Assembly (NCBI RefSeq): GCF_041468085.1 | Contig: NZ_CP121017.1 | Location: 1-64,000, forward strand | Direction of reading: 5' to 3' | Source of the DNA: Tistrella mobilis | Lineage (GTDB): Bacteria; Pseudomonadota; Alphaproteobacteria; Tistrellales; Tistrellaceae | DNA: 64,000 nt | Shown: piece after piece, positions 1 through 64,000 of the stretch | How the letters are laid out: each line of letters opens with the position of its first letter | Numbering within the stretch: position 1 is the stretch's first letter | Program-made: the position numbers and the translations under genes | The notes under the pieces: model-generated | What the model was told of the DNA's origin: nothing | Databases searched by the model: none | Seen by the model: the letters and a program-made list of their open reading frames with translations, nothing else

Positions 1-1
1 C

Positions 2-1621
2 GTGGCCCGAGAGGGGGCGGCGCGGTTGCCGTTCGTCCGCATGAAGCCGGACGACCCCCGCCAACTCCGACTGCCGCTGCCCATGACCTCGGTTTCCGAT
101 CCCGCTGACTTCGCCGAATATGAGGCACAATGGGCCCGTGTGCGCGACTCGCTCCGCAACGAGTTCGGTGATGCTGCATTCTATTCCTGGTTGAAGCCGT
201 TGGCTCTCGCTTCGGTCGCCGATGGCCGGGTGACGATCCAGGTGCCGACCCGCTTCATGCGCGACTGGGTGGTGTCGCATTATGCCGACCGCATCCGCGT
301 GCTGTGGTCGTGGGAGAACCCGGCGGTCCGCCGGGTCGATATCGCCGTGGCCGGTGTGAAACCCGTTGCCGCAGAGGCTGCGGCCCGGTCAGCCGCCCGG
401 CCTGCGGAGGTCGTGGATCTGCCGCCGGTGCCGATGGCCATGACGGCACCCGTGGCTTCCAGATCCGCCGTTGCTGCTGCCGCCCCGGCGCGGGCCGCGA
501 CACCGCGTGCCGCCTCGGCGGCGGCGCCTGCGATCGTCATGGCCGATGGGGATGCCGAGGCGGAGGCGGGCAGCCGCGCGGCGGAGCGGATCGATCAGTG
601 GTCGGCCGGGCTGGACCCGCGCTTCACCTTCGACAATTTCGTTTGCGGCAAGCCCAATGAACTGGCCCATGCGGCGGCGCTGCGCGTTGCCGAAAGCGAA
701 ACGGTCCAGTTCAATCCACTGTTCCTCTATGGCGGCGTCGGTCTGGGCAAGACCCATCTTATGCATGCCATCGCCTGGCATATCCGCGGCCGCAATCCGC
801 GCCGCAAGGTCGTCTATATGTCGGCCGAAAAATTCATGTACGAGTTCATCCGGGCGCTGCGCTACAAGGACACCATGGCGTTCAAGGAGCAGTTCCGCTC
901 CGTGGACGTGCTGATGATCGACGACGTGCAGTTCATCAGCGGCAAGGACTCGACCCAGGAAGAGTTCTTCCACACCTTCAACGCGCTGGTGGATCAGAAT
1001 CGCCAGATCGTGGTTTCCGGTGACCGCTCGCCTTCGGACCTGGATGGTATGGAAGAGCGGCTGCGCTCCCGCCTCGGCTGGGGCATGGTCGCCGACATTC
1101 ATCCCACCACCTATGAACTGCGCCTCGGCATCTTGCAGCAGAAGGCGGATCAGCTGGGTGCGGTGGTGCCGGTGAAGGTGCTGGAATTCCTGGCCCACAA
1201 GATCGCCTCCAATGTCCGCGAGCTGGAGGGTGCCCTCAACCGTGTCGTCGCCCATGCGACCCTGGTCGGCCGGGCGATCACGCTGGAGACCACCCAGGAA
1301 GTGCTCCAGGATCTGCTGCGCGCCAACGAGCGCCGGCTGACGATCGAGGACATCCAGAAGCGGGTGGCCGAGCATTTCAACATCCGGGTCTCGGACATGC
1401 ACTCCGCCCGGCGCTCGCGCGCCATCGCGCGGCCGCGGCAGGTGGCGATGTACCTGGCCAAGCAGCTCACTCAGTCGAGCCTGCCCGAGATCGGCCGCAA
1501 ATTCGGTGGCCGCGACCACACCACGGTGATGCACGCGGTCAAGAAGGTCGAGGAACTGGCCGGTCAGGATGCCGGTTTCTCCGACGATATCGAGCTGCTG
1601 CGGCGGATGCTGGAAAGCTGA
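2..1621 (+). CDS. dnaA: Chromosomal replication initiator DnaA
   Basis: Initiator ATPase that binds DnaA boxes and melts oriC. Domain I lies near residues 38-110, followed by a long Ala/Pro-rich linker (about 115-190). The AAA+ domain has Walker [10 protein letters not shown] near residue 243 and Walker B Asp-Asp at 307-308. The C-terminal domain IV carries the DnaA signature [11 protein letters not shown] near residue 502. The protein is 539 residues if read from the GTG at base 2. In-frame ATGs at 41 and 83 are alternatives, and 83 fits the usual distance to domain I best. The window edge hides any upstream start, promoter or ribosome site. It is followed by dnaN, recF and gyrB in the classical order. 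Identity is certain; the start is not. Confidence 0.96.
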
Positions 1622-1826
1622 ACGGAGCCATCCGTCCCGTCCCGGCTGCGCGGTCCGCGCCCCGGTGAAATCTGCCGTCGCACTGGCTTCACGCGCGCGC
1701 GGGCGGTATACTCCTAGCCCCTGACGGGGCCAGAGTCCGGAACCGTCTCCGGGGCCGTCACCGCCCTCTCAGATCTGCCGGCCGGGCATGCCCCAAGCCG
1801 ATCGACAGCCCTCACCGGGAGCGCAC

Positions 1827-2948
1827 ATGAAGCTGACCATCGAACGCGCCGCCCTGCTCCGCGCGCTGACCCACGTGCAGAGCGTCGTCGAGCGCCGCAA
1901 CACGATTCCGATCCTGGCCAATGTGCAGGTCGAGGCGGAAGCCTCGGGCCGGCTTCGCCTGACCGCCACCGATCTGGATCTGTCGGTGGTGGAGGATGTG
2001 CCGGCGACGGTGGGGCAGCCGGGGCGGACCACCGTGCCGGCGCACACGCTGCACGACATCGTCCGCAAGCTGCCCGACGGAGCCGAGGTCGAGCTGGCGC
2101 TTGATGCCGCCAAGGGCCAGGTGAAGCTGACTGCCGGGCGCTACGCTTCGGCGCTGTCGGTGCTGCCGGCCGAGGATTTCCCCGAGATCGCCGAGGGCAA
2201 CCTGCCCTTCGCCTTTTCGCTGCCGGCCGAGGAGCTGAAGCGGCTGATCGATAAGACCCGCTTCGCAATCTCCACCGAAGAGACGCGCTACTACCTGAAC
2301 GGTATCTATCTGCATGTGGCCGAAGGGCCGGATGGCCGCCGGCTGCGTGCGGTCGCGACCGATGGTCACCGCTTGGCGCGTGTCGAGGCGGATGTACCAG
2401 AAGGCGCGGCCGGCATGCCTGGCGTGATCGTGCCCCGCAAGGCGGTGGGCGAGTTGCGCAAGCTGGTCGACGAGGTCGAGGCTGAGGTGTCTGTGGCACT
2501 GTCGGAAACCAAGATCCGCTTCGTCTTCGGCGATGTGGTCCTGGTCTCGAAGCTGATCGACGGCTCGTTCCCGGATTACGAGCGGGTGATCCCGGCGGGC
2601 AACGACAAGATGGTGCGCATCGACTGCAAGCCCTTCGCGGCCGCGGTGGATCGTGTCGCCACGATTTCGAGCGAGAAGTCGCGCGCCGTACGGTTCTCGC
2701 TCACCGATGGCCGGCTTGATCTTGCCGTGACCAGCCCGGATAACGGCTCGGCAAGTGAAGAGCTGACGGTCGACTACGAAGGCCAGCACATCGATATCGG
2801 CTTCAACTCGCGCTATGTGCTTGATGTGGCCGGCCAGATCGACGGCGATCTGATGGAGCTGGCGATCGCTGACGGGGCTTCGCCGGTGGTGATCCGCGAC
2901 ACGGCGGACGCCGGTGCGCTCTATGTGCTGATGCCGATGCGGATTTGA
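1827..2948 (+). CDS. dnaN: DNA polymerase III sliding clamp, beta subunit
   Basis: Ring-shaped processivity clamp for DNA polymerase III. The protein is 373 residues, the usual length, with three clamp-fold domains. It begins MKLTIERAALL and ends YVLMPMRI, close to the family C-terminal motif that lines the protein-binding pocket. The ATG at 1827 has GGGAG just upstream. A longer frame from 1788 lacks family support. The 205-base spacer after dnaA shows no obvious DnaA box cluster. Its stop lies 65 bases before the chosen recF start, so dnaN and recF are probably cotranscribed. Confidence 0.97.
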   Translation: MKLTIERAALLRALTHVQSVVERRNTIPILANVQVEAEASGRLRLTATDLDLSVVEDVPATVGQPGRTTVPAHTLHDIVRKLPDGAEVELALDAAKGQVKLTAGRYASALSVLPAEDFPEIAEGNLPFAFSLPAEELKRLIDKTRFAISTEETRYYLNGIYLHVAEGPDGRRLRAVATDGHRLARVEADVPEGAAGMPGVIVPRKAVGELRKLVDEVEAEVSVALSETKIRFVFGDVVLVSKLIDGSFPDYERVIPAGNDKMVRIDCKPFAAAVDRVATISSEKSRAVRFSLTDGRLDLAVTSPDNGSASEELTVDYEGQHIDIGFNSRYVLDVAGQIDGDLMELAIADGASPVVIRDTADAGALYVLMPMRI

Positions 2949-3013
2949 TCACGTCCGACCTCACCGATTTTCCGGAGCGCGTGACCGGTGCCGCGTCCTT
3001 GCGGCCCGGCGTG

Positions 3014-6731
<3,718 letters not shown>

Positions 6732-6734
6732 TCT

Positions 6735-7318
6735 ATGGCCGATGATGCTCTGCAGGGACGGCAGTCATTCAAGGACGCACTGCTGATCCTTGCAGAAGCA
6801 TCGCGGAAACTGGAAGCGCAAGGGGTTGCGCGGCCGATCCTGGTGGGTGGAGCAGCTGTAGAATTCTATACGGCTGCACGCTTCATTTCGGGCGATTTTG
6901 ATATCGTTACTCCCAGCCAGGATAAACTCGAAGCGGTCTTGCGCGACTCGGCTTTGAAACGCCACGCGATGGGACGCATGGATTGCAAAATTACGCGTTG
7001 AATATTGGTATAGAGGTGGTTGGTTCACGTCTCCTGGACGGCATGGGATCGATCGACCATGTTTCGCGGATCGAATTTGAGCCGGGGTTTTATGTCGATT
7101 TTATCGGAGTGGAAGATCTGATTGCTGACCGGGTGGCGCAGGCTGATGCGACGTCTCGGTTGGATCGCGATCGCCTGGAGCAGGCGATCGTGCTGTTCAA
7201 AATGCTTGTTGACCGGATTGATCGCCCATATCTTTCTCACCAGATTGAGCAGCAGGCACCCGGACGATCCTTGGAATGGTTCGAGGTCGAAGTCTATGCG
7301 TTTCCTGGGAAAATATGA
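6735..7318 (+). pseudogene. Nucleotidyltransferase-fold protein, frameshifted
   Basis: Two consecutive reading frames together look like one nucleotidyltransferase-fold protein of the DUF6036/AbiEii-like kind. The first frame (6735-7001, 88 residues) has LVGGAAVEFYT followed by SGDFDIV, the GG...D-x-D nucleotidyltransferase signature. The second frame (open from 6983 to 7318) continues with GIEVVGSRLLDG and GVEDLIADRVAQ, the expected C-terminal half. The switch lies near 6975-6990, close to a run of four A. One lost base, a sequencing error or programmed slippage could explain it. GC is clearly lower than in gyrB, which points to transfer. Members of this fold include toxin-antitoxin toxins, but that role is not shown here. 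Confidence 0.7.
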
Positions 7319-7481
7319 CGACTTCACCCGCGAACAGGCGCGCCGCGCCCGCGAGATCGGGCTGACGGATGATGTCGTGCAGCGCTTGCGGACCCGGGAT
7401 GAAACTCGCACACCATCCAAGCTGATTCTGTTGGCAGCCATCCGAGAACGCAGTCAGGATGAAGACGCGCCGGTCTGGTAG
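7296..7481 (+). CDS. Small hypothetical protein, partner of nucleotidyltransferase
   Basis: A 61-residue, highly charged protein that begins MRFLGKYDDFTREQARRA and has no membrane segment. It starts inside the last codons of the nucleotidyltransferase reading frame (23-base overlap), so the two are translationally linked. It shares the lower GC of that gene and not of its neighbours. I do not recognise a family. A small charged protein coupled to a nucleotidyltransferase-fold gene is the arrangement of several toxin-antitoxin or regulatory pairs. The function remains unassigned. Confidence 0.55.
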   Translation: MRFLGKYDDFTREQARRAREIGLTDDVVQRLRTRDETRTPSKLILLAAIRERSQDEDAPVW

Positions 7482-7499
7482 CCGCGAGGCTCACCTGCG

Positions 7500-8315
7500 T
7501 CAATCGAACCGGAACGCCGAAACCGTCGTCTCCATCACCCGGTCGGAAAAGATCTTCCGGCCCCGTCCTTCGGGTGCCGCACCCGCGGCGACCATGAGCG
7601 GTATCAGGTGCTCTTCCGCCCGGGGCGGGTGGCAGAGCCGTGCCGCGGGTGCCTCCGCCCAGTGCGTCAGCGCCGCATGGCGGGCGGCGGGGGTGGCCTC
7701 TACTGCATCGGTCAGCCAGGCGTCGAAGCTGTCGGAGATCGGGGCGAAGCGCGGATCGCCATAGCCACGCATGTTGTGGAAGCTCATGCCGCTGCCCAGG
7801 ATCAACACGCCCTCGTCACGCAATGCGCCAAGGGCTGTACCGGCGGCGAGGTGGCTTGCCGGATCCAGATCATTGCGGATCGACAGCTGAACCACCGGCA
7901 GATCGGCCTCGGGGGCTGCGAGCAGCAGCGGGATGAACATGCCGTGGTCGAAACCGCGCGCGGGGTCGACATGGGCGGCGAGGTCGGCGGCCCTCAGCAG
8001 ATCGACTACCCGGGCGGCGAGGGTGGGATCGCCGGGCGCCGGATAGCGCAGCTGATAGGTGTGTGGCGGGAAGCCGTAATAGTCGTAGATCAGCTCCGGC
8101 GCCGCGGCACCGGTGACGGCAAAATCGTCGGTCATCCAGTGGGCGGAGACCATCAGGATCGCGCGCGGCCGCACCGGCAGCCCGACGATCAGCCCGCGCA
8201 GAAAGTCGCCCATGCGGGCCCAGGTGTCGCGGGGCGTCCAGTCCATGAAGAAGCAGGGGCCGCCGCCATGGGGGATGTAGATTGCGGGTATGCGCGCGGT
8301 CGCGGCCTGGCTCAT
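7500..8315 (-). CDS. LigB/YgiD-type extradiol dioxygenase (DOPA dioxygenase family)
   Basis: A 271-residue protein of the class III extradiol ring-cleavage dioxygenase family (LigB/YgiD, 4,5-DOPA dioxygenase). Characteristic stretches are IPHGGGPCFF near residue 14, MVSAHWMTDD near 54 and FDHGMFIPLLL near 122. These supply the histidines expected to hold the metal (His-16, His-58, His-123), and a later conserved His lies in the HPPRAEEHLIPL segment. It is probably a cytosolic Zn- or Fe-dependent dioxygenase acting on a catechol; the natural substrate cannot be read from sequence. It is convergent with the small ORF at 7481, and its start faces the penicillin-binding protein gene. Confidence 0.85.
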   Translation of the reverse strand: MSQAATARIPAIYIPHGGGPCFFMDWTPRDTWARMGDFLRGLIVGLPVRPRAILMVSAHWMTDDFAVTGAAAPELIYDYYGFPPHTYQLRYPAPGDPTLAARVVDLLRAADLAAHVDPARGFDHGMFIPLLLAAPEADLPVVQLSIRNDLDPASHLAAGTALGALRDEGVLILGSGMSFHNMRGYGDPRFAPISDSFDAWLTDAVEATPAARHAALTHWAEAPAARLCHPPRAEEHLIPLMVAAGAAPEGRGRKIFSDRVMETTVSAFRFD

Positions 8316-8556
8316 GGGGGCGTCCTCCGGCTGGGGTTCGATCCCGAGTATGCGTCTACGGACTGATCCGGCAAAGTCGCATGAAGGTCACGACCTGGAA
8401 CAGGCCGTTCCACGTAGTGTCCGCAAGTGCAAAGTCATTGTTCCCGCCCCGTTCCGAGACCTGCCATCCATGCGCCGAGCCTCAGTTCCCGTCCGTCGTG
8501 ATCCCGTGCTGTCGCCGGCTGCCGCCGAGGTCCCGGGACGGGATGGCCCGCTTCTG

Positions 8557-10650
8557 ATGGCAGAGCGCCGCCCCTCTGGCGGTGAGGCCAGAGCATCGGG
8601 TCGTGGTGGCGGCAACGGGCGTCGTGGAGCGGGAAGGGGGGGGACCGGTGGCCGCGGCGGTCGGCCGCCGCGACGCTGGTTGCGCCGGGTCGGCATCGCT
8701 GCTGGCGTGGTGGCGCTGGTCTTTGCCGGCTACATCGCCTGGGTGTTGCGCGATCTGCCGTCGCTGGATGAACTGAACAAGCCTGCGGCGGAGCCGGGCA
8801 TCACCGTGCTGGCGCGCGATGGTACCGCAATCGCCGTCTACGGCCGGCTGACCGGCCGCCAGATCACCGTCAACGATCTGCCGCCGGCCCTGGTCGAGGC
8901 GGTGCTTTCCACCGAAGACCGGCGGTTCTACGAGCATCCCGGTATCGACATCTTCGGCATCGGTCGCGCGGTCTATGCCAATCTTTCGGCCGGCCGGGTG
9001 GTGCAGGGCGGCAGCACCATCACCCAGCAGCTGGCCAAGATGCTGTTCCTGACTCCGGAACGCTCTTTCGAGCGTAAGCTGCGCGAAGCGGTGATGGCGC
9101 TCCGCCTGGAGGCGGTCTACGACAAGAACGAGATCCTGGCCCGCTATCTGAACCGGGCCTATTTCGGCGCCGGCGCCTATGGCATCGACGCGGCGGCGCG
9201 GCGCTATTTCGACAAGCCGGTCGAGGAGCTTGATGTCGGCCAGTCTGCGATGCTCGCGGGTTTGCTCCAGGCCCCCTCGGCCTATGCACCGACCTCTGCG
9301 GCCGAGCGGGCGGAGCGGCGGATGAGGGCGGTGGTCCAGAACCTGGTCGATGTCGGCTATCTGACGCCGGAGGCAGCGAAAGAGGTGCGGGTGCCCAAGC
9401 TCGCTCCCTCGGCCCGGGCGACGGTGGGCGCCACCAACCGGCGCTGGTTCGCCGACTGGGTGCTGGACCAGCTCTCGGCCCATATCGAGCCCACCACCCG
9501 CGACATCGTGGTCCGCACCAGCCTGGATGCGGAGTTGCAGAGTGCCGCGGAAGCCGCGGTGAGCGAGGTGCTGGCAGCCGACGGGCCGCAACTCAAGGCG
9601 GGCCAGGGAGCTTTTGTGGCGGTGGCGCCTGATGGCGGCGTTCTGGCGATGGTCGGCGGCCGTGACTATCGCACCAGCCAGTTCAACCGCGCGACCCAGG
9701 CCTGGCGGCAGCCGGGGTCCACCTTCAAGCTCTTCACCTTTCTGGCCGCGCTGGAAGCGGGTTGGGCGCCGGACAGCCTGGTACTGGATGCGCCGGTGAC
9801 GGTAGATGGCTGGTCGCCGGCCAATTTCGAGCCGGAATATGCGGGCGAAGTGCCGCTGGCGCAGGTCGCGGCGCGCTCGCTCAACACCGCAACCGTGCGG
9901 GTGGCCGAAGAAGTCGGGCGTGATCGGGTGATTGCCACTGCCCGCCGGCTTGGCCTGTCGGGCGACCTGCCGCGGGTGCCGAGCGTGACTCTGGGGACCG
10001 GTTCCGAGACCCTGCTGGAGATGACCGCGGCCTATGCGGCACTTGCCAATCAGGGCCGTCCTGTCCAGCCCTGGGCCATCGAGGACGTGCGGGCGGCTGA
10101 CGGGAGCGTGCTTTATCAGCGTACGGCGCCGGACCCTGTCGAGCCGGTTCTGTCGGCCCATACCGTCGAGGCGATCAACGCCATGCTGGTCAAGGCGGTG
10201 GAGACGGGGACCGGCCGTGCCGCTCAGCTGCGGGGCGCCGTCATCGCGGGCAAGACCGGCACGACCCAGGACTACCGTGACGCCTGGTTCATCGGCTATA
10301 CCGGCGCCGTCTCGGCCGGTGTCTGGGTTGGCAATGATGATGACGCGCCCATGCGCGGCGTGACCGGTGGCCGGCTGCCGGCCAAGATCTGGGCGCGGGC
10401 GATGTCGGAAGGTGGCGGCCGGATGATGCTGGTGCCGCCGCCGGTGCTGGAGACCAAGGCACCGGCACCGGTGCCCCCACCGTCGGATGATCCGCTCTCG
10501 CGCCTGCTGCGCGGCCTGTTCGGTGAGGAGACGACAGAGCCCTCTCAGCCTGGGCGCCCGTCGGCACCGCAGCCTGCTCACCCGGCACCTTCCCAGCCGT
10601 CACGACTTTCGAACCCACCGGCCTTCCCCGGGGAGCGTTTCGACCGCTGA
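8557..10650 (+). CDS. Class A penicillin-binding protein (PBP1A-type)
   Basis: Bifunctional peptidoglycan glycosyltransferase and transpeptidase. From the ATG at 8557 it has 697 residues. A Gly/Arg-rich cytoplasmic tail (residues 8-40) precedes one membrane anchor (about 45-64). The GT51 domain contains EDRRFYEHPGID (Glu near 122) and GGSTITQQLAKMLFL. The transpeptidase domain has the SxxK motif STFK (Ser near 388), SLN near 442 and KTGTT near 566. The C-terminus is a Pro-rich tail. An ATG at 8470 would lengthen the tail; 8557 is preferred because the preceding region is poorly constrained. It acts in the periplasm in cell-wall synthesis. Confidence 0.93.
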   Translation: MAERRPSGGEARASGRGGGNGRRGAGRGGTGGRGGRPPRRWLRRVGIAAGVVALVFAGYIAWVLRDLPSLDELNKPAAEPGITVLARDGTAIAVYGRLTGRQITVNDLPPALVEAVLSTEDRRFYEHPGIDIFGIGRAVYANLSAGRVVQGGSTITQQLAKMLFLTPERSFERKLREAVMALRLEAVYDKNEILARYLNRAYFGAGAYGIDAAARRYFDKPVEELDVGQSAMLAGLLQAPSAYAPTSAAERAERRMRAVVQNLVDVGYLTPEAAKEVRVPKLAPSARATVGATNRRWFADWVLDQLSAHIEPTTRDIVVRTSLDAELQSAAEAAVSEVLAADGPQLKAGQGAFVAVAPDGGVLAMVGGRDYRTSQFNRATQAWRQPGSTFKLFTFLAALEAGWAPDSLVLDAPVTVDGWSPANFEPEYAGEVPLAQVAARSLNTATVRVAEEVGRDRVIATARRLGLSGDLPRVPSVTLGTGSETLLEMTAAYAALANQGRPVQPWAIEDVRAADGSVLYQRTAPDPVEPVLSAHTVEAINAMLVKAVETGTGRAAQLRGAVIAGKTGTTQDYRDAWFIGYTGAVSAGVWVGNDDDAPMRGVTGGRLPAKIWARAMSEGGGRMMLVPPPVLETKAPAPVPPPSDDPLSRLLRGLFGEETTEPSQPGRPSAPQPAHPAPSQPSRLSNPPAFPGERFDR

Positions 10651-10664
10651 CGGCGAATGCCGGT

Positions 10665-11885
10665 TCAGGCCGGCCGGTTGGGCCGGTGGACCAGCAGCCT
10701 GTTGGCGGTGAGGGCAATGGTGGCGAGTACCAGGATGGTGCCCGCGATCGGGATCGGCGTGCCGTCGGCAAGCGGCGCCGTGGCGGCAGCGACGATACCG
10801 CCCGTGGTCATCTGGGTGCTGCCGATCAGCGCGCTGGCGGTGCCGGCCATGTGGGGATAGGGCAGAATGGCCGCGGTGAAGGCCTGAGGCAGGGCGAAAC
10901 CGGCACCGGCAAGCAGGAAAGCGGCGCCGGCGGTGACGCCAAGGGCGCTGTCGGTGCCGGTCAGCGCCTGGGCCAGCATGACCAGGCCGCCGGTTGCCAT
11001 CAGGCAGAGTCCGATGGTCAGCAGACGCAGCGAGCCCAGCCGCATCACCAGCCGCCCGCCGATACCGGCACCGGCCACATAGCCGGCGACGGCCAGACCG
11101 AAATAGAGACCGAAACGCTCAGGCCGGATGCCGTAGCCCTCGATCAGCAGCACCGAGGAATTCGACACCCAGGCGAAAAGCGCGCCGAAGGCGGAGCAGG
11201 TGCAGATGCCCAGACCCACGAAACGGCGGTCGTGGAGCAGGTCGCTCATCGCCCGCAGGATGGCGACCGGCCGGATCCGGCTGAGATCGCGATTGGTGAT
11301 CGGCTCCGGCAGAATGGTGACGGCGCTTGCGATCAGCAGAATGCCGAGCACACCGAGGGCGGCGAAATTGCCGCGCCAGCCGAACAGCACCTCGATCTGC
11401 CCGCCGATCATCGGTGCCACCATGGGGGCGAGCGCGGTTGCGGAGGTGATCGAGGCAAAGATCGATCCGGCGCGTTCGGGCGGAAACAGGTCGCGGACCA
11501 GGGCGCGGCCGATCACGGCACCCGCACAGGCGCCTGCCCCCTGCAGCACCCGGGCCATGACCAGCTGGTCGATGGTCGCAGAATAGAGACAGAGAACCGA
11601 AGCCACGACCTGCACCGCCATGCCGGCGATCAGCACCGGCCGGCGGCCCAGCGCATCCGATACGGGGCCGTAGACCAGCTGGGCAAGGGCCAGCCCCCAC
11701 ATGTAGCCGGTCAGGGTCAGCTGTGCGGTCGCGGCATCCGCGCCCAGATCCCGCCCCATCGCCGGCAGCGAGGGGAGATAGAGATCGGTCGAGAGCGGCC
11801 CGAGGGCCGTCAGCGCGATCAGGACCAGGGTGATACCGCGGCTGGGGGCGGCACCGCGGCCGGAGCCGGGGGTGGGGGAGGACAT
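10665..11885 (-). CDS. MFS drug efflux transporter, Bcr/CflA family
   Basis: A 406-residue major facilitator with 12 predicted membrane helices. The N-terminal segment DLYLPSLPAMGRDL and the loop GPVSDALGRRPVLI between helices 2 and 3 are typical of Bcr/CflA multidrug exporters. The ATG at 11885 places the first helix (TLVLIALTALGPLSTDLY) correctly; a longer frame to 12005 adds non-conserved sequence. It is convergent with the penicillin-binding protein gene (14-base gap) and divergent from the citrate synthase homologue. Operator-like repeats lie about 100 bases upstream of its start. The substrate is unknown. Confidence 0.9.
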   Translation of the reverse strand: MSSPTPGSGRGAAPSRGITLVLIALTALGPLSTDLYLPSLPAMGRDLGADAATAQLTLTGYMWGLALAQLVYGPVSDALGRRPVLIAGMAVQVVASVLCLYSATIDQLVMARVLQGAGACAGAVIGRALVRDLFPPERAGSIFASITSATALAPMVAPMIGGQIEVLFGWRGNFAALGVLGILLIASAVTILPEPITNRDLSRIRPVAILRAMSDLLHDRRFVGLGICTCSAFGALFAWVSNSSVLLIEGYGIRPERFGLYFGLAVAGYVAGAGIGGRLVMRLGSLRLLTIGLCLMATGGLVMLAQALTGTDSALGVTAGAAFLLAGAGFALPQAFTAAILPYPHMAGTASALIGSTQMTTGGIVAAATAPLADGTPIPIAGTILVLATIALTANRLLVHRPNRPA

Positions 11886-11986
11886 TGCGGCGATGCCGAT
11901 CGGAAGCGCGTGGAGATCTGCCAGCTTATAGGCTGTCAGGCGTTGCCGGCCAAGGGGCACGCCTTGATCGCCAGGCGCACCGCAGA

Positions 11987-12053
11987 GTCTCGCTTTGTGA
12001 GACAAATTTCGCCGGACAGGATTTCACACCTTGTCTCGAAGAATACTTATGCA
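11987..12053. promoter_or_regulatory. Operator-like motifs shared with the 15.8-16.0 kb region
   Basis: A GTCTC-N7-GAGAC inverted repeat spans 11987-12003 and continues into AAATTTCG. A second motif, GTCTCGAAGAATACTTATGCA, spans 12033-12053. Near-copies of both occur at 15838-15854 and 16001-16024, upstream of the amidohydrolase and the LeuA-like operon. The pair lies between the divergent efflux pump and citrate synthase genes. The sites are seen in the sequence; binding by a common regulator is inference. Confidence 0.6.
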
Positions 12054-12081
12054 TGATGATTTCTGCTCTGGCACCTCAAAA

Positions 12082-12100
12082 ATGTCAGCGATGCTGACAT
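12082..12100. promoter_or_regulatory. Perfect inverted repeat, candidate operator
   Basis: Arms ATGTCAGC and GCTGACAT (8 bases each, perfect) flank a 3-base spacer in the efflux pump/citrate synthase intergenic region. Size and symmetry fit a dimeric repressor site. No cognate regulator lies next to it. Confidence 0.5.
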
Positions 12101-12231
12101 GTCTGTTTGAAAATAAGAACGGGATTACAGTAGGTTGTGAAATATCGGCGAACCGATGGCCGTCCGGACAGGTCTGAGACAGGTTGTTGCGTAACGGGCG
12201 TTTCCGTCATTCTATGGTGACATGTTGTCCC

Positions 12232-12278
12232 GCGATAATCGCGAATAAATTGACGGACTGCCGCCTGCGGAGTTATAT
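12232..12278 (+). promoter_or_regulatory. Promoter of the citrate synthase homologue, with small palindrome
   Basis: A TTGACG box at 12250-12255 and TTATAT at 12273-12278 are spaced by 17 bases, close to a sigma-70-type promoter. The palindrome CGCGAT-A-ATCGCG at 12232-12244 sits just upstream of the -35 box. The start codon is about 125 bases downstream, so the leader is fairly long. Confidence 0.6.
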
Positions 12279-12404
12279 CTCCCCCACATGTTGAGGCCCG
12301 GACGCAGGGGCCCCCCGGAAATCCGACGCCCGCCCCAGCGGGCGGCGCCGGCAGCGAGGGACTCCGCCGACGGAGCACGCCCCGTAGCTGGAGAGGATTT
12401 GAGC

Positions 12405-13502
12405 GTGACGATCAATGCAGGTCTCGAAGGGATTGTCGTCGCCGAGACGGATCTGTCGCTTGTCGACGGCAAGAACGGCTATCTGGTCTATCGTGGCAAT
12501 TGGGCCAAGGATCTCGCGATCTCCCGCACCTACGAGGATGTGGTCCACCTGCTGTGGCGCGGCCACCTGCCCGACGAACGCGAGAGCGAGGCCTTCCGTG
12601 CCGAGCTGGCGGCCCGCCGCAAGCTTCCCGACTATCTGAAGACGATCATCCGGGCGCTGCCGCCCGAGACCGACACCATGAGCGTGCTGCGCACGGCGAC
12701 CTCGGCGATCGGTGATCGCAGCTTTGCCTGGCCGCCTACTTTCGAGCAGGCCTCGGAGATCCTGGCCAAGGCGCCGACGATCATCGCCTATCGCAATGCG
12801 CTGAACACCGGCCGCGATCCGATCGAGCCGGATGAGCGCCTCGGCCATGCCGAGAACTATCTCTATATGCTCCATGGCGAGAAGCCGACCCGGGTCCATA
12901 CCCGCGCGCTCGACGCCTACATCATCCTGACTGCTGAGCACGGGCTCAATGCCTCGACCTTCACCGGTCGGGTGATCACCTCGACCCGTTCCGACATCGC
13001 GTCTGCGATCACCGGCGCGATCGGTGCGCTGAAGGGCCCGCTTCACGGCGGCGCGCCCTCGGAAGTCGATACGATGCTGGAGGAGATCGGCACCAAGGAG
13101 AATGCCGAGCCCTGGCTGCGCCAGCAGATCGAGGCCGGTGAGCGCCTGATGGGCTTCGGCCACCGGGTCTACAAGACCATGGATCCGCGCGCCGTGGCAC
13201 TCCGCCAGGTGGCAGACAGCTTTGCCGGCGAGGATCCCTGGTTCGATCTCTCGGTCCATGTCGAGGAGACCGCGGTACGACTGCTGTCGGAATACAAGCC
13301 CGGCCGTAATCTCTATCCGAATGTCGAGTTCTGGGCGGCGGCGGTGCTGCGCGGCGTGCGCATCCCCACCGACCTTTATACCCCGACCTTCGGGCTGGCG
13401 CGCATGGCCGGCTGGTCGGCGCATATCCTGGAACAGGCCGACAAGAACCGCCTGATCCGACCGGAATCGACCTATGTCGGCGAGATGCCCAAGGCGTCCT
13501 GA
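12405..13502 (+). CDS. Citrate/2-methylcitrate synthase family protein
   Basis: A 365-residue member of the short, dimeric-type citrate synthase family, which condenses oxaloacetate with acetyl- or propionyl-CoA. Expected catalytic histidines are present: His-214 in GPLHGGA and His-253 in GFGHRVYKTMDPR. The third catalytic residue, normally Asp in a NVDF motif, is Glu-308 (NVEFW). That substitution is common in some citrate synthase paralogues and makes the exact reaction uncertain. The GTG at 12405 has GGAGAGGA eight bases upstream; a TTG at 12399 is an alternative. It is divergent from the efflux pump and probably not the housekeeping hexameric GltA. Confidence 0.85.
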   Translation: MTINAGLEGIVVAETDLSLVDGKNGYLVYRGNWAKDLAISRTYEDVVHLLWRGHLPDERESEAFRAELAARRKLPDYLKTIIRALPPETDTMSVLRTATSAIGDRSFAWPPTFEQASEILAKAPTIIAYRNALNTGRDPIEPDERLGHAENYLYMLHGEKPTRVHTRALDAYIILTAEHGLNASTFTGRVITSTRSDIASAITGAIGALKGPLHGGAPSEVDTMLEEIGTKENAEPWLRQQIEAGERLMGFGHRVYKTMDPRAVALRQVADSFAGEDPWFDLSVHVEETAVRLLSEYKPGRNLYPNVEFWAAAVLRGVRIPTDLYTPTFGLARMAGWSAHILEQADKNRLIRPESTYVGEMPKAS

Positions 13503-13539
13503 CCTCTGGCATCCTGACATCTGGCGCCTCGATGCAGAA

Positions 13540-13570
13540 CGGCCGGTCGCCCCGTCGGGGCGGCCGGCCG
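13540..13570. terminator. Bidirectional terminator-like hairpin
   Basis: A GC-rich hairpin with 14-base arms and one mismatch lies between the convergent citrate synthase and rlmJ genes. There is no clear T-run, so rho-independent function is only likely. Confidence 0.45.
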
Positions 13571-13600
13571 TCTGTTGATGACGACCTTTGCGGTGGCCGA

Positions 13601-14488
13601 TCAGTCGCGCGGCAGAGGGCTCACGCGCCAGTGGCCGGGACGCTTCGGATCTGCCGCCAGCCTGCGGGCGCACCAGTCCAGCAGATCGGCCATGCCTTCT
13701 TCAACCGGCCAGGCGGGGTTGATTGCGATCAGCCCGGTGGTGGTCATGCCGTCGGCTGTGCTGCCGGGTGGCAGGATCGACAGTTCCGCGCGCAGGCCCT
13801 CGACATGGGGTGGCAGAGCGCGGCCAAGTCTCCGCGCCAGATCTTCGGCAGCGTCGGCCCGTTTCACCGGATACCAGATCAGGTAGCTGCCGCTGGCCCA
13901 GCGTTCGATCGCAGCCTCCATGGCGCGGGCCAGACGATCGAACTCGTCCACTTCTTCAAAGGGCGGGTCGATGATCGCAAGACCGCGCCGTTCTCCCGGC
14001 GGCAGGCAGGCCTTGAGCACGCCGTAACCGTCATGGCGCAGCACCTCGATCCGCGGGCCCGGGCGGGGCGCCCGCGCGGTCAGAACCCGTTCCAGCCGCG
14101 CACGCACCGGGTCGACGGTCTCTGCCGCAATCAGTCGGTCCCCCGGACGCATGGCAAGGGCGGCAATGAGGGGAGAGCCGGGATAGCGTCGGCGCGTGCC
14201 GATGGCACCTCGGCCGTCATCGACGGCATCCAGTGCCCGCCGCAACCCGGCGATCAGCGCAGGTTCGTCGGTGGCAGGCCGGTCGGCGATACGGAATATG
14301 CCGCCACGAGCCTCGCCGCTGCGCAGGCTTTCGGGGGCTTCCAGGTCATAGAGCCCTGCGCCGGCATGGGTATCGATCACCACGAAGGGCTTCGACTTAC
14401 GGGCCAGATGAGCGACCGTGGCGGCCAGCGCCGCGTGTTTGATGATGTCGGCAAAATTGCCGGCGTGAAAGTCGTGGGCGTAGTTCAT
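13601..14488 (-). CDS. rlmJ: 23S rRNA (adenine2030-N6)-methyltransferase RlmJ
   Basis: A 295-residue SAM-dependent methyltransferase that modifies A2030 of 23S rRNA. It starts MNYAHDFHAGNFADIIKH, the family N-terminal signature, and has VIDTHAGAGLYDL as the SAM-binding motif I near residue 43 and the catalytic IIDPPFEE (DPPF) near 168. The ATG at 14488 matches the family start exactly, so the longer frame is rejected. It is cytosolic, and neighbours do not suggest an operon. Confidence 0.93.
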   Translation of the reverse strand: MNYAHDFHAGNFADIIKHAALAATVAHLARKSKPFVVIDTHAGAGLYDLEAPESLRSGEARGGIFRIADRPATDEPALIAGLRRALDAVDDGRGAIGTRRRYPGSPLIAALAMRPGDRLIAAETVDPVRARLERVLTARAPRPGPRIEVLRHDGYGVLKACLPPGERRGLAIIDPPFEEVDEFDRLARAMEAAIERWASGSYLIWYPVKRADAAEDLARRLGRALPPHVEGLRAELSILPPGSTADGMTTTGLIAINPAWPVEEGMADLLDWCARRLAADPKRPGHWRVSPLPRD

Positions 14489-14520
14489 GCCTGGATCGGG
14501 CCCTGTCCTGGAAACGCCAT

Positions 14521-14547
14521 GGGCGGTCACCCGGATGGTGACCGCCC
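14521..14547 (-). terminator. Hairpin downstream of the amidohydrolase gene
   Basis: Perfect 11-base arms (GGGCGGTCACC and its complement) enclose a 5-base loop, between the amidohydrolase stop (14581) and the rlmJ start (14488). There is no T-run. It probably ends or attenuates the amidohydrolase transcript. Confidence 0.45.
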
Positions 14548-14580
14548 CGGCGTCTTTCGACAAGGCCTGGCTGGCCGGTA

Positions 14581-15798
14581 TCAGCCTTGCGTGCTCTGCG
14601 TTGGCTTCGAGAAATGCACATCCTCGGGCTTCAGCCCGTAGAAGCGCATGGCATTGGGGCCGAAGATCAGGTCCTTATGCGCATCGGGCACGTCGTCGCG
14701 CTCGCGGATCGAGCCGAAGGCCTCCCCCAGCTTGCCGCCCGCATAGTGGGTGTGCGGGAAGTCCGCGGCTCCCAGAATGCGATCGGCACCGATCAGATCG
14801 ACGAAGGCCGGCAGGTTGGCCTCGTCACCCTCGACGGTGAAGTAGATCTCGCGCTCGCGCAGATAGTCGATCGGTGCCTTTTCCGCCGGCCAGACCTCGG
14901 CCGCGGGTGTCACCCGCCACTTGTCCATCCGGTCGAGCACGGTGGGGAACCAGCTGGCGCCACCTTCCAGGAAGCCGACCTTCAGCGACTTGAAGCGATC
15001 GAGGATGCCGCCGCCCAGGAAGCTGAAGAAGCCGAAGACGATGGTCATCTCGAAATTGAGGATGAAGGCTGCAGCCGGGCTGTCGAGCCCTTCGCCGATG
15101 CCGTCATGGGCCCAGCCGACATGGACGCAGATCGGCAGGCCGACCTCTTCCGCTGCTGCCCAGACCGGATCGAACCGGCGATCATGCAGCAGAACCGATC
15201 CGACCGTGCCCAGCACCATCAGGGAGGTCGCCCCCAGGGCCTTGGCGCGATGCACCTCCTTCACCGCCTGATCGGGCAGGCGCATCGGCAGAAGTGCCGC
15301 CCATTTCAGCCGGGTGGGCTTCTTGGCGCAGGTTTCGGCCATCCAGCTGTTATACGATCGCATCAGCGCCGCCTCGAACAGCGGATCGCGGGTCAGCGGC
15401 TGGAGGAAAAGGGTCGAGTAGATCGTCGCCACATCCAGCTGAATCTCGTCCATCTTCGCGCAATAGGCGTCGACGTCGAGAATGCCCTGGATGGCGGTGC
15501 TGACCGGCTTCAGCTTCGCATAGTCGGTGACGATCGGGCTGGCATGACAGGACGCCTGATAGCCCTGCATCTTGGGGCGCATCTCGCCATCGATCAGCCA
15601 GGCATAGTTGCGCTGGGTTCGATGGGCGATCATGTCGCCGATATGGACGATCTTGGGCCGCCGGTGCCAGTAGGCACGGTCCAGATAATCGAAGATGCCG
15701 TCGTGATCCTCAATGTGAGAATCGGCATCGATGAAGGGATGTTTTTTCTCGGCCGACGCGAAAGCGCCACGCCGGTTCGGAACGGACTGATAGGTCAT
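14581..15798 (-). CDS. Amidohydrolase-2 family metal-dependent hydrolase/decarboxylase
   Basis: A 405-residue TIM-barrel amidohydrolase of the ACMSD-like (Amidohydro_2) group, which includes non-oxidative decarboxylases and hydrolases. FIDADSHIEDHDG near residue 22 gives the beta-1 metal motif, in this case D-x-D-x-H. CVHVGWAHDG near 212 gives the next metal histidine, and ILGAADFPHTHY near 326 supplies the late catalytic Asp. FGFFSFLGGGILDRFKSLK is the family helix before the LEGG motif. It is divergent from the LeuA-like/YrdC-like/diiron operon, with an inverted repeat 40 bases upstream of its start, so it may act in the same pathway. The substrate is unknown. Confidence 0.82.
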   Translation of the reverse strand: MTYQSVPNRRGAFASAEKKHPFIDADSHIEDHDGIFDYLDRAYWHRRPKIVHIGDMIAHRTQRNYAWLIDGEMRPKMQGYQASCHASPIVTDYAKLKPVSTAIQGILDVDAYCAKMDEIQLDVATIYSTLFLQPLTRDPLFEAALMRSYNSWMAETCAKKPTRLKWAALLPMRLPDQAVKEVHRAKALGATSLMVLGTVGSVLLHDRRFDPVWAAAEEVGLPICVHVGWAHDGIGEGLDSPAAAFILNFEMTIVFGFFSFLGGGILDRFKSLKVGFLEGGASWFPTVLDRMDKWRVTPAAEVWPAEKAPIDYLREREIYFTVEGDEANLPAFVDLIGADRILGAADFPHTHYAGGKLGEAFGSIRERDDVPDAHKDLIFGPNAMRFYGLKPEDVHFSKPTQSTQG

Positions 15799-15837
15799 CG
15801 GGCTGCTCCGCCGTGCTGCCTGCCTGAAATGGCAAAT

Positions 15838-16024
15838 GTCTCATTCTGCGAGACGATTTCGGGCGATCCACCATTGCGTGATATTGGCCGCCCTGTCCTA
15901 GCCAAAAATGAGCACCGAAAACCGGCTTGTCAATTTTTGCGATCTATTCTGCCGTAAATAATCGCCGCTACCGCGATATCTCCGGACCTTGGCGGGGAAT
16001 GTCTCGTTATATGATACTTACGCA
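15838..16024. promoter_or_regulatory. Regulatory region of the divergent amidohydrolase/LeuA-like genes
   Basis: The 642-base gap from 15799 to 16440 holds no credible gene. It contains GTCTC-N7-GAGAC at 15838-15854, followed by GATTTCG, and GTCTCG...GATACTTACGCA at 16001-16024. Both match motifs at 11987-12053 in sequence, spacing and order. AT-rich sequence (about 15895-16090) between and around them is a likely promoter zone. The first repeat lies 40 bases upstream of the amidohydrolase start, a position suited to repression. Confidence 0.6.
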
Positions 16025-16440
16025 GACAAATTGCTCGCAAAGGTTGAGAAAACGGGTTGCCGGTTAGATAGCGATGTTTTAGGGTCTTCCAACTGATGGT
16101 AGATAATCCGTCAGGATAGTCATCGGTGGGAACGATCGCCAGCGGCATTGCACCGGCACAAAGCCGGGCGAGATCGCGCCGGAAGGGACGGCGGCTGGTG
16201 GCGGAACCAGGGCAAGTGGCGCAGGCGATGCGGCGGGCAAGCCGGCTTTGTCTGCGAAGTGGGGCAGTCGCGAACGGGGGGCCGGCGGGTACTGATCTGC
16301 CGGCGTGAAGACGCAGACCGGATGTGAAGCGCGCAGCGGCAGGTCGCCGCCACGCGCAGTGGGTGAGCCATTGCCTGCGGTCCGGTTTGAGGATCAACCC
16401 TGATGGCACGCGACCTGTTCCTTCAAAGGGAGCATGTCCG

Positions 16441-17646
16441 ATGCATCACGATCTTCCGACCGTCGCGGCCAGCGGGTTTCGGACAGCCAGACTGGTTGAC
16501 GCTTCTCTTGCCGACGGCCGCGGTGCGACGGCACCGACGGCGAAGCGGCTGGATATCCTGCTCGCTCTCGACGATCTGGGCATTGATGCGGCGCTGATCG
16601 GTTATCCGGCGGCCCGGCCTGCGGATCTGGCCCTGCTGGAGGCCAGTCGTGGACGTTGCCGGCAGGTGGCCCGCATGGTCTGCACCGCGCTGGCCGATGC
16701 GCCGGTTCTGGCGGATCTGCTGGGCCGCACCGGACCGACCGAAAGTGGGCCTCCTGTCGAGGTCGTGCTGGAATGCGGCACGGACCCGCGTCTGGCAGAG
16801 GGGGGGGATCCGGTGGCGCTGCTGACCGGCGCAATCATCCGTCTGGCGCCCCGGGCACCCGTCTGGGTAGAGCTTGCGGCGATTGCTGCAGCCGCGCCCG
16901 AAATGCTGCGGAGTCTGGTTCATGCCGCCCTTGCCGCTGGCGCCCGGGGGCTGATCCTTGCCGATACCACCGGCCGGATGCTGCCGGCCGAGACGGCGGC
17001 CACGCTCGGCATGCTGCGGGCGATCACCGGCCCGACGATCCCGGTGATCGTGGCGCCGGCCGACGATCTGGGCCTTGCCACCGCGAATGCGTTGGCCGGG
17101 CTTGCCGCCGGTGCGGATGGGGTGTTGGGCGCCATTGGCGGTTTGGGGGAGCGGGCCGGTCTGGTACCGATCGAGGAGGTAGCGACCGCGATCCGCTATC
17201 GCCCCGATCACGTCCGACTGGACCATGCGATCGATCTTGCGGCCCTGGTCCGCACCGGCATGGCAATCGCCGAAAGGCTCTCCGTCGATCTGGGGCGTAA
17301 CAAGGCGCTGCTCGGCGATTACGTCTTCGGTACGGCGGCGGGGCTGCATCAGCACGGGCTGCTCAACCACCCGATCACCTACGAATATCTCGACCCGGCG
17401 GATTTCGGCCGTGAGCGGCGGATCCTGATCGGTCGCCATTCGGGGCGTGCGGTGCTGCGCGCCCGGCTGACCGAGGCCGGAATCAATCTGGAGCCGGCAG
17501 GGCTGGAGGCCGTCTATCAGGCGGTGATGCGCAGCGCCGATCCGGAACGGTTTAACGACACGGCCGAACTGGTCGCGCTCCACCGCCGGTTGTCGACCGA
17601 CGATGCGCTGGCAGGCCCTGTCGTCCACGTCAGTCAGGGGGCATGA
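16441..17646 (+). CDS. DRE-TIM metallolyase-like protein lacking active-site residues
   Basis: A 401-residue homologue of 2-isopropylmalate/homocitrate synthases (LeuA/NifV). The fold markers are clear: ILADTTGRMLP, DDLGLATANALAGLAAGADG, GGLGERAG and ERRILIGRHSGRAVLRARL. Active-site positions have changed. The family motif D-x-T-L-R-D-G reads D20-A-S-L-A24-D25-G26, so the catalytic Arg is Ala. The metal-binding H-x-H-N-D reads A205-P-A207-D-D, so both His are Ala. A normal metal-dependent Claisen condensation is therefore unlikely; a binding or scaffold role, or different chemistry, is possible. The ATG at 16441 has AAAGGGAG upstream. The stop overlaps the next gene by 4 bases. Confidence 0.8.
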   Translation: MHHDLPTVAASGFRTARLVDASLADGRGATAPTAKRLDILLALDDLGIDAALIGYPAARPADLALLEASRGRCRQVARMVCTALADAPVLADLLGRTGPTESGPPVEVVLECGTDPRLAEGGDPVALLTGAIIRLAPRAPVWVELAAIAAAAPEMLRSLVHAALAAGARGLILADTTGRMLPAETAATLGMLRAITGPTIPVIVAPADDLGLATANALAGLAAGADGVLGAIGGLGERAGLVPIEEVATAIRYRPDHVRLDHAIDLAALVRTGMAIAERLSVDLGRNKALLGDYVFGTAAGLHQHGLLNHPITYEYLDPADFGRERRILIGRHSGRAVLRARLTEAGINLEPAGLEAVYQAVMRSADPERFNDTAELVALHRRLSTDDALAGPVVHVSQGA

Positions 17647-18344
17647 GGACGATGGAAGTAGCACTTGGCGTACCCGATGACGAGGTCGTCGACGATGCCG
17701 AGGTGGAACATGTGTTGGGGGTCATCCGCGGCGGCGGCCTGACCTTGCTCAAAGCCAATATCGGCTATGGGCTGATCGGCCATACCGAACGCTCTATCCG
17801 CCGGATGTACGAGGTGAAGGGCCGGCCGCTGACCAATCCCTGCATCACCATCGGCAGCATCGATGTGCTGCGCGATCTGGTGATCATGGAGGATCCCCGG
17901 CTGCTGGACTGGATTGCCGAGGTATCCGAGATGACGACGCTGGCGGTGATCAACCGGCTCAATCCCGAAAGCCGGCTGTTTGCAAAGCTGACGCCTTATG
18001 TCCGTCGGCAGTGTAGCGAGAACGGCACGGTCGCGACCTTCATTCGGACCGGCGCATTCATCGAGCGGCTGGTCGAGAAGGCGCTGGCCGAGGATGTCCT
18101 GCTGGTCGGATCTTCGGGCAACATCTCATCCACGGGCAATCGCTACACGTTTGCCGACGTCCAGCCGCAGGTTCTGGAGGGCGTGGACTTTTGGCACGAG
18201 AAAGGTGATGCCAAGTATCTCAACGACCAGAAACTGGCGACCAGCATCGTCAACCTGACCAACTTCACCTTCCGTCGCAAGGGCGTGAACCACGAATACA
18301 TCGCGGCCAGCCTCGACGCCTTCAGATCGCGAACCGGTCTCTGA
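17643..18344 (+). CDS. Sua5/YciO/YrdC-like domain protein
   Basis: A 233-residue protein of the Sua5/YrdC fold. True members make threonylcarbamoyl-AMP for tRNA t6A; related domains serve in carbamoyl transfer. The conserved MYEVKGRPLTNP (KGRP at 59-62) and SSGNISSTGN motifs are present. The loop that normally reads P-T-(D/E)-x-V-Y-G is KANIGYG (37-43), so threonine recognition has probably changed. Its ATG overlaps the stop of the LeuA-like gene (ATGA), indicating tight coupling. It is unlikely to be the housekeeping TsaC. A substrate-activation role in the pathway of its neighbours is inference. Confidence 0.8.
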   Translation: MRTMEVALGVPDDEVVDDAEVEHVLGVIRGGGLTLLKANIGYGLIGHTERSIRRMYEVKGRPLTNPCITIGSIDVLRDLVIMEDPRLLDWIAEVSEMTTLAVINRLNPESRLFAKLTPYVRRQCSENGTVATFIRTGAFIERLVEKALAEDVLLVGSSGNISSTGNRYTFADVQPQVLEGVDFWHEKGDAKYLNDQKLATSIVNLTNFTFRRKGVNHEYIAASLDAFRSRTGL

Positions 18345-18453
18345 GGTCGGCCGGCCTCTGATGTCGGTAGTGCGACGTCGACACGGGATGCAGTTTCCAG
18401 GGACATGGACAAGTCGGCCCGCCCGCGGCGGGCTTTCGGAAGGACGATGACGC

Positions 18454-19134
18454 ATGTCGGAATATTTCGAGGAGTTCGACCGGATCATCCAGGCCAACAA
18501 GTATTCACGCCACTCCTTCGTGAAGGAGATCGAGGCGGGCCGGGTGACGCGCGACCAGATGAAGCGCTGGGCGATCCAGAAGTACCATCAGGTCTATCTG
18601 CAGAACAGCTGCTACAGCGGCATTCACGCCAACAGCTGGCACGAGGACGTCCGCGCCTTTGAAATGGAGCAGCTGATTGCGGAAGAAACCGCGATCGCCG
18701 ACGGGTCGGACAGCCATTACAATCTGATGAAGCGCTTCGCGCTGGCCCTCGGGGCCACCGAAGCCGAGATCCGGGAAACGCCGGCGGCGCCGGAAGTCTG
18801 GGATTTCGTGACCTATCTGGTCGGTCACTGCCGGAACAATCACTTCGTCTACGGCATCCTGGCGATCTATGTGAATGAAAGCCAGACTTCGGAAAGCGCC
18901 ATGAAGATGTATCGGGCGCTCAAATCCGGCTTTCAGCTGGATGATCACGCGCTCGAATGGTTCACCGTCCATGGCGAAGCCGATATCGAGCATTCGTCGC
19001 ACGCCAAGGATCTGATCGTGAAATACGCCCACGAGGCGCCGAATTTTGAATGGCGCGGCCGGCAGGTGGTCGAGACCGGATCGAAGATGTGGACCAAGCT
19101 CCACGACTTCTACTACGGCCTCATCACCGGCTGA
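18454..19134 (+). CDS. PqqC/TENA-like haem-oxygenase-fold diiron protein
   Basis: A 226-residue all-helical protein of the PqqC/CADD/heme-oxygenase-like diiron oxidase (HDO) group. Candidate iron ligands are in place: Glu-77/78 and His-88 (EET...SHY), Glu-142 (NES), and His-173, Asp-177 and His-180 (HGEADIEH). Family members oxidise or fragment amino acids, fatty acids or their own side chains with O2. The ATG at 18454 has GGAAGGA upstream. It lies 109 bases after the YrdC-like gene in the same direction, so it is probably the third gene of one operon. The substrate is unknown. Confidence 0.82.
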   Translation: MSEYFEEFDRIIQANKYSRHSFVKEIEAGRVTRDQMKRWAIQKYHQVYLQNSCYSGIHANSWHEDVRAFEMEQLIAEETAIADGSDSHYNLMKRFALALGATEAEIRETPAAPEVWDFVTYLVGHCRNNHFVYGILAIYVNESQTSESAMKMYRALKSGFQLDDHALEWFTVHGEADIEHSSHAKDLIVKYAHEAPNFEWRGRQVVETGSKMWTKLHDFYYGLITG

Positions 19135-19195
19135 GACCGGGCCGGGTTCCGCCGCGGCGGCGTCGGGGGAGGCCGCCGCGGCGGATGCCGGGTCG

Positions 19196-19981
19196 TCAGG
19201 ATGCCGCCGGGGTTCTGCCCCGCCGTTTCATCGCCGCCATGGCCAGAGCGACCAGGATCGTGCCGACGATGAAGACGAAGGCCGCGGCGGCTATCGCCGG
19301 GCTGATGTTCTCACGGATGGTCGAGAACATCTGACGGGCGAGAGTGCGCTGATTGGGCCCGGCCACGAACAGGGTGAGGACCACTTCGTCGAGAGATGTG
19401 GCAAAGGCCAGCACCGCACCAGATGCGACCCCTGGCATGGCCAGCGGCAGGGTCACCCGCCGGAAGACGGTGACCGGCGATGCGCCCAGACTGAGGGCGG
19501 CGAGTTCGACCCGCCGGTCGATACCGGCGAGCGCACCGGTGACGCTGACCACCACGAAGGGGATCGCCACCACCGCATGGGCGACGATGACGCCCAGATA
19601 GCTGCTGGCGATGCCCAACCGGACGAACAGAACCTGCATGCCCACACCCAGTACCACTGCGGGCACGACCATGGGCAACAGGAACAGCGTCCGGGCGATG
19701 CCGGCGAAGGGCAGGCGCCTGTTGCGCAGACCGAGCGACGCGGCGGTACCGAGCACCGTGGCCAGCAGGGTCGCCCCCGTGCCGATGATCAGGCTGTTGA
19801 TGATGGAGCGCTGCCAGACCGCGGCCGTCGCAAGTTCTTCGAACCAGCGGGCGGAGAATTCCGGGATCGGATAGGTCAGGAAGACGCTGGAGGTGAAGGC
19901 GAGCGGCAGGATCGCGACCAGCGGTGCCACCAGAAAGATCACCACCGCAAGGGCATAGAGCAGCTTGAACGCCTTGGGCAT
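19196..19981 (-). CDS. Spermidine/putrescine-type ABC permease (PotC-like)
   Basis: A 261-residue inner-membrane permease with six predicted helices and the EAA loop ELAALSLGASPVTVFRRVTL near residues 175-195, which contacts the ATPase. It belongs to the polyamine/opine/iron type (PotC-like). It lies 6 bases downstream of the partner permease. It is the last gene of the transporter operon as transcribed from right to left, and converges with the diiron gene. The real substrate of such systems ranges from polyamines to phosphonates and amino acid derivatives. Confidence 0.88.
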   Translation of the reverse strand: MPKAFKLLYALAVVIFLVAPLVAILPLAFTSSVFLTYPIPEFSARWFEELATAAVWQRSIINSLIIGTGATLLATVLGTAASLGLRNRRLPFAGIARTLFLLPMVVPAVVLGVGMQVLFVRLGIASSYLGVIVAHAVVAIPFVVVSVTGALAGIDRRVELAALSLGASPVTVFRRVTLPLAMPGVASGAVLAFATSLDEVVLTLFVAGPNQRTLARQMFSTIRENISPAIAAAAFVFIVGTILVALAMAAMKRRGRTPAAS

Positions 19982-19987
19982 GGGCTG

Positions 19988-21178
19988 TCAGCTCCTTCCC
20001 GTGGCAGGATCGGCCGAGAGCCGGCCATAGACCGCATAGAGCAGCAGGGTGACCACCAGCAGCACCAGGCCGAGTGCGCCGGCCATGCCCCAATTGGCCG
20101 AGCCGGTGGCATAGAAGGCGATGACCGAGCTGATCATCTGGTCGCCCGGGCCGCCGATCAGGGCCGGGGTGATGTAGTAGCCGATGGCCGTCATGAACAC
20201 GAGCAGCGCGCCCGAGGCGAGGCCGCGGAAGGCGAGCGGGAACACCACGCGCAGGAAGGCCCGGAGCGGGTTGGCCCCCAGAGAGGCTGCGGCCGGAACC
20301 AGATTTTTGGGAATGGCGATCAGCACGCTGTAGATCGGCAGCACCATGAAGGGCAGCAGGACATGGGTCATTGCAATGACCACGCCCAGACGGTTGAAGA
20401 TCATCGGCACCGGTGCGCCGACAATGCCCAGACCGAGCAGAACTTCGTTGATCAGCCCCTTTTCCTGCAGGATCACGAACCAGGCCGCGGTCCGCACCAG
20501 CAGAGACGTCCAGAGCGGCAGCAGTACGGCGGCGAGCAGCAGGTTGCGTTTCCAGCCCTCGGCCGCCGCGATCAGCATGGCATAGGGAAAGCCGATCAGG
20601 GCGCAGGCGATGGTAACCAGGGCCGCAATCCAGAAAGTGCGCAGCATGATCACCCGGTTGGCCGAGGCCTCGTCGGCCATCGACACCACCTCGCCCGCGG
20701 CGTCGCGCTTCAGATCGACAGCGGCGAGCAGGTGGCGATCGGTATAGGGGGAGAGTGCGCCGGCGATCGCCTGCCAGTAGCGGGGTTGATCCCATCGGCG
20801 GTCGACCTCGGCCAGGTCGGCCGGCATGTCGCCATCCTCGATGGCCCGGATGGTCTTCGACATCAGGGTGCGGAAGCCGGACTGGGCGCTGTTCAGCCGG
20901 CGGACCATGTCGCCCACCGCCTGGGTGTCGGTCGCCGCCTTCAGATCTTCGACGATGGCCGCTTTCATCTCGGGCGTCGGCGGCGACTGACGGTCCCAGT
21001 CGGCGGCGACCTCGGCGGTGCGGGGCAGAATGCGCAGCACCGCCGGATCCGACACCGCCTGTGACATCATCGTGGCCAGTGGCCAGAGGAAGAAGACACC
21101 CAGGAAAAGCAGCAGCGGCGCCAGCAGCAGTGCTGCGGCGCCCTTCGACCCGCCGCCGCTTGTATGAATTCCACTCAT
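19988..21178 (-). CDS. Spermidine/putrescine-type ABC permease (PotB-like), enlarged
   Basis: A 396-residue permease, about 100 residues longer than typical PotB. The extra part is a hydrophilic insert (roughly residues 42-165) between helices 1 and 2, expected on the periplasmic side, a feature of one permease subgroup. The EAA loop is AAASLGANPLRAFLRVVFPL. The start at 21178 has AGGAGA eight bases upstream. The IS110-family element lies directly upstream and separates it from the ATPase gene, so expression may depend on read-through or on a new promoter. Confidence 0.88.
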   Translation of the reverse strand: MSGIHTSGGGSKGAAALLLAPLLLFLGVFFLWPLATMMSQAVSDPAVLRILPRTAEVAADWDRQSPPTPEMKAAIVEDLKAATDTQAVGDMVRRLNSAQSGFRTLMSKTIRAIEDGDMPADLAEVDRRWDQPRYWQAIAGALSPYTDRHLLAAVDLKRDAAGEVVSMADEASANRVIMLRTFWIAALVTIACALIGFPYAMLIAAAEGWKRNLLLAAVLLPLWTSLLVRTAAWFVILQEKGLINEVLLGLGIVGAPVPMIFNRLGVVIAMTHVLLPFMVLPIYSVLIAIPKNLVPAAASLGANPLRAFLRVVFPLAFRGLASGALLVFMTAIGYYITPALIGGPGDQMISSVIAFYATGSANWGMAGALGLVLLVVTLLLYAVYGRLSADPATGRS

Positions 21179-21324
21179 CGGGCCGTCTCCTGGTAGGATG
21201 TTTGGCCTGATAGCCGGGAGAGGGTCGCCGCGTTGCGCTCGAAGGATGATCTTCGTGCATGAGATTGGCGCCCTCGCCCGGTGCTTTTTGCCCGAACGGT
21301 ATCCGGCGGTGTCGTGGCGAGGGG

Positions 21325-21358
21325 GCGGATGACCGCCCCGATCGGGGCGGTCATCCGC
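21325..21358. repeat. Perfect 34-base palindrome in the IS110 leader
   Basis: Two 17-base arms (each starting GCGGATGACCGCCCC) are exact reverse complements with no spacer and centre CGATCG. It lies 66 bases upstream of the transposase start. It may form a stem of the bridge RNA, or a transcript-blocking hairpin that protects against read-through. Confidence 0.8.
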
Positions 21359-21423
21359 GCATGGACAAGCAGGGGCACGAGCACCGGCTCCGAGGCTTCC
21401 GGCTCATCCGCACGGGAGGCGCC

Positions 21424-22593
21424 ATGCAATTCGTCGGCATCGACATCGCGTCGGAAACCCATGTCTTCGCCATCCTTGATGCGGACGGCACGGTCCTGGC
21501 CAAACCCAAGCCGTTCACCGAAGACGCGGCCGGGCACGGCGCGTTGCTGGCCGCGCTGGCCCCGCCGGGTGAGGCGCTGGTGGTCATGGAGGCGACCGGG
21601 CATTACTGGAAGAACCTGTTCGCCGTGCTGGCGGCCAAGGGCTACGAGGTCGCCCTGATCAACCCGCTGCGCACCCACCGCTTCCAGGGCGAGAGCCTGG
21701 AGCGCACCAAGACCGACGCCATCGACGCCCTCGGCCTGGCCCGCTTCGGGCGGGAAAAGCGCCCCTCCCCGACCCGGCTGGGCAGCCGGGCCAGCGAGGA
21801 GCTGCGCGAACTGGTTCGCCACCGCGACCGGCTGCGCCAGGATTTCGACGACCGCGTCCGCCAGCTCCGCCGGCTGGTCGATCTCGGCTTCCCGGAATTC
21901 CGACGCTATGTCCGCACGCTCGACAGCATGCTGGCCACCGCCATCCTGGCGGAATACCCCACCGCCGAGGCCGTCGCCAAAGCCACGCCACGCCGGCTCG
22001 CCAAGCTGCGCTACGATGGCCGCCACGCCGTCGGAAGCGAACTGGCCGACCAGATCATCGCCGCGGCCAAGCGCTCGGTCGGCCAGCACCACGGCCCCGC
22101 CTACCGCGTCCAGGTCCGCGACATCTGTCAGGATCTCGATCTGTGGCGCCGCCGCTTGGCCGACCGTGACGACGACATCACCCGTCTGCTCGACGAGCAC
22201 GAGGTCGGCTCGCTGCTGACCTCCATCGACGGAATCGGTCCCAGCACCGCAGCACGCCTCATCGCCGAACTCGGCGATCCGGCCCGCTTCGACAGCCCCG
22301 CAGCCCTGGCAGCCTACGTCGGCGTCATCCCAGCCCTGCGCCACTCCGGAAAGCGCCGCCCCACCCGCGCCGGCATCACCCCGATCGGCAACGCGCGCCT
22401 GCGCACCGCCTTGTGGATGCCAACCCTCACCGCTGTCCGCCGAAACCCGTGGCTCAAAGCCTTCTACGACCGACTGCGCGCACAGGGAAAGCCACCAAAG
22501 CTCGCCCTCGTCGCCGCCATGCGAAAACTCCTCGTCGCCGTCTACGCCGTCGCCAAGGCTCGAAAACCCTTCGTGCCAAAGCTCGCCGACTGA
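21424..22593 (+). CDS. IS110-family transposase (bridge recombinase)
   Basis: A 389-residue recombinase. The N-terminal RuvC-like DEDD domain shows GIDIASETH (Asp-7), VVMEATGHYWK (Glu near 59) and KTDAIDALGLARF. The C-terminal Transposase_20 domain has a helix-hairpin-helix (SIDGIGPSTAARLIAELGD) and AYVGVIPALRHSGKRRP, which holds the catalytic serine region. The ATG at 21424 matches family starts; the frame is intact from end to end, so the element may be active. Earlier in-frame starts (from 21259) would run through the palindrome and are rejected. Confidence 0.93.
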   Translation: MQFVGIDIASETHVFAILDADGTVLAKPKPFTEDAAGHGALLAALAPPGEALVVMEATGHYWKNLFAVLAAKGYEVALINPLRTHRFQGESLERTKTDAIDALGLARFGREKRPSPTRLGSRASEELRELVRHRDRLRQDFDDRVRQLRRLVDLGFPEFRRYVRTLDSMLATAILAEYPTAEAVAKATPRRLAKLRYDGRHAVGSELADQIIAAAKRSVGQHHGPAYRVQVRDICQDLDLWRRRLADRDDDITRLLDEHEVGSLLTSIDGIGPSTAARLIAELGDPARFDSPAALAAYVGVIPALRHSGKRRPTRAGITPIGNARLRTALWMPTLTAVRRNPWLKAFYDRLRAQGKPPKLALVAAMRKLLVAVYAVAKARKPFVPKLAD

Positions 22594-22622
22594 AAAAAGC
22601 GCTTGCTCAGCGTGACGGTATC

Positions 22623-23693
22623 TCATGGGGCGATGACCCGGCAGTCGGCCGGGCGGAATTCGGCGAAGACTTCGGTTCCGGGCGCCCATTCTCGGGATTT
22701 GCGATCGAGCCGGACCGTGAAGCCATGGGCGCCGTCATCGAGTTGAACCCTCAGATGATCGCCCTGATAGATACAGTCGGCGATCCGGGCCGCCAGGCTG
22801 TTGCCGGTGCCGCCCGGGCGCTCCACCAGCTCGATCCGTTCGGGACGGATCGACAGCAGAACCTCCTGACCAGGGGCGACGGGTTCGGCGACCGCGGCAA
22901 TGACATGGCCGCCGGCGGCGAGGACGATCCGCGCCTCGGCTCCCGCGCTGTCTTCAACCCGGCCCTCGGCGAGATTGGTCTCGCCGATGAACTCGGCCAC
23001 GAAGCGGGTGCGGGGTTCGTCGTAGATTTCGCGTGGGGAGCCGATCTGTTCGATCCGGCCGTGATTGAACACCGCGATCCGATCGGACATCGTAAGTGCT
23101 TCGGACTGGTCATGGGTGACGAAGACGATCGTCAAACCCAGCCGGTTGTGCAGGGCTCGGATGTCGAGCTGCATCTGTTCGCGCAGCTGCTTGTCGAGCG
23201 CGCCCAGCGGTTCGTCCATCAGCACGACCCGGGGTTCGAAGACGAGCGCGCGGGCAAGGGCCACCCGCTGCTGCTGGCCCCCGGAAAGCTGAGACGGTCT
23301 GCGATCAGCCAGCGCCGAGAGCTGGACCATGTCGAGCACCCGCGCCACCCGCTCCGCGATCTCGGCGCGGCCGGTGCCGCGCATCTGCAGCGGAAAGGCG
23401 ATGTTCTCGCCCACGGTCATATGGGGGAACAGCGCATAGCTCTGGAACACCACGCCCATATTGCGGCGATGCGGCGGCAGGTCATTGATCGGCTGGCCGT
23501 CGAGCAGGATAGTGCCCGCCGTGGGATGTTCGAAGCCTGCCAGCATCATGAGCAGGGTGGTTTTGCCCGAGCCGGATGGCCCGAGCAGGCTGACGAATTC
23601 TCCCTCGGCAATATCGAGGGTCAGGTCGTTGACGACTTTCAGGGCCCCGTACGACTTGCTGATGCCGTCGAAGCGGATGCGAACGTTTTCCAA
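22623..23693 (-). CDS. ABC transporter ATP-binding protein (PotA-like)
   Basis: A 356-residue ATPase with Walker A GPSGSGKTT near residue 39, Q-loop VVFQSYALFPHMTV, signature LSGGQQQRVALARAL, Walker B VVLMDEPLGALD and H-loop VTHDQSEAL. The C-terminal TOBE domain begins after about residue 235. It energises the transporter formed with the two permeases beyond the insertion element. It starts 113 bases downstream of the binding-protein stop. The stop lies only about 30 bases from the transposase stop, so the insertion spared the coding sequence. Confidence 0.92.
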   Translation of the reverse strand: MENVRIRFDGISKSYGALKVVNDLTLDIAEGEFVSLLGPSGSGKTTLLMMLAGFEHPTAGTILLDGQPINDLPPHRRNMGVVFQSYALFPHMTVGENIAFPLQMRGTGRAEIAERVARVLDMVQLSALADRRPSQLSGGQQQRVALARALVFEPRVVLMDEPLGALDKQLREQMQLDIRALHNRLGLTIVFVTHDQSEALTMSDRIAVFNHGRIEQIGSPREIYDEPRTRFVAEFIGETNLAEGRVEDSAGAEARIVLAAGGHVIAAVAEPVAPGQEVLLSIRPERIELVERPGGTGNSLAARIADCIYQGDHLRVQLDDGAHGFTVRLDRKSREWAPGTEVFAEFRPADCRVIAP

Positions 23694-23806
23694 CAGCGTC
23701 CTCCAGCTCTGGCCGGGTCGGCGCGGAGGCGGGCGAACGATCGTGCGGGGGGAACGATGCCGCGCCGGGCGGGTGTCGCCACCCGCCCCTCGCGCCGGTC
23801 GCGGGC

Positions 23807-24862
23807 TCAGCGCGCCAGCCAGGCGTTGAAGCGCCGGGTCAGTTCCTCGGAATTGTCGATCCAGAAATCGACGTCGAGCGGGATGGCATCCGTGATGTTG
23901 GCGGGTGCCGTCGGCAGGTCTGCCGCATATTTCGGATCGACCATGCCGGCCGCTTCCTTGTTCGGCAGACCATAGGCGATGGTTGCCGGCAGCTTGATCA
24001 TGTTCTCAGGCGCGCTTGCGAAGGCGATGAACTCCTGCCCGGCTGCTGCATTCTCGGCGCCTTTCAGCACCACCCAGCTGTCGATCGCATAGATGCTGCC
24101 CGGCCAGACCACCTTGAACTGCTTGCCTTCGGCCTTGTTGATGGCGGTGATGCGGCCGTTATAGGCCGTCGTCATCGCCACCTCGCCCGAGGCGAGCAGC
24201 TGCAGCGGCTGGGCGCCGGCTTCCCACCAGATCAGGTTGGGCGAGAGTTCATCCAGCTTCTTGAAGGCGCGATCCACCCCTTCGGGCGTGCCGAGCACGT
24301 CATAGACCTCGTCCTTCGACACGCCGTCGGCGAGCAGGGCGAATTCGAGCGTGTATTTGGCGCCCTTGCGCAGGCCCCGCTTGCCGGGGAACTTCTCCAC
24401 GTTCCAGAAATCGGCCCAGCTCTTGGGACCGTCGGCGAGCTTCGCGCCGTCATAGGCGATAGCGGTGGTCCAGACAATGGCACCCACGCCGCAATCACTG
24501 CCCGACTGGGCCAGGAACTTGTCCTTGCCGCCGAGCTTCGCCCAGTCGATGGTCTCGTAAAGACCGTCGGCGCAACCCAGTGCCAGTTCCTCGGCCTCGA
24601 CCTGAACCACGTCCCAGTTGGGTGCGCCGGCCTTCACCTTGGCCTGCAGCACGCCATAGCCGCCATCCCACGATTCATCCAGCAACGGCTTGCCGGTCTT
24701 GGCGGCAAACGGCTTGAAATAAATCTCGCGCTGTGCGTCCTGATAGTTTCCCCCCCAGGAAACCACGGTCAGATCCCGGGCGAGTGCCGGTTGACTTGCG
24801 GCGACACAGATGCCCGCCAGAAATACGCCACCGGCCCCGATGTTCCGGAATACAGTCTTCAT
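23807..24862 (-). CDS. Periplasmic substrate-binding protein (PotD-like)
   Basis: A 351-residue extracellular solute-binding protein. A Sec signal peptide (residues 1-28, cut after QPALA) precedes RDLTVVSWGGNYQDAQRE, the typical start of polyamine/Fe-type binding proteins. It is the first gene of the ABC operon read from right to left. The 209-base gap to the next gene has an AT-rich patch near 24965-24985 that may hold the promoter. The ligand cannot be named from sequence. Its nearness to the diiron/YrdC-like operon suggests, but does not prove, import of that pathway's substrate. Confidence 0.88.
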   Translation of the reverse strand: MKTVFRNIGAGGVFLAGICVAASQPALARDLTVVSWGGNYQDAQREIYFKPFAAKTGKPLLDESWDGGYGVLQAKVKAGAPNWDVVQVEAEELALGCADGLYETIDWAKLGGKDKFLAQSGSDCGVGAIVWTTAIAYDGAKLADGPKSWADFWNVEKFPGKRGLRKGAKYTLEFALLADGVSKDEVYDVLGTPEGVDRAFKKLDELSPNLIWWEAGAQPLQLLASGEVAMTTAYNGRITAINKAEGKQFKVVWPGSIYAIDSWVVLKGAENAAAGQEFIAFASAPENMIKLPATIAYGLPNKEAAGMVDPKYAADLPTAPANITDAIPLDVDFWIDNSEELTRRFNAWLAR

Positions 24863-25071
24863 AGGAACAGCCTCCCCTGGCTTCCCTGAACTTGCCCCCT
24901 TCTCAGGATGTCCTCACGCCAAAATCCCCAACGTCGTTGCGACGACTGTGAGCGCAGCCCGAGCGTCATAATTGCTGCATCTTTTCCGGCGCTCCGCAAC
25001 ACCTTTTGATGGCGTGTCGACAAGCGGACGTCCTGTCGCAGCGGTATGCAGAGGGGGCGGGGGCCGCCGGA

Positions 25072-25947
25072 TCACTCTCCGGAGGCGAGCAGGCGGCCGT
25101 CGCGGCGGGCAGCACGGGTTGCCCGGGTGAAGGCCACTGCCGCCATCACCACCAGCACGGCGTCGAGGGCGAAGGCCCAGGCCAGATGGCGCCAGGGGAC
25201 GGCGCCGTCGATCAGCACCTGACGCATTCCTTCGAAGATATGCGCCGAGGGCAGGATCCAGGCGACGGGCTGCAACCAGTCGGGCAGCACCTCGATCGGG
25301 TAGTAGATGCCCGAGACCGGCTGAAGTACGAAGATTGCCGCCCAGGCCAGCCCCTCGGCACCGAGCCCGACGCGGAGCAGCAGGCTGGCCACCATCAGCC
25401 CGATCGACCAGCCCATGATCATCAACGCCGCCAGGAAGGGCAGCAATGGCCAGCCGAGGGTGAAAATGTCGTAATGGTAGAGCGGCCAAGCCAGCGCCGC
25501 CGCTGCCCCGGTGCCAATCGCAACCCGGATGCCGGCGACCGTCAGCATGGCGGCGATCATCTCCCAGGGCCGGAGCGGACTGACGAAGAGGGTGGCGAGG
25601 TTGCGGGCCCAGATTTCTTCGAGCAGGGCGAGGTTGACGCCCAGTTGCGAGCGGTAGAGCACCTCCCAGAGCAGCAGCCCCGAGAGCAGGGTGCCGGCTG
25701 CCTGAGCCAGCCAGTCGGTGCGTTCGGTCAGGAAGAGGGTGATGAACCCCCAGAGCAGCATCTGCATCGTCGGCCAGTAGACGATCTCGACCAGCCGGGC
25801 CCAGGAACCGAACAGCAGGCGGAGATGGCGCAGTACCAGCGCCTGGATGCGCTGTAGGGAAGCGGCGGTGCCGGTGACCCGCTCGGGCGCCTCGCTCAAC
25901 GCCGCTTCCATCGCGGCGGTGGGCGGCATCATCCGTTCGTGGTTCAT
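25072..25947 (-). CDS. ABC-2 type exporter permease
   Basis: A 291-residue permease with six predicted helices of the ABC-2 type (NodJ/DrrB-like). The segment LQPVSGIYYPIEVLPDWLQP before the last helices is a family mark. Its start overlaps the stop of the ATPase gene by 4 bases, so both form a two-gene exporter. The exported compound is unknown (drug, polysaccharide or lipid-linked are all possible). Confidence 0.88.
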   Translation of the reverse strand: MNHERMMPPTAAMEAALSEAPERVTGTAASLQRIQALVLRHLRLLFGSWARLVEIVYWPTMQMLLWGFITLFLTERTDWLAQAAGTLLSGLLLWEVLYRSQLGVNLALLEEIWARNLATLFVSPLRPWEMIAAMLTVAGIRVAIGTGAAAALAWPLYHYDIFTLGWPLLPFLAALMIMGWSIGLMVASLLLRVGLGAEGLAWAAIFVLQPVSGIYYPIEVLPDWLQPVAWILPSAHIFEGMRQVLIDGAVPWRHLAWAFALDAVLVVMAAVAFTRATRAARRDGRLLASGE

Positions 25948-26696
25948 ACCCCCTCCACAGGCTCCGGGTCGGGCGACCGCGCGACGTCGAGGAAGACGTC
26001 TTCCAGGCTGGCACGGCCATAACGGGTCAGCAGCTCTGCAGGCGTGCCATCATCGACCACCCGACCGGTGCGCATCATCAGAACCCGATGGGCCAGCCGT
26101 TCCACCTCGCCCATATTGTGCGAGGCGAGCAGGATGGCCGCGCCCGACAGCTCACGGAAGCGTTCCAGCAGCCCGCGCAGCCGGTCGCCGGTATCGGGAT
26201 CGAGCGAAGCGGTGGGCTCGTCCAGCAACAGAAGTTCGGGCCGGTTGAGCATGGCCTTGGCGAGCGAGACCCGGGTCTTCTGCCCGGCCGAGAGCCGCCC
26301 TGTAGGGCGATCGAGCAGGGCATCGAGATCGAAGGCGGCCGAGATCTCGCGCACCCGCCGTGCCGGATGAGCGATGCCGTAGAGCCGGGCATAGACATCG
26401 AGATTCTGGCGCACGGTCAGCCGGTGAGGCAGGTCGACATAGGGCGATGAGAAGTTCATCCGCGGCAGGGCGTGCTTGCGATCACGGGTCATGTCCTCGC
26501 CGAACAGCCGGATCCGGCCGGCAGTGGGGGTCACCACACCCAGGATCATCGACATGGCCGTGGTCTTTCCGGCGCCGTTTCCGCCGAGAAGTGCAACGGT
26601 TTCGCCACGCCGGACGGTAAAATCGAGACCGGCGACCGCCTCGACGGTGCCGTAGGTCTTGCGCAGGTGCTCGACGGCAAGGACGATCTCGGTCAT
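25944..26696 (-). CDS. ABC-2 type exporter ATP-binding protein
   Basis: A 250-residue ATPase with Walker A LLGGNGAGKTTAMS, signature LSAGQKTRVSLAKAML, Walker B LLLLDEPTASLDPDT and H-loop LLASHNMGEVERL. The start at 26696 (MTEIVLAVEHLRKTYG) fits the family; the longer frame to 26744 adds unrelated residues. It pairs with the overlapping permease gene downstream. The 169 bases up to the divergent methyltransferase gene presumably hold both promoters. Confidence 0.92.
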   Translation of the reverse strand: MTEIVLAVEHLRKTYGTVEAVAGLDFTVRRGETVALLGGNGAGKTTAMSMILGVVTPTAGRIRLFGEDMTRDRKHALPRMNFSSPYVDLPHRLTVRQNLDVYARLYGIAHPARRVREISAAFDLDALLDRPTGRLSAGQKTRVSLAKAMLNRPELLLLDEPTASLDPDTGDRLRGLLERFRELSGAAILLASHNMGEVERLAHRVLMMRTGRVVDDGTPAELLTRYGRASLEDVFLDVARSPDPEPVEGV

Positions 26697-26865
26697 GGAT
26701 ACGCCGTTCGGCCGGTGCAGGCTCAACAGAGGGTGGGGGCTCAACAGAGGGTCGGAGCCCTTTCGGGCCCGCAGGCTGTCCGATCGAAGGTGGTCCGGTG
26801 CCGGCCGGGGGTCAAGCGCGACGGCCGGGCGACCCGGGCACCATCCGCCTCAACTGGAGCCATCC

Positions 26866-27366
26866 GTGAGCCGTCTCGACAGTTTCATTCGCCGCCTGAC
26901 CGCCCAGCGTGCCTGCCTCGATCGTGCCGCAGAGATCATCCGCGATCTCGACGGACCGGTGCTGGAGCTGGGGCTCGGCAATGGCCGTACCTACGACCAT
27001 CTGCGCAGCATCCTGCCGGACCGGGAGATCTTCGTTTTCGAGCGCAAGGTCGCCGCCCATCCCGACTGCATCCCCGACGACGCGCATCTGATCCTGGGTG
27101 ATCTGGCCGATACCCTGCCGCAGGCGGCAGGGCGCATTCCGGCAGCTGCTGTCCTTGCCCATGCCGATATCGGCAGCGGCGATGCCGAAGCGACGGCACG
27201 GAATGCCGCCCGGGTGGCGGCGGTGCTGCCGGAGCTGCTGGTGCCGGGTGCGGTGGTGGCGGCCGATCAGCCGCTCTATGATCCGAGGCTTCGGCCGATC
27301 GACCTTCCCGAGGGGGTGGCGCCTGGCCGCTATCACCTCTACCTCAGGATCGGGGTGCCGACATGA
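26866..27366 (+). CDS. Small SAM-dependent methyltransferase-like protein
   Basis: A 166-residue protein with VLELGLGNGRTYDHL near residue 32, the glycine-rich SAM motif, and VFERKVAAHPDC as the likely acidic motif II. It resembles a group of short class I methyltransferases annotated only as SAM-dependent. The GTG at 26866 has GGAG six bases upstream. Its stop overlaps the regB ATG (ATGA), so it is cotranscribed and translationally coupled with the redox sensor. Substrate unknown. Confidence 0.75.
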   Translation: MSRLDSFIRRLTAQRACLDRAAEIIRDLDGPVLELGLGNGRTYDHLRSILPDREIFVFERKVAAHPDCIPDDAHLILGDLADTLPQAAGRIPAAAVLAHADIGSGDAEATARNAARVAAVLPELLVPGAVVAADQPLYDPRLRPIDLPEGVAPGRYHLYLRIGVPT

Positions 27367-28712
27367 GTGCGGCCGGCCCCACTCTCCCGCCGGCTGCCGC
27401 CCTGCCGCCGGGCATGGGCTCTCCCGATGGCGGGCGTGTGCGTGCGCATACACTGGTCACCATCCGCTGGCTGGCGATCGCCGGGCAGCTGGCGGCAATC
27501 ATGCTGGTCTCGCAGGGGCTGCGTTTCCCGCTGCCGTTGCTGGAATGCGTGGCCGCCGTCGGTGCCTCGGCCCTGCTCAATCTCGCCACCACTCTGGCGC
27601 GGCCGGCCAATGCCCGGCTGACCGACGGCCAAGCGGCGCTGTTTCTGGCCTTCGACGTCTGTCAGCTGGCGGTGCTGCTCCAGCTCACCGGCGGTCTGGC
27701 CAATCCCTTTTCGGTGCTGGTGCTGGCCCCGGCCACGATCAGCGCGACCGTCTTGTCGGTACGCTCCACCGTCGTGCTGGCCGGCATGTCGCTGATCGCG
27801 GTGACCCTGCTCGCGGTCTGGCACCATCCCTTGCCCTGGGACGGTGAGGGCGGGCCGCTTGCCCTGCCGCCGCTCTATGTTGCCGGGGTCTGGGCGGCGC
27901 TGGTTCTCAGCCTGCTGTTCCTGACCGTCTATGCCGCCCGGGTCGCGGCCGAGGCCCGGCGGATGTCGGATGCGCTCTCTGCGACCCAGATCGCACTGTC
28001 GCGGGAACAGCAGCTCTCGGCAGTGGGGGCGCTTGCGGCGGCGGCGGCCCATGAACTCGGCACGCCGCTCGGCACCATCGCCATCGTCGCCCGCGAACTG
28101 GAGCGCGATCTGGGGCCCGGCAGCCCGCAGGCAGAGGATCTGGCGCTGTTGGTCTCGGAAAGTGCCCGCTGCCGCGAGATCCTGGCCCGGCTGGCGCGGG
28201 CGCCGGAACAGGCAAGCCCCGCCTTCAAGCGCCTGGGCCTGCCGGAGCTTCTGGAGAGTGCTGCGGCCCCCTATCGGCGTAGTTCCGGACCCGAGATCGT
28301 GGTCGAGATCGACCCCGGATCCGACCGTGCGCAGATGCCGGATGCGGCGCCGGTCCCCGAACTGCTCCATGGCCTGGGCAATCTGGTGGAGAATGCCTCT
28401 CAGTTTGCCGTCGGCCGGGTAACGCTTTGGCTTGGCTGGGATCCGCGCTATATCACGATCGAGGTGCGTGACGACGGCCCGGGATTCCCGGCGGATCTGC
28501 TGCCCTGGATCGGCGAGCCCTACATGTCCACCCGCCGCGAGGCGGGGCGCATGGGGCTCGGCGTGTTCATCGCCAAGACCCTGCTGGCCCGCACCGGCGC
28601 CGATGTCCGTTTCGCCAACCGGCCCGAAGGCGGAGCCGTGGTCAGCCTGCGCTGGTCGCGTTCCGCCCTGGCGGGTGGCGGCAAGGGTGCCGCCCGGCCG
28701 GTGTCGTTCTGA
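27363..28712 (+). CDS. regB: Redox sensor histidine kinase RegB (PrrB/ActS)
   Basis: A 449-residue membrane kinase that controls respiration and energy genes in response to the quinone pool. Six hydrophobic segments (residues 30-190) are followed by the kinase. The quinone-site motif GGLANPF is at 110-116. The H-box AAAHELGTPLGTI has His-230, and Cys-270 lies exactly 40 residues later, the spacing of the redox-active cysteine in Rhodobacter RegB. N-box NLVENASQFA and G-boxes DDGPGF and GLGVFIA follow. It is followed by regA; the senC gene often found between them is absent. Confidence 0.94.
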   Translation: MSAAGPTLPPAAALPPGMGSPDGGRVRAHTLVTIRWLAIAGQLAAIMLVSQGLRFPLPLLECVAAVGASALLNLATTLARPANARLTDGQAALFLAFDVCQLAVLLQLTGGLANPFSVLVLAPATISATVLSVRSTVVLAGMSLIAVTLLAVWHHPLPWDGEGGPLALPPLYVAGVWAALVLSLLFLTVYAARVAAEARRMSDALSATQIALSREQQLSAVGALAAAAAHELGTPLGTIAIVARELERDLGPGSPQAEDLALLVSESARCREILARLARAPEQASPAFKRLGLPELLESAAAPYRRSSGPEIVVEIDPGSDRAQMPDAAPVPELLHGLGNLVENASQFAVGRVTLWLGWDPRYITIEVRDDGPGFPADLLPWIGEPYMSTRREAGRMGLGVFIAKTLLARTGADVRFANRPEGGAVVSLRWSRSALAGGGKGAARPVSF

Positions 28713-28763
28713 ATGCAGCCTGCCCCTGCTGCGGATCCGTATCGCAAGAGGAAATGCCGTCCG

Positions 28764-29354
28764 ATGTCCACGCCGCCACATGTCGATGCGGAAGATGCCG
28801 ATCTGATCGACCTCGCTGCCGCAGCTCCCGAAGATCGTGTGCTGATGATCCTGGATGACGACGCGCCTTTCCGGCAGCGCCTGGCCCGGGCGATGGAGCG
28901 CCGCGGTTTCGACGTCCATGCGGCCGGCTCCGTCGCCGAGGCGCGCGACCTGCTCACCAGCCTGCGGCCCGCCTTTGCCGTGCTCGACATGCGGCTGGAC
29001 GACGGCAGCGGCCTGGATCTGGTGCCTGCCCTGCGGGAACGGCGCGAGGACGCCCGGATCGTGATGCTGACCGGCTACGGCAACATCGCGACCGCGGTGG
29101 CGGCGGTGAAAGCCGGTGCACTCGACTATCTGGCCAAGCCTGCCGATCCGGATGATCTGGAGCGGGCACTGCTGTCCCGGTCGGGGGTTCTGCCGCCGCC
29201 CCCCGAGCATCCGATGTCGGCTGATCGCGTGCGGTGGGAGCATATCCAGCGGGTGTTCGAGCAGTGCGACCGCAATGTCTCCGAAACGGCACGTCGGCTG
29301 AACATGCATCGCCGGACCCTGCAGCGCATCCTGGCAAAGCGTTCGCCTCAATAA
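28764..29354 (+). CDS. regA: Redox response regulator RegA (PrrA/ActR)
   Basis: A 196-residue regulator with acidic residues Asp-31/32, phosphoacceptor Asp-75 (VLDMRLDDGSG) and the switch Lys near 125. The C-terminal Fis-type helix-turn-helix HIQRVFEQCDRNVSETARRL and MHRRTLQRILAKR is almost invariant in the RegA family. The ATG at 28764 has AGAGGAA upstream; an earlier frame from 28713 is less likely. It lies 51 bases after regB and is its cognate partner. Confidence 0.95.
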   Translation: MSTPPHVDAEDADLIDLAAAAPEDRVLMILDDDAPFRQRLARAMERRGFDVHAAGSVAEARDLLTSLRPAFAVLDMRLDDGSGLDLVPALRERREDARIVMLTGYGNIATAVAAVKAGALDYLAKPADPDDLERALLSRSGVLPPPPEHPMSADRVRWEHIQRVFEQCDRNVSETARRLNMHRRTLQRILAKRSPQ

Positions 29355-29477
29355 CGCCCGGTTCTGCCTGACAGGTGATGTGGGCTGGTCGCCCGGATCG
29401 GCAAGCGATAATCTTTGGGGCATGGATCAATTCCGGCGCGAATTTGTCGCCGACCTGCCCCGAAGGCCGCCAACGCC

Positions 29478-30002
29478 ATGACCACGTCCGAGACCCTGCC
29501 GCCCTATACCGCCGACGACCTGCTGATCGATACCGTGCCGCCGCCGACCGATCCGGCGGCCATCGGTCCCGGTGCCGGTCGCTTCCGACTCTGGATCCCC
29601 GAGCGCATCCGTTTCGGCGAGACGGATATGCTGGGGCATGTCAACAACGCGGTATATGCCCGCTGGCTGGAACTGGGCCGCACCCGGCTGTTCGATCTCT
29701 GCGGTCTCGCCACCCGCTATGATCAGGACGCGCCCACGGTGATGGTCCAGGCGGAGCTTCGGATCGGCTACAAGGCCGAGCTGCGCTATCCGGGGCTGGT
29801 GATGATCGCGACCGGGGTTCAGCGCATCGGCCGCAGTTCGATTGCCATCCCGCAGGCGCTCTATGCCGGCGGCGTGCTGATCGCCGACAGCGACAGCATC
29901 TGCGTCGCCATCGATCGCGACACCCGGCGACCAGCAGAAGTGCCCGCAGATCTGCGCCGGGCACTTGAGCGATATGCGACCCGTGAGCCCGCCGTGGGGT
30001 GA
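29478..30002 (+). CDS. Acyl-CoA thioesterase, 4HBT hot-dog family
   Basis: A 174-residue hot-dog protein. The motif RIRFGETDMLGHVNNAVYARWLE (near residue 48, shown in part by ETDMLGHVNN) is the 4-hydroxybenzoyl-CoA thioesterase/YbgC signature with its catalytic Asp. Such enzymes hydrolyse acyl-CoA thioesters in the cytosol. The ATG at 29478 is chosen because upstream residues are not conserved. It is followed closely by a convergent regulator gene. Confidence 0.85.
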   Translation: MTTSETLPPYTADDLLIDTVPPPTDPAAIGPGAGRFRLWIPERIRFGETDMLGHVNNAVYARWLELGRTRLFDLCGLATRYDQDAPTVMVQAELRIGYKAELRYPGLVMIATGVQRIGRSSIAIPQALYAGGVLIADSDSICVAIDRDTRRPAEVPADLRRALERYATREPAVG

Positions 30003-30020
30003 CGGACGGGACAGCCGGTC

Positions 30021-30917
30021 TCAGCGCCGGCCTTCGGCTTCGCGCCGGCTCTCTTCGAATTCGCGAAGGGCCAGCGGCTCGAACGGACCGGTGCCGTTCT
30101 CGGCCTCACCAGCCTCCCGCCGGCCGGCGGTGCGGCCGGATTTGAAGGTGCGCTCGTTGACATATTCGACCAGTGCCGAAATCAGCTTGTCGCCCTGGGC
30201 TTTGTCGACAATGCCAGTATCGCGCAGCGCGGCGCGGAGATACTCATCGAAACGCCGCTTCACCTCGGGCATGCGCTGGGCCCAGAACTCGACCGATCCG
30301 GTGAGATAGCCCAGCATGAAGACCTGATCGGCATGACTGCTGCCGAAATCCGGGCTGGCAAGCGCGCGGGCAAGGGCGACGATCCGGCTGACTTTCAGCA
30401 GCACGTCATCATTCTGAATGGTCGGCGGCGCACCTTCTGACAGCTTCAGCTGGCGGGTGATCAGTTCGGTCTGCGGCTTCGCCAGGGCATCACGGGCGCT
30501 GGTCAGCACCTCGCGGCGGCGTTCGCGGGCATGCGGCGTTTTCGGGCGAGTCCAGAACTCTACCCGCTCCACCAGCTTGGCCAGGCTTTCCGACTTGATG
30601 ATGTAGTCGTCGCCGCCTGCTTCCAGGCACGCACGCACGGTCTCGCGCGTGTCGAGCGACGACAGAAAGATGATGGGGACGGTGGACCCCAGGATCCGGC
30701 GAATCCGCCCGCAGGCTTCGATCCCGTCCATGCCAGGCATCATGATGTCGAGCACGACCAGTTTGGGCGTGTTCGAGGTGCACAGCTGGATGGCCTGCTC
30801 GCCGTTATTGGCGGTAAAAACCGAAAAGCCATGCGCCTCCAGCACGTCTCGGTAGAGCTTGCGGAGACTGTCCTGATCCTCGGCGAGGACGATGAGACCA
30901 CGGCTGGTGACGGTCAT
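30021..30917 (-). CDS. Response regulator with uncharacterised helical C-terminus
   Basis: A 298-residue protein. Residues 5-125 form a receiver domain: Glu-13/Asp-14, phosphoacceptor Asp-57 (VVLDIMMPGMDG), Ser-84/85 in the switch position and Lys-106. The remaining 170 residues are charged, mostly helical, and lack a known DNA-binding or enzymatic motif. No histidine kinase lies next to it, so it is an orphan by position. The ATG at 30917 is the natural start for the receiver fold. It may act through protein contacts; I do not recognise the C-terminal domain. Confidence 0.82.
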   Translation of the reverse strand: MTVTSRGLIVLAEDQDSLRKLYRDVLEAHGFSVFTANNGEQAIQLCTSNTPKLVVLDIMMPGMDGIEACGRIRRILGSTVPIIFLSSLDTRETVRACLEAGGDDYIIKSESLAKLVERVEFWTRPKTPHARERRREVLTSARDALAKPQTELITRQLKLSEGAPPTIQNDDVLLKVSRIVALARALASPDFGSSHADQVFMLGYLTGSVEFWAQRMPEVKRRFDEYLRAALRDTGIVDKAQGDKLISALVEYVNERTFKSGRTAGRREAGEAENGTGPFEPLALREFEESRREAEGRR

Positions 30918-31109
30918 GTTCTGCCTGTACGCGGGCCGACCCGTTGCCGGGTGGTCATCTGACGTCCGAAGTGGACGCGGGCCATTGAATTCCGACGGAG
31001 GCGGTGCCGCCGTCACGGGAATCCACACCCCTCGGATACGCCTTCGAAGGTACACCGGGCCGCAGGCGCACACCAAGGAAATCCGCCGCTTGCCGGCTGT
31101 GCTGCGCGA

Positions 31110-31138
31110 TTGACAGCACAGGTTCGACGCCGGATACT
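31110..31138 (+). promoter_or_regulatory. Promoter of the argD operon
   Basis: TTGACA at 31110-31115 and GATACT at 31133-31138 are separated by 17 bases, close to the sigma-70 consensus. The argD start codon is 72 bases downstream. An ArgR-type operator was not recognised. Confidence 0.65.
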
Positions 31139-31210
31139 CGCCCCTTTCCAGCGTGTCCGTTGCCGTTATGACGGGTGCGGACACCCAACCGCCACGAGGA
31201 GCGAGGGACA

Positions 31211-32410
31211 ATGATCCCGGCCGTGATGCCGACCTATGCGCGGACCGATCTGACGTTCGACAAGGGCGAAGGCGCGTATCTGTATACGGCGGACGGGCGA
31301 CGATTCCTCGATTTCGCCAGCGGCATCGCCGTGAATGCCCTCGGCCATTCCCATCCGCATCTGGTCTCTGCACTGACGGAGCAGGTGGGGAAGCTCTGGC
31401 ACGTGTCGAACCTGTATCAGAGCCCCGGCCAGGAAAAGGCAGCGGAGCGCCTGGTGGCAGCCACCTTCGCCGACACCGTGTTCTTCTCCAATTCGGGTGC
31501 CGAGGCGATCGAGTGCGGCATCAAGATGGTGCGGCGCTATTTCGACCTGTCGGACCAGCCCGGCCGCTATCGCATCATCACCGTCCAGGGTGCCTTTCAC
31601 GGCCGCACGCTGGCGACGCTCGCCGCCGCCGGCAACAAGAAGTACCTCGACGGCTATGATCCGGTGGTGGACGGTTTCGATCACGTGCCCTTCGGCGACC
31701 TTGCGGCGGCCGAAGCGGCGGTGACGGATGAAACCGCGGCGATCCTGATCGAGCCGGTTCAGGGCGAAGGCGGCATGCGGCCCGCGGCACTCGACTATCT
31801 GCGCGGCCTGCGCAAGCTCTGCGACCAGCACGGGCTTTTGCTGTTCCTGGACGAGGTCCAGTGCGGCTTCGGCCGGACCGGGAAGCTGTTCGCCCATGAA
31901 TGGGCAGGCATCACTCCGGACATCATGGCGGTCGCCAAGGGCATCGGCTCGGGCTTCCCCATGGGCGCCTGCCTTGCGACCGAAAAGGTGGCGGCGGTGA
32001 TGGGGCCTGGTACCCATGGCTCCACCTTCGGCGGCAATGCGCTCGCCATGGCGGCGTGCAACGCGGTGCTGGACGTGATGCTCGAAGACGGTTTTCTCGA
32101 CCGGGTCCGTCAGGCATCCGAACGGCTGTGGGGAGAGCTGTCGCAGCTGATCCCCAACTATCCGGGCGTGCTGGAAGAGATCCGCGGCGCCGGGCTGATG
32201 CTGGGATTGAAATGCGTGGTGGCCAACGGCCGCATGGTCGATGCCTTCCGGGCGAACGGCCTGCTGACTGTGCCTGCCGGCGACAATGTGGTGCGCCTGC
32301 TGCCGCCGTTGATCATTGGCGATGCCGAGATCGATCAGGCCATTGATGCGATCCGTCGGGCTTGCGACAGCGTCGCATCCGAGGTCGCCACAGAGGAGGC
32401 CGCTGGATGA
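31211..32410 (+). CDS. argD: Acetylornithine aminotransferase
   Basis: A 399-residue PLP-dependent class III aminotransferase that converts N-acetylglutamate semialdehyde to N-acetylornithine. It shows [19 protein letters not shown] near residue 95, the phosphate-binding region, [17 protein letters not shown] with the PLP-contacting Asp, and [14 protein letters not shown] with the Schiff-base Lys near 245. Its stop overlaps the argF start by 4 bases. The argD-argF-hslO order is frequent in alphaproteobacteria and supports the arginine role over other omega-aminotransferases. Confidence 0.94.
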
Positions 32411-33381
32411 CGGCCCTGGACATGACCATCGACGCGCCGCTCACCGCGGCGCGGGTCCCCCGCCATTTCCTGGACCTGGATGCGCTGCCGACCGCGGAGT
32501 TGCGACGCATCCTGGATTTCGCTCATGCTCTGAAAGCCCGTCGTGCGGCGGGCGAACGCCCGCCGCTGCTCGGCGGCCGGACGCTGGCGATGATCTTCGA
32601 GAAGCCTTCGACCCGGACGCGCGTATCATTCGAAGTTGGCATGAACGAACTGGGCGGCTCGGCCCTGATCCTGAACCCGCAGGACAGTCAGTTGGGGCGT
32701 GGCGAGACCATTGCCGATACCGCGCGGGTGCTCTCGCGCTATGTCGACGCCATCATGATTCGTTGCCACGCGCATGAGACCCTGACCGAACTGGCGGCTC
32801 ATGCCAGCGTGCCGGTGATCAATGGCCTGACCCGCCGTTCGCATCCCTGCCAGCTGATGGCCGACCTCATGACCCTGGAAGAGCAGTGGGGGCCGGGGAA
32901 CCTGGCTGGCCGCCGCATCGCCTGGGTCGGTGACGGCAACAATATGTGCGTCACCTTCGTGCAGGCGGCCGTGCATTTCGGTTTCGATCTGGCGATTGCC
33001 TGCCCTGCCGCCTATCAGCCGGATCCGGACGCGGTGGCGGCTGCCGTGGCTGCCGGCGCCCGGGTGACGCTGGGCGAGGATGTCGATGCCGCCGTGGCTG
33101 ACGCCGATTGTGTGGTCACCGACACCTGGGTGTCGATGGACAGCAAGGACGCCGAAGCCCGCCAGCGCGATTTCCCGGCCTACCAGGTGAATGATGCGGT
33201 GATGGCGAAGGCGGCACCCGGCGCGGTGTTCATGCATTGCCTGCCGGCCCATCGCGGCGAGGAAGTTACCGACGCGGTCATGGACGGCCCGGCCTCGGTC
33301 GTGTTCGACGAGGCGGAGAACCGGCTTCATGCCCAGAAGGCGGTGCTCGCCTGGTGCCTGGGTGTCATGGAGACTGAATGA
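32407..33381 (+). CDS. argF: Ornithine carbamoyltransferase
   Basis: A 324-residue enzyme that forms citrulline from ornithine and carbamoyl phosphate. The carbamoyl-phosphate site STRTRVSFE is near residue 66, [12 protein letters not shown] and HPCQLMAD near 130-155 follow, the ornithine loop is DTWVSMDSK and the catalytic [13 protein letters not shown] has Cys near 280. The start overlaps the argD stop (ATGA), and the end overlaps hslO by 4 bases, so all three genes are translated in a chain. Confidence 0.96.
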
Positions 33382-34364
33382 TGACCACGACGCCGACCCG
33401 CGGCGCCGGAACCCCTGCCGAGCGGTCGACCCTGGTCGACCGCTCGTTGCCGTTCCGGCTCCCCTGGGCCGAGGCCCGCGGCCGTGTTGCACGGCTGGGT
33501 CCGGCGCTGGACGAGATTCTTGGGCGCCATGCCTATCCGGCGACGGTCTCGGCCGTGCTCGCTGAAGCAGTGACGCTGGCCGCTATGGTGGCCCATTCGT
33601 TGAAGACCGACGGTGTGTTCACGGTGCAGATCCGAGGCGACGGCCCGGTCTCGCTGATGGTGGCGGATGCGACGGCCTCGGGTGCATTGCGGGGCTATGC
33701 CCAGTTCGATGCCGATGCGGTGGCGGCCCTGGACGCGGCCGTTGCCGGCGTGCGTCATCAGGGTGCGCCGTCGATGCCGCGCCTGTTCGGCCGGGCTTAT
33801 CTGGCGCTGACGCTGGATCCGGGCCAGGGCATGGAACGCTATCAGGGTATCGTCGAACTCGATGGCGAGCGTCTGGCCGACGCGGTTCACGCCTATTTCC
33901 GGCTGTCGGAGCAGATCGAAAGCGCGGTGCGCTTTGCCGTGACGCCGCCCGATGACGATCGGGGCTGGCAGGCCGGTGGATTGCTGCTGCAGCGCATGCC
34001 TGCAGAGGGCGGGACGGCGACGGTGGCCGAGGATGCCGAGGACGGCTGGCACCGTGCGGTTGTTCTGGCATCCAGCCTTCGCGACGGTGAGCTGACCGAT
34101 CCGGATCTGCCGCTGGAGACCCTGCTGCTCCGCCTTTATCACGAGGACGGTGCCATCGCCTATGAGGCGCTGCCGCTTGATTTCGCCTGCCGTTGTTCGC
34201 CGGAGCGGGTCGAGGGGCTGATCCGCAGCCTGCCCGGCAACGACCTGACCGAACTGACCGTAGACGGCAAGGTCGATGTGGTTTGCGAGTTCTGCGGCAC
34301 ATCTTATGTCTATGACGACGCGGACATCGCCCGGCTGCGTGCGGACGATGCTCATCGGCACTGA
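33378..34364 (+). CDS. hslO: Redox-regulated chaperone Hsp33
   Basis: A 328-residue holdase chaperone activated by oxidative stress. The N-terminal domain has the substrate-binding core ([18 protein letters not shown]). The C-terminal redox switch has the four zinc cysteines as CRC near 272 and CEFC near 307. The ATG at 33378 overlaps the argF stop; an adjacent ATG at 33381 is equally possible. The position after argF is conserved in related bacteria. Confidence 0.95.
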
Positions 34365-34419
34365 CCGGCCGCCGGATCGTATCAGGGAAGCCGGCCATAT
34401 CGAGGGAGACTGACCGACG

Positions 34420-35049
34420 ATGACCACCTCCCCGCTTCATCCGATGCGCCTTGATCCGACCCGCCGTCGGGTGTTGGGCCTGGCAGCCGGCCTTGCTGCC
34501 GCAGGCCTTCTGGCGGCCTGCGCCTCGGAGCCGCTGCCCGAGGGGCCGAAACCGATCCGGTTCGACGACAAGCCGAAATTCCGGCTGAACGTGGCCCGGG
34601 TGCAGCTGCTCGACAACTACCAGCCGCCGCGCAAAGCGCCCAATGTCGAGCATCTCTTTCCGACCTCGCCGGCCAGGGCTGCCGGCGACTGGGCGCGGGA
34701 CCGGCTGGAGGCGGCAGGTGTCTCGGGAACTGCTCGTCTCGTCATCCGGGATGCCAGCGTGATCGAGAAGCCGTTGCCCCAGACCGGTGGTCTTCGCGGC
34801 ACCTTCACGCAGGAACCCACCGACGAGTACGCCGCGACTCTGATTGCGACCCTCGAAATCCTGTCGGAGACTGGCGAGCGGCAGGCCTATGTCGATGTCG
34901 AGGCGCGCCTGGTTCGTGCGATCGATGCCGGCGGCTCTCCGCTTGCCCGCGAACTTGCCTTCGATCGCATGACCCGCGACCTGCTGGCGGGATTCGATCA
35001 AAGGTTGAGTGAAAATCTGAATACAACCCTCAAGGACTATGTTCTCTGA
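34420..35049 (+). CDS. Hypothetical lipoprotein downstream of hslO
   Basis: A 209-residue exported protein. The N-terminus has TRRRVLGLAAG followed by a hydrophobic stretch and a lipobox ending LLAACAS, so Cys-35 is the likely lipidated residue; the arginine cluster suggests Tat export. The mature part is soluble and has no motif I know. A GGGAG lies nine bases upstream of the ATG. It is 55 bases after hslO in the same direction, probably the fourth gene of the operon. Confidence 0.75.
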   Translation: MTTSPLHPMRLDPTRRRVLGLAAGLAAAGLLAACASEPLPEGPKPIRFDDKPKFRLNVARVQLLDNYQPPRKAPNVEHLFPTSPARAAGDWARDRLEAAGVSGTARLVIRDASVIEKPLPQTGGLRGTFTQEPTDEYAATLIATLEILSETGERQAYVDVEARLVRAIDAGGSPLARELAFDRMTRDLLAGFDQRLSENLNTTLKDYVL

Positions 35050-35192
35050 CGGTTTGCGTCTGATCGCCGCAGAGCTCGTCTTTCAGTTAAAGCAAAACCC
35101 ATGGTGGTTTGACAGGGGTGATCATATCGCCTAGGTTCATCCGACCGTCGGCCGCGATTGCGCCGGCTGCGGTCGGAATGGAGGACCGGGGC

Positions 35193-36098
35193 ATGAACCG
35201 GATGTCGGGTGTCGAGGAGCTGCCGCGGGTCGTCCGTGGCGAGGGTGGCCATCGTGGGGACGCGGCGCCAGCGGCACGGCGTTCAACCGATGCCGGCAAT
35301 GTGCAAAGTGTGGCGCGTGCCGCGGCGATCCTCCGCGTCCTCGCCGGTCATGTGGGTGAAGGGGCGCGACTGTCCGAGATTGCAGGTGCGACCGGGCTGC
35401 ACAAGGCGACGGCCCATCGTCTGCTTGCGGCCCTGAAAGAGCAGGGGCTGGTCGACAAGGCGGCAGATACCCATCGCTACCATCTGGGACTGGAGCTGTT
35501 CCTGCTCGGCTCCTCAGCGTCCAACCGTTTCAGCATTCGCGACATCGCCCGGCCGTCGCTGCAGCGTCTGGCGGAGCAGACCGGCGACACGGTCTATCTG
35601 TTCGTGCGCAGCGGCATGGACGCGCTCTGCGTTGACCGGGTCGAAGGTGCCTTTCCCATCCGCACCCTCAGCCTCGATGTCGGCGGCCGACGTCCCCTGG
35701 GCGTTTCGGCGGGCTCCCTTGCCCTGCTTGCGGCGCTGGGCGATGAAGAGGTCGGGCAGGTGATTGCGGCCAATGCCGAGCGGTTTGCCCGCTTTGACTG
35801 CGTCCCTGATGACGTCGGTCGGATGGTCGAAGCCACACGGCGGGCCGGCCATGCCGTCAGCGACGGTATGATCGTGCCCGGGATGTGTGCCGTTGCGGTG
35901 CCGATCAACGATCGCACCGGCATGCCGGTCGCCGCCATCAGCATCGGCGCGATCAGCCAGCGTATGGATGCGACCCGCCGTGCCCGCATCGTGGCCCTGA
36001 TGACGGCCGAGGCGCGGCGCATCGAGCAGGGCCTGCAGCCTGCCGCCGCCCCGGGGCGGCGCCGGCGTGCCACGCGTAGCGCCGGCGCATCCGCCTGA
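35193..36098 (+). CDS. IclR-family transcriptional regulator
   Basis: A 301-residue regulator. The winged helix-turn-helix (near residues 35-95: VARAAAILRVLAGH, LSEIAGATGLHKATAHRLL) is followed by the IclR effector domain with GDTVYLFVRSGMDALCVDRV and PLGVSAGSLALL. The ATG at 35193 has GGAGG eight bases upstream. It is convergent with, and 7 bases from, an enolase-superfamily gene, which it may control. The effector is unknown. Confidence 0.9.
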   Translation: MNRMSGVEELPRVVRGEGGHRGDAAPAARRSTDAGNVQSVARAAAILRVLAGHVGEGARLSEIAGATGLHKATAHRLLAALKEQGLVDKAADTHRYHLGLELFLLGSSASNRFSIRDIARPSLQRLAEQTGDTVYLFVRSGMDALCVDRVEGAFPIRTLSLDVGGRRPLGVSAGSLALLAALGDEEVGQVIAANAERFARFDCVPDDVGRMVEATRRAGHAVSDGMIVPGMCAVAVPINDRTGMPVAAISIGAISQRMDATRRARIVALMTAEARRIEQGLQPAAAPGRRRRATRSAGASA

Positions 36099-36105
36099 TC
36101 AGCCG

Positions 36106-37215
36106 TTAACTTCCTATTCTCAGGACCCGGGTCGTGACGCGGGCGAGCTGGACGGGATCCGGTTCGGTGCCAAGGCCCGGTGCATCCAGCGGGGCGACCA
36201 GCCCCCGCCCTGCCAGTTCGACCGGCAGGGTGGTGATGTCGGGTGCGAAGTAGCGGGCGCTTTCGGCGACATCCGATGGATAGATCATGCCGGGCAGGGT
36301 CGCGAGGGCGATATTCGTCCAGCGGCCGATGCCGGTCTCGAACTTGGCGCCGGTGAAACAGCCGATGCCCGCGGCTCTGAGGCGATCGTGGATTGCCTTG
36401 GCCCGGATCAGCCCGCCCACCCTGCCGACCTTGACGTTGACGGCGCGTGCCGCCTGCCTCTCCAGCAATTCGTCCACGTCTTCCATCGTGTGAATGCTCT
36501 CATCCAGGCAGACCGTGGTGTCCAGCCGGGCTTGAAGGGCCGTATAGGCCTTCCAGTTGTGGGCGGCCATCGGCTGTTCCAGCAGCATCAGCCCGAACCG
36601 GTCGAAGCCGGCCAGATGATCCAGGTCTTCAGGCCCGTAGGCGCCGTTCGCATCCGCCAGCACCGGCATATGGGGCAGTTCGGTGCGGAGTGCCGACAGC
36701 GGCTCGACGTCCCAGCCCGGTTTGATTTTCACCTTGATCCGATGATATCCGCCGTCCTCGGCGCGCCGGGCGGCTGCCAGCAGGTCGGCGACACTGCCGG
36801 TCACGCCGATGGTGGCGCTTGCCTTCACCGGCTGAATGTTGCCGCCAATGCGCACCGCCAGCGGCACGCGATCGCGACGGGCGAGCAGGTCGTGGAGGGC
36901 GACCTCTAGTGCAGCAACCGTTTCAACGTGGCCAGCGACGTCGCGGAACCGGTCGAGCATCTCTTCCGGGCCTTCGATGTCGTTTCCGACCAGCATCGGC
37001 GCCAAGTGGCGCTCGATGATGTGCCAGGCTGTCTCGATGGTTTCGTAATGGTAAAAGGGCGATTCCATGGCCGTGCATTCGCCCCAGCCCGACAACCCGT
37101 CCGATCGGATCTCGACGATCAGCTTGGTCCAGCGTTCCATGCGTTGCCAGCGATTGGCGAAGGGCGCCACCATCTTCGGCGTCACGAAACGCAGCACGAT
37201 CTCGTCGATCCGCAT
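36106..37215 (-). CDS. Enolase-superfamily enzyme, OSBS/N-acylamino acid racemase type
   Basis: A 369-residue member of the MLE subgroup of the enolase superfamily, closest by eye to o-succinylbenzoate synthase/N-acylamino acid racemases. Catalytic K-x-K is at Lys-161/Lys-163, metal ligands are Asp-188, Glu-213 and Asp-238, and the opposite base is Lys-262 (NVKVGRVGG). All needed residues are present. No other menaquinone genes are nearby, so racemase or cycloisomerase activity is more likely than menaquinone synthesis. An AT-rich repeat at 37267-37290 lies upstream. Confidence 0.85.
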   Translation of the reverse strand: MRIDEIVLRFVTPKMVAPFANRWQRMERWTKLIVEIRSDGLSGWGECTAMESPFYHYETIETAWHIIERHLAPMLVGNDIEGPEEMLDRFRDVAGHVETVAALEVALHDLLARRDRVPLAVRIGGNIQPVKASATIGVTGSVADLLAAARRAEDGGYHRIKVKIKPGWDVEPLSALRTELPHMPVLADANGAYGPEDLDHLAGFDRFGLMLLEQPMAAHNWKAYTALQARLDTTVCLDESIHTMEDVDELLERQAARAVNVKVGRVGGLIRAKAIHDRLRAAGIGCFTGAKFETGIGRWTNIALATLPGMIYPSDVAESARYFAPDITTLPVELAGRGLVAPLDAPGLGTEPDPVQLARVTTRVLRIGS

Positions 37216-37266
37216 CGGGGAGTCTCCCTGGGGTTGAGATGATCCAGGGATGATAGCGGCAGGAAA

Positions 37267-37290
37267 ATATCAATCCAACGTTGAATATTG
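37267..37290. promoter_or_regulatory. AT-rich inverted repeat upstream of the enolase-family gene
   Basis: AATATCAA and TTGAATATT flank TCCAACG, an imperfect inverted repeat (one-base gap) about 50-75 bases upstream of the start at 37215. The centre CAACGTTG is itself symmetric. It is a possible operator for the adjacent IclR regulator or another repressor. Confidence 0.4.
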
Positions 37291-37335
37291 AGGTAAGGAA
37301 GACCGCGGGGCCGGAGGGCGCCGCGGCCTTGCGGT

Positions 37336-38643
37336 TCAGCGTGTCATGGCACCATAGACGCCCTGGCGAACGATCAGCCGATAGGGCTCACGTTGCGAGA
37401 CGCTCTGCATCATGTAGACCACCAGCAGCTTCTCGCGCGGGTCGATCCAGAAATAAGTGCCGGCATAGCCGCCCCAGTAGAGATCGCCGGTGCTGCCCGG
37501 CCAGGCGCCGTCTTCACCGCGACGCACGGCGAAACCCAGGCCGAAACCATAGCCCAGAGGCCCCAGCCCACCGGTATCGATCTCGGGCGTCAGATGATCG
37601 GCCGTCATCAGTCGCACGCTTGCCGGGCTCAGGATCCGGGTGCCGTCCAGCTCGCCACCATTCAGGATCATGCGCAGGAAGCGCAGATAGTCTCGGGTCG
37701 TGCCGTACATACCGCCGCCGCCTGAAAGGAAGGCGTCTGGATGTGCGGGGTCGAGAAGCTCGGGGGGCTTGTTGCCGAAGGCGGTTTCGGGATCGGCGGC
37801 AGCCACCCGGTTGCGCAGGGCCTCGGGCACGTGGAAGAAGGTCTCGGTCATGCCGAGCGGTTTCAGCACCAGCTCGGCCACGATCTGATCCAGCGGCTTG
37901 CCGGCGGCGACTTCCAGCACCCGGCCGAGCAGGTCGGTGGAGCGACCATACTCCCAAAGTGTACCCGGTTCTGCCACCAGGGGCAGCTTTGCCAGCTTGG
38001 CCGCATACTGCTCGTTGGTATCGGTCCAGAGATGGGTGCCAGCGGCAAGGTAGCGGCTTTTGATCGCCGATTTGCCGAACACGCCATAGGTCAGGCCACT
38101 CGTATGGCGCAGAAGGTCACGCACCGTCATCTTGCGTGTGGCGGGTGCGGTCTCCACCGCGGGCTTGCCGTCGGCGCCGGTGATTTCGCGGCCGACCTCA
38201 AGATTGGCGAAGTCGGGCAGATAGGCAGAGACCGGTGCCGCGAGCAGCAGCCGTCCATCCTCGATCAGGCGCATGGCCGCTACCGAAACGATCGGCTTGG
38301 TCATGGAATAGAGCCGGAACAGGCTGTCCTCGGCCATTTTCGTGGCAGCGGCCCGGTCCTGCCAGCCGACGGCACGCAGCGTGATCAGCTGCCCGTCCCG
38401 CTCCACGGCAAGAACGGCGCCCGGAATGCGCCCGGCCTCGGCATCCGCCGCCAGCCGGTCGCCAAGGGCGGTGAGCCGGGCGGCATCGAAGCCGACACCT
38501 GTGGCATCCGCTACGACGGTTTCCGCAGCCCGGGCGGCGGGCAGCCCGGGCATTGCCGTCAGCAGGGCTGCAGCCACAAGGACGGCGTGCAACGACCGGC
38601 GCCGGCCGGTGACCGGCCCGGCAAATGTCTTGAGACAGATCAT
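37336..38643 (-). CDS. Serine hydrolase of the beta-lactamase/class C esterase family
   Basis: A 435-residue secreted protein with a signal peptide (about residues 1-39, cut after AARAA). The nucleophile motif SMTK (S-x-x-K) follows EDSLFRLY, and WEYGRSTDLLG supplies the Tyr of the second motif. SGGGGMYGTTRDYLRFL and WGGYAGTYFWIDP are family marks of EstB-type esterases and class C beta-lactamase relatives. It probably works in the periplasm as an esterase or peptidase; true beta-lactam resistance is unlikely. Confidence 0.85.
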   Translation of the reverse strand: MICLKTFAGPVTGRRRSLHAVLVAAALLTAMPGLPAARAAETVVADATGVGFDAARLTALGDRLAADAEAGRIPGAVLAVERDGQLITLRAVGWQDRAAATKMAEDSLFRLYSMTKPIVSVAAMRLIEDGRLLLAAPVSAYLPDFANLEVGREITGADGKPAVETAPATRKMTVRDLLRHTSGLTYGVFGKSAIKSRYLAAGTHLWTDTNEQYAAKLAKLPLVAEPGTLWEYGRSTDLLGRVLEVAAGKPLDQIVAELVLKPLGMTETFFHVPEALRNRVAAADPETAFGNKPPELLDPAHPDAFLSGGGGMYGTTRDYLRFLRMILNGGELDGTRILSPASVRLMTADHLTPEIDTGGLGPLGYGFGLGFAVRRGEDGAWPGSTGDLYWGGYAGTYFWIDPREKLLVVYMMQSVSQREPYRLIVRQGVYGAMTR

Positions 38644-38801
38644 CTGGGTCTTCCTCCCTCCGTCGCCCGATGCGTTGCCGGGCGATCATGGTCGGCCTGA
38701 ATGTGGATCCAGGCCTTCCATGATCAGGCGGGGCTGACGGTCCGCTGTCAACGTAGGCGGGAGAGAAAACCGCCATGCGAAACCCGAATCCCCACCAGTC
38801 G

Positions 38802-39251
38802 TCACGCCGGCCGGGTTGCTGCCACCAGGGCGGCGACGTCGCGGCAAAGCGGCTGAGGCAGATTGTCGGGATCGGCCCAGATGGCGTCGCGGGCGTCGTC
38901 ACCCGCCCGCAGCCCGGCAACTCCCGTCAAGGCCAGGCGAATGGCCACCAGTACGAAATGATGGTCTGGCCGGTCGGCAGCACCTTCCGCCACCTCCAGC
39001 ACCGCTATGGGTTCCGGTGCAGGCGATGCATCGGCCCGAGCCTTCAGGCCGGTCTCTTCGGCCAGCTCACGGATGGCGGCGTCGACCAGCCCCTCTCCCC
39101 ATCGCACCCGACCGCCGGGGAAACCCCAATGACCGGCCTGGGGCGGGTTTGCGCGCAGCACCAGGGCGACGCGCCCGCCATGCCAGGCGATGGCAATGAT
39201 GCCGAGCCCGGGCATGGCCGGATGCGGGAGGGCGGGAGCTGTCTTGGTCAC
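38802..39251 (-). CDS. NUDIX hydrolase
   Basis: A 149-residue protein with a perfect NUDIX box near residues 46-68: GGRVRWGE, then REL and EETGL (G-x5-E-x7-R-E-x2-E-E-x-G). The preceding GHWGFPGG is typical of MutT-like and ADP-sugar-type enzymes. It cleaves a nucleoside diphosphate linked to another group; which one is not clear. It lies 42 bases downstream of the TetR gene stop on the same strand, so the two may be cotranscribed. Confidence 0.9.
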   Translation of the reverse strand: MTKTAPALPHPAMPGLGIIAIAWHGGRVALVLRANPPQAGHWGFPGGRVRWGEGLVDAAIRELAEETGLKARADASPAPEPIAVLEVAEGAADRPDHHFVLVAIRLALTGVAGLRAGDDARDAIWADPDNLPQPLCRDVAALVAATRPA

Positions 39252-39293
39252 GGGTCGGGGGCTCCGGTCATGGCTTCCCCGCCGGGCCGGTGA

Positions 39294-39980
39294 TCAATGC
39301 GGTGCGAGGCGGCGGAGCAGGTCGGCGGTGTAGCGATCGAGCATTGCCTCGGCATTGCTGCCGAGCGAGCCCAGCCGATGGGTGCAATCGCAGATCAGCA
39401 GGCCCATCAGATAGCTGAACACCTGACAGAGTTCCATACGCCTGGCGTCCGCGTCCAGCCCGGCATAGGCGGCGAGCGCGTCTCCTATGACGTCCAGCGC
39501 CTCGGACAGCTTGCGGTTCAGCCGGCGGTCGAGTTCCGGCGTCAGCCCGGCCGGCTTCAGCCCATGATAGAGATAGAGGCCGAGGCTCATCTCGTCCGGC
39601 CGGCTGCGGTAGTAGGCGAAATAGCTGCGCAGGGCGATTTCGACCCGTTCGCGCGAATTCGCGGCGTTGCCGGTCGCCGTGGCCAGGTGCTCGTACAGGC
39701 TGGTCAGCCCGTCGGAGAGCACGGCGGCATAGAGTTCTTCCTTGTTGCGGAAATAAGGATAGATCGCCCCGGTGGTGCAGCCGGCTGCGGCAGCGATGCC
39801 GCGCATCGACGCTGCTTCCAGGCCCATTTCGGCGAAGACCGACCGGGCGGCATCGACGATGATCTGGCGCTTGAGTGCCCGGACCGCCTGATCGCGCGCC
39901 ATGCGCGGCCGGGCGGCCGGCGCAGGCCCGCGGGCTGGCAATTTGATGGCTGCGTTTGTCTGCGTGTGGCTGAGCATCAT
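39294..39980 (-). CDS. TetR-family transcriptional regulator
   Basis: A 228-residue regulator. The N-terminal helix-turn-helix (residues 35-80) contains IIVDAARSVFAEMGLEAASM and GCTTGAIYPYFRNKEELYAAV. The C-terminal ligand domain is not assignable. The adjacent ATG pair at 39980 is preceded by GGGGGA at suitable spacing; the longer frame to 40145 lacks support. It is divergent from the Crp/Fnr-type regulator across a 466-base gap. Confidence 0.88.
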   Translation of the reverse strand: MMLSHTQTNAAIKLPARGPAPAARPRMARDQAVRALKRQIIVDAARSVFAEMGLEAASMRGIAAAAGCTTGAIYPYFRNKEELYAAVLSDGLTSLYEHLATATGNAANSRERVEIALRSYFAYYRSRPDEMSLGLYLYHGLKPAGLTPELDRRLNRKLSEALDVIGDALAAYAGLDADARRMELCQVFSYLMGLLICDCTHRLGSLGSNAEAMLDRYTADLLRRLAPH

Positions 39981-40446
39981 GGTCAGGATCCCCCCTGTGC
40001 CGCCCGGCCTGTGATCGGCTGGCGGCCGCGGACCCGGAAATTGGCGGGCATGGTTGATCCATGCTCCGTCCGGGGCGCATGTTCTCGGCATGGCGCCGTG
40101 GTGGTCGAGCCCGGTTTTTCGCCTGGGCGATTGCGGATCCGGCAAGCCGGATGCCGCAGGCTCGTTCCGATATGAGGAAAAGCCTACTCGAACCGCAATT
40201 TTTAGTTCCTCGGTGTGTTGACAGATGGGATGACGTGAATCATGCTATATGTGCAGAATCTTTTCCAAAATGCCTTATGCGGATCGCAGATTTGGCAGGG
40301 TAAGCTTCCGCGTGGCAGTACAGGGGGGCCCTCAGAAGCTGTACCGCATGGCGATCAACCGGGACAGCCGCCCGCGCCGGGGTTATCCTTGACGTACCAG
40401 CCGACGATCGGCCGATCGACCGGTGCCCCACCTGACAAGGGATGCC
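39981..40446. other. Long divergent intergenic region
   Basis: The 466 bases between the TetR and Crp/Fnr-type genes contain no convincing gene. A lower-GC stretch at about 40170-40280 has TTGACA at 40218-40223 followed by a TATAT sequence near 40246, but the spacing (over 20 bases) is poor for a promoter. No clear operator repeat was seen. Confidence 0.4.
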
Positions 40447-41127
40447 ATGCTCTCTGAAGCGAAGTTCCTGACCGTCGCTCACTGGGCAAAGGATCTGAAC
40501 GAGGAAGATCGCGAACTCGCCCGCCGCAACACGACCGAAAAGCTGCTGCCCAAAGGCGCCTATCTGTTGCATGAGCACGATCATGTCGACGCCTGGTTCG
40601 GTGTCATCGACGGATTGCTCAAGATCAGCGTGGTGGCGGAAAGTGGCGAGATGGTCAGCCTGGCGGGCATCTCCAGCAGCGGCTGGGTGGGCGAGGGGTC
40701 GGTGATCAAGAACGAGCCACGACGCTATGACGTCGTGGCGCTGCGTGATACCAGCATCGCCCTGCTCAATGGCCGCACCTTCCGGTGGCTGATGGACAAC
40801 AGCCCGCCCTTCAACAAATTCCTTGTGCGGCAGCTGAACGAGCGCCTGGGCCAGTACATTGCGTTCGTGGGTTACGGGCGGCTGCTTGATCCGACCGCCC
40901 GCCTCGCCCGTTCGATCGCCTGGATGTTCAATCCGGTGCTCAGCCCCAACAATCAGCTTCAGCTCGGCATTTCGCAGGAAGAGATCGGCCTGCTCTCGGG
41001 CATGTCGCGCCAGACCGCGAGCAAGGCGCTGCGCCAGCTGCAGGCAGAGGGATTGCTCAGGCTGCAGCACGGGCAGATCGAGATCCTCAATCTGGAGCGG
41101 CTCAGCCGTTACGGCACCAAGCTTTGA
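40447..41127 (+). CDS. Crp/Fnr-family transcriptional regulator
   Basis: A 226-residue regulator. The cyclic-nucleotide-type beta-barrel covers residues 20-130 (GAYLLHEHDHVDAWFGVIDGLLKI) and the C-terminal winged helix has ISQEEIGLLSGMSRQTASKALRQLQ. No Fnr cysteine cluster is present, and the cAMP-binding Arg/Ser pair of Crp is not evident, so the signal is unknown. The ATG at 40447 has AAGGG upstream. It lies 84 bases before the halohydrin dehalogenase-like gene and may regulate it. Confidence 0.88.
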   Translation: MLSEAKFLTVAHWAKDLNEEDRELARRNTTEKLLPKGAYLLHEHDHVDAWFGVIDGLLKISVVAESGEMVSLAGISSSGWVGEGSVIKNEPRRYDVVALRDTSIALLNGRTFRWLMDNSPPFNKFLVRQLNERLGQYIAFVGYGRLLDPTARLARSIAWMFNPVLSPNNQLQLGISQEEIGLLSGMSRQTASKALRQLQAEGLLRLQHGQIEILNLERLSRYGTKL

Positions 41128-41211
41128 ACCCTGCCTGGAACCGGGTCAATCAGCCTTGAGCCTGCCAGCATCAGAAGCAGGCCCGGCAGTTACGAGGATG
41201 GAAACGCACCC

Positions 41212-41958
41212 ATGTCGACCACTGACACCGCGCCCCGGGTGGCGCTGGTCACCAACGCGACCAAATATGCCGGCGCCCCGACCGTGGCGGCACTGGCCGC
41301 CCAGGGCTGGCGGATCATCGCCCATGACACATCCTTCACCGATGTCGCGGCCCGCGCCGCCTGGGAGGCGGAAAATCAGGGCATGACCGCCGCCGAGGCC
41401 CAGGATCCGGCTGGTCTGATCGCCGAAGTGCTCGACCGGAGGGGCGGGCTGCACGGCATCGTCTCCAACGACGCCTATCCCGCCATCCGTCGCCGCATCG
41501 AAGAGACCGAGGCGGATGCGCTGCGCGAGATGCTTGAGGCGCTGACCGTCTTCCCCTTCGCGCTTGCCTCGGCGGCGACCCCGCATCTGAAGGCGCAGGG
41601 CGCCGGTGCCATCGTGATGGTCACCTCCGCTTCGCCGCGCCGTCCCTATCCGGGGTTTGCGATGTACGCGACCGCCCGCTCGGCCTCGACCGGACTTGCC
41701 AAGGCACTGGCGAACGAGCTGGCCCCCCATGGCGTCCGGGTGAATGCCGTGGCGCCGAACTTCCTCTACAGCGAAACCTATTACCCGCGTGCCAAATGGA
41801 TCGACGATCCCGCCGGCGCCGCCCGGGTGCGCGAGATGGTGCCGCTCGGTCGTCTGGGCCGGCCCGAGGAGATCGGCGAGCTGATCGCTTTTCTGCTGTC
41901 GGACAAGGCCGGCTTCGTGGTCGGCGAGACCGTGGGCTTCACCGGCGGGTGGCCGTGA
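41212..41958 (+). CDS. Halohydrin dehalogenase-like SDR protein
   Basis: A 248-residue Rossmann-fold protein. It lacks the NAD(P)-binding TGxxxGxG motif of dehydrogenases and instead has T14-x4-Y19-x-G21. The active site is S139-x12-Y152-x3-R156, where ordinary SDRs have Y-x3-K. These two patterns are the published diagnostic motifs of halohydrin dehalogenases, which convert vicinal haloalcohols to epoxides and open epoxides with anions without a cofactor. GGW near the C-terminus is also typical. The Crp/Fnr-type gene is just upstream. Physiological substrate unknown. Confidence 0.85.
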   Translation: MSTTDTAPRVALVTNATKYAGAPTVAALAAQGWRIIAHDTSFTDVAARAAWEAENQGMTAAEAQDPAGLIAEVLDRRGGLHGIVSNDAYPAIRRRIEETEADALREMLEALTVFPFALASAATPHLKAQGAGAIVMVTSASPRRPYPGFAMYATARSASTGLAKALANELAPHGVRVNAVAPNFLYSETYYPRAKWIDDPAGAARVREMVPLGRLGRPEEIGELIAFLLSDKAGFVVGETVGFTGGWP

Positions 41959-41976
41959 CCGCCGCCGGCAGATGCC

Positions 41977-42010
41977 CCCGCCCGGCCCACCGGATGGCGG
42001 GCCGGGCGGG
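41977..42010. terminator. GC-rich hairpin between convergent genes
   Basis: Perfect 11-base arms (CCCGCCCGGCC and its complement) lie between the halohydrin dehalogenase stop and the tailspike stop. It probably ends transcripts from both sides; no T-run. Confidence 0.5.
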
Positions 42011-42018
42011 GGGCGCGA

Positions 42019-45000
42019 TCAGCGAAAGACGCCGCCCTCATCCCAGGTCACGACCCAGGGCAAGGTGGTTGTGGAGGTGTTGAACAGCTTGATGTTGCCG
42101 TCGAGGTCGGCTCTCAGCTCCAGCAGCCCGTCCTTCACCACGTCATGCAGCGTCATCAATGGCGCAGACACCGATTTGGCTGCCCGGACCTGATGGCAAT
42201 AGGTGCCACCGGAGCTGCGCACCTCGATCGTGCCCATCCACCCGAATGGAATCTCATCCGCCGCCCACAACGTGATATCGGCGCCACTGGCGAGCCCGCT
42301 GCCGCGACGGCTTCGATACCAGCCGGCCGGCGTCCCTGCGGCCAGAATTGCCGCCGGCAATGTGGCGGTCAGCGCCTGTTGGCCGGCCAGATCATGAACC
42401 GTCAGCAGGTTCGACGCCGCCATCCGCATGTCCGGACCAAGCAGGGCGGTCGATGGCGGGCTCGCACAGGTCACCCTCAGATCGTTGCCGATCACCGGGC
42501 TCTTCACCGTCAGGATCCGACCGATCACGATCCCACCCGCACTGACCTCATCATCGTCTTTGAAGCCGGGCGTGATGCTGCGAATGATCAGGCTGCCATT
42601 CGCCTTTGACCAGATAACGACACCTTCGCCACCCGAGGCACCGGTGATGACATCGCCTTCAACCGGCTTCGTCGCCCCCGCATTCACAAGTAAGCTCGCG
42701 GAGGTCACCGTGTCGATGGCCATATCGATCGTGGATGGCGACAGGGCATCGACCGTGATCCGGTTGTTCCTGCGCGGCGTGTCCGTGAAGATCTGACCGG
42801 TCCGGCCGCTCGCCAGTCCACCGAGGCTGCTCTCGACAGCCGGCGCAAGATCGATCAGCCGCCGGGCCCGGCCCTTGAACACGGCGTCGATGCGGTTATC
42901 CGACCCCATGCACGACACGACTGCGCCGATCTGCATGTTGTCGGGATTCATGATCGTCACGTCGAGATGGCCCGATCCGCCGAGCACCTCGATCGCGCCC
43001 GACACGTCGCCGGGATATGCGCCCGTCCCGGGGGCGTCGTAATTCTGTGACGATAGCCCGACTTCATAGCCCACCAGCCCGGTCATCCGAACCGAATGCA
43101 TGGCCGCGACATCCGTATTGATCATTTGCAGCAGACGGACGATCCGCGACACGCGGCGAGCGATCAATCCGTTCACCAGCACATTGCGGATGACCGACTG
43201 ATCGACATCGTCACGTCCGGCGCTTTCCAGGGACACCGCGATGAATGCGTCCTCAACCCGTGCATCCGAAATGACGACATCCTCGACACCAAACTGGAAT
43301 GTCAGTGCCTTGCCGCCCTGGCCGCCATTGGTATCGCCGGTGACGTTGTAGACATAGGGACGCTCCAGACGGAAGCGACGGGCGGTCGCTTTGATCCACC
43401 GTTCCCATCCACTGGTGCCGAGACCGATGCCGTTGTTGGTCTGGGCCCCTCCGGCATCGATGACGGCGTCAACAATGGTGACATTCTCGACGCTGTCGCC
43501 GGTACGCCTCAGGTTGAGAAGGCCTCCACGAAGTGCCAGCCAGTTTGCATCACATGCGATTGGCGTCTGGCCCAACCAGCGCAGCGTCGTGTTGCTGCCG
43601 ACGTCGATCTGGTGGTGCGCCAGCACCATCGGGTCGCCGCAGTGGTATTTGCCAACGCCGCCCGGCACCTGAACCTCGCCGCCAGCGACGTGAACGGCAT
43701 CGAGCGCGGCCTGAATGGCCGGGAGACTGTCGACAGCCTCTGTCGCCGATGCGCCGAACCAGCCGATTGACGACACCTGTCCCGCCGCGAAGCGGATATC
43801 GCCATCAACAAAGACATGTGCGGTCAGCGGCGCGGTGACCGGGGCGGTGAACGTGATACGGTGTGGCCTGGCAACGTCCCAGTGGGCGTCGATCACCGTC
43901 TTCTGGACCCAGATCCGTCGGGGCTGGTCGCGAAATGCCGCGAAGCCCCACAGCGCGTGCGGCTGGAACGCGTGCTGGAACACGGCACTGACCGTCCCCA
44001 GGGGCTGCCACGGCGCAGTCGACGCGCCCCGATACTGCAAGGCCGTTCCAACAGGCAATGAGCTGGCGCCGTCGAAGGCGGAGGCATACAGGCGGTTGTC
44101 TCTGATGGCGGCGATCGTAAATTTGATGGTCCCTGAGGCATCGGCCACCGCATATCCCGGCGCAAGCGACGGCATCGGCGTGATATCGACATCACAGGCG
44201 AAGATGAGCGGCGGCTTCGGCAGCAGATGCATTGCCCGGATCGGATGCGACGCGTCGACCGGGGACGTGCCGTTGAGCCGGAGATAGACGGTCGACTCGT
44301 CCTGCTCATCGGCGTTTCCATAGGACCAGCTCTCGGCGCCCATATCGGCTGTGGTCGGCCGTGAGGCCAGGGCGACCTCGTCGATCTCGATACGGGACGG
44401 CCTCGGAATCTGGCCGCGCAGCACAATCTGGCCGTCGACCTGAACGTTGCCGTGCCTGAAGTACCATGTGTCGGGAAGAGCGGATTCCGCCCAACTCGCC
44501 GTCGCCGTGGGCAGCAGCGCCTCGCCGAACTGGACGAAGCGACGGCCGCGCACGGCAGCCGTCTGGCCGATGAACAACAAATAGGGCGGAACCTCGTCCG
44601 CAGCGACGACAGGCCCCGCTTTCTGCACATATATGGGCGGAGAGTCCGATATCGCCGGGGGCGAGTAGGAAATCTCGCTCCCGGTGAACGACAGCACCTC
44701 ATGCCCCACCACCAGCCGCCCGGCGGCTTCGAACACCACCGGCGCCGTGAAGGTCAGATCCTGATCCACCCGGTGCGGCTGTTCGATGAACAGGCTGCTG
44801 CCGATTGTGGCTGCATAAGCGTCGGCGGCGGCGAGTGCGGCGCTGTCGTCGGTGGTGCCATTGCCGGCAGCCCCCCACCAGCCGGCTACCGGGCGGGCGG
44901 TGTCGCGGCGCAGCCACCGGCCGGGCTGGGTCGTGGTCAGCGCCGATGGCCGCAGCACGGTGGCGCCATCATCGGGTGCGGATGACGTCTCGTCGAAGCG

Positions 45001-45138
45001 GAAGGTGCCGCCCCCGGCGGTGGTGCCGGTCGTGGCGCGGATCACTTCGACCAGCAGAATGGCGGGCACGCCGCCGGCAAGCGGCAGGGCGCGCAGATCG
45101 GCCAGGATGTCGACGAACTGGATATCGGTGGATGCCAC
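42019..45138 (-). CDS. Tailspike-like protein with two beta-helix domains
   Basis: A 1039-residue protein with two starts of pectate-lyase-3/tailspike right-handed beta-helix regions: GWWGAAGNGTTDDSAAL near residue 86 and IGWFGASATEAVDS near 457. Each has the phage-type W-G-A...D-S pattern. No signal peptide is seen. The N-terminal 80 residues may be an attachment module. Only this one gene of a phage type is present; neighbours are not structural phage genes. The GTG at 45138 has GAGGA at good spacing (GTG at 45153 is the alternative). It has its own strong promoter and sits beside tRNA-Thr, as many acquired genes do. Possible roles are a cargo spike, a glycan-active enzyme or a prophage remnant. 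Confidence 0.72.
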   Translation of the reverse strand: MASTDIQFVDILADLRALPLAGGVPAILLVEVIRATTGTTAGGGTFRFDETSSAPDDGATVLRPSALTTTQPGRWLRRDTARPVAGWWGAAGNGTTDDSAALAAADAYAATIGSSLFIEQPHRVDQDLTFTAPVVFEAAGRLVVGHEVLSFTGSEISYSPPAISDSPPIYVQKAGPVVAADEVPPYLLFIGQTAAVRGRRFVQFGEALLPTATASWAESALPDTWYFRHGNVQVDGQIVLRGQIPRPSRIEIDEVALASRPTTADMGAESWSYGNADEQDESTVYLRLNGTSPVDASHPIRAMHLLPKPPLIFACDVDITPMPSLAPGYAVADASGTIKFTIAAIRDNRLYASAFDGASSLPVGTALQYRGASTAPWQPLGTVSAVFQHAFQPHALWGFAAFRDQPRRIWVQKTVIDAHWDVARPHRITFTAPVTAPLTAHVFVDGDIRFAAGQVSSIGWFGASATEAVDSLPAIQAALDAVHVAGGEVQVPGGVGKYHCGDPMVLAHHQIDVGSNTTLRWLGQTPIACDANWLALRGGLLNLRRTGDSVENVTIVDAVIDAGGAQTNNGIGLGTSGWERWIKATARRFRLERPYVYNVTGDTNGGQGGKALTFQFGVEDVVISDARVEDAFIAVSLESAGRDDVDQSVIRNVLVNGLIARRVSRIVRLLQMINTDVAAMHSVRMTGLVGYEVGLSSQNYDAPGTGAYPGDVSGAIEVLGGSGHLDVTIMNPDNMQIGAVVSCMGSDNRIDAVFKGRARRLIDLAPAVESSLGGLASGRTGQIFTDTPRRNNRITVDALSPSTIDMAIDTVTSASLLVNAGATKPVEGDVITGASGGEGVVIWSKANGSLIIRSITPGFKDDDEVSAGGIVIGRILTVKSPVIGNDLRVTCASPPSTALLGPDMRMAASNLLTVHDLAGQQALTATLPAAILAAGTPAGWYRSRRGSGLASGADITLWAADEIPFGWMGTIEVRSSGGTYCHQVRAAKSVSAPLMTLHDVVKDGLLELRADLDGNIKLFNTSTTTLPWVVTWDEGGVFR

Positions 45139-45223
45139 GGATCGGATCCTCACTTGGGTTCAACGCTGGCGGCAGACATGCCATGGCGAGAGACTCGAGT
45201 GTCGTCCACATCCGAATAATATA

Positions 45224-45253
45224 AGTATATCAATGTGTTGTAACGTGCGGCAA
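45224..45253 (-). promoter_or_regulatory. Promoter of the tailspike-like gene
   Basis: On the minus strand TTGCCG (45253-45248) and TATACT (45229-45224) are 18 bases apart within an unusually AT-rich stretch. The gene start is about 86 bases downstream. Confidence 0.6.
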
Positions 45254-45268
45254 CATCGCCGGTCCACG

Positions 45269-45306
45269 AAAAAGGCGCCATGCTGGAAATCCTGCATGGC
45301 GCCTTT
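45269..45306 (-). terminator. Rho-independent terminator of tRNA-Thr
   Basis: Perfect 13-base arms (AAAGGCGCCATGC and its complement, 45271-45283 and 45294-45306) are followed on the minus strand by five T. It begins 11 bases after the tRNA 3' end. Confidence 0.85.
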
Positions 45307-45316
45307 CGGAAATCTC

Positions 45317-45391
<75 letters not shown>

Positions 45392-45430
45392 GCGGTGCGG
45401 AGAGGGGCGAGCCTCTCCGGACGGCGCGGA

Positions 45431-45458
45431 CGATAGCGCCGGAAGCGGGGTTTGGCAA
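45431..45458 (-). promoter_or_regulatory. Promoter of tRNA-Thr
   Basis: On the minus strand TTGCCA (45458-45453) and CTATCG (45436-45431) are spaced by 16 bases, about 40 bases upstream of the tRNA. It lies next to the end of the permease remnant. Confidence 0.5.
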
Positions 45459-45462
45459 GCGG

Positions 45463-46324
45463 TTAAGCTGCGGCCGCAAAGCCGGCTGCCGCCGCGGCTG
45501 CGGCAAGCAGAAGGGCGATGGCCACGGGCAGCGGAGTGGCCGCCCGGCGGATGGCCGCTTCGTCGGCGGGATGTGCGCCGGCCAGGGCCGCGGCCATGGC
45601 AAGGCGCATGGGGGAGATCATGGTCGCGATACCGCCTGCGGCCAGCAGGGCGGCGGTGATGCCAAGCGGCAGGGGCCCCGTGGTCGCGGCGGCATCGAGC
45701 CCGGGCAGGGCGCCGATGAGCGGTGCGATCATGGCTGCGACCGCGACATTGCTGCCGGTCAGGAAGCCCGCAATCCCGGCCAGCGGGGGCACGATGGCCG
45801 GGGCGGCTGCCCCGGCCGTGCCGGCCCAGGCCTGGGCCAGGAGTGCGGGCGCGCCGCCTGCGGCCCAGAGCCCAGCCAGCAGCACGAAGGCGAAGGTGGC
45901 TGCGGCGGGGCGCAGGCTGCGCAGAAGGCCGGTGCGCGCCGCGCCGATGATGCCCTTGCGGCGGGCATGGAGGGCGACGCCGAAACCGGTCGCGAGCAGC
46001 CAGAGGGAGGGATGATGCAGCGGTGCCCAGCCCGGCAGGTCGGCGAAGGGTCGGATCATCGGTCCGCGGAGCAGCCCGGCCAGCGGGTCGATCAGCCGCG
46101 TGGCGAGGAGCACCAGGGTCAGCACCAGATAGGGGGCAAGTGCCGTGATGGTGGCGTTCTGCCCGCCCGACTGCCGCCGGCGAAGCAGCAGATCGACGGC
46201 GATCGGCAGGCCGAGTGCTGCGAGTGCCGCCGTTTCGGGCCCGATCAGCAGATTGGCGCCGGCAAGCAGCAGGATGGTGAGGGCGATCAGCAGTGGATCG
46301 GTCAACCGGTCACGCCCCCGCGGG
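45463..46324 (-). pseudogene. LctP-like permease, C-terminal remnant cut by IS
   Basis: About 287 residues of a multi-helix membrane protein similar to the C-terminal half of L-lactate permeases (LctP): LAPYLVLTLVLLATRLIDPL, HPSLWLLATGFG and LAGIAGFLTGSNVAVAAM. A functional LctP has over 500 residues. The frame enters the ISAs1-family element at 46324, where sequence antisense to the transposase takes over, and no N-terminal half exists on the far side of the element, where argG begins. The start of the gene has been lost, so this is a remnant. Confidence 0.75.
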
Positions 46325-46341
46325 CAGGGGAATCGCATTTG
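46325..46341 (+). repeat. Left terminal inverted repeat of the ISAs1-family element
   Basis: CAGGGGAATCGCATTTG. It matches the inverse of the right end in 15 of 17 positions. Confidence 0.8.
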
Positions 46342-46402
46342 AAAATCCCGGGTAGCGGAATGGTCAGAGATGGATTCTTTATTCGGTTCCAAGGAGGAAC
46401 CG

Positions 46403-47518
46403 ATGCCATCTCTGATCACCATCCTGCGCCAGGTGCCCGACCCGCGCACGGGTAACGCGAGACGCCATGAGCTTCTGGACCTCCTGGTGATCGCGCTGAC
46501 GGCTTCGATCTGCGGCTGCGAGAGCTGCGTCGATTTTGCCGACTTCGCAGAGGACCGCGAGGAGCTCTTCCGGGAGTTTCTCAGCCTTCCCAACGGCTTG
46601 CCAAGCCATGACACGTTCTCGCGGCTGTTCCGCCTGATCGATCCCGCAGCGTTGTCGGCGTGCTTCTCACAGTTCCTCGACGATCTCGGAGCCGATGGTC
46701 CCGGCGTAATCGCCATTGATGGCAAAACGCTCCGGCGTTCGTTTGACCGGGCTGCGGGTAAGAGCGCGCTGCACGTGGTGAGCGCCTTTGCCGGCGAGGC
46801 CGGGCTGGTGCTCGGCCAGGCGGCGGTTCCAGAGGGCGGCAACGAGATCACCGCCGCCCGCGCCCTCCTCGCCATCATCGATCTGAAGGGCATGCTCGTC
46901 ACCGCTGACGCGATCCACTGCCAGGGCGAGACGGCGCGCCTCGTGCTGGAGCGCGGCGGCGACTACCTCTTCGCGCTGAAGAAAAACCGCCCCGCCACCC
47001 TTGCCGACGTCGAGACCTGGTTCGCCGATCCGGCGACGGCGCCGGCCGAGACGCTGCAAACCACCGACGCAGACCACGGCCGTCTGGAGATCCGTCGGCA
47101 CGAGGTGGTTCATGACGTCGACTGGCTGTTCCCGGAAAAGCGGGACCCCGACCGGCCTGCCATGCCGGCGCTCGCCACCATCGCCCGGGTCGTCGCCACC
47201 GTCGAGCGGGACGGAAAGACAAGCACATCTACCCGCTATTACCTCTCCTCCGCCCGCTTGTCCGCCGCCGCCTTCGCCAAGGCCGTCCGCGGCCACTGGG
47301 CCATCGAGAACGGCCTGCACTGGGTTCTCGACACCACCTTCCGCGAGGACGAGGCCCGCGCTCGCAAGGACCACGGCCCGGAAAACCTCGCCATCATCCG
47401 AAAACTCGCCCTCAACGTCCTCAAAACTGCCAGGCCAACCATCTCCATCCGTCGCAAGCGAAAGCGATCCGGATGGTCCGACGCATTCGCCCGATCCGTC
47501 ATCGGGCAAATGCGATAG
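46403..47518 (+). CDS. ISAs1-family transposase
   Basis: A 371-residue DDE transposase. The N-terminus ([20 protein letters not shown]) is the family mark. The catalytic acidic residues fall in [27 protein letters not shown] and [23 protein letters not shown] lies nine bases upstream of the ATG. The frame is intact and ends inside the right inverted repeat, so the element is probably functional. Confidence 0.93.
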
Positions 47519-47523
47519 CCCTG
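47507..47523 (-). repeat. Right terminal inverted repeat of the ISAs1-family element
   Basis: CAAATGCGATAGCCCTG, the inverse of the left end with two mismatches. It overlaps the last codons of the transposase. Confidence 0.8.
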
Positions 47524-47542
47524 CGGACCATCCCCGCACCGG

Positions 47543-47570
47543 TTGCCGCAGCGCGCGTTTGCACTATACT
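47543..47570 (+). promoter_or_regulatory. Promoter of argG
   Basis: TTGCCG at 47543-47548 and TATACT at 47565-47570 are spaced by 16 bases, 120 bases before argG. The -35 box begins 20 bases from the insertion element, so the deletion there stopped just short of it. Confidence 0.6.
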
Positions 47571-47690
47571 GCGCCGATCCGCGGCCCCTCGGGGGCCTGG
47601 GCGGCGCGCTTGCGGCCGTCCGCATGGTTCCTGCCGCCGCGATGCCCGCACCTTCCGCCCACATCCTGTCGTTCCCGGGGGCTTCAGATC

Positions 47691-48911
47691 ATGAGCCGCG
47701 ACGTCAAGAAAGTCGTCCTCGCCTATTCCGGCGGTCTCGACACCTCGATCATCCTGCGCTGGCTGCAGGAGAATTACGGCTGCGAGGTCGTCACCTTCAC
47801 CGCCGATCTCGGCCAGGGCGAGGAGCTGGAGCCGGCGCGCGCGAAGGCCGAGATGATGGGCGCCTCCGAGATCTTCGTCGAGGATCTGCGCGAGGAGTTC
47901 GTGCGCGATTACGTCTTCCCGATGTTCCGCGCCAATGCCCTTTACGAGGGCGTCTATCTGCTCGGCACCTCGATCGCCCGGCCGCTGATCGCCAAGCGCC
48001 AGATCGAAATCGCCCGTCAGGTCGGCGCCGATGCGGTCGCCCATGGCGCCACCGGCAAGGGCAATGATCAGGTCCGTTTCGAGCTCGGCTATTACGCGCT
48101 CGAGCCCGGCATCAAGGTGGTCGCGCCCTGGCGCGAATGGGATCTCAACTCCCGCACCAGGCTGATCGACTATGCCGAGAAGCATCAGATCCCGATCGCC
48201 AAGGGCAAGCGCGGCGAGGCGCCGTATTCGACCGACGCCAACCTGCTGCACATCTCGTATGAAGGCCGCGCCCTGGAAGATCCCTGGGTCGAGCCGGACG
48301 AGGAGATGTTCACCCGCTCGGTCTCGCCCGCCGCGGCCCCTGACGAGCCGACCTATGTCGAGATCTCGTTCGAGCGGGGCGATGCGGTCGCGATCGACGG
48401 CGAGGCGCTGACGCCTGCGGCCCTGCTGACCCGCCTGAACGATCTGGGCGGCGCCAACGGCATCGGCCGGCTCGATCTGGTCGAAAACCGGTTCGTGGGC
48501 ATGAAGTCGCGCGGCGTCTACGAGACCCCGGGCGGCACCATCCTGCTGGTCGCGCATCGCGCGATGGAGAGCCTGACCCTCGACCGCGGGGCCTCGCACC
48601 TCAAGGACGAGCTGATGCCCCGCTATGCGGAGCTGATCTATAACGGCTTCTGGTTCTCGCCCGAGCGCGAGATGCTGCAGGCGCTGATCGACCGGAGCCA
48701 GGAGAACGTCACCGGCACCGTCCGGCTGAAGCTGTTCAAGGGCAATGTGATCGTCGTCGGCCGCAAGTCGCCGAAGAGCCTCTATGACGAGGCCTTTGCG
48801 ACCTTCGAGGCCGACCAGGTCTACGACCAGCGCGACGCCCAGGGCTTTATCAAGCTGAATGCCCTGCGCCTGCGCCTGCGCCTCGGCGCCCGCCGCGGCG
48901 ACCGCCGCTGA
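47691..48911 (+). CDS. argG: Argininosuccinate synthase
   Basis: A 406-residue ATP-dependent enzyme that joins citrulline and aspartate. The N-type ATP pyrophosphatase motif AYSGGLDTS is near residue 10, with [11 protein letters not shown] near 118 and the substrate loop EGRALEDPW. It is the type found in most bacteria. The ATG at 47691 gives the usual N-terminus [15 protein letters not shown]. It supplies the step after ArgF, encoded 14 kb to the left. Confidence 0.97.
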
Positions 48912-49106
48912 GCGGACCCGGCGGGGCGGCGCCGGTTCCATGAACCGGTCCCGCCCGCGTCGCTTGATGACAAAGCCTTGAAATCTGTGACGCGCGCGGT
49001 GGACAAGCCGCGCGCGTCGCCGTTCCATAGAGAACTGACTGTCCGCATCCGCGGACGGACGGACGGCCGGCGCAGCCGGCGTCTCCCAAGGAGTGCATTT
49101 CGCATC

Positions 49107-50522
49107 ATGACCAAGCACGCCGCGCTTCCCGGCCGCCTGCTGATGCTCGGCTTCGGCAGCATCGGACAGGGTGTCCTGCCGCTGATCCTGCGCCATATCG
49201 ACATCACCCCGGACCGGATCACGATCATCTCGCCCGACGATGCCGGCAAGGCCGTCGCGGAGGAATACGGCGTCACCTTCCTGAAGATGGCGCTGACCCG
49301 CGAGAACTATGTGGCCGAGCTGGAGCAGCGGCTGGGCCAGGGCGATTTCCTGTGCAACGTCTCGGTCGAGGTGTCGAGCGTCGCCCTGATCCGCAAGTGC
49401 CGGGAGCTGGGTGCGCTCTATGTCGACACCTGCGTCGAGCCCTGGCCGGGCGGCTATACCGACCCCGATCTCACCCCCTCGCAGCGCAGCAACTATGCGC
49501 TGCGCGAGAGCGCGCTCGACGTGAAGCGCGAGCTGGGTGCCGGCCCGACCGCGGTGATCGCCCATGGCGCCAATCCGGGTCTGGTGTCGCATTTCCTGAA
49601 GGCGGCGCTGCTGGACATCGCCAAGGCGAGCGGCATGGACGCGACGCGGCCCGAGAGCCGCGAAGGCTGGGCGGCGCTGGCCCGGGATCTGGGCGTGAAG
49701 GTCGTCCATATCGCCGAGCGCGACACCCAGAAGGGCCTGCCGCCCAAGGAGCGTGGCGAGTTCGTCAACACCTGGTCGGTGAACGGCTTCGTGGGCGAGG
49801 GCTGCCAGCCGTCGGAACTCGGCTGGGGCACGCATGAGCCCGAGCTGCCGCCGGAGGGCCGCCGCCACGAGTTTGGCTGCGATGCCGCGATCTATCTGAT
49901 GCGTCCGGGTGCCGGCACCCGCGTGCGCACCTGGGTGCCGAGCGAGGGCCCGATCCACGGCTGGCTGATCACCCATAACGAGTCGATCTCCACCGCCGAC
50001 TATTACACGCTGCGCAACGAGGCGGGCGAGGTGGTCTATCGGCCGACCTGCCACTACGCCTATCACCCCTGCGACGAAGCCGTGCTGTCGCTGCACGAAT
50101 TCGCCGGCAAGAACTGGGAACTGCAGCCCCGCGTTCGTATTCTGATGAACGAGACCCAGCCGGGCGGCGTCGACGAACTGGGCGTGCTGGTCAACGGCCC
50201 GGCCAAGGGCAGCTACTGGTACGGTTCGCAGCTGACCATCGACGAGGCCCGCGAGCTGGTCCCGCACAACAACGCCACCAGCCTGCAGGTGACGGTGTCG
50301 GTACTGGCGGCGATGATCTGGGCAATCGAGAACCCGAATGCCGGCGTGGTCGAGCCCGAGGATATCGACGAGCGCCGTATTCTTGAGATCTCGACCCCCT
50401 ATCTCGGCACCATGGCCGGGTACTGGACCAACTGGACCCCGCTTCAGGACCGCGAGACCCTCTTCCCCGAGGATCTGGACCGGAACGAGCCCTGGGCGTT
50501 CAAGAACGTCATCGTGCGCTGA
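49107..50522 (+). CDS. hss: Homospermidine synthase
   Basis: A 471-residue NAD-dependent enzyme that makes homospermidine from two putrescines (or putrescine and spermidine), the typical polyamine of alphaproteobacteria. The N-terminal Rossmann motif MLGFGSIGQGVLPL is near residue 12, followed by saccharopine dehydrogenase-like fold marks (DTCVEPWPGGY, AHGANPGLVSHF). The ATG at 49107 follows AAGGAG; the longer frame from 48978 is not conserved. A strong terminator follows directly. Confidence 0.95.
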   Translation: MTKHAALPGRLLMLGFGSIGQGVLPLILRHIDITPDRITIISPDDAGKAVAEEYGVTFLKMALTRENYVAELEQRLGQGDFLCNVSVEVSSVALIRKCRELGALYVDTCVEPWPGGYTDPDLTPSQRSNYALRESALDVKRELGAGPTAVIAHGANPGLVSHFLKAALLDIAKASGMDATRPESREGWAALARDLGVKVVHIAERDTQKGLPPKERGEFVNTWSVNGFVGEGCQPSELGWGTHEPELPPEGRRHEFGCDAAIYLMRPGAGTRVRTWVPSEGPIHGWLITHNESISTADYYTLRNEAGEVVYRPTCHYAYHPCDEAVLSLHEFAGKNWELQPRVRILMNETQPGGVDELGVLVNGPAKGSYWYGSQLTIDEARELVPHNNATSLQVTVSVLAAMIWAIENPNAGVVEPEDIDERRILEISTPYLGTMAGYWTNWTPLQDRETLFPEDLDRNEPWAFKNVIVR

Positions 50523-50553
50523 TCCGCAGTCCGGATCGGTTCTGACGACAAAG

Positions 50554-50585
50554 CCCGGCCCGCGATTGCGGGCCGGGTTTTCTTT
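50554..50585 (+). terminator. Rho-independent terminator after homospermidine synthase
   Basis: Perfect 10-base arms (CCCGGCCCGC and its complement) with a GATT loop are followed by TTTTCTTTT. It lies 31 bases after the stop codon. Confidence 0.9.
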
Positions 50586-50600
50586 TCGCCTGGCCCGGTT

Positions 50601-51179
50601 CTACGGCCGTACACCCTGAGCGGAGGCCGGAGCCTTTCCGGTCGATTCCGTTCCGAGAAGGGGGACATGCGCCACACGGTCAAGACATCCCTCCGCCAGC
50701 TGCATGATGTCTACCGCGTCCACATGGCCCCGGACCGGCAACGGCCAGGCGTCGGCGGCGAAAGCCGCGGCAGCAGCCGTGACCGGGGCTGCCTCCGCGG
50801 CGCCGGTCAGGGTCAGATGCGGATCGAAGGGCGTGTCCGGGCGGCGGGTCGGCAGGCCGGGGCCGTCATGCAGGGCGGCGTGGAGGCGGGTGAGCGGCCC
50901 GGCGCCGTCGAGAGTACGCAGATAGAAGGCGTATTCGCGCCGTGTGTCGTCCAGATGGGCATGCGGATCGCCCAGTGTCAGGTCGAAGGCCGGTGCGGTG
51001 GCCGCAAGGGCAGCCAGGGTGGCTTCAAGGGCCGGGCGACAGGCGATGGCCGCGCCGAACACCAGCGTCAGATGCGGCGGCACCAGGGTCGCCCGCGCCG
51101 GTTCGTGGCGGCGGCGGAAGGCATCGATGCGGGCGGCATCAGCAGCGGCGAAGCGCGGGAGGCAGAGGACATAGAGCAT
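50601..51179 (-). CDS. 2H phosphoesterase (2'-5' RNA ligase/LigT family)
   Basis: A 192-residue protein with the two H-x-T-x motifs of the 2H phosphoesterase superfamily: PPHLTLVFG near residue 35 and DPHLTLTG near 122. Members hydrolyse cyclic phosphates or join RNA ends; the true substrate is usually unclear. It is 31 bases downstream of folD, the last gene of the yggT-yggU-folD operon. Confidence 0.87.
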   Translation of the reverse strand: MLYVLCLPRFAAADAARIDAFRRRHEPARATLVPPHLTLVFGAAIACRPALEATLAALAATAPAFDLTLGDPHAHLDDTRREYAFYLRTLDGAGPLTRLHAALHDGPGLPTRRPDTPFDPHLTLTGAAEAAPVTAAAAAFAADAWPLPVRGHVDAVDIMQLAEGCLDRVAHVPLLGTESTGKAPASAQGVRP

Positions 51180-51210
51180 CGGCCGTCGCTCCCCTCCCGC
51201 GATACCCTGC

Positions 51211-52107
51211 TCAGAGCCGGGTCATGTCGATGCCGCGCCGGGCGCAGGCGGCCTGCAGTGTGTTGGAGAGCAGGCAGGCGATGGTCATGGGGCCGACGCC
51301 ACCCGGCACGGGCGTGATATGCGCCGCCACCGCCCTGGCCTCGTCGAAGGCGACGTCGCCGACCAGGCGGTCCTTGCCGCCTTCGGTCGCCGGCGGCAGG
51401 CGGTTGATGCCGACATCGATCACGGTCGCACCCGGCTTGATCCAGAATCCGCGGACCATCTCGGGCCGGCCGACGGCGGCGACCACGATATCGGCGGTGC
51501 GCACCATCTCGGGCAGATCCCTGGTGCGCGAATGCGCGATGGTGACGGTGCAGTCGCGGCCGAGCAGCAGCTGGCCCATCGGCTTGCCGACGATGTTGGA
51601 GCGGCCGATCACCACGGCATGCCGGCCGGCCATGTTCTGGCCGAGGGTCCGGTCGAGCAGCATCAGGCAGCCGAGCGGCGTGCAGGGCACCAGGGCCGGC
51701 TGGCCGGTGGCGAGACGGCCGGCATTGACCGGGTGGAAACCGTCGACATCCTTGGCCGGATCGATCGCCTCGATCACTTTCTGGGCGTCGATCTGGCGGG
51801 GCAGCGGCAGCTGGACCAGGATACCGTCGACCTCGGGATCGGCATTCAGCTGCGCCACTAGGTCGAGCAGGGCCGCTTCGGAGGTGTCGGCAGGCAGCTT
51901 GTGCTCAAGGCTGCGCATGCCGGCTGCTTCGGTCTGGCGATGCTTGTTGCGGACATAGACCTGGCTTGCCGGGTCCTCGCCGACCAGCACCACGGCCAGA
52001 CCGGGGCGGATGCCATGACGGGCGTAGAGCCCGCCGACGCGGGCCGCGGTGGCGGAACGCAGATCGGCCGCGACGGCCTTGCCGTCGATCAGCTCAGCTG
52101 AAGCCAT
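51211..52107 (-). CDS. folD: Methylenetetrahydrofolate dehydrogenase/cyclohydrolase
   Basis: A 298-residue bifunctional enzyme of one-carbon folate metabolism. [17 protein letters not shown] holds the catalytic Lys near residue 55, [10 protein letters not shown] is near 94-103, and the NADP motif [15 protein letters not shown] and [10 protein letters not shown] follow. Length and motifs are standard. It follows yggU by 27 bases in the same operon. Confidence 0.97.
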
Positions 52108-52134
52108 GAGACTGATATCTCCTTGGAACTCGGA

Positions 52135-52491
52135 TCAGGCGTCGCCGCCAAGGCCGCGGGCGCGGGCGGCGATGTCTTCGGCATCGGCGAAGCCCTCGCC
52201 TTCGATGCCGAGTCGCTTGGCACGATCGGTCACACCCTGGACGACGCGGACCCGGTTGCGGGCGATGCCCAGCGCCTCGGCGACCAGCCGTTCGACCGCG
52301 GCATTGGCTTTGCCGTCCTCGGGGGCGGCGGTCACCTTGACCTGCAGCCGCATCCGGCCATGGCCGTCATCGCGGGCAGGTTCTATGGCGGCCTTGCGCG
52401 CCTTGGGCTGGACCTTCACGAAGATCGAGACATTGGCCGGCCCTTCGCGTTCAACCGCAGGCGCCGCCATGCCGGTGATGTCATCGCTCAT
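52135..52491 (-). CDS. yggU: DUF167 protein YggU
   Basis: A 118-residue member of the DUF167/YggU family: VKVQPKARKAAIEP and LQVKVTAAPEDGKANAAVERLVAEALG are the family core. Function is unknown. It starts 4 bases after the yggT stop and precedes folD, the common order in alphaproteobacteria. Confidence 0.9.
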   Translation of the reverse strand: MSDDITGMAAPAVEREGPANVSIFVKVQPKARKAAIEPARDDGHGRMRLQVKVTAAPEDGKANAAVERLVAEALGIARNRVRVVQGVTDRAKRLGIEGEGFADAEDIAARARGLGGDA

Positions 52492-52495
52492 CGGA

Positions 52496-52810
52496 TCAGT
52501 ACATCATCCCGTAGGCATAAGGCGCGAGCCAGCCGTTGACCACGATCTTCAGGAAGTTCAGCAGCAGCAGCAGGACCAGCGGCGACAGGTCGAGCCCGCC
52601 GAGGCTGGGCAGGACGTTGCGGATCGGGCGCAGCACCGGTTCGGTGATCCGGTGAATGAAACTGCCGATCGTGTAGACGACCTGATTGTTGGTGTTGACG
52701 ACGTTGAACGCCACCAGCCAGCTCAGGATGACGCTCGCAATCAGGATCCAGGTGTAGATCTCGATGGCGGCATTGAACAGGAAGAGCAGGCCTTGGAGAA
52801 GCGACGCCAT
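52496..52810 (-). CDS. yggT: YggT-family membrane protein
   Basis: A 104-residue integral membrane protein with two YggT hydrophobic units (residues 5-30 and 70-95) around IGSFIHRITEPVLRPIRNVLP, the family loop. YggT proteins are linked to osmotic or ion homeostasis and FtsZ-region loci, but have no firm biochemical role. First gene of the operon with yggU, folD and a 2H phosphoesterase; the promoter must lie in the 52811-53009 gap shared with tRNA-Ala. Confidence 0.9.
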   Translation of the reverse strand: MASLLQGLLFLFNAAIEIYTWILIASVILSWLVAFNVVNTNNQVVYTIGSFIHRITEPVLRPIRNVLPSLGGLDLSPLVLLLLLNFLKIVVNGWLAPYAYGMMY

Positions 52811-52931
52811 GCGGGGCTCCCTCGTACTCGGGCTGCCGCATGTCCGATGCGGCGTTCTGACGGGTCGGGCGGAGTATAGCGCAGCCGTTGCGGGCGGCCA
52901 GTCGATTGTGACGATTCTCTGAGAGAGGCGC

Positions 52932-52960
52932 TTGACAGTATCCCGACCTCACGCCAATAT
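52932..52960 (+). promoter_or_regulatory. Promoter of tRNA-Ala
   Basis: TTGACA at 52932-52937 and CAATAT at 52955-52960 are separated by 17 bases, 50 bases before the tRNA gene. Confidence 0.6.
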
Positions 52961-53009
52961 CCGCGCCGTTCACCACCGGTGCCCGACGGGCTGCCGGCGG
53001 GGCGGGTGC

Positions 53010-53085
<76 letters not shown>

Positions 53086-53106
53086 ATTCCCGCTTGAACG
53101 CGACGA

Positions 53107-53133
53107 AAAGGCCGGCATATGCCGGCCTTTCGT
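53107..53133 (+). terminator. Terminator after tRNA-Ala
   Basis: A perfect 24-base palindrome (AAAGGCCGGCAT and its complement, 53107-53130) ends in TTT. It starts 22 bases after the tRNA. Confidence 0.7.
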
Positions 53134-53252
53134 GTTTGCGGCCGATCATCTTCCGGCCGTTCGCATTCGAGGCTTCCGTGTTTTCCGGGGGGCGCGTCGC
53201 CCTGAAGGCAGCCGCCCTGAAGGCACTGGCGCCGCCCAGGAGAGGTGATGCC

Positions 53253-53726
53253 GTGACCGGACCGTCCGAAACCATTTATGCCGGGCTCGAACAGCTGGGC
53301 CGGACCACCGATCTGCCGGCTTCGCCCGATCAGGCCGTGCTGGAGCGGGTGGCCAACCCGCATCCGGGCACGCGCTATGCCGTGCGCTTCGTCTGCCCTG
53401 AATTCACGTCGCTCTGCCCCATCACCGGCCAGCCGGACTTCGCCCATCTGGTGATTGACTATGTGCCCGGCGACTGGCTGGTGGAGAGCAAGTCGCTGAA
53501 GCTTTATCTGCACGCCTTCCGCAATCACGGCGACTTCCACGAAGCCTGCACCGTGGGTATCGGCAAGCGTCTGGCGGAGCTGCTCGCTCCGGAATGGCTG
53601 CGGATCGGCGGCTACTGGTACCCGCGCGGCGGCATCCCGATCGACGTGTTCTACGCCACCGGTCCGGTGCCGGCGGATCTCTGGATTCCCGACCAGGGCG
53701 TGCCGCCTTATCGCGGGCGAGGTTGA
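53253..53726 (+). CDS. queF: NADPH-dependent 7-cyano-7-deazaguanine reductase QueF
   Basis: A 157-residue enzyme of queuosine synthesis that reduces preQ0 to preQ1. The catalytic Cys-55 ([12 protein letters not shown]), Asp-62 and the family motif VESKSLKLY (Glu-78) are present. The length is that of the single-domain, YkvM-type form. The GTG at 53253 has AGGAGAGG upstream; an earlier in-frame ATG would run through the tRNA terminator. No other queuosine genes are close by. Confidence 0.95.
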
Positions 53727-53812
53727 TCCAGCTGTATTCCTGATGAATTGAGAATCAGTCGCAATCTCTCTATCCTGTCGCCCGGGCGCGACGGATGGTC
53801 GGAGAGAGGGCG

Positions 53813-54700
53813 ATGGCAGAAGCATGTGCTGCGATCCGTGAGGTGATGCCGGGGTTGTTCCTGGTCACGACGGATTTCACCCTGGATGCGCCGACGGTGG
53901 TGGAGAGCACCAGCTTTCCGGTCGCCAGCCTGTCAGTGGCGCTCGACGGTCTGGGCGAAAGCCTGGTACCCGGGCTCGACACCGGTTTTGCGCCAGGTGG
54001 CATGGGGCTGGCTGTCGGCGCCAGCCGCCGGCCGATCCGGACCCGTCTTGCCTCCGGCCGGCCGGTGCGCGTGGTAGATCTGGCGGTGGTGCCGGCCTGG
54101 TTCGACGGGCCGGGCGCGGCTGATGCGGATGAGACTCTCGACGCCCTGCGTGAGGCGATCGACCGGCCGACGCGATTGGTTCGTCGGCCGGCGGCGCGCC
54201 GGTTGCTGGATCTTGCCGGCAGCGTGCTGGCGCCACCTGCCGGCGGTGCGCTCGGGCGGTTGCATGCCGAAGCCCGTGCGCTCGACCTTCTGCTTGAACT
54301 GGTTGCTGCGATGGCCGATCTGCCGGGCAGCGGCGCCGTTGCCCGGACCCCTGGGCTCAGGCCGCGGGATCGCGACCGGATCGAGGCACTGCTTGCCCGA
54401 ATCGATGCCGACCCGGGCTCGGCCGGCAGCCTCGCCCGGCTTGCGGCCGAGTCCGCGGTGAGCGTTGCCAAGCTGAAGCGGGATTTCCGCGCGGTGACCG
54501 GTGGCTGTATCGGGGGCTATATCGCCTCCCGCCGTTTGATCCTTGCCCGGGATCTGCTCCGCGACGGCCTGTCGGTTTCCGAGGTCGCCTGGCGCGCGGG
54601 CTATGACCATCCGGCGAATTTTGCCACCGCCTTCCGCCGCCGCTTCGGTTGCACGCCGTCCAGCTTGCGTAGTGGCGCCGGTTCGCGCGGGGAAGCGTGA
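53813..54700 (+). CDS. AraC-family transcriptional regulator
   Basis: A 295-residue regulator with a variable N-terminal part and a C-terminal double helix-turn-helix (LARLAAESAVSVAKLKRDF and VSEVAWRAGYDHPANFATAF), the AraC core. The ATG at 53813 has GGAGAGAGGG directly upstream; ATG 53795 is an alternative. It stands just upstream of a TonB-dependent receptor, an arrangement typical for PchR-like regulators of siderophore uptake. A GAGAATC...CTC repeat at about 53748-53768 may be an iron-type or self-operator. Confidence 0.88.
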   Translation: MAEACAAIREVMPGLFLVTTDFTLDAPTVVESTSFPVASLSVALDGLGESLVPGLDTGFAPGGMGLAVGASRRPIRTRLASGRPVRVVDLAVVPAWFDGPGAADADETLDALREAIDRPTRLVRRPAARRLLDLAGSVLAPPAGGALGRLHAEARALDLLLELVAAMADLPGSGAVARTPGLRPRDRDRIEALLARIDADPGSAGSLARLAAESAVSVAKLKRDFRAVTGGCIGGYIASRRLILARDLLRDGLSVSEVAWRAGYDHPANFATAFRRRFGCTPSSLRSGAGSRGEA

Positions 54701-54809
54701 GCCGCCCTCAAACGGGAATGATCCGCTCACAGAGGTCGCGGTGAACGCGACTGCATCTCATACGCAGTATGATCCGGGCGTCTCGTCCTTTCCTCGACGG
54801 CGGTGCCTG

Positions 54810-56930
54810 ATGATCCGTTCCCTGCCCCTCTCTCCCGTTCTGCTCCTGTCCGTGCCTCTGATCGTGGACGCCCCGGCCCGGGCGGCGGACGCCGCCGACG
54901 CAGAAGCACTGCCGGCATTGACGGTGGAGGCCCAGCGCCGGACGCAGGCGGCCGTCGAGGTGCCGGTGAGCCTTCGCGCCCTCACCGGTGAGGAAGTGGA
55001 GGCGCGTGGCATCCGTGATCTCGGAGATGCCTTCGAGGCAACGCCCAATACCGACCTGCGCAGCCAGCGTGGTGGCATGGATGCTGCCACGGTCTCCATC
55101 CGCGGCGTCTCGTCGACGGCCTTCGGTGTCGACCCGGCTGTGGCGATCTATATGGATGACGTCTTCATCGGCAGCGATGGCGGTTTCCAGGTGCCGCTCT
55201 ACGACGTGGAACAGGTCGAGATCCTGCGCGGGCCCCAGGGGACGCTTTACGGCCGCAATGCCCTTGGCGGCGCCGTGAATCTGCGCAGTCACCGGCCTGA
55301 TCCGGAGGCCGGTGCCGGCGGCTATCTGCGTCTGGGTTTTGGCGAAGATGTCACCCGCCAGGCGGAAACGGCGCTCAATCTCCCGCTTGGCACCGACGCT
55401 GCCCTCCGCCTGTCGGCTCGGGGGGATCTGGCCCATGGCCGGGTCGACAATCGTGCCGGTACCGGTGATCCGGCCGATATGGATGATCTGGCCGGCAGAG
55501 CGCAGCTGCTTCTGCGGCCGGGGGAGGCGACGGAGGTGCTGTTTGCCGTCGATCATCTGCGTGACCGGTCCAACCCTGCCGCCTATGGCGACTATGAGCG
55601 TGTCTGGGACGAGGGGGTAAATCAGGCCATCCCGTTCAATGGCAAACTCGACACATCGGGCGCATCGCTGCGGCTCTCCCATGATCTGGATTGGGCCTCG
55701 GTCGAAAGCGTCACGGCCTGGCGGAGCACCGATGCGCGGGGTGATGGCGGCGACTTCACAGCCTCGCCGCTGCGGGTGAACGGCTATGACCGCGACCATG
55801 ACCAGATGACCCAGGAAATCCGGCTGGTATCGGCATCGGGTGGCCCTCTGGACTGGACGGGTGGCGTCTTCCTGCTCCGGGCGCGGGACGACCGCTACGA
55901 ATATACCGGGCTGTCCACCGCTCTTCCGGCCGATGTGCTCTTTCCAGGTCAGCCGGCCATTCCCTTTCCCTATCGCGAAGGTACGACGTCGCGGATCGAG
56001 AGCACCTCGCTTGCCGGTTTCGGCGATGTCACCTGGCATGCGACCGACCGGTTGGACCTGATCGCCGGCCTGCGGGCCGGATGGGATCGGCGCGAGATCG
56101 ACTATGATCATCGCTCCAATGTACCCGGCATGACTTTGGGCGCACCCGGTCAGACCCGGTCGACGCGAATCGACGGGACGGATCTGTCACCGCGCGTCGG
56201 CGCGTCCTGGGCTCTCACCTCCGAAACCCGGCTCTATGCCACCATCTCCCGTGGTTACAAGGCTGGTGGCTTCAATGTCAGCTTCGCCCAGGGCGCCGAC
56301 CTTTCCTATGATCCGGAAAGCGCCTGGAATTATGAGATCGGCGTGAAGGGCGATGTGCTTGACGGCCGGCTGGGCTTTGCAGCTTCGGCGTTCTGGATGG
56401 ATTGGCGGGATCAGCAGGTCTATTCCTTCGACGGCTATGCGCTCTCTATCGCCAATGCACCCCGGTCCCGCAGCATCGGTGCCGAGTTCGAGCTGACGGC
56501 CCGGCCACTGCCGGGGCTCGATCTCTTTGCCGGACTGGGTTTGCTGGATGCCCGCTTCACCGACTATCCGAACGTCACTGTCGGGACCGATGGTGACGGA
56601 AACCGTCAGCCGCTTGCCTCGCGGACCAGCCTGTCGCTCGGCGCCGAATATCGTGAGCCGGTAACGGAGACGGCCGATGCGGTGGCGCGGATCGACTGGA
56701 ACTGGCGGTCCGCCTTCTATTACGACGCCGCCAACACCATGCGTGAGCCCGCCTATGGCCTCGTCAACCTGCGCAGCGGTATCGACGGCGGTGATTGGGG
56801 CCTGTTCGTGCGGGTCGCCAATCTGTTCGATACGGCCCATCGGGCACTGGCCGCACAGCAGGCGGCGGGTATCCACGCCATTCCCGGCCAGCCACGCACC
56901 GTCGGCATTGAAGGCGTGCTGCGCTTCTGA
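54810..56930 (+). CDS. TonB-dependent outer-membrane receptor
   Basis: A 706-residue receptor. A signal peptide (residues 1-25) is followed by a TonB-box-like segment (ALTVEAQ) and the plug domain (VPVSLRALTGEEVEARG, QVEILRGPQGTLYGRNALGGAVN). The C-terminal barrel ends in the expected aromatic residue (VLRF). It imports a large ligand such as a siderophore across the outer membrane using TonB energy. Neighbours, an AraC regulator upstream and a FAD monooxygenase 20 bases downstream, suggest iron uptake or ligand breakdown. The ligand is unknown. Confidence 0.92.
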   Translation: MIRSLPLSPVLLLSVPLIVDAPARAADAADAEALPALTVEAQRRTQAAVEVPVSLRALTGEEVEARGIRDLGDAFEATPNTDLRSQRGGMDAATVSIRGVSSTAFGVDPAVAIYMDDVFIGSDGGFQVPLYDVEQVEILRGPQGTLYGRNALGGAVNLRSHRPDPEAGAGGYLRLGFGEDVTRQAETALNLPLGTDAALRLSARGDLAHGRVDNRAGTGDPADMDDLAGRAQLLLRPGEATEVLFAVDHLRDRSNPAAYGDYERVWDEGVNQAIPFNGKLDTSGASLRLSHDLDWASVESVTAWRSTDARGDGGDFTASPLRVNGYDRDHDQMTQEIRLVSASGGPLDWTGGVFLLRARDDRYEYTGLSTALPADVLFPGQPAIPFPYREGTTSRIESTSLAGFGDVTWHATDRLDLIAGLRAGWDRREIDYDHRSNVPGMTLGAPGQTRSTRIDGTDLSPRVGASWALTSETRLYATISRGYKAGGFNVSFAQGADLSYDPESAWNYEIGVKGDVLDGRLGFAASAFWMDWRDQQVYSFDGYALSIANAPRSRSIGAEFELTARPLPGLDLFAGLGLLDARFTDYPNVTVGTDGDGNRQPLASRTSLSLGAEYREPVTETADAVARIDWNWRSAFYYDAANTMREPAYGLVNLRSGIDGGDWGLFVRVANLFDTAHRALAAQQAAGIHAIPGQPRTVGIEGVLRF

Positions 56931-56950
56931 GGCAGGGAGGCCGCTTCGCC

Positions 56951-58147
56951 ATGACCGATCTTTCCCGCCTGAAGGTGCTGGTCTCGGGTGCGGGGCCAGC
57001 CGGGTTGACCATGGCTGCCTGCCTGGCAGCCCGCGGCTGCAGGCCCGTGCTGATCGAACGCGCGCCCGCTGCCCGTACCACCGGCTATGGCATCGATGTT
57101 CACGAGAACGGATGGGATGTGGCGGCGCGCCTGGGTGTGCTCGATGCGATCCGCGCCGCCGGTATGGAGCTGGGGCCGCTCTGCTATCATGATCTCGACG
57201 GGCGGTTGATCGTGCGCCGGGACGGCGCCCTGCTGGAACGGTCGGCCCGGGGCAAGCTGGTGGTGCTGGGGCGCGATCGTCTGGTTGCGATCCTGGAGGA
57301 GCATCTTGCCGCAGCCCATGATCTGGCGCCGGAGCGTGGCCGCAGCATTGCCGCCCTCGATCAGGACGAGAAGGGTGTCACAACCCGCTTCGAAGACGGG
57401 CAAACCGGCCGCTGGGATCTGGTGATCGCGGCGGACGGCATCCGCAGCCGGACACGTGATCTCGCCTTCGGCTCAAAGGCGGTCGGGGCCGTTCTGCCTC
57501 TCGGCTATTCCGTTGCCGCCTGGCACATGCCCGGGCTGGACATACCGGGGAACGGCTTTGCGGGCTTCATGGGCATCGGCCGCCAGGCGTTGTTCTATGC
57601 GACCGAGGCGGGGCGGACCGCAGCCCTGTTCTGCTGGCGGACCGACGACCGGCCGCCACGTGATCCGGCGCTTCTGGTGCCGCTGCTTCGTCATCTGTTC
57701 CTGGAAAACGGGCCGGCAGCACCCCTGATCCGATCCGCTCTGGAGGGATCGGTAGACTGGTCCCGCGCTCATGTCGATCAGGTGGCCCAAAGCGTCATGC
57801 CCGGCTGGTCGGCAGGGCGGGTCGTGCTGCTGGGGGATGCCGCTCATTGCGGCTCGTTCCTGTCCGGGCAGGGCACGTCCATGGCCATGGCGGGGGCCTG
57901 GATTCTGGCGCGGGAACTCGCCCGGCTGAACGCAATCCATGACGCGACGGCGGCATATGAGGCGCAGCTGCGGCCGGTGGTCGATCGCCTGCAACGGGCG
58001 GCACGGCGGGTCGGGCCGCACTACCTCCCGGCCAGCCGGAGGGCATTGCTGCTCCGCCGTCTGCTGTTGCCGGTGTTGACCTCGGCTCCGGTCTTCGCTT
58101 TGGAGAGCCGGGGGTTGATGCCGCGGAGCCTGATCACCGACGCATGA
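56951..58147 (+). CDS. FAD-dependent monooxygenase (PHBH-like)
   Basis: A 398-residue flavoprotein with the dinucleotide motif GAGPAGL near residue 13, the DG motif AADGIRSRTRD near 162 and the GD motif VVLLGDAAHCGSF near 295. These place it with class A aromatic hydroxylases such as TetX- and PHBH-type enzymes. It is 20 bases after the TonB receptor and probably cotranscribed, so it may modify the imported ligand. Substrate unknown. Confidence 0.88.
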   Translation: MTDLSRLKVLVSGAGPAGLTMAACLAARGCRPVLIERAPAARTTGYGIDVHENGWDVAARLGVLDAIRAAGMELGPLCYHDLDGRLIVRRDGALLERSARGKLVVLGRDRLVAILEEHLAAAHDLAPERGRSIAALDQDEKGVTTRFEDGQTGRWDLVIAADGIRSRTRDLAFGSKAVGAVLPLGYSVAAWHMPGLDIPGNGFAGFMGIGRQALFYATEAGRTAALFCWRTDDRPPRDPALLVPLLRHLFLENGPAAPLIRSALEGSVDWSRAHVDQVAQSVMPGWSAGRVVLLGDAAHCGSFLSGQGTSMAMAGAWILARELARLNAIHDATAAYEAQLRPVVDRLQRAARRVGPHYLPASRRALLLRRLLLPVLTSAPVFALESRGLMPRSLITDA

Positions 58148-58169
58148 TCAGGCTCCGCGGCCGGCTGGA

Positions 58170-59378
58170 TCACTTGAACGGCAGCGGCACGTATTTGCCG
58201 TTTTCAACCACGGTCATCTGGAAGGCGCTGGCCATGTTGTTGTCGGCATCCACGCCGGTCAGTTCATAAGGATTACGTTCTGCCGGCAGCGTCTTGGAGG
58301 CTTCGGCCAGTGCCGCCATGATCTTCTCGGGATCCTCGGTGGTGCCGGCCAGTTCCATTGCCCGCACAAAGACCATCAGCGCGGTGTAGTTGAGACCGAT
58401 TTCCGCCACGGCCTCCTCGTTGGCGCCATACTTCTCCTGGTATTTCTTGATGAAGGCCGGCGCGTTCTTCGAGGGGTAGTATTCAAGCGGCAGGTTGCCG
58501 ACCAGGCCGTTCATCATCTCGATGGGGACGATGTTGTCCATCTCCTCGGGCTTGGCCTGATCCATGATCACGAAGCCGCCCTTGAAGCCCTGTTCGCGTG
58601 CCGCCTGCACGATCAGCGCGGTCGGCTGCGAAGGGCCGCCGATGAACAGGACATCGGGCTTTTCAGACAGTGCCTTGGCAACCGCGCCCGAGAAGTCGGT
58701 GGTGGTACGATAGTCGACGGCATTATCCGTCAGCACCTCGCCACCCATCTCTTTCCAGGTGGCGCTGAAGCCCTTGGTCCATTCCTTGGCATAGGCGTGG
58801 GTGCCGGGGACCATGCCCAGCCGCTTGCCGAACCGGCTCATCGCTGCCTCGGCATAGGGCTTGAACAGGGCATTATAGCGCGGCGGGATCATCATCTGCA
58901 GCGGGTTGCCCTGCTTCAGGATGGCAGGCTCGCTGGTATAGGCGCCGATGATGAATTTCTGCGGCCCCTTGGTGTTGAAGCCCTGCGCCGCCAGAATACC
59001 GCCCGAATGGGGGATGAACACGATCCGCGCACCGTTCTGATAGACCAGACGCTGGGCGTTGACCGCGGTTTCGTTGGGCAGGTAACGGTCGTCCAGGGAC
59101 TGGATCTCCAGCTTCACCTTCTGGCCGCCGATATCCATGCCGCCGGCCGCGTTCACATCGTCGGCGGCCATTTCCAGGCCGCGAAGCGCGTTGCGGCCAT
59201 AGAGTGCCGCGCCGCCCGAGAGCGGGCCGGAATAGCCGATCACGGCGCTGTCGGCGGCTTCGGCCGCGCTGCTGCCGAACAGCGTAGCCCCGGGCAGGGC
59301 CATCACCGCCGCCACGGCCGCCGCGATCAGAACCCGGCGGCGGGTCGTCTTCCGGATCTCGTCGATGACCATCTTCAT
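58170..59378 (-). CDS. Branched-chain amino-acid-type ABC substrate-binding protein
   Basis: A 402-residue periplasmic binding protein of the LivJ/LivK type (peripla_BP_6). The N-terminus has TTRRRVLIA before a hydrophobic stretch, so Tat export is likely, with cleavage near [26 protein letters not shown] and [10 protein letters not shown] are family marks. It is the last of five genes transcribed right to left. Real ligands of this family include amino acids, amides, urea and aromatic acids. Confidence 0.9.
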
Positions 59379-59463
59379 GACATCTTGCCTCCCTTGACTG
59401 TCCCGGTTCATTGCCGGGTTTGCCGATCCCTGGTGCGATTCGAGCGTCGTCGTTCCGTTTGCG

Positions 59464-60171
59464 TCAGGCGCCGACATAGGCGCGGCGGACCTCGTCGTCG
59501 GACATCAGCGCCTCGCGCGTGCCCTCGGTGGTGATGTGGCCGGTTTCGATCACATAGCCGCGGTCGGCGATGGCGAGAGCGGCATGGGCGTTCTGTTCGG
59601 CGAGCAGCACGGTGGTGCCGCTGCGGCAGATCTCGGCCGCAGCATCGAGTACCTGGCGGACCACCAGCGGTGCCAGACCCAGCGTCGGCTCGTCGAGCAT
59701 CAACAGACGCGGCCGACCCATCAGGGCGCGGCCGATCGCCACCATCTGCTGCTGCCCGCCCGACAGTGAGCCGGCCGGCTGATCGGCTTTTTCAACCAGG
59801 ATCGGGAACAGCTCGTGGACCCGGGCGAGGGTGCGGCTGACGGCAGCCTGGTCGCCGCGGCAGGTATAGGCGCCGAGCATCAGGTTCTTGGCGACCGACA
59901 GATCGGGGAACAGCCGCCGGCCCTCAGGGCAGTGGGCGATGCCGCGGGCCACGATTTTCGCCGGTGCCGCCTTGGAAATGTCGTCGCCGTCGAAGACGAT
60001 CCGGCCGCGGGTAACGCGATGCAACCCGCTGATCGTGCGGAACAGAGTGCTCTTGCCGGCGCCGTTGGCGCCCAGCAGCACCACCAGCTCCCCCTGGCCG
60101 ACCGTGATCGAGATGTCCTGCAGCACCCGGAAGGCGCCGTACTGGACCGAGACCCCGTCAAGCGTGAGCAT
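59464..60171 (-). CDS. livF: Branched-chain amino-acid-type ABC ATPase LivF
   Basis: A 235-residue ATPase with Walker [14 protein letters not shown], signature [17 protein letters not shown] and Walker [16 protein letters not shown]. The family-typical [16 protein letters not shown] is present. Its start overlaps the livG end by 14 bases. Confidence 0.93.
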
Positions 60172-60934
60172 GGGCGTCGCTCCCCAGATAGGCGGTGATC
60201 ACCGCGTCGTCGGTGCGTATCTGGTCGGGCGTGCCCTCGGCAATCTTGCGGCCGTGATGCAGCACCATGATCCGGTCGCAGAGCCCCATCACCATCTTCA
60301 TCTTGTGCTCGATCAGGCAGACGGTGACCCCGGCCTCGGCGATGCGCCGGATCAGCCGACCCAGATCATCGGTCTCTTCCGGATTGATGCCGGCCGCGGG
60401 CTCGTCGAGCAGCAGCAGCCGGGGGCCGCCGACCAGGCCAAGCGCAATCGCGGCACGCTTCTGCTGCTCCTGGCTGATCAGCCCGGCCGGACGATGGGCG
60501 ACCTCGGCGAGGCCGACGAAATCCAGCGCTTCCATCGCCCGCGCGCGCGCTTCGGCGATTTCGCGGCGCTCGCGCGGGCTTGCGATCAGGGCATCGAGCA
60601 GACCTGATCGGGTGCGGTGACGATAGCCCACGATCACGTTCTCAAGCACGCTCGCTTCGGCGAAGAGATGCGTGGTCTGAAAGGTGCGGGCCATGCCGCG
60701 CGGCGGCATGTCGTGGGTGCGCAGACGGGTCACGTCCTCGCCGCGGAAGGTGATGGTACCCGACGTCGAGCGGTAGAACAGGCTGATCAGGTTGAAGAAG
60801 GTCGACTTGCCGGCCCCGTTCGGGCCGATGATGCCGGTGATGCCGCCTTCCTCGACGGCAAAATCCACGTCGCCCACCGCGACGAGGCCACCGAAGGCCT
60901 TGGTCAGGCCGCGGGTTTCCAGGATGGCGGTCAT
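60158..60934 (-). CDS. livG: Branched-chain amino-acid-type ABC ATPase LivG
   Basis: A 258-residue ATPase with Walker [15 protein letters not shown] near residue 36 and Walker [16 protein letters not shown], plus [12 protein letters not shown]. The signature loop reads [14 protein letters not shown] where LSYGQQRxLEIAR is usual, a degenerate form. Partner LivF has a normal signature, so one site may hydrolyse ATP more strongly. Its start overlaps the livM stop (ATGA). The longer frame to 61552 is antisense to livM. Confidence 0.92.
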
Positions 60935-61974
60935 GGGCGGACGGTCTCCCCGGTCTGGCCGCGGACGGCGGCGGCGCTGCGCGGGCGCGGCCGGTCGGGC
61001 ATCAGGCGGTGCAGGATCAGAGTGGCAGCGCCGGCGATGCCATAGGGCATGAAGATCACCAGTGCGATCAGTGCCGGGCCGAAGGCCAGCATCTGGTACT
61101 GCTGAAAGGCCTGCAGGAACTGGGTGAGCGTGTAGACCAGCAGCGTGCCGATCAGCGGTCCCGAGATCGAGGCGATCCCACCCAGCAGCACGTAGAGCAG
61201 CATGTTGAAGGTGATATCGACCGAGGCGATATCGGGGCCGAGGAAGCCGATGAAGCTCGCATAGAGCCCTCCCGCAACACCGGCATAGATGCAGGCCATG
61301 GTGAAGGCCAGCCGCTTGGCCGACATCACGTCGATACCGGAGGCCGAGGCCAGCGGCTCGCTCATGCGCACGGCGAGCAGGGTGCGGCCGAAGAGCGACG
61401 ATTTGATCCGCCAGGCACAGAGCATGGCAAGCAGCAGGAAGCCGGCGGTCAGATAGTAGCGTGAGGTGAAATCGTCGAAGGTGATCGGCCCGATCGGACT
61501 GGGACCGGGAATACCGACCACACCGATCGGGCCGTTGGTCAGGCTCTCCCACTTGTCGAGCACCTGATAGATGATCATGCCGACGGCGAGGGTGAAGATT
61601 GCGAGGTAATGCCCCTTGGCACGCAGGCAGATGCTGCCCACCACGAAGCCGGTCGCGCCTGTGACCAGGATTGCGACCAGCAGCGACGGCCAGAAAGGCC
61701 AGCCGAGATCGGTGGTGAGCAGGGCAACGGCATAGGCGCCGATGCCGAAGAAGCCGGCATGGCCGAGCGAGAGCAGCCCGGTATAGCCGAGCGCGATATT
61801 GAGCCCGTAGGCGCCGATCGCGAAGATGAAACCGGTCAGCACCACCTGCATGTGATAGGGGTTGGTGACGACCATGGGCAGAGCCAGAACGGCCGCCAGG
61901 AACAGGCCGAGCCAGACCCGGCTGACCAGCCGGCGGGCGGGGTTGACCGGCGGGCGGGGATCGGGAAGCGCCAT
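60931..61974 (-). CDS. livM: Branched-chain amino-acid-type ABC permease LivM
   Basis: A 347-residue membrane permease with about nine helices. [21 protein letters not shown] (shown in part) and [15 protein letters not shown] are family marks. It overlaps livG by 4 bases and starts 5 bases after the livH stop. Works as a pair with LivH. Confidence 0.92.
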
Positions 61975-61978
61975 GATG

Positions 61979-62839
61979 TCAGGCCCCCTTCGCGAACAGG
62001 CCGGAGGGTCGCAGGGTCAGCACCAGCGCCAGGATCGCAAAGGCGATCAGATCCTGATAATCGGTGGCGAGATAGGTGCCACCCAGGCTTTCGGCGAGGG
62101 CGAGGCCATAGCCGCAGATGATCGCCCCGGCCACACTGCCCATGCCGCCGATCACCACGATCACGAAGGCCTTGAGGCCGACGACCAGACCCATCGAGGG
62201 TGAGATCAGGTTGATGGGCGCGATCAGCGCCGCCGCCGCGGCTGCCAGGCCGGCAGAGAGCGCGAAGGTGATCATCGAGATCCGCTCAGGATCGATACCG
62301 ACCAGCTGCGCCCCGACCCGGTCCTGGGAAACCGCTTCGATCGCGGCGCCGAGTGCGGTGCGCTTCAGGAACAGGAAAAGCACCGCCATCAGCCCCATGC
62401 CGGCGATGATCAGGATCAGCTTCTGCTCCGTCACCGTGGTGCCCCAGAGGTCGACGACTGCGCCGTAAGGCGACGGCAGTCGACGGAAATCCGCCCCCCA
62501 GACCAGCTGTGCGAAGGCTTCCAGGAACAGCATCAGCCCAACGGCCGCGATCATCATATTCACGTGCGGTGCGTGGCGAAGCGGCCTGAAGGCCAGCCGT
62601 TCGACCAGAATGCCGACCACGGCGAGAGCCGCCACCGCCAGCGCCATGCCGATCCAGTAGTGCAGGTCGAGCCCGGTGACGGCGGCAAAGGTGACATAGG
62701 CGCCCAGCATGTAGAGATGCCCGTGGGCGAAATTCGGGATCTCCATCGTTCCGTAGATCAGTGTCACGCCAAGGGCCACAAGGCTGTAGACACTGCCCAA
62801 GACCAGACCATTCATGACCTGTTGGGCAAACAGCTCCAT
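61979..62839 (-). CDS. livH: Branched-chain amino-acid-type ABC permease LivH
   Basis: A 286-residue permease with eight or so helices. NGLVLGSVYSLVALGVTLIYG and IVVIGGMGSVAGAIICG are family marks. First gene of the operon livH-livM-livG-livF-binding protein. The ATG at 62839 has GGGAGGG at good spacing; the ATG at 62848 is too close to it. The AT-rich region upstream (62950-63060) has an inverted repeat that may control the operon. Confidence 0.92.
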   Translation of the reverse strand: MELFAQQVMNGLVLGSVYSLVALGVTLIYGTMEIPNFAHGHLYMLGAYVTFAAVTGLDLHYWIGMALAVAALAVVGILVERLAFRPLRHAPHVNMMIAAVGLMLFLEAFAQLVWGADFRRLPSPYGAVVDLWGTTVTEQKLILIIAGMGLMAVLFLFLKRTALGAAIEAVSQDRVGAQLVGIDPERISMITFALSAGLAAAAAALIAPINLISPSMGLVVGLKAFVIVVIGGMGSVAGAIICGYGLALAESLGGTYLATDYQDLIAFAILALVLTLRPSGLFAKGA

Positions 62840-63017
62840 CGCGCGCATCCCTCCCAGGGTGTGCCCGGCCGGGCGTCGGGTGGTGGCGGCTGCGTGGCGC
62901 GCGCACGTCTTCCCGGCCCTCCGGTGGCCGGTCGCGAAACACGCCGGCCATTTGTCCCGGAAGCTTAGCGACGTATTTTCATCTCGGTCAAACGTCTAAT
63001 TGAAATAGATGTCCATC

Positions 63018-63047
63018 GCGAAATTCTGCATTGCACAATAATTTCGC
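63018..63047. promoter_or_regulatory. Inverted repeat upstream of the liv operon
   Basis: Perfect 8-base arms GCGAAATT and AATTTCGC flank 14 bases in a lower-GC stretch about 180 bases upstream of livH. Its place between divergent operon parts suggests an operator. No regulator gene is adjacent. Confidence 0.45.
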
Positions 63048-63123
63048 CTTCGGTGATCAGAACGGCGCAGAATTGCGCCATTCGTGGGCGGACATGCAGC
63101 GCAATATGTCTCGGAGATGAATG

Positions 63124-63429
63124 TCAGCGGCGGCGCCGGCTGCGACCATGGCGGCCCGGCAGTTCAGGCCAGTCGACCAGCTCCGGCGGCCGCTTCGCGA
63201 TCCAGCGCAGGAAGCCCTGCATTTCGGGCGCGGCCCGCAGCGCCTCGGCGGTGTTCAGCTCGCGGGCGAGGCGCTTCTCGTCGAACAGGCGGTGGATCAT
63301 GCGATGACAGATCCGGTGCAGCACGGCCTGATCGTGCCCGCCTGCCGATACCGGCACCCAGTGGTGCCGGTCGACCGCTGCCGCCAGCGTCGGCAGCGGT
63401 CGGCGGCAGATGGGGCAGATCGCACTCAG
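63124..63429 (-). CDS. HNH-type zinc protein, start unclear
   Basis: The reading frame encodes CPICRRPLP, then DRHHWVPVSAGG and LHRICHRMIHRLF, an HNH nuclease-type fold with a Cys-x2-Cys zinc pair. Only a GTG at 63357 is a normal start, but it lies after the CPIC pair and would break the fold. The only candidate in front of it is a CTG at 63429 that overlaps the permease stop (CTGA), so translation may be coupled to the ABC permease gene. Size is about 101 residues from that CTG. Function is probably a small nuclease or DNA/RNA-binding protein. Confidence 0.6.
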   Translation of the reverse strand: MSAICPICRRPLPTLAAAVDRHHWVPVSAGGHDQAVLHRICHRMIHRLFDEKRLARELNTAEALRAAPEMQGFLRWIAKRPPELVDWPELPGRHGRSRRRR

Positions 63430-64000
63430 CGCCGTGCCATATGGCGGTTGAGCCGGGCCTCTACACGCGCAAAGACGCGGGTCAGCAGCAGGGTGATGAC
63501 GAGATAGATCACGCCTGCGGCCACGAACAGCTCAGTGACGGCGAAGGTCCGGGAGATCAGGGTGCGGGTGACGCCCATCAGATCGAGGATGGTGATGGTG
63601 CTGGCGAGCGCGCTCGCCTTGATCATCAGGATCACCTCGTTGCCGTAGGCCGGGAAGCCGTAGCGGATCGCGATCGGCAGGATGATCCGGCGGAAGGTGA
63701 GCGCCCGGCTCATGCCCAGCGCCTGGGCCGCCTCGATCTGACCGCGCGGCACGGCCTGGATGGCACCGCGCAGGATCTCGGCGGTATAGCCGCTGGTATT
63801 GAGCGCGAAGGCGATGATCGCACACCAATACGGCTCACGCAGGATCGGCCACAGGAAGCTGCTGCGGATCGCCGGAAACTGTGACAGGCCGTAATAGATC
63901 AGGAACAGCTGCACCAGCAGTGGCGTACCGCGGAAGAAGAAGATGTAGCCGCGGCCGAACCAGGCGAGCAGCGGGTTCTGCGAGATGCGCGCCATAGCGA
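63426..64000 (-). CDS. Polar amino-acid ABC permease (HisM/ArtM-like), partial
   Basis: At least 190 residues of an inner-membrane permease, open at the right window edge; the true N-terminus lies beyond 64000. FFFRGTPLLVQLFLIYYGLSQFP is the family signature (shown in part by FRGTPLLVQLF), and the EAA loop is EAAQALGMSRALTFRRIILP. It serves uptake of polar or basic amino acids with partner genes outside the window. Its stop overlaps the putative start of the HNH gene. Confidence 0.9.
   Translation of the reverse strand, partial: AMARISQNPLLAWFGRGYIFFFRGTPLLVQLFLIYYGLSQFPAIRSSFLWPILREPYWCAIIAFALNTSGYTAEILRGAIQAVPRGQIEAAQALGMSRALTFRRIILPIAIRYGFPAYGNEVILMIKASALASTITILDLMGVTRTLISRTFAVTELFVAAGVIYLVITLLLTRVFARVEARLNRHMARR

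Follow-up and report, generated by a model that had tools for sequence, protein, structure and literature searches.

P0001, encoded in the 64,000-nucleotide stretch analysed here (the window; positions 1 to 64,000 of contig NZ_CP121017.1 of Tistrella mobilis), has a known fold and belongs to a known family; what is new is the combination of a LeuA-type pseudoenzyme kept by selection and a paralogue in the same genome, L003, whose degeneration is reciprocal. By homology, P0001 appears to be a pseudoenzyme with respect to Claisen condensation that is being maintained, not a decaying gene. The best reading of the two sequences, which we offer tentatively, is that P0001 may lend its C-terminal lid to the barrel of L003 in a heterodimer. 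The features of P0001 are as follows.

16441..17646, + strand: P0001, LeuA-like pseudoenzyme of 401 aa, present in Tistrella; identified by domain matches, lost residues and dN/dS
16510..16515, + strand: A24-D25, LADG where the family has LRDG; metal Asp kept but catalytic Arg gone, corresponding to R89-D90 of the B. juncea MAMS 6e1j
17053..17061, + strand: A205-P-A207 in place of the metal HxH, corresponding to H288/H290 of 6e1j
17290..17475, + strand: retained core lid, residues 284–345, NKALLG..F..AGLHQHGLLN..TYEYLDP..FG..LIGRHSGR; 6/26 conserved columns after residue 283 lost

The open reading frame, its frame and its length agree with the original prediction, and a Shine–Dalgarno-like AAGGGAG stops 8 nt short of the ATG. 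P0001 has the barrel and post-barrel domain of the DRE-TIM/HMGL-like fold, with both profiles above the gathering score (PF00682, HMGL-like, 81.3 bits against a cut-off of 29; PF22617, HCS_D2, 63.1 bits against 27). It matched 18 NCBIfam models, including LeuA and NifV, all far under the curated cut-offs: 152.8 versus 598.7 bits for LeuA 2-isopropylmalate synthase (TIGR00973) and 152.9 versus 462.9 bits for NifV homocitrate synthase (TIGR02660). Either of these enzyme names would be a wrong label for P0001, in which the residues of a competent DRE-TIM metallolyase (the LRDG Arg, the HxH pair and the SxE Glu) are A24, A205/A207 and I148. LeuA and MAMS (3rmj, 6e1j) share the fold, the domain order and the lid motif with the His388/Tyr399 equivalents and are, along with homocitrate synthase 6ktq, the top sequence and structure matches of P0001; unlike them, P0001 has no catalytic Arg, Glu or Gln, no metal His pair and no metal-site Asn, and unlike LeuA it is shorter and has no C-terminal regulatory domain. 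The structural matches rest on a weak predicted model (mean pLDDT 57, most of the lid <50) and on an input alignment already containing LeuA relatives. Of the look into the former metal pocket that had been proposed at the outset, the model delivered the barrel strands, while the geometry of the pocket is not readable at that confidence. In the viral search, P0001 as a single query found no relative and an alignment query found six distant ones. In literature that excluded most subscription journals, no paper was found to link the idea of a pseudoenzyme to isopropylmalate synthase, to homocitrate synthase or to DRE-TIM.

The original prediction named Ala-24, Ala-205 and Ala-207 as replacements of the Arg and both His residues; this is true but understated, as the metal-site Asn (N241L), the catalytic Glu (E148I) and the acetyl-CoA Gln (deleted) are also lost. 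The R24, D25, H205, H207 and N241 columns, the last of which we take to be a metal ligand position, are intact in 48/48 homologues and read A, D, A, A and L in P0001; the SxE Glu is intact in 45/48 (counts made after exclusion of four Tistrella orthologue rows, open reading frames <280 aa and matches above E 1e-15). Aligned to 6e1j, P0001 lacks equivalents of R89, Q93 (within a 3-residue deletion), E227, H288 and H290 and retains those of D90, T257, H388 and Y399; it keeps D25, T176, H303, Y314 and the GER motif. In the available text of one report on MAMS, D90, H288 and H290 are the metal ligands, changing R89 to A, K or Q abolishes activity, and the activity of E227A and E227D is undetectable (PMC11532901). 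Judged from its sequence, P0001 alone should be unable to run the metal-dependent Claisen condensation of the family. A true HxH elsewhere in the protein would have told against the first reading. No displaced metal HxH was found, and the one candidate, H303-Q-H305, was ruled out, aligning with the lid motif GIHQ.G that intact LeuA proteins carry in addition to their own metal HxH.

The codons of A24, A205 and A207 are GCC, GCG and GCC. Turning any of them into an Arg or His codon takes two or more substitutions, and one sequencing error therefore cannot explain the replacements; the same alanines occur in the Tistrella orthologues L007, L008 and L009. Because Ala is common in P0001 (19% against a homologue median of 13%), the choice of this residue at the lost sites is partly a matter of composition. 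The losses extend beyond the pocket to other conserved columns: in the alignment with 48 family members, P0001 keeps 52 of the 69 columns conserved at ≥93% and loses 17. Preferential loss of active-site residues was not detected (4/8 catalytic versus 13/61 other conserved columns, one-sided p = 0.10), the eight being those catalytic residues from the MAMS literature that have a place in the set of 69 columns.

P0001 has a 96% identical orthologue (L007) in T. mobilis KA081020-065, and copies at 96% were present in both other Tistrella genomes searched (G001 and G002); L007 and the G002 copy, L009, appear to be from the same chromosome, and the distinct Tistrella genomes thus number three, window included. 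The losses are common to all three, and the situation that would have told against the original prediction, relatives retaining the His and Arg residues with this copy unique, was not encountered. The expected conserved clade of Ala variants with the same neighbours was recovered in Tistrella, with the same downstream genes, but in the genomes searched it is only one genus deep. The best match outside Tistrella was 36% identical, in an open frame of LeuA size (398 phylum genomes, matches examined down to 1e-39); whole-genome searches covered Pseudomonadota, and the contig-wide scan used near-exact peptide patterns.

Pairwise dN/dS among the Tistrella genomes was 0.053–0.080 for P0001, 0.027–0.045 for the next gene downstream, P0002, and 0.026–0.046 for the one after it, P0003. 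In the same comparison, neighbouring genes of the window gave 0.014–0.114, a range calculated without PBP1A (G002) and RlmJ (both genomes), which were out of frame, with identity about 0.4 and internal stops. The core lid of P0001 (residues 284–345) had 0 nonsynonymous and 11 synonymous differences from each of G001 and G002. Compared with G002, the N-half of the barrel had 10 nonsynonymous and 34 synonymous differences and the C-half 2 and 32; pN/pS was 0.03 in the C-half, which includes the empty metal-site strand, 0.12 in the N-half and 0.42 in the C-terminal tail. The absence of internal stops, the dN/dS of 0.05–0.08 and the unchanged core lid bear out the original view that decay is unlikely. 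The pseudoenzyme reading is likewise supported, the fold being kept, the catalytic residues lost and the gene maintained by selection.

The genome of the window encodes five further family matches, among them the following.

G000:C4:1592865-1594076, − strand: L003, LeuA-family paralogue of 404 aa, barrel motifs intact, lid eroded

Among columns conserved at ≥90% in 47 reference rows, from which P0001 and L003 were both excluded, P0001 lost 29/68 in the barrel and 6/26 in the lid, whereas L003 lost 6/68 in the barrel and 17/26 in the lid (Fisher p = 2.4e-5 for the contrast, a post hoc test, since the oddity of L003 had been noticed before it was run). At this threshold the lid bias within L003 was strong (p = 7e-8) and the barrel bias within P0001 was not significant (p = 0.10), so that the contrast rests mainly on L003. 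The fully invariant columns showed the same pattern, with 8/28 barrel and 0/6 lid columns lost in P0001 and 0/28 and 4/6, respectively, in L003. The one reference row of the 47 to come near such losses was the long-branch L004 (22 barrel and 11 lid losses), other rows having at most 12 and 5; over 24 settings (thresholds of 85, 90, 95 and 100%, boundaries at 275, 283 and 290, with or without L004), the p value of the reciprocal loss ranged from 7e-6 to 0.012. L003 is thus a paralogue degenerate in the domain complementary to the losses of P0001, as would be looked for in complementary subunits. The original prediction had suggested a binding, scaffold or new catalytic role; with this paralogue, which it had not seen, the specific role of lid donor is favoured over that of a general scaffold.

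Differences among the Tistrella genomes show a similar split for part of the lid. In L003, the lid (residues 300–351) had 7.7 nonsynonymous and 8.3 synonymous differences from G002 and 5 and 8 from G001, and the barrel had 9 and 44 from G002. The constraint on the core lid differed between P0001 and L003 (p = 0.008 for G002 and p = 0.04 for G001), with a boundary at residue 345 that was set after the variable positions of P0001, 346 among them, had already been seen. Barrel and lid differed within L003 (p = 0.017) and did not differ significantly within P0001 (p = 0.35). The lid contrast vanished when the C-terminal tails were counted (P0001 284–401, L003 300–379; p = 0.76 and 1.0), so that, as evidence for the split, it reaches no further than the conserved lid core. 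The dN/dS of L003 over its first 375 codons was 0.066–0.097. In a search of 250 class genomes, only those of Tistrella had high-similarity matches to L003; the best match beyond the genus was 38% identical, in a LeuA-size open frame. P0001 and L003 are both present in 3/3 Tistrella genomes. L003 has a His aligned with H303 and a Trp in the Y314 column; given the retained His, the L003 lid may have changed without being dead. By eye, formate-dehydrogenase-like and sulfhydrylase-like genes surround L003. In its orthologue from G002 (L105, T. mobilis KA081020-065), nearly every residue after 379 differs and the tail is longer, as if read in another frame.

The closest relatives found for both proteins outside Tistrella, and for both the best matches in the plasmid collection, are three Streptomyces pyruvate carboxyltransferases (32–37% identical to P0001 and 42–43% to L003), with which P0001 and L003 group in the tree with support of 99/98. 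A sisterhood of P0001 and L003 was not recovered within this group; a tree constrained to join the two passed the AU test (p-AU 0.137) in the presence of long branches, and a C-terminal RFND..LVAL stretch is common to both and absent from the three Streptomyces relatives. The Streptomyces proteins, which are plasmid-borne and annotated as pyruvate carboxyltransferase (WP_331729259.1, WP_014043518.1 and WP_331742716.1), are about 400 aa long like P0001 but, unlike it, have both the active site and the lid motifs intact. Two of the three genes adjoin NRPS, leuC, leuD, aminotransferase and dehydrogenase genes, and in an incomplete gene table no annotated YrdC or HDO gene was found within 9 kb of any of them. 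In the Streptomyces plasmid NRPS clusters L058 and L059 8539–14115, the intact LeuA-like gene stands with leuC, leuD, aminotransferase and dehydrogenase genes; this set is likely to be a chain-extension cassette for an unusual amino acid.

Considering these results, we propose the following scenario for P0001 and L003. L003 would contribute a barrel with an intact 2-oxo acid and metal site, and P0001 would contribute the C-terminal lid, bearing the general base (a His and a Tyr) as well as a portion of the CoA site. In LeuA of M. tuberculosis, His379 and Tyr410 come from the adjacent subunit. The C-terminal domain of one monomer contributes to the CoA site of its neighbour (PMC8468904), a shared-lid arrangement documented for MAMS that we infer to hold for P0001 and L003. 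With lid and CoA site contributed across subunits, a P0001–L003 dimer would have one complete active site, the reverse pairing of P0001 barrel and L003 lid being dead. The pair would join an acyl-CoA to a 2-oxo acid by condensation, and the product might be modified through the YrdC-like and HDO genes that share an operon with P0001. In its full form, the proposal takes P0001 and L003 for duplicated LeuA-type enzymes, each having lost the half still present in the other. A working active site would then exist only in the heterodimer, with the pseudoenzyme giving the lid and the general base, a case within a single genus of complementary degeneration at a site shared between subunits; this fuller history we hold at somewhat less than an even chance. 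Several findings count against a heterodimer: the genes lie about 1.57 Mb apart on one contig, with L003 among formate-dehydrogenase-like and sulfhydrylase-like genes, and their co-expression is an assumption; the sisterhood of the two proteins was not recovered; the reciprocal test is post hoc and the constraint contrast depends on the segment; L003 retains the His in the H303 column; L003 of G002 reads differently after residue 379; and the constrained C-half of the P0001 barrel may have a use of its own.

The clostridial homocitrate synthase is split as NifV-alpha/NifV-omega, one LeuA-family activity over two polypeptides; there a gene is cut in two, whereas P0001 and L003 are two full-length paralogues, each of which would have lost the half kept by the other. 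A second protein also enhances catalysis in the HisG(S) ATP phosphoribosyltransferase, where, in the available text of the report, the action of HisZ is described as allosteric (PMC9734150). That system has another fold, and P0001 would complete an active site, in contrast to the allosteric HisZ. If the P0001–L003 pair works as proposed, it would be a compact natural test of how duplicated shared-site homodimers become obligate heterodimers, and the half lost by each copy could be read from the two sequences.

P0001 may instead be a stand-alone pseudoenzyme of an operon with P0002 and P0003, its lid binding acyl-CoA or a related metabolite or the protein acting as a scaffold for the YrdC-like and HDO proteins, with no tie to L003; we consider this doubtful. 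The operon partners are as follows.

17643..18344, + strand: P0002, divergent Sua5/YciO/YrdC-like protein, PF01300 34.4 bits
18454..19134, + strand: P0003, heme-oxygenase-like diiron oxidase (HDO), CADD-related, PF14518 79.1 bits

The start of P0002 overlaps the stop of P0001 by 4 bp (ATGA), an overlap kept in L040–L042, G001 and G002 included. This coupled start and the identical gene order in three Tistrella genomes favour a function bound to the operon, as do the purifying selection on all three genes and the restriction of their close relatives to Tistrella among the genomes searched. Such a function leaves unexplained why the paralogue has lost the very domain that P0001 has kept. P0002 scored 20.9 bits against a cut-off of 123.2 for Sua5/TsaC threonylcarbamoyl-AMP synthase (TIGR00057); it keeps KxR and SSxN-type motifs and its N-terminal motif is unlike the TxTxYGL form. 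Relatives of P0002 at 24–28% occur in 12 other genomes (289 class genomes), and the plasmid and viral collections held one 24% plasmid relative. By eye, the P0002-like genes of L065 and L068 adjoin hydantoinase-, isochorismatase-like and PEP-mutase-like genes, and in Variovorax such genes lie near annotated isocitrate lyase/PEP mutase, CoA ligase and leuC/leuD-type genes; perhaps the P0002-like YrdC proteins have an uncharacterised carbamoyl-handling catabolic function. P0002-like genes occur as adjacent pairs in 4/12 fetched neighbourhoods (L062, L067, L070 and L071) and in Variovorax (L096 7205–8699).

P0003 scored 108.6 bits with TIGR04305, under the cut-off of 200, and alignment assigns E77/E78, H88, E142, H173, D177 and H180 as candidate metal ligands. 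P0003 shares the HDO fold family and metal ligands with CADD, whose sacrificial residues are given as Tyr27 and Lys152 in the available text of PMC11965152; at the aligned positions P0003 has Val and Met, unlike a CADD-type pABA synthase. At E 1e-20, the 289 class genomes gave P0003 matches in the 3 Tistrella genomes and nowhere else, and at 1e-15 the 398 phylum genomes gave the genome of the window and two 28% relatives; no relatives were found in the plasmid and viral collections. Among 14 neighbourhoods around P0002 and P0003 relatives, P0001 had one weak match (L063, E 7e-5). Synthesis of pABA by P0003 was rejected as the purpose of the operon, the sacrificial residues being absent and the genome having three PabB-like matches; none of these is over the curated cut-off, which only 4/14 control genomes pass. 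A role in anti-phage defence was also rejected, with no PADLOC match for four proteins.

A further reading, which we regard as unlikely, is that P0001 is a repurposed enzyme carrying out a metal-free reaction in its old pocket through Asp25, Thr176, His303 and Tyr314. These residues and the GER motif are retained, and the strong constraint on the C-half of the barrel (pN/pS 0.03) means that the pocket may still have a use; however, the catalytic Arg, Glu and Gln and 3/4 metal-site residues are gone, their replacements are mainly small or apolar, and from three close species one could not tell whether a new polar cluster is conserved. It is more improbable that P0001 is a regulatory partner of a normal LeuA-family enzyme such as L002, which looks like an ordinary 2-isopropylmalate synthase: the five other family matches in the genome and the dimeric state of the related MAMS would suit such a role, but the barrel and lid of L002 are intact, so that it needs no complement, and L002 falls outside the group containing P0001 and L003. 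Decay of P0001 into a pseudogene, or an artefact of sequencing or annotation, is scarcely credible, for although change is faster in the barrel N-half and in the C-terminal tail than in the rest (pN/pS 0.12 and 0.42), the changes are common to three genomes, there are no stops, dN/dS is 0.05–0.08 and residues 284–345 are without amino-acid change.

Upstream of the P0001 operon, the window contains the following features.

14581..15798, − strand: divergent Amidohydro_2 protein, PF04909 70.3 bits, sharing a 642-bp intergenic region with the operon
15837..15854, + strand: operator-like dyad TGTCTCATTCTGCGAGAC, also in the G001 and G002 alignments
16000..16017, + strand: second dyad TGTCTCGTTATATGATAC, in the same intergenic region

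From this common intergenic region, the amidohydrolase gene is possibly co-regulated with the P0001 operon; no amidohydrolase homologue was found at E 1e-5 beside P0002- or P0003-like genes in the loci checked. The region (15799–16440), with 91% identity to its counterparts in G001 and G002, contains two TGTCTC-N6-GAGAC-like dyads, possibly operators, the pattern having been derived post hoc from the two sites themselves. The available text of a report on tistrellabactin places the genes for this siderophore of T. mobilis on plasmid 2, not at the P0001 locus (PMC10391617).

Downstream, the stretch 21161–22621 lies between polyamine-type ABC permease and ABC ATPase genes and contains a transposase (21259–22593, + strand), which we take to be of the IS110 type. 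G001 and G002 lack this stretch at the corresponding position, which suggests a recent insertion.
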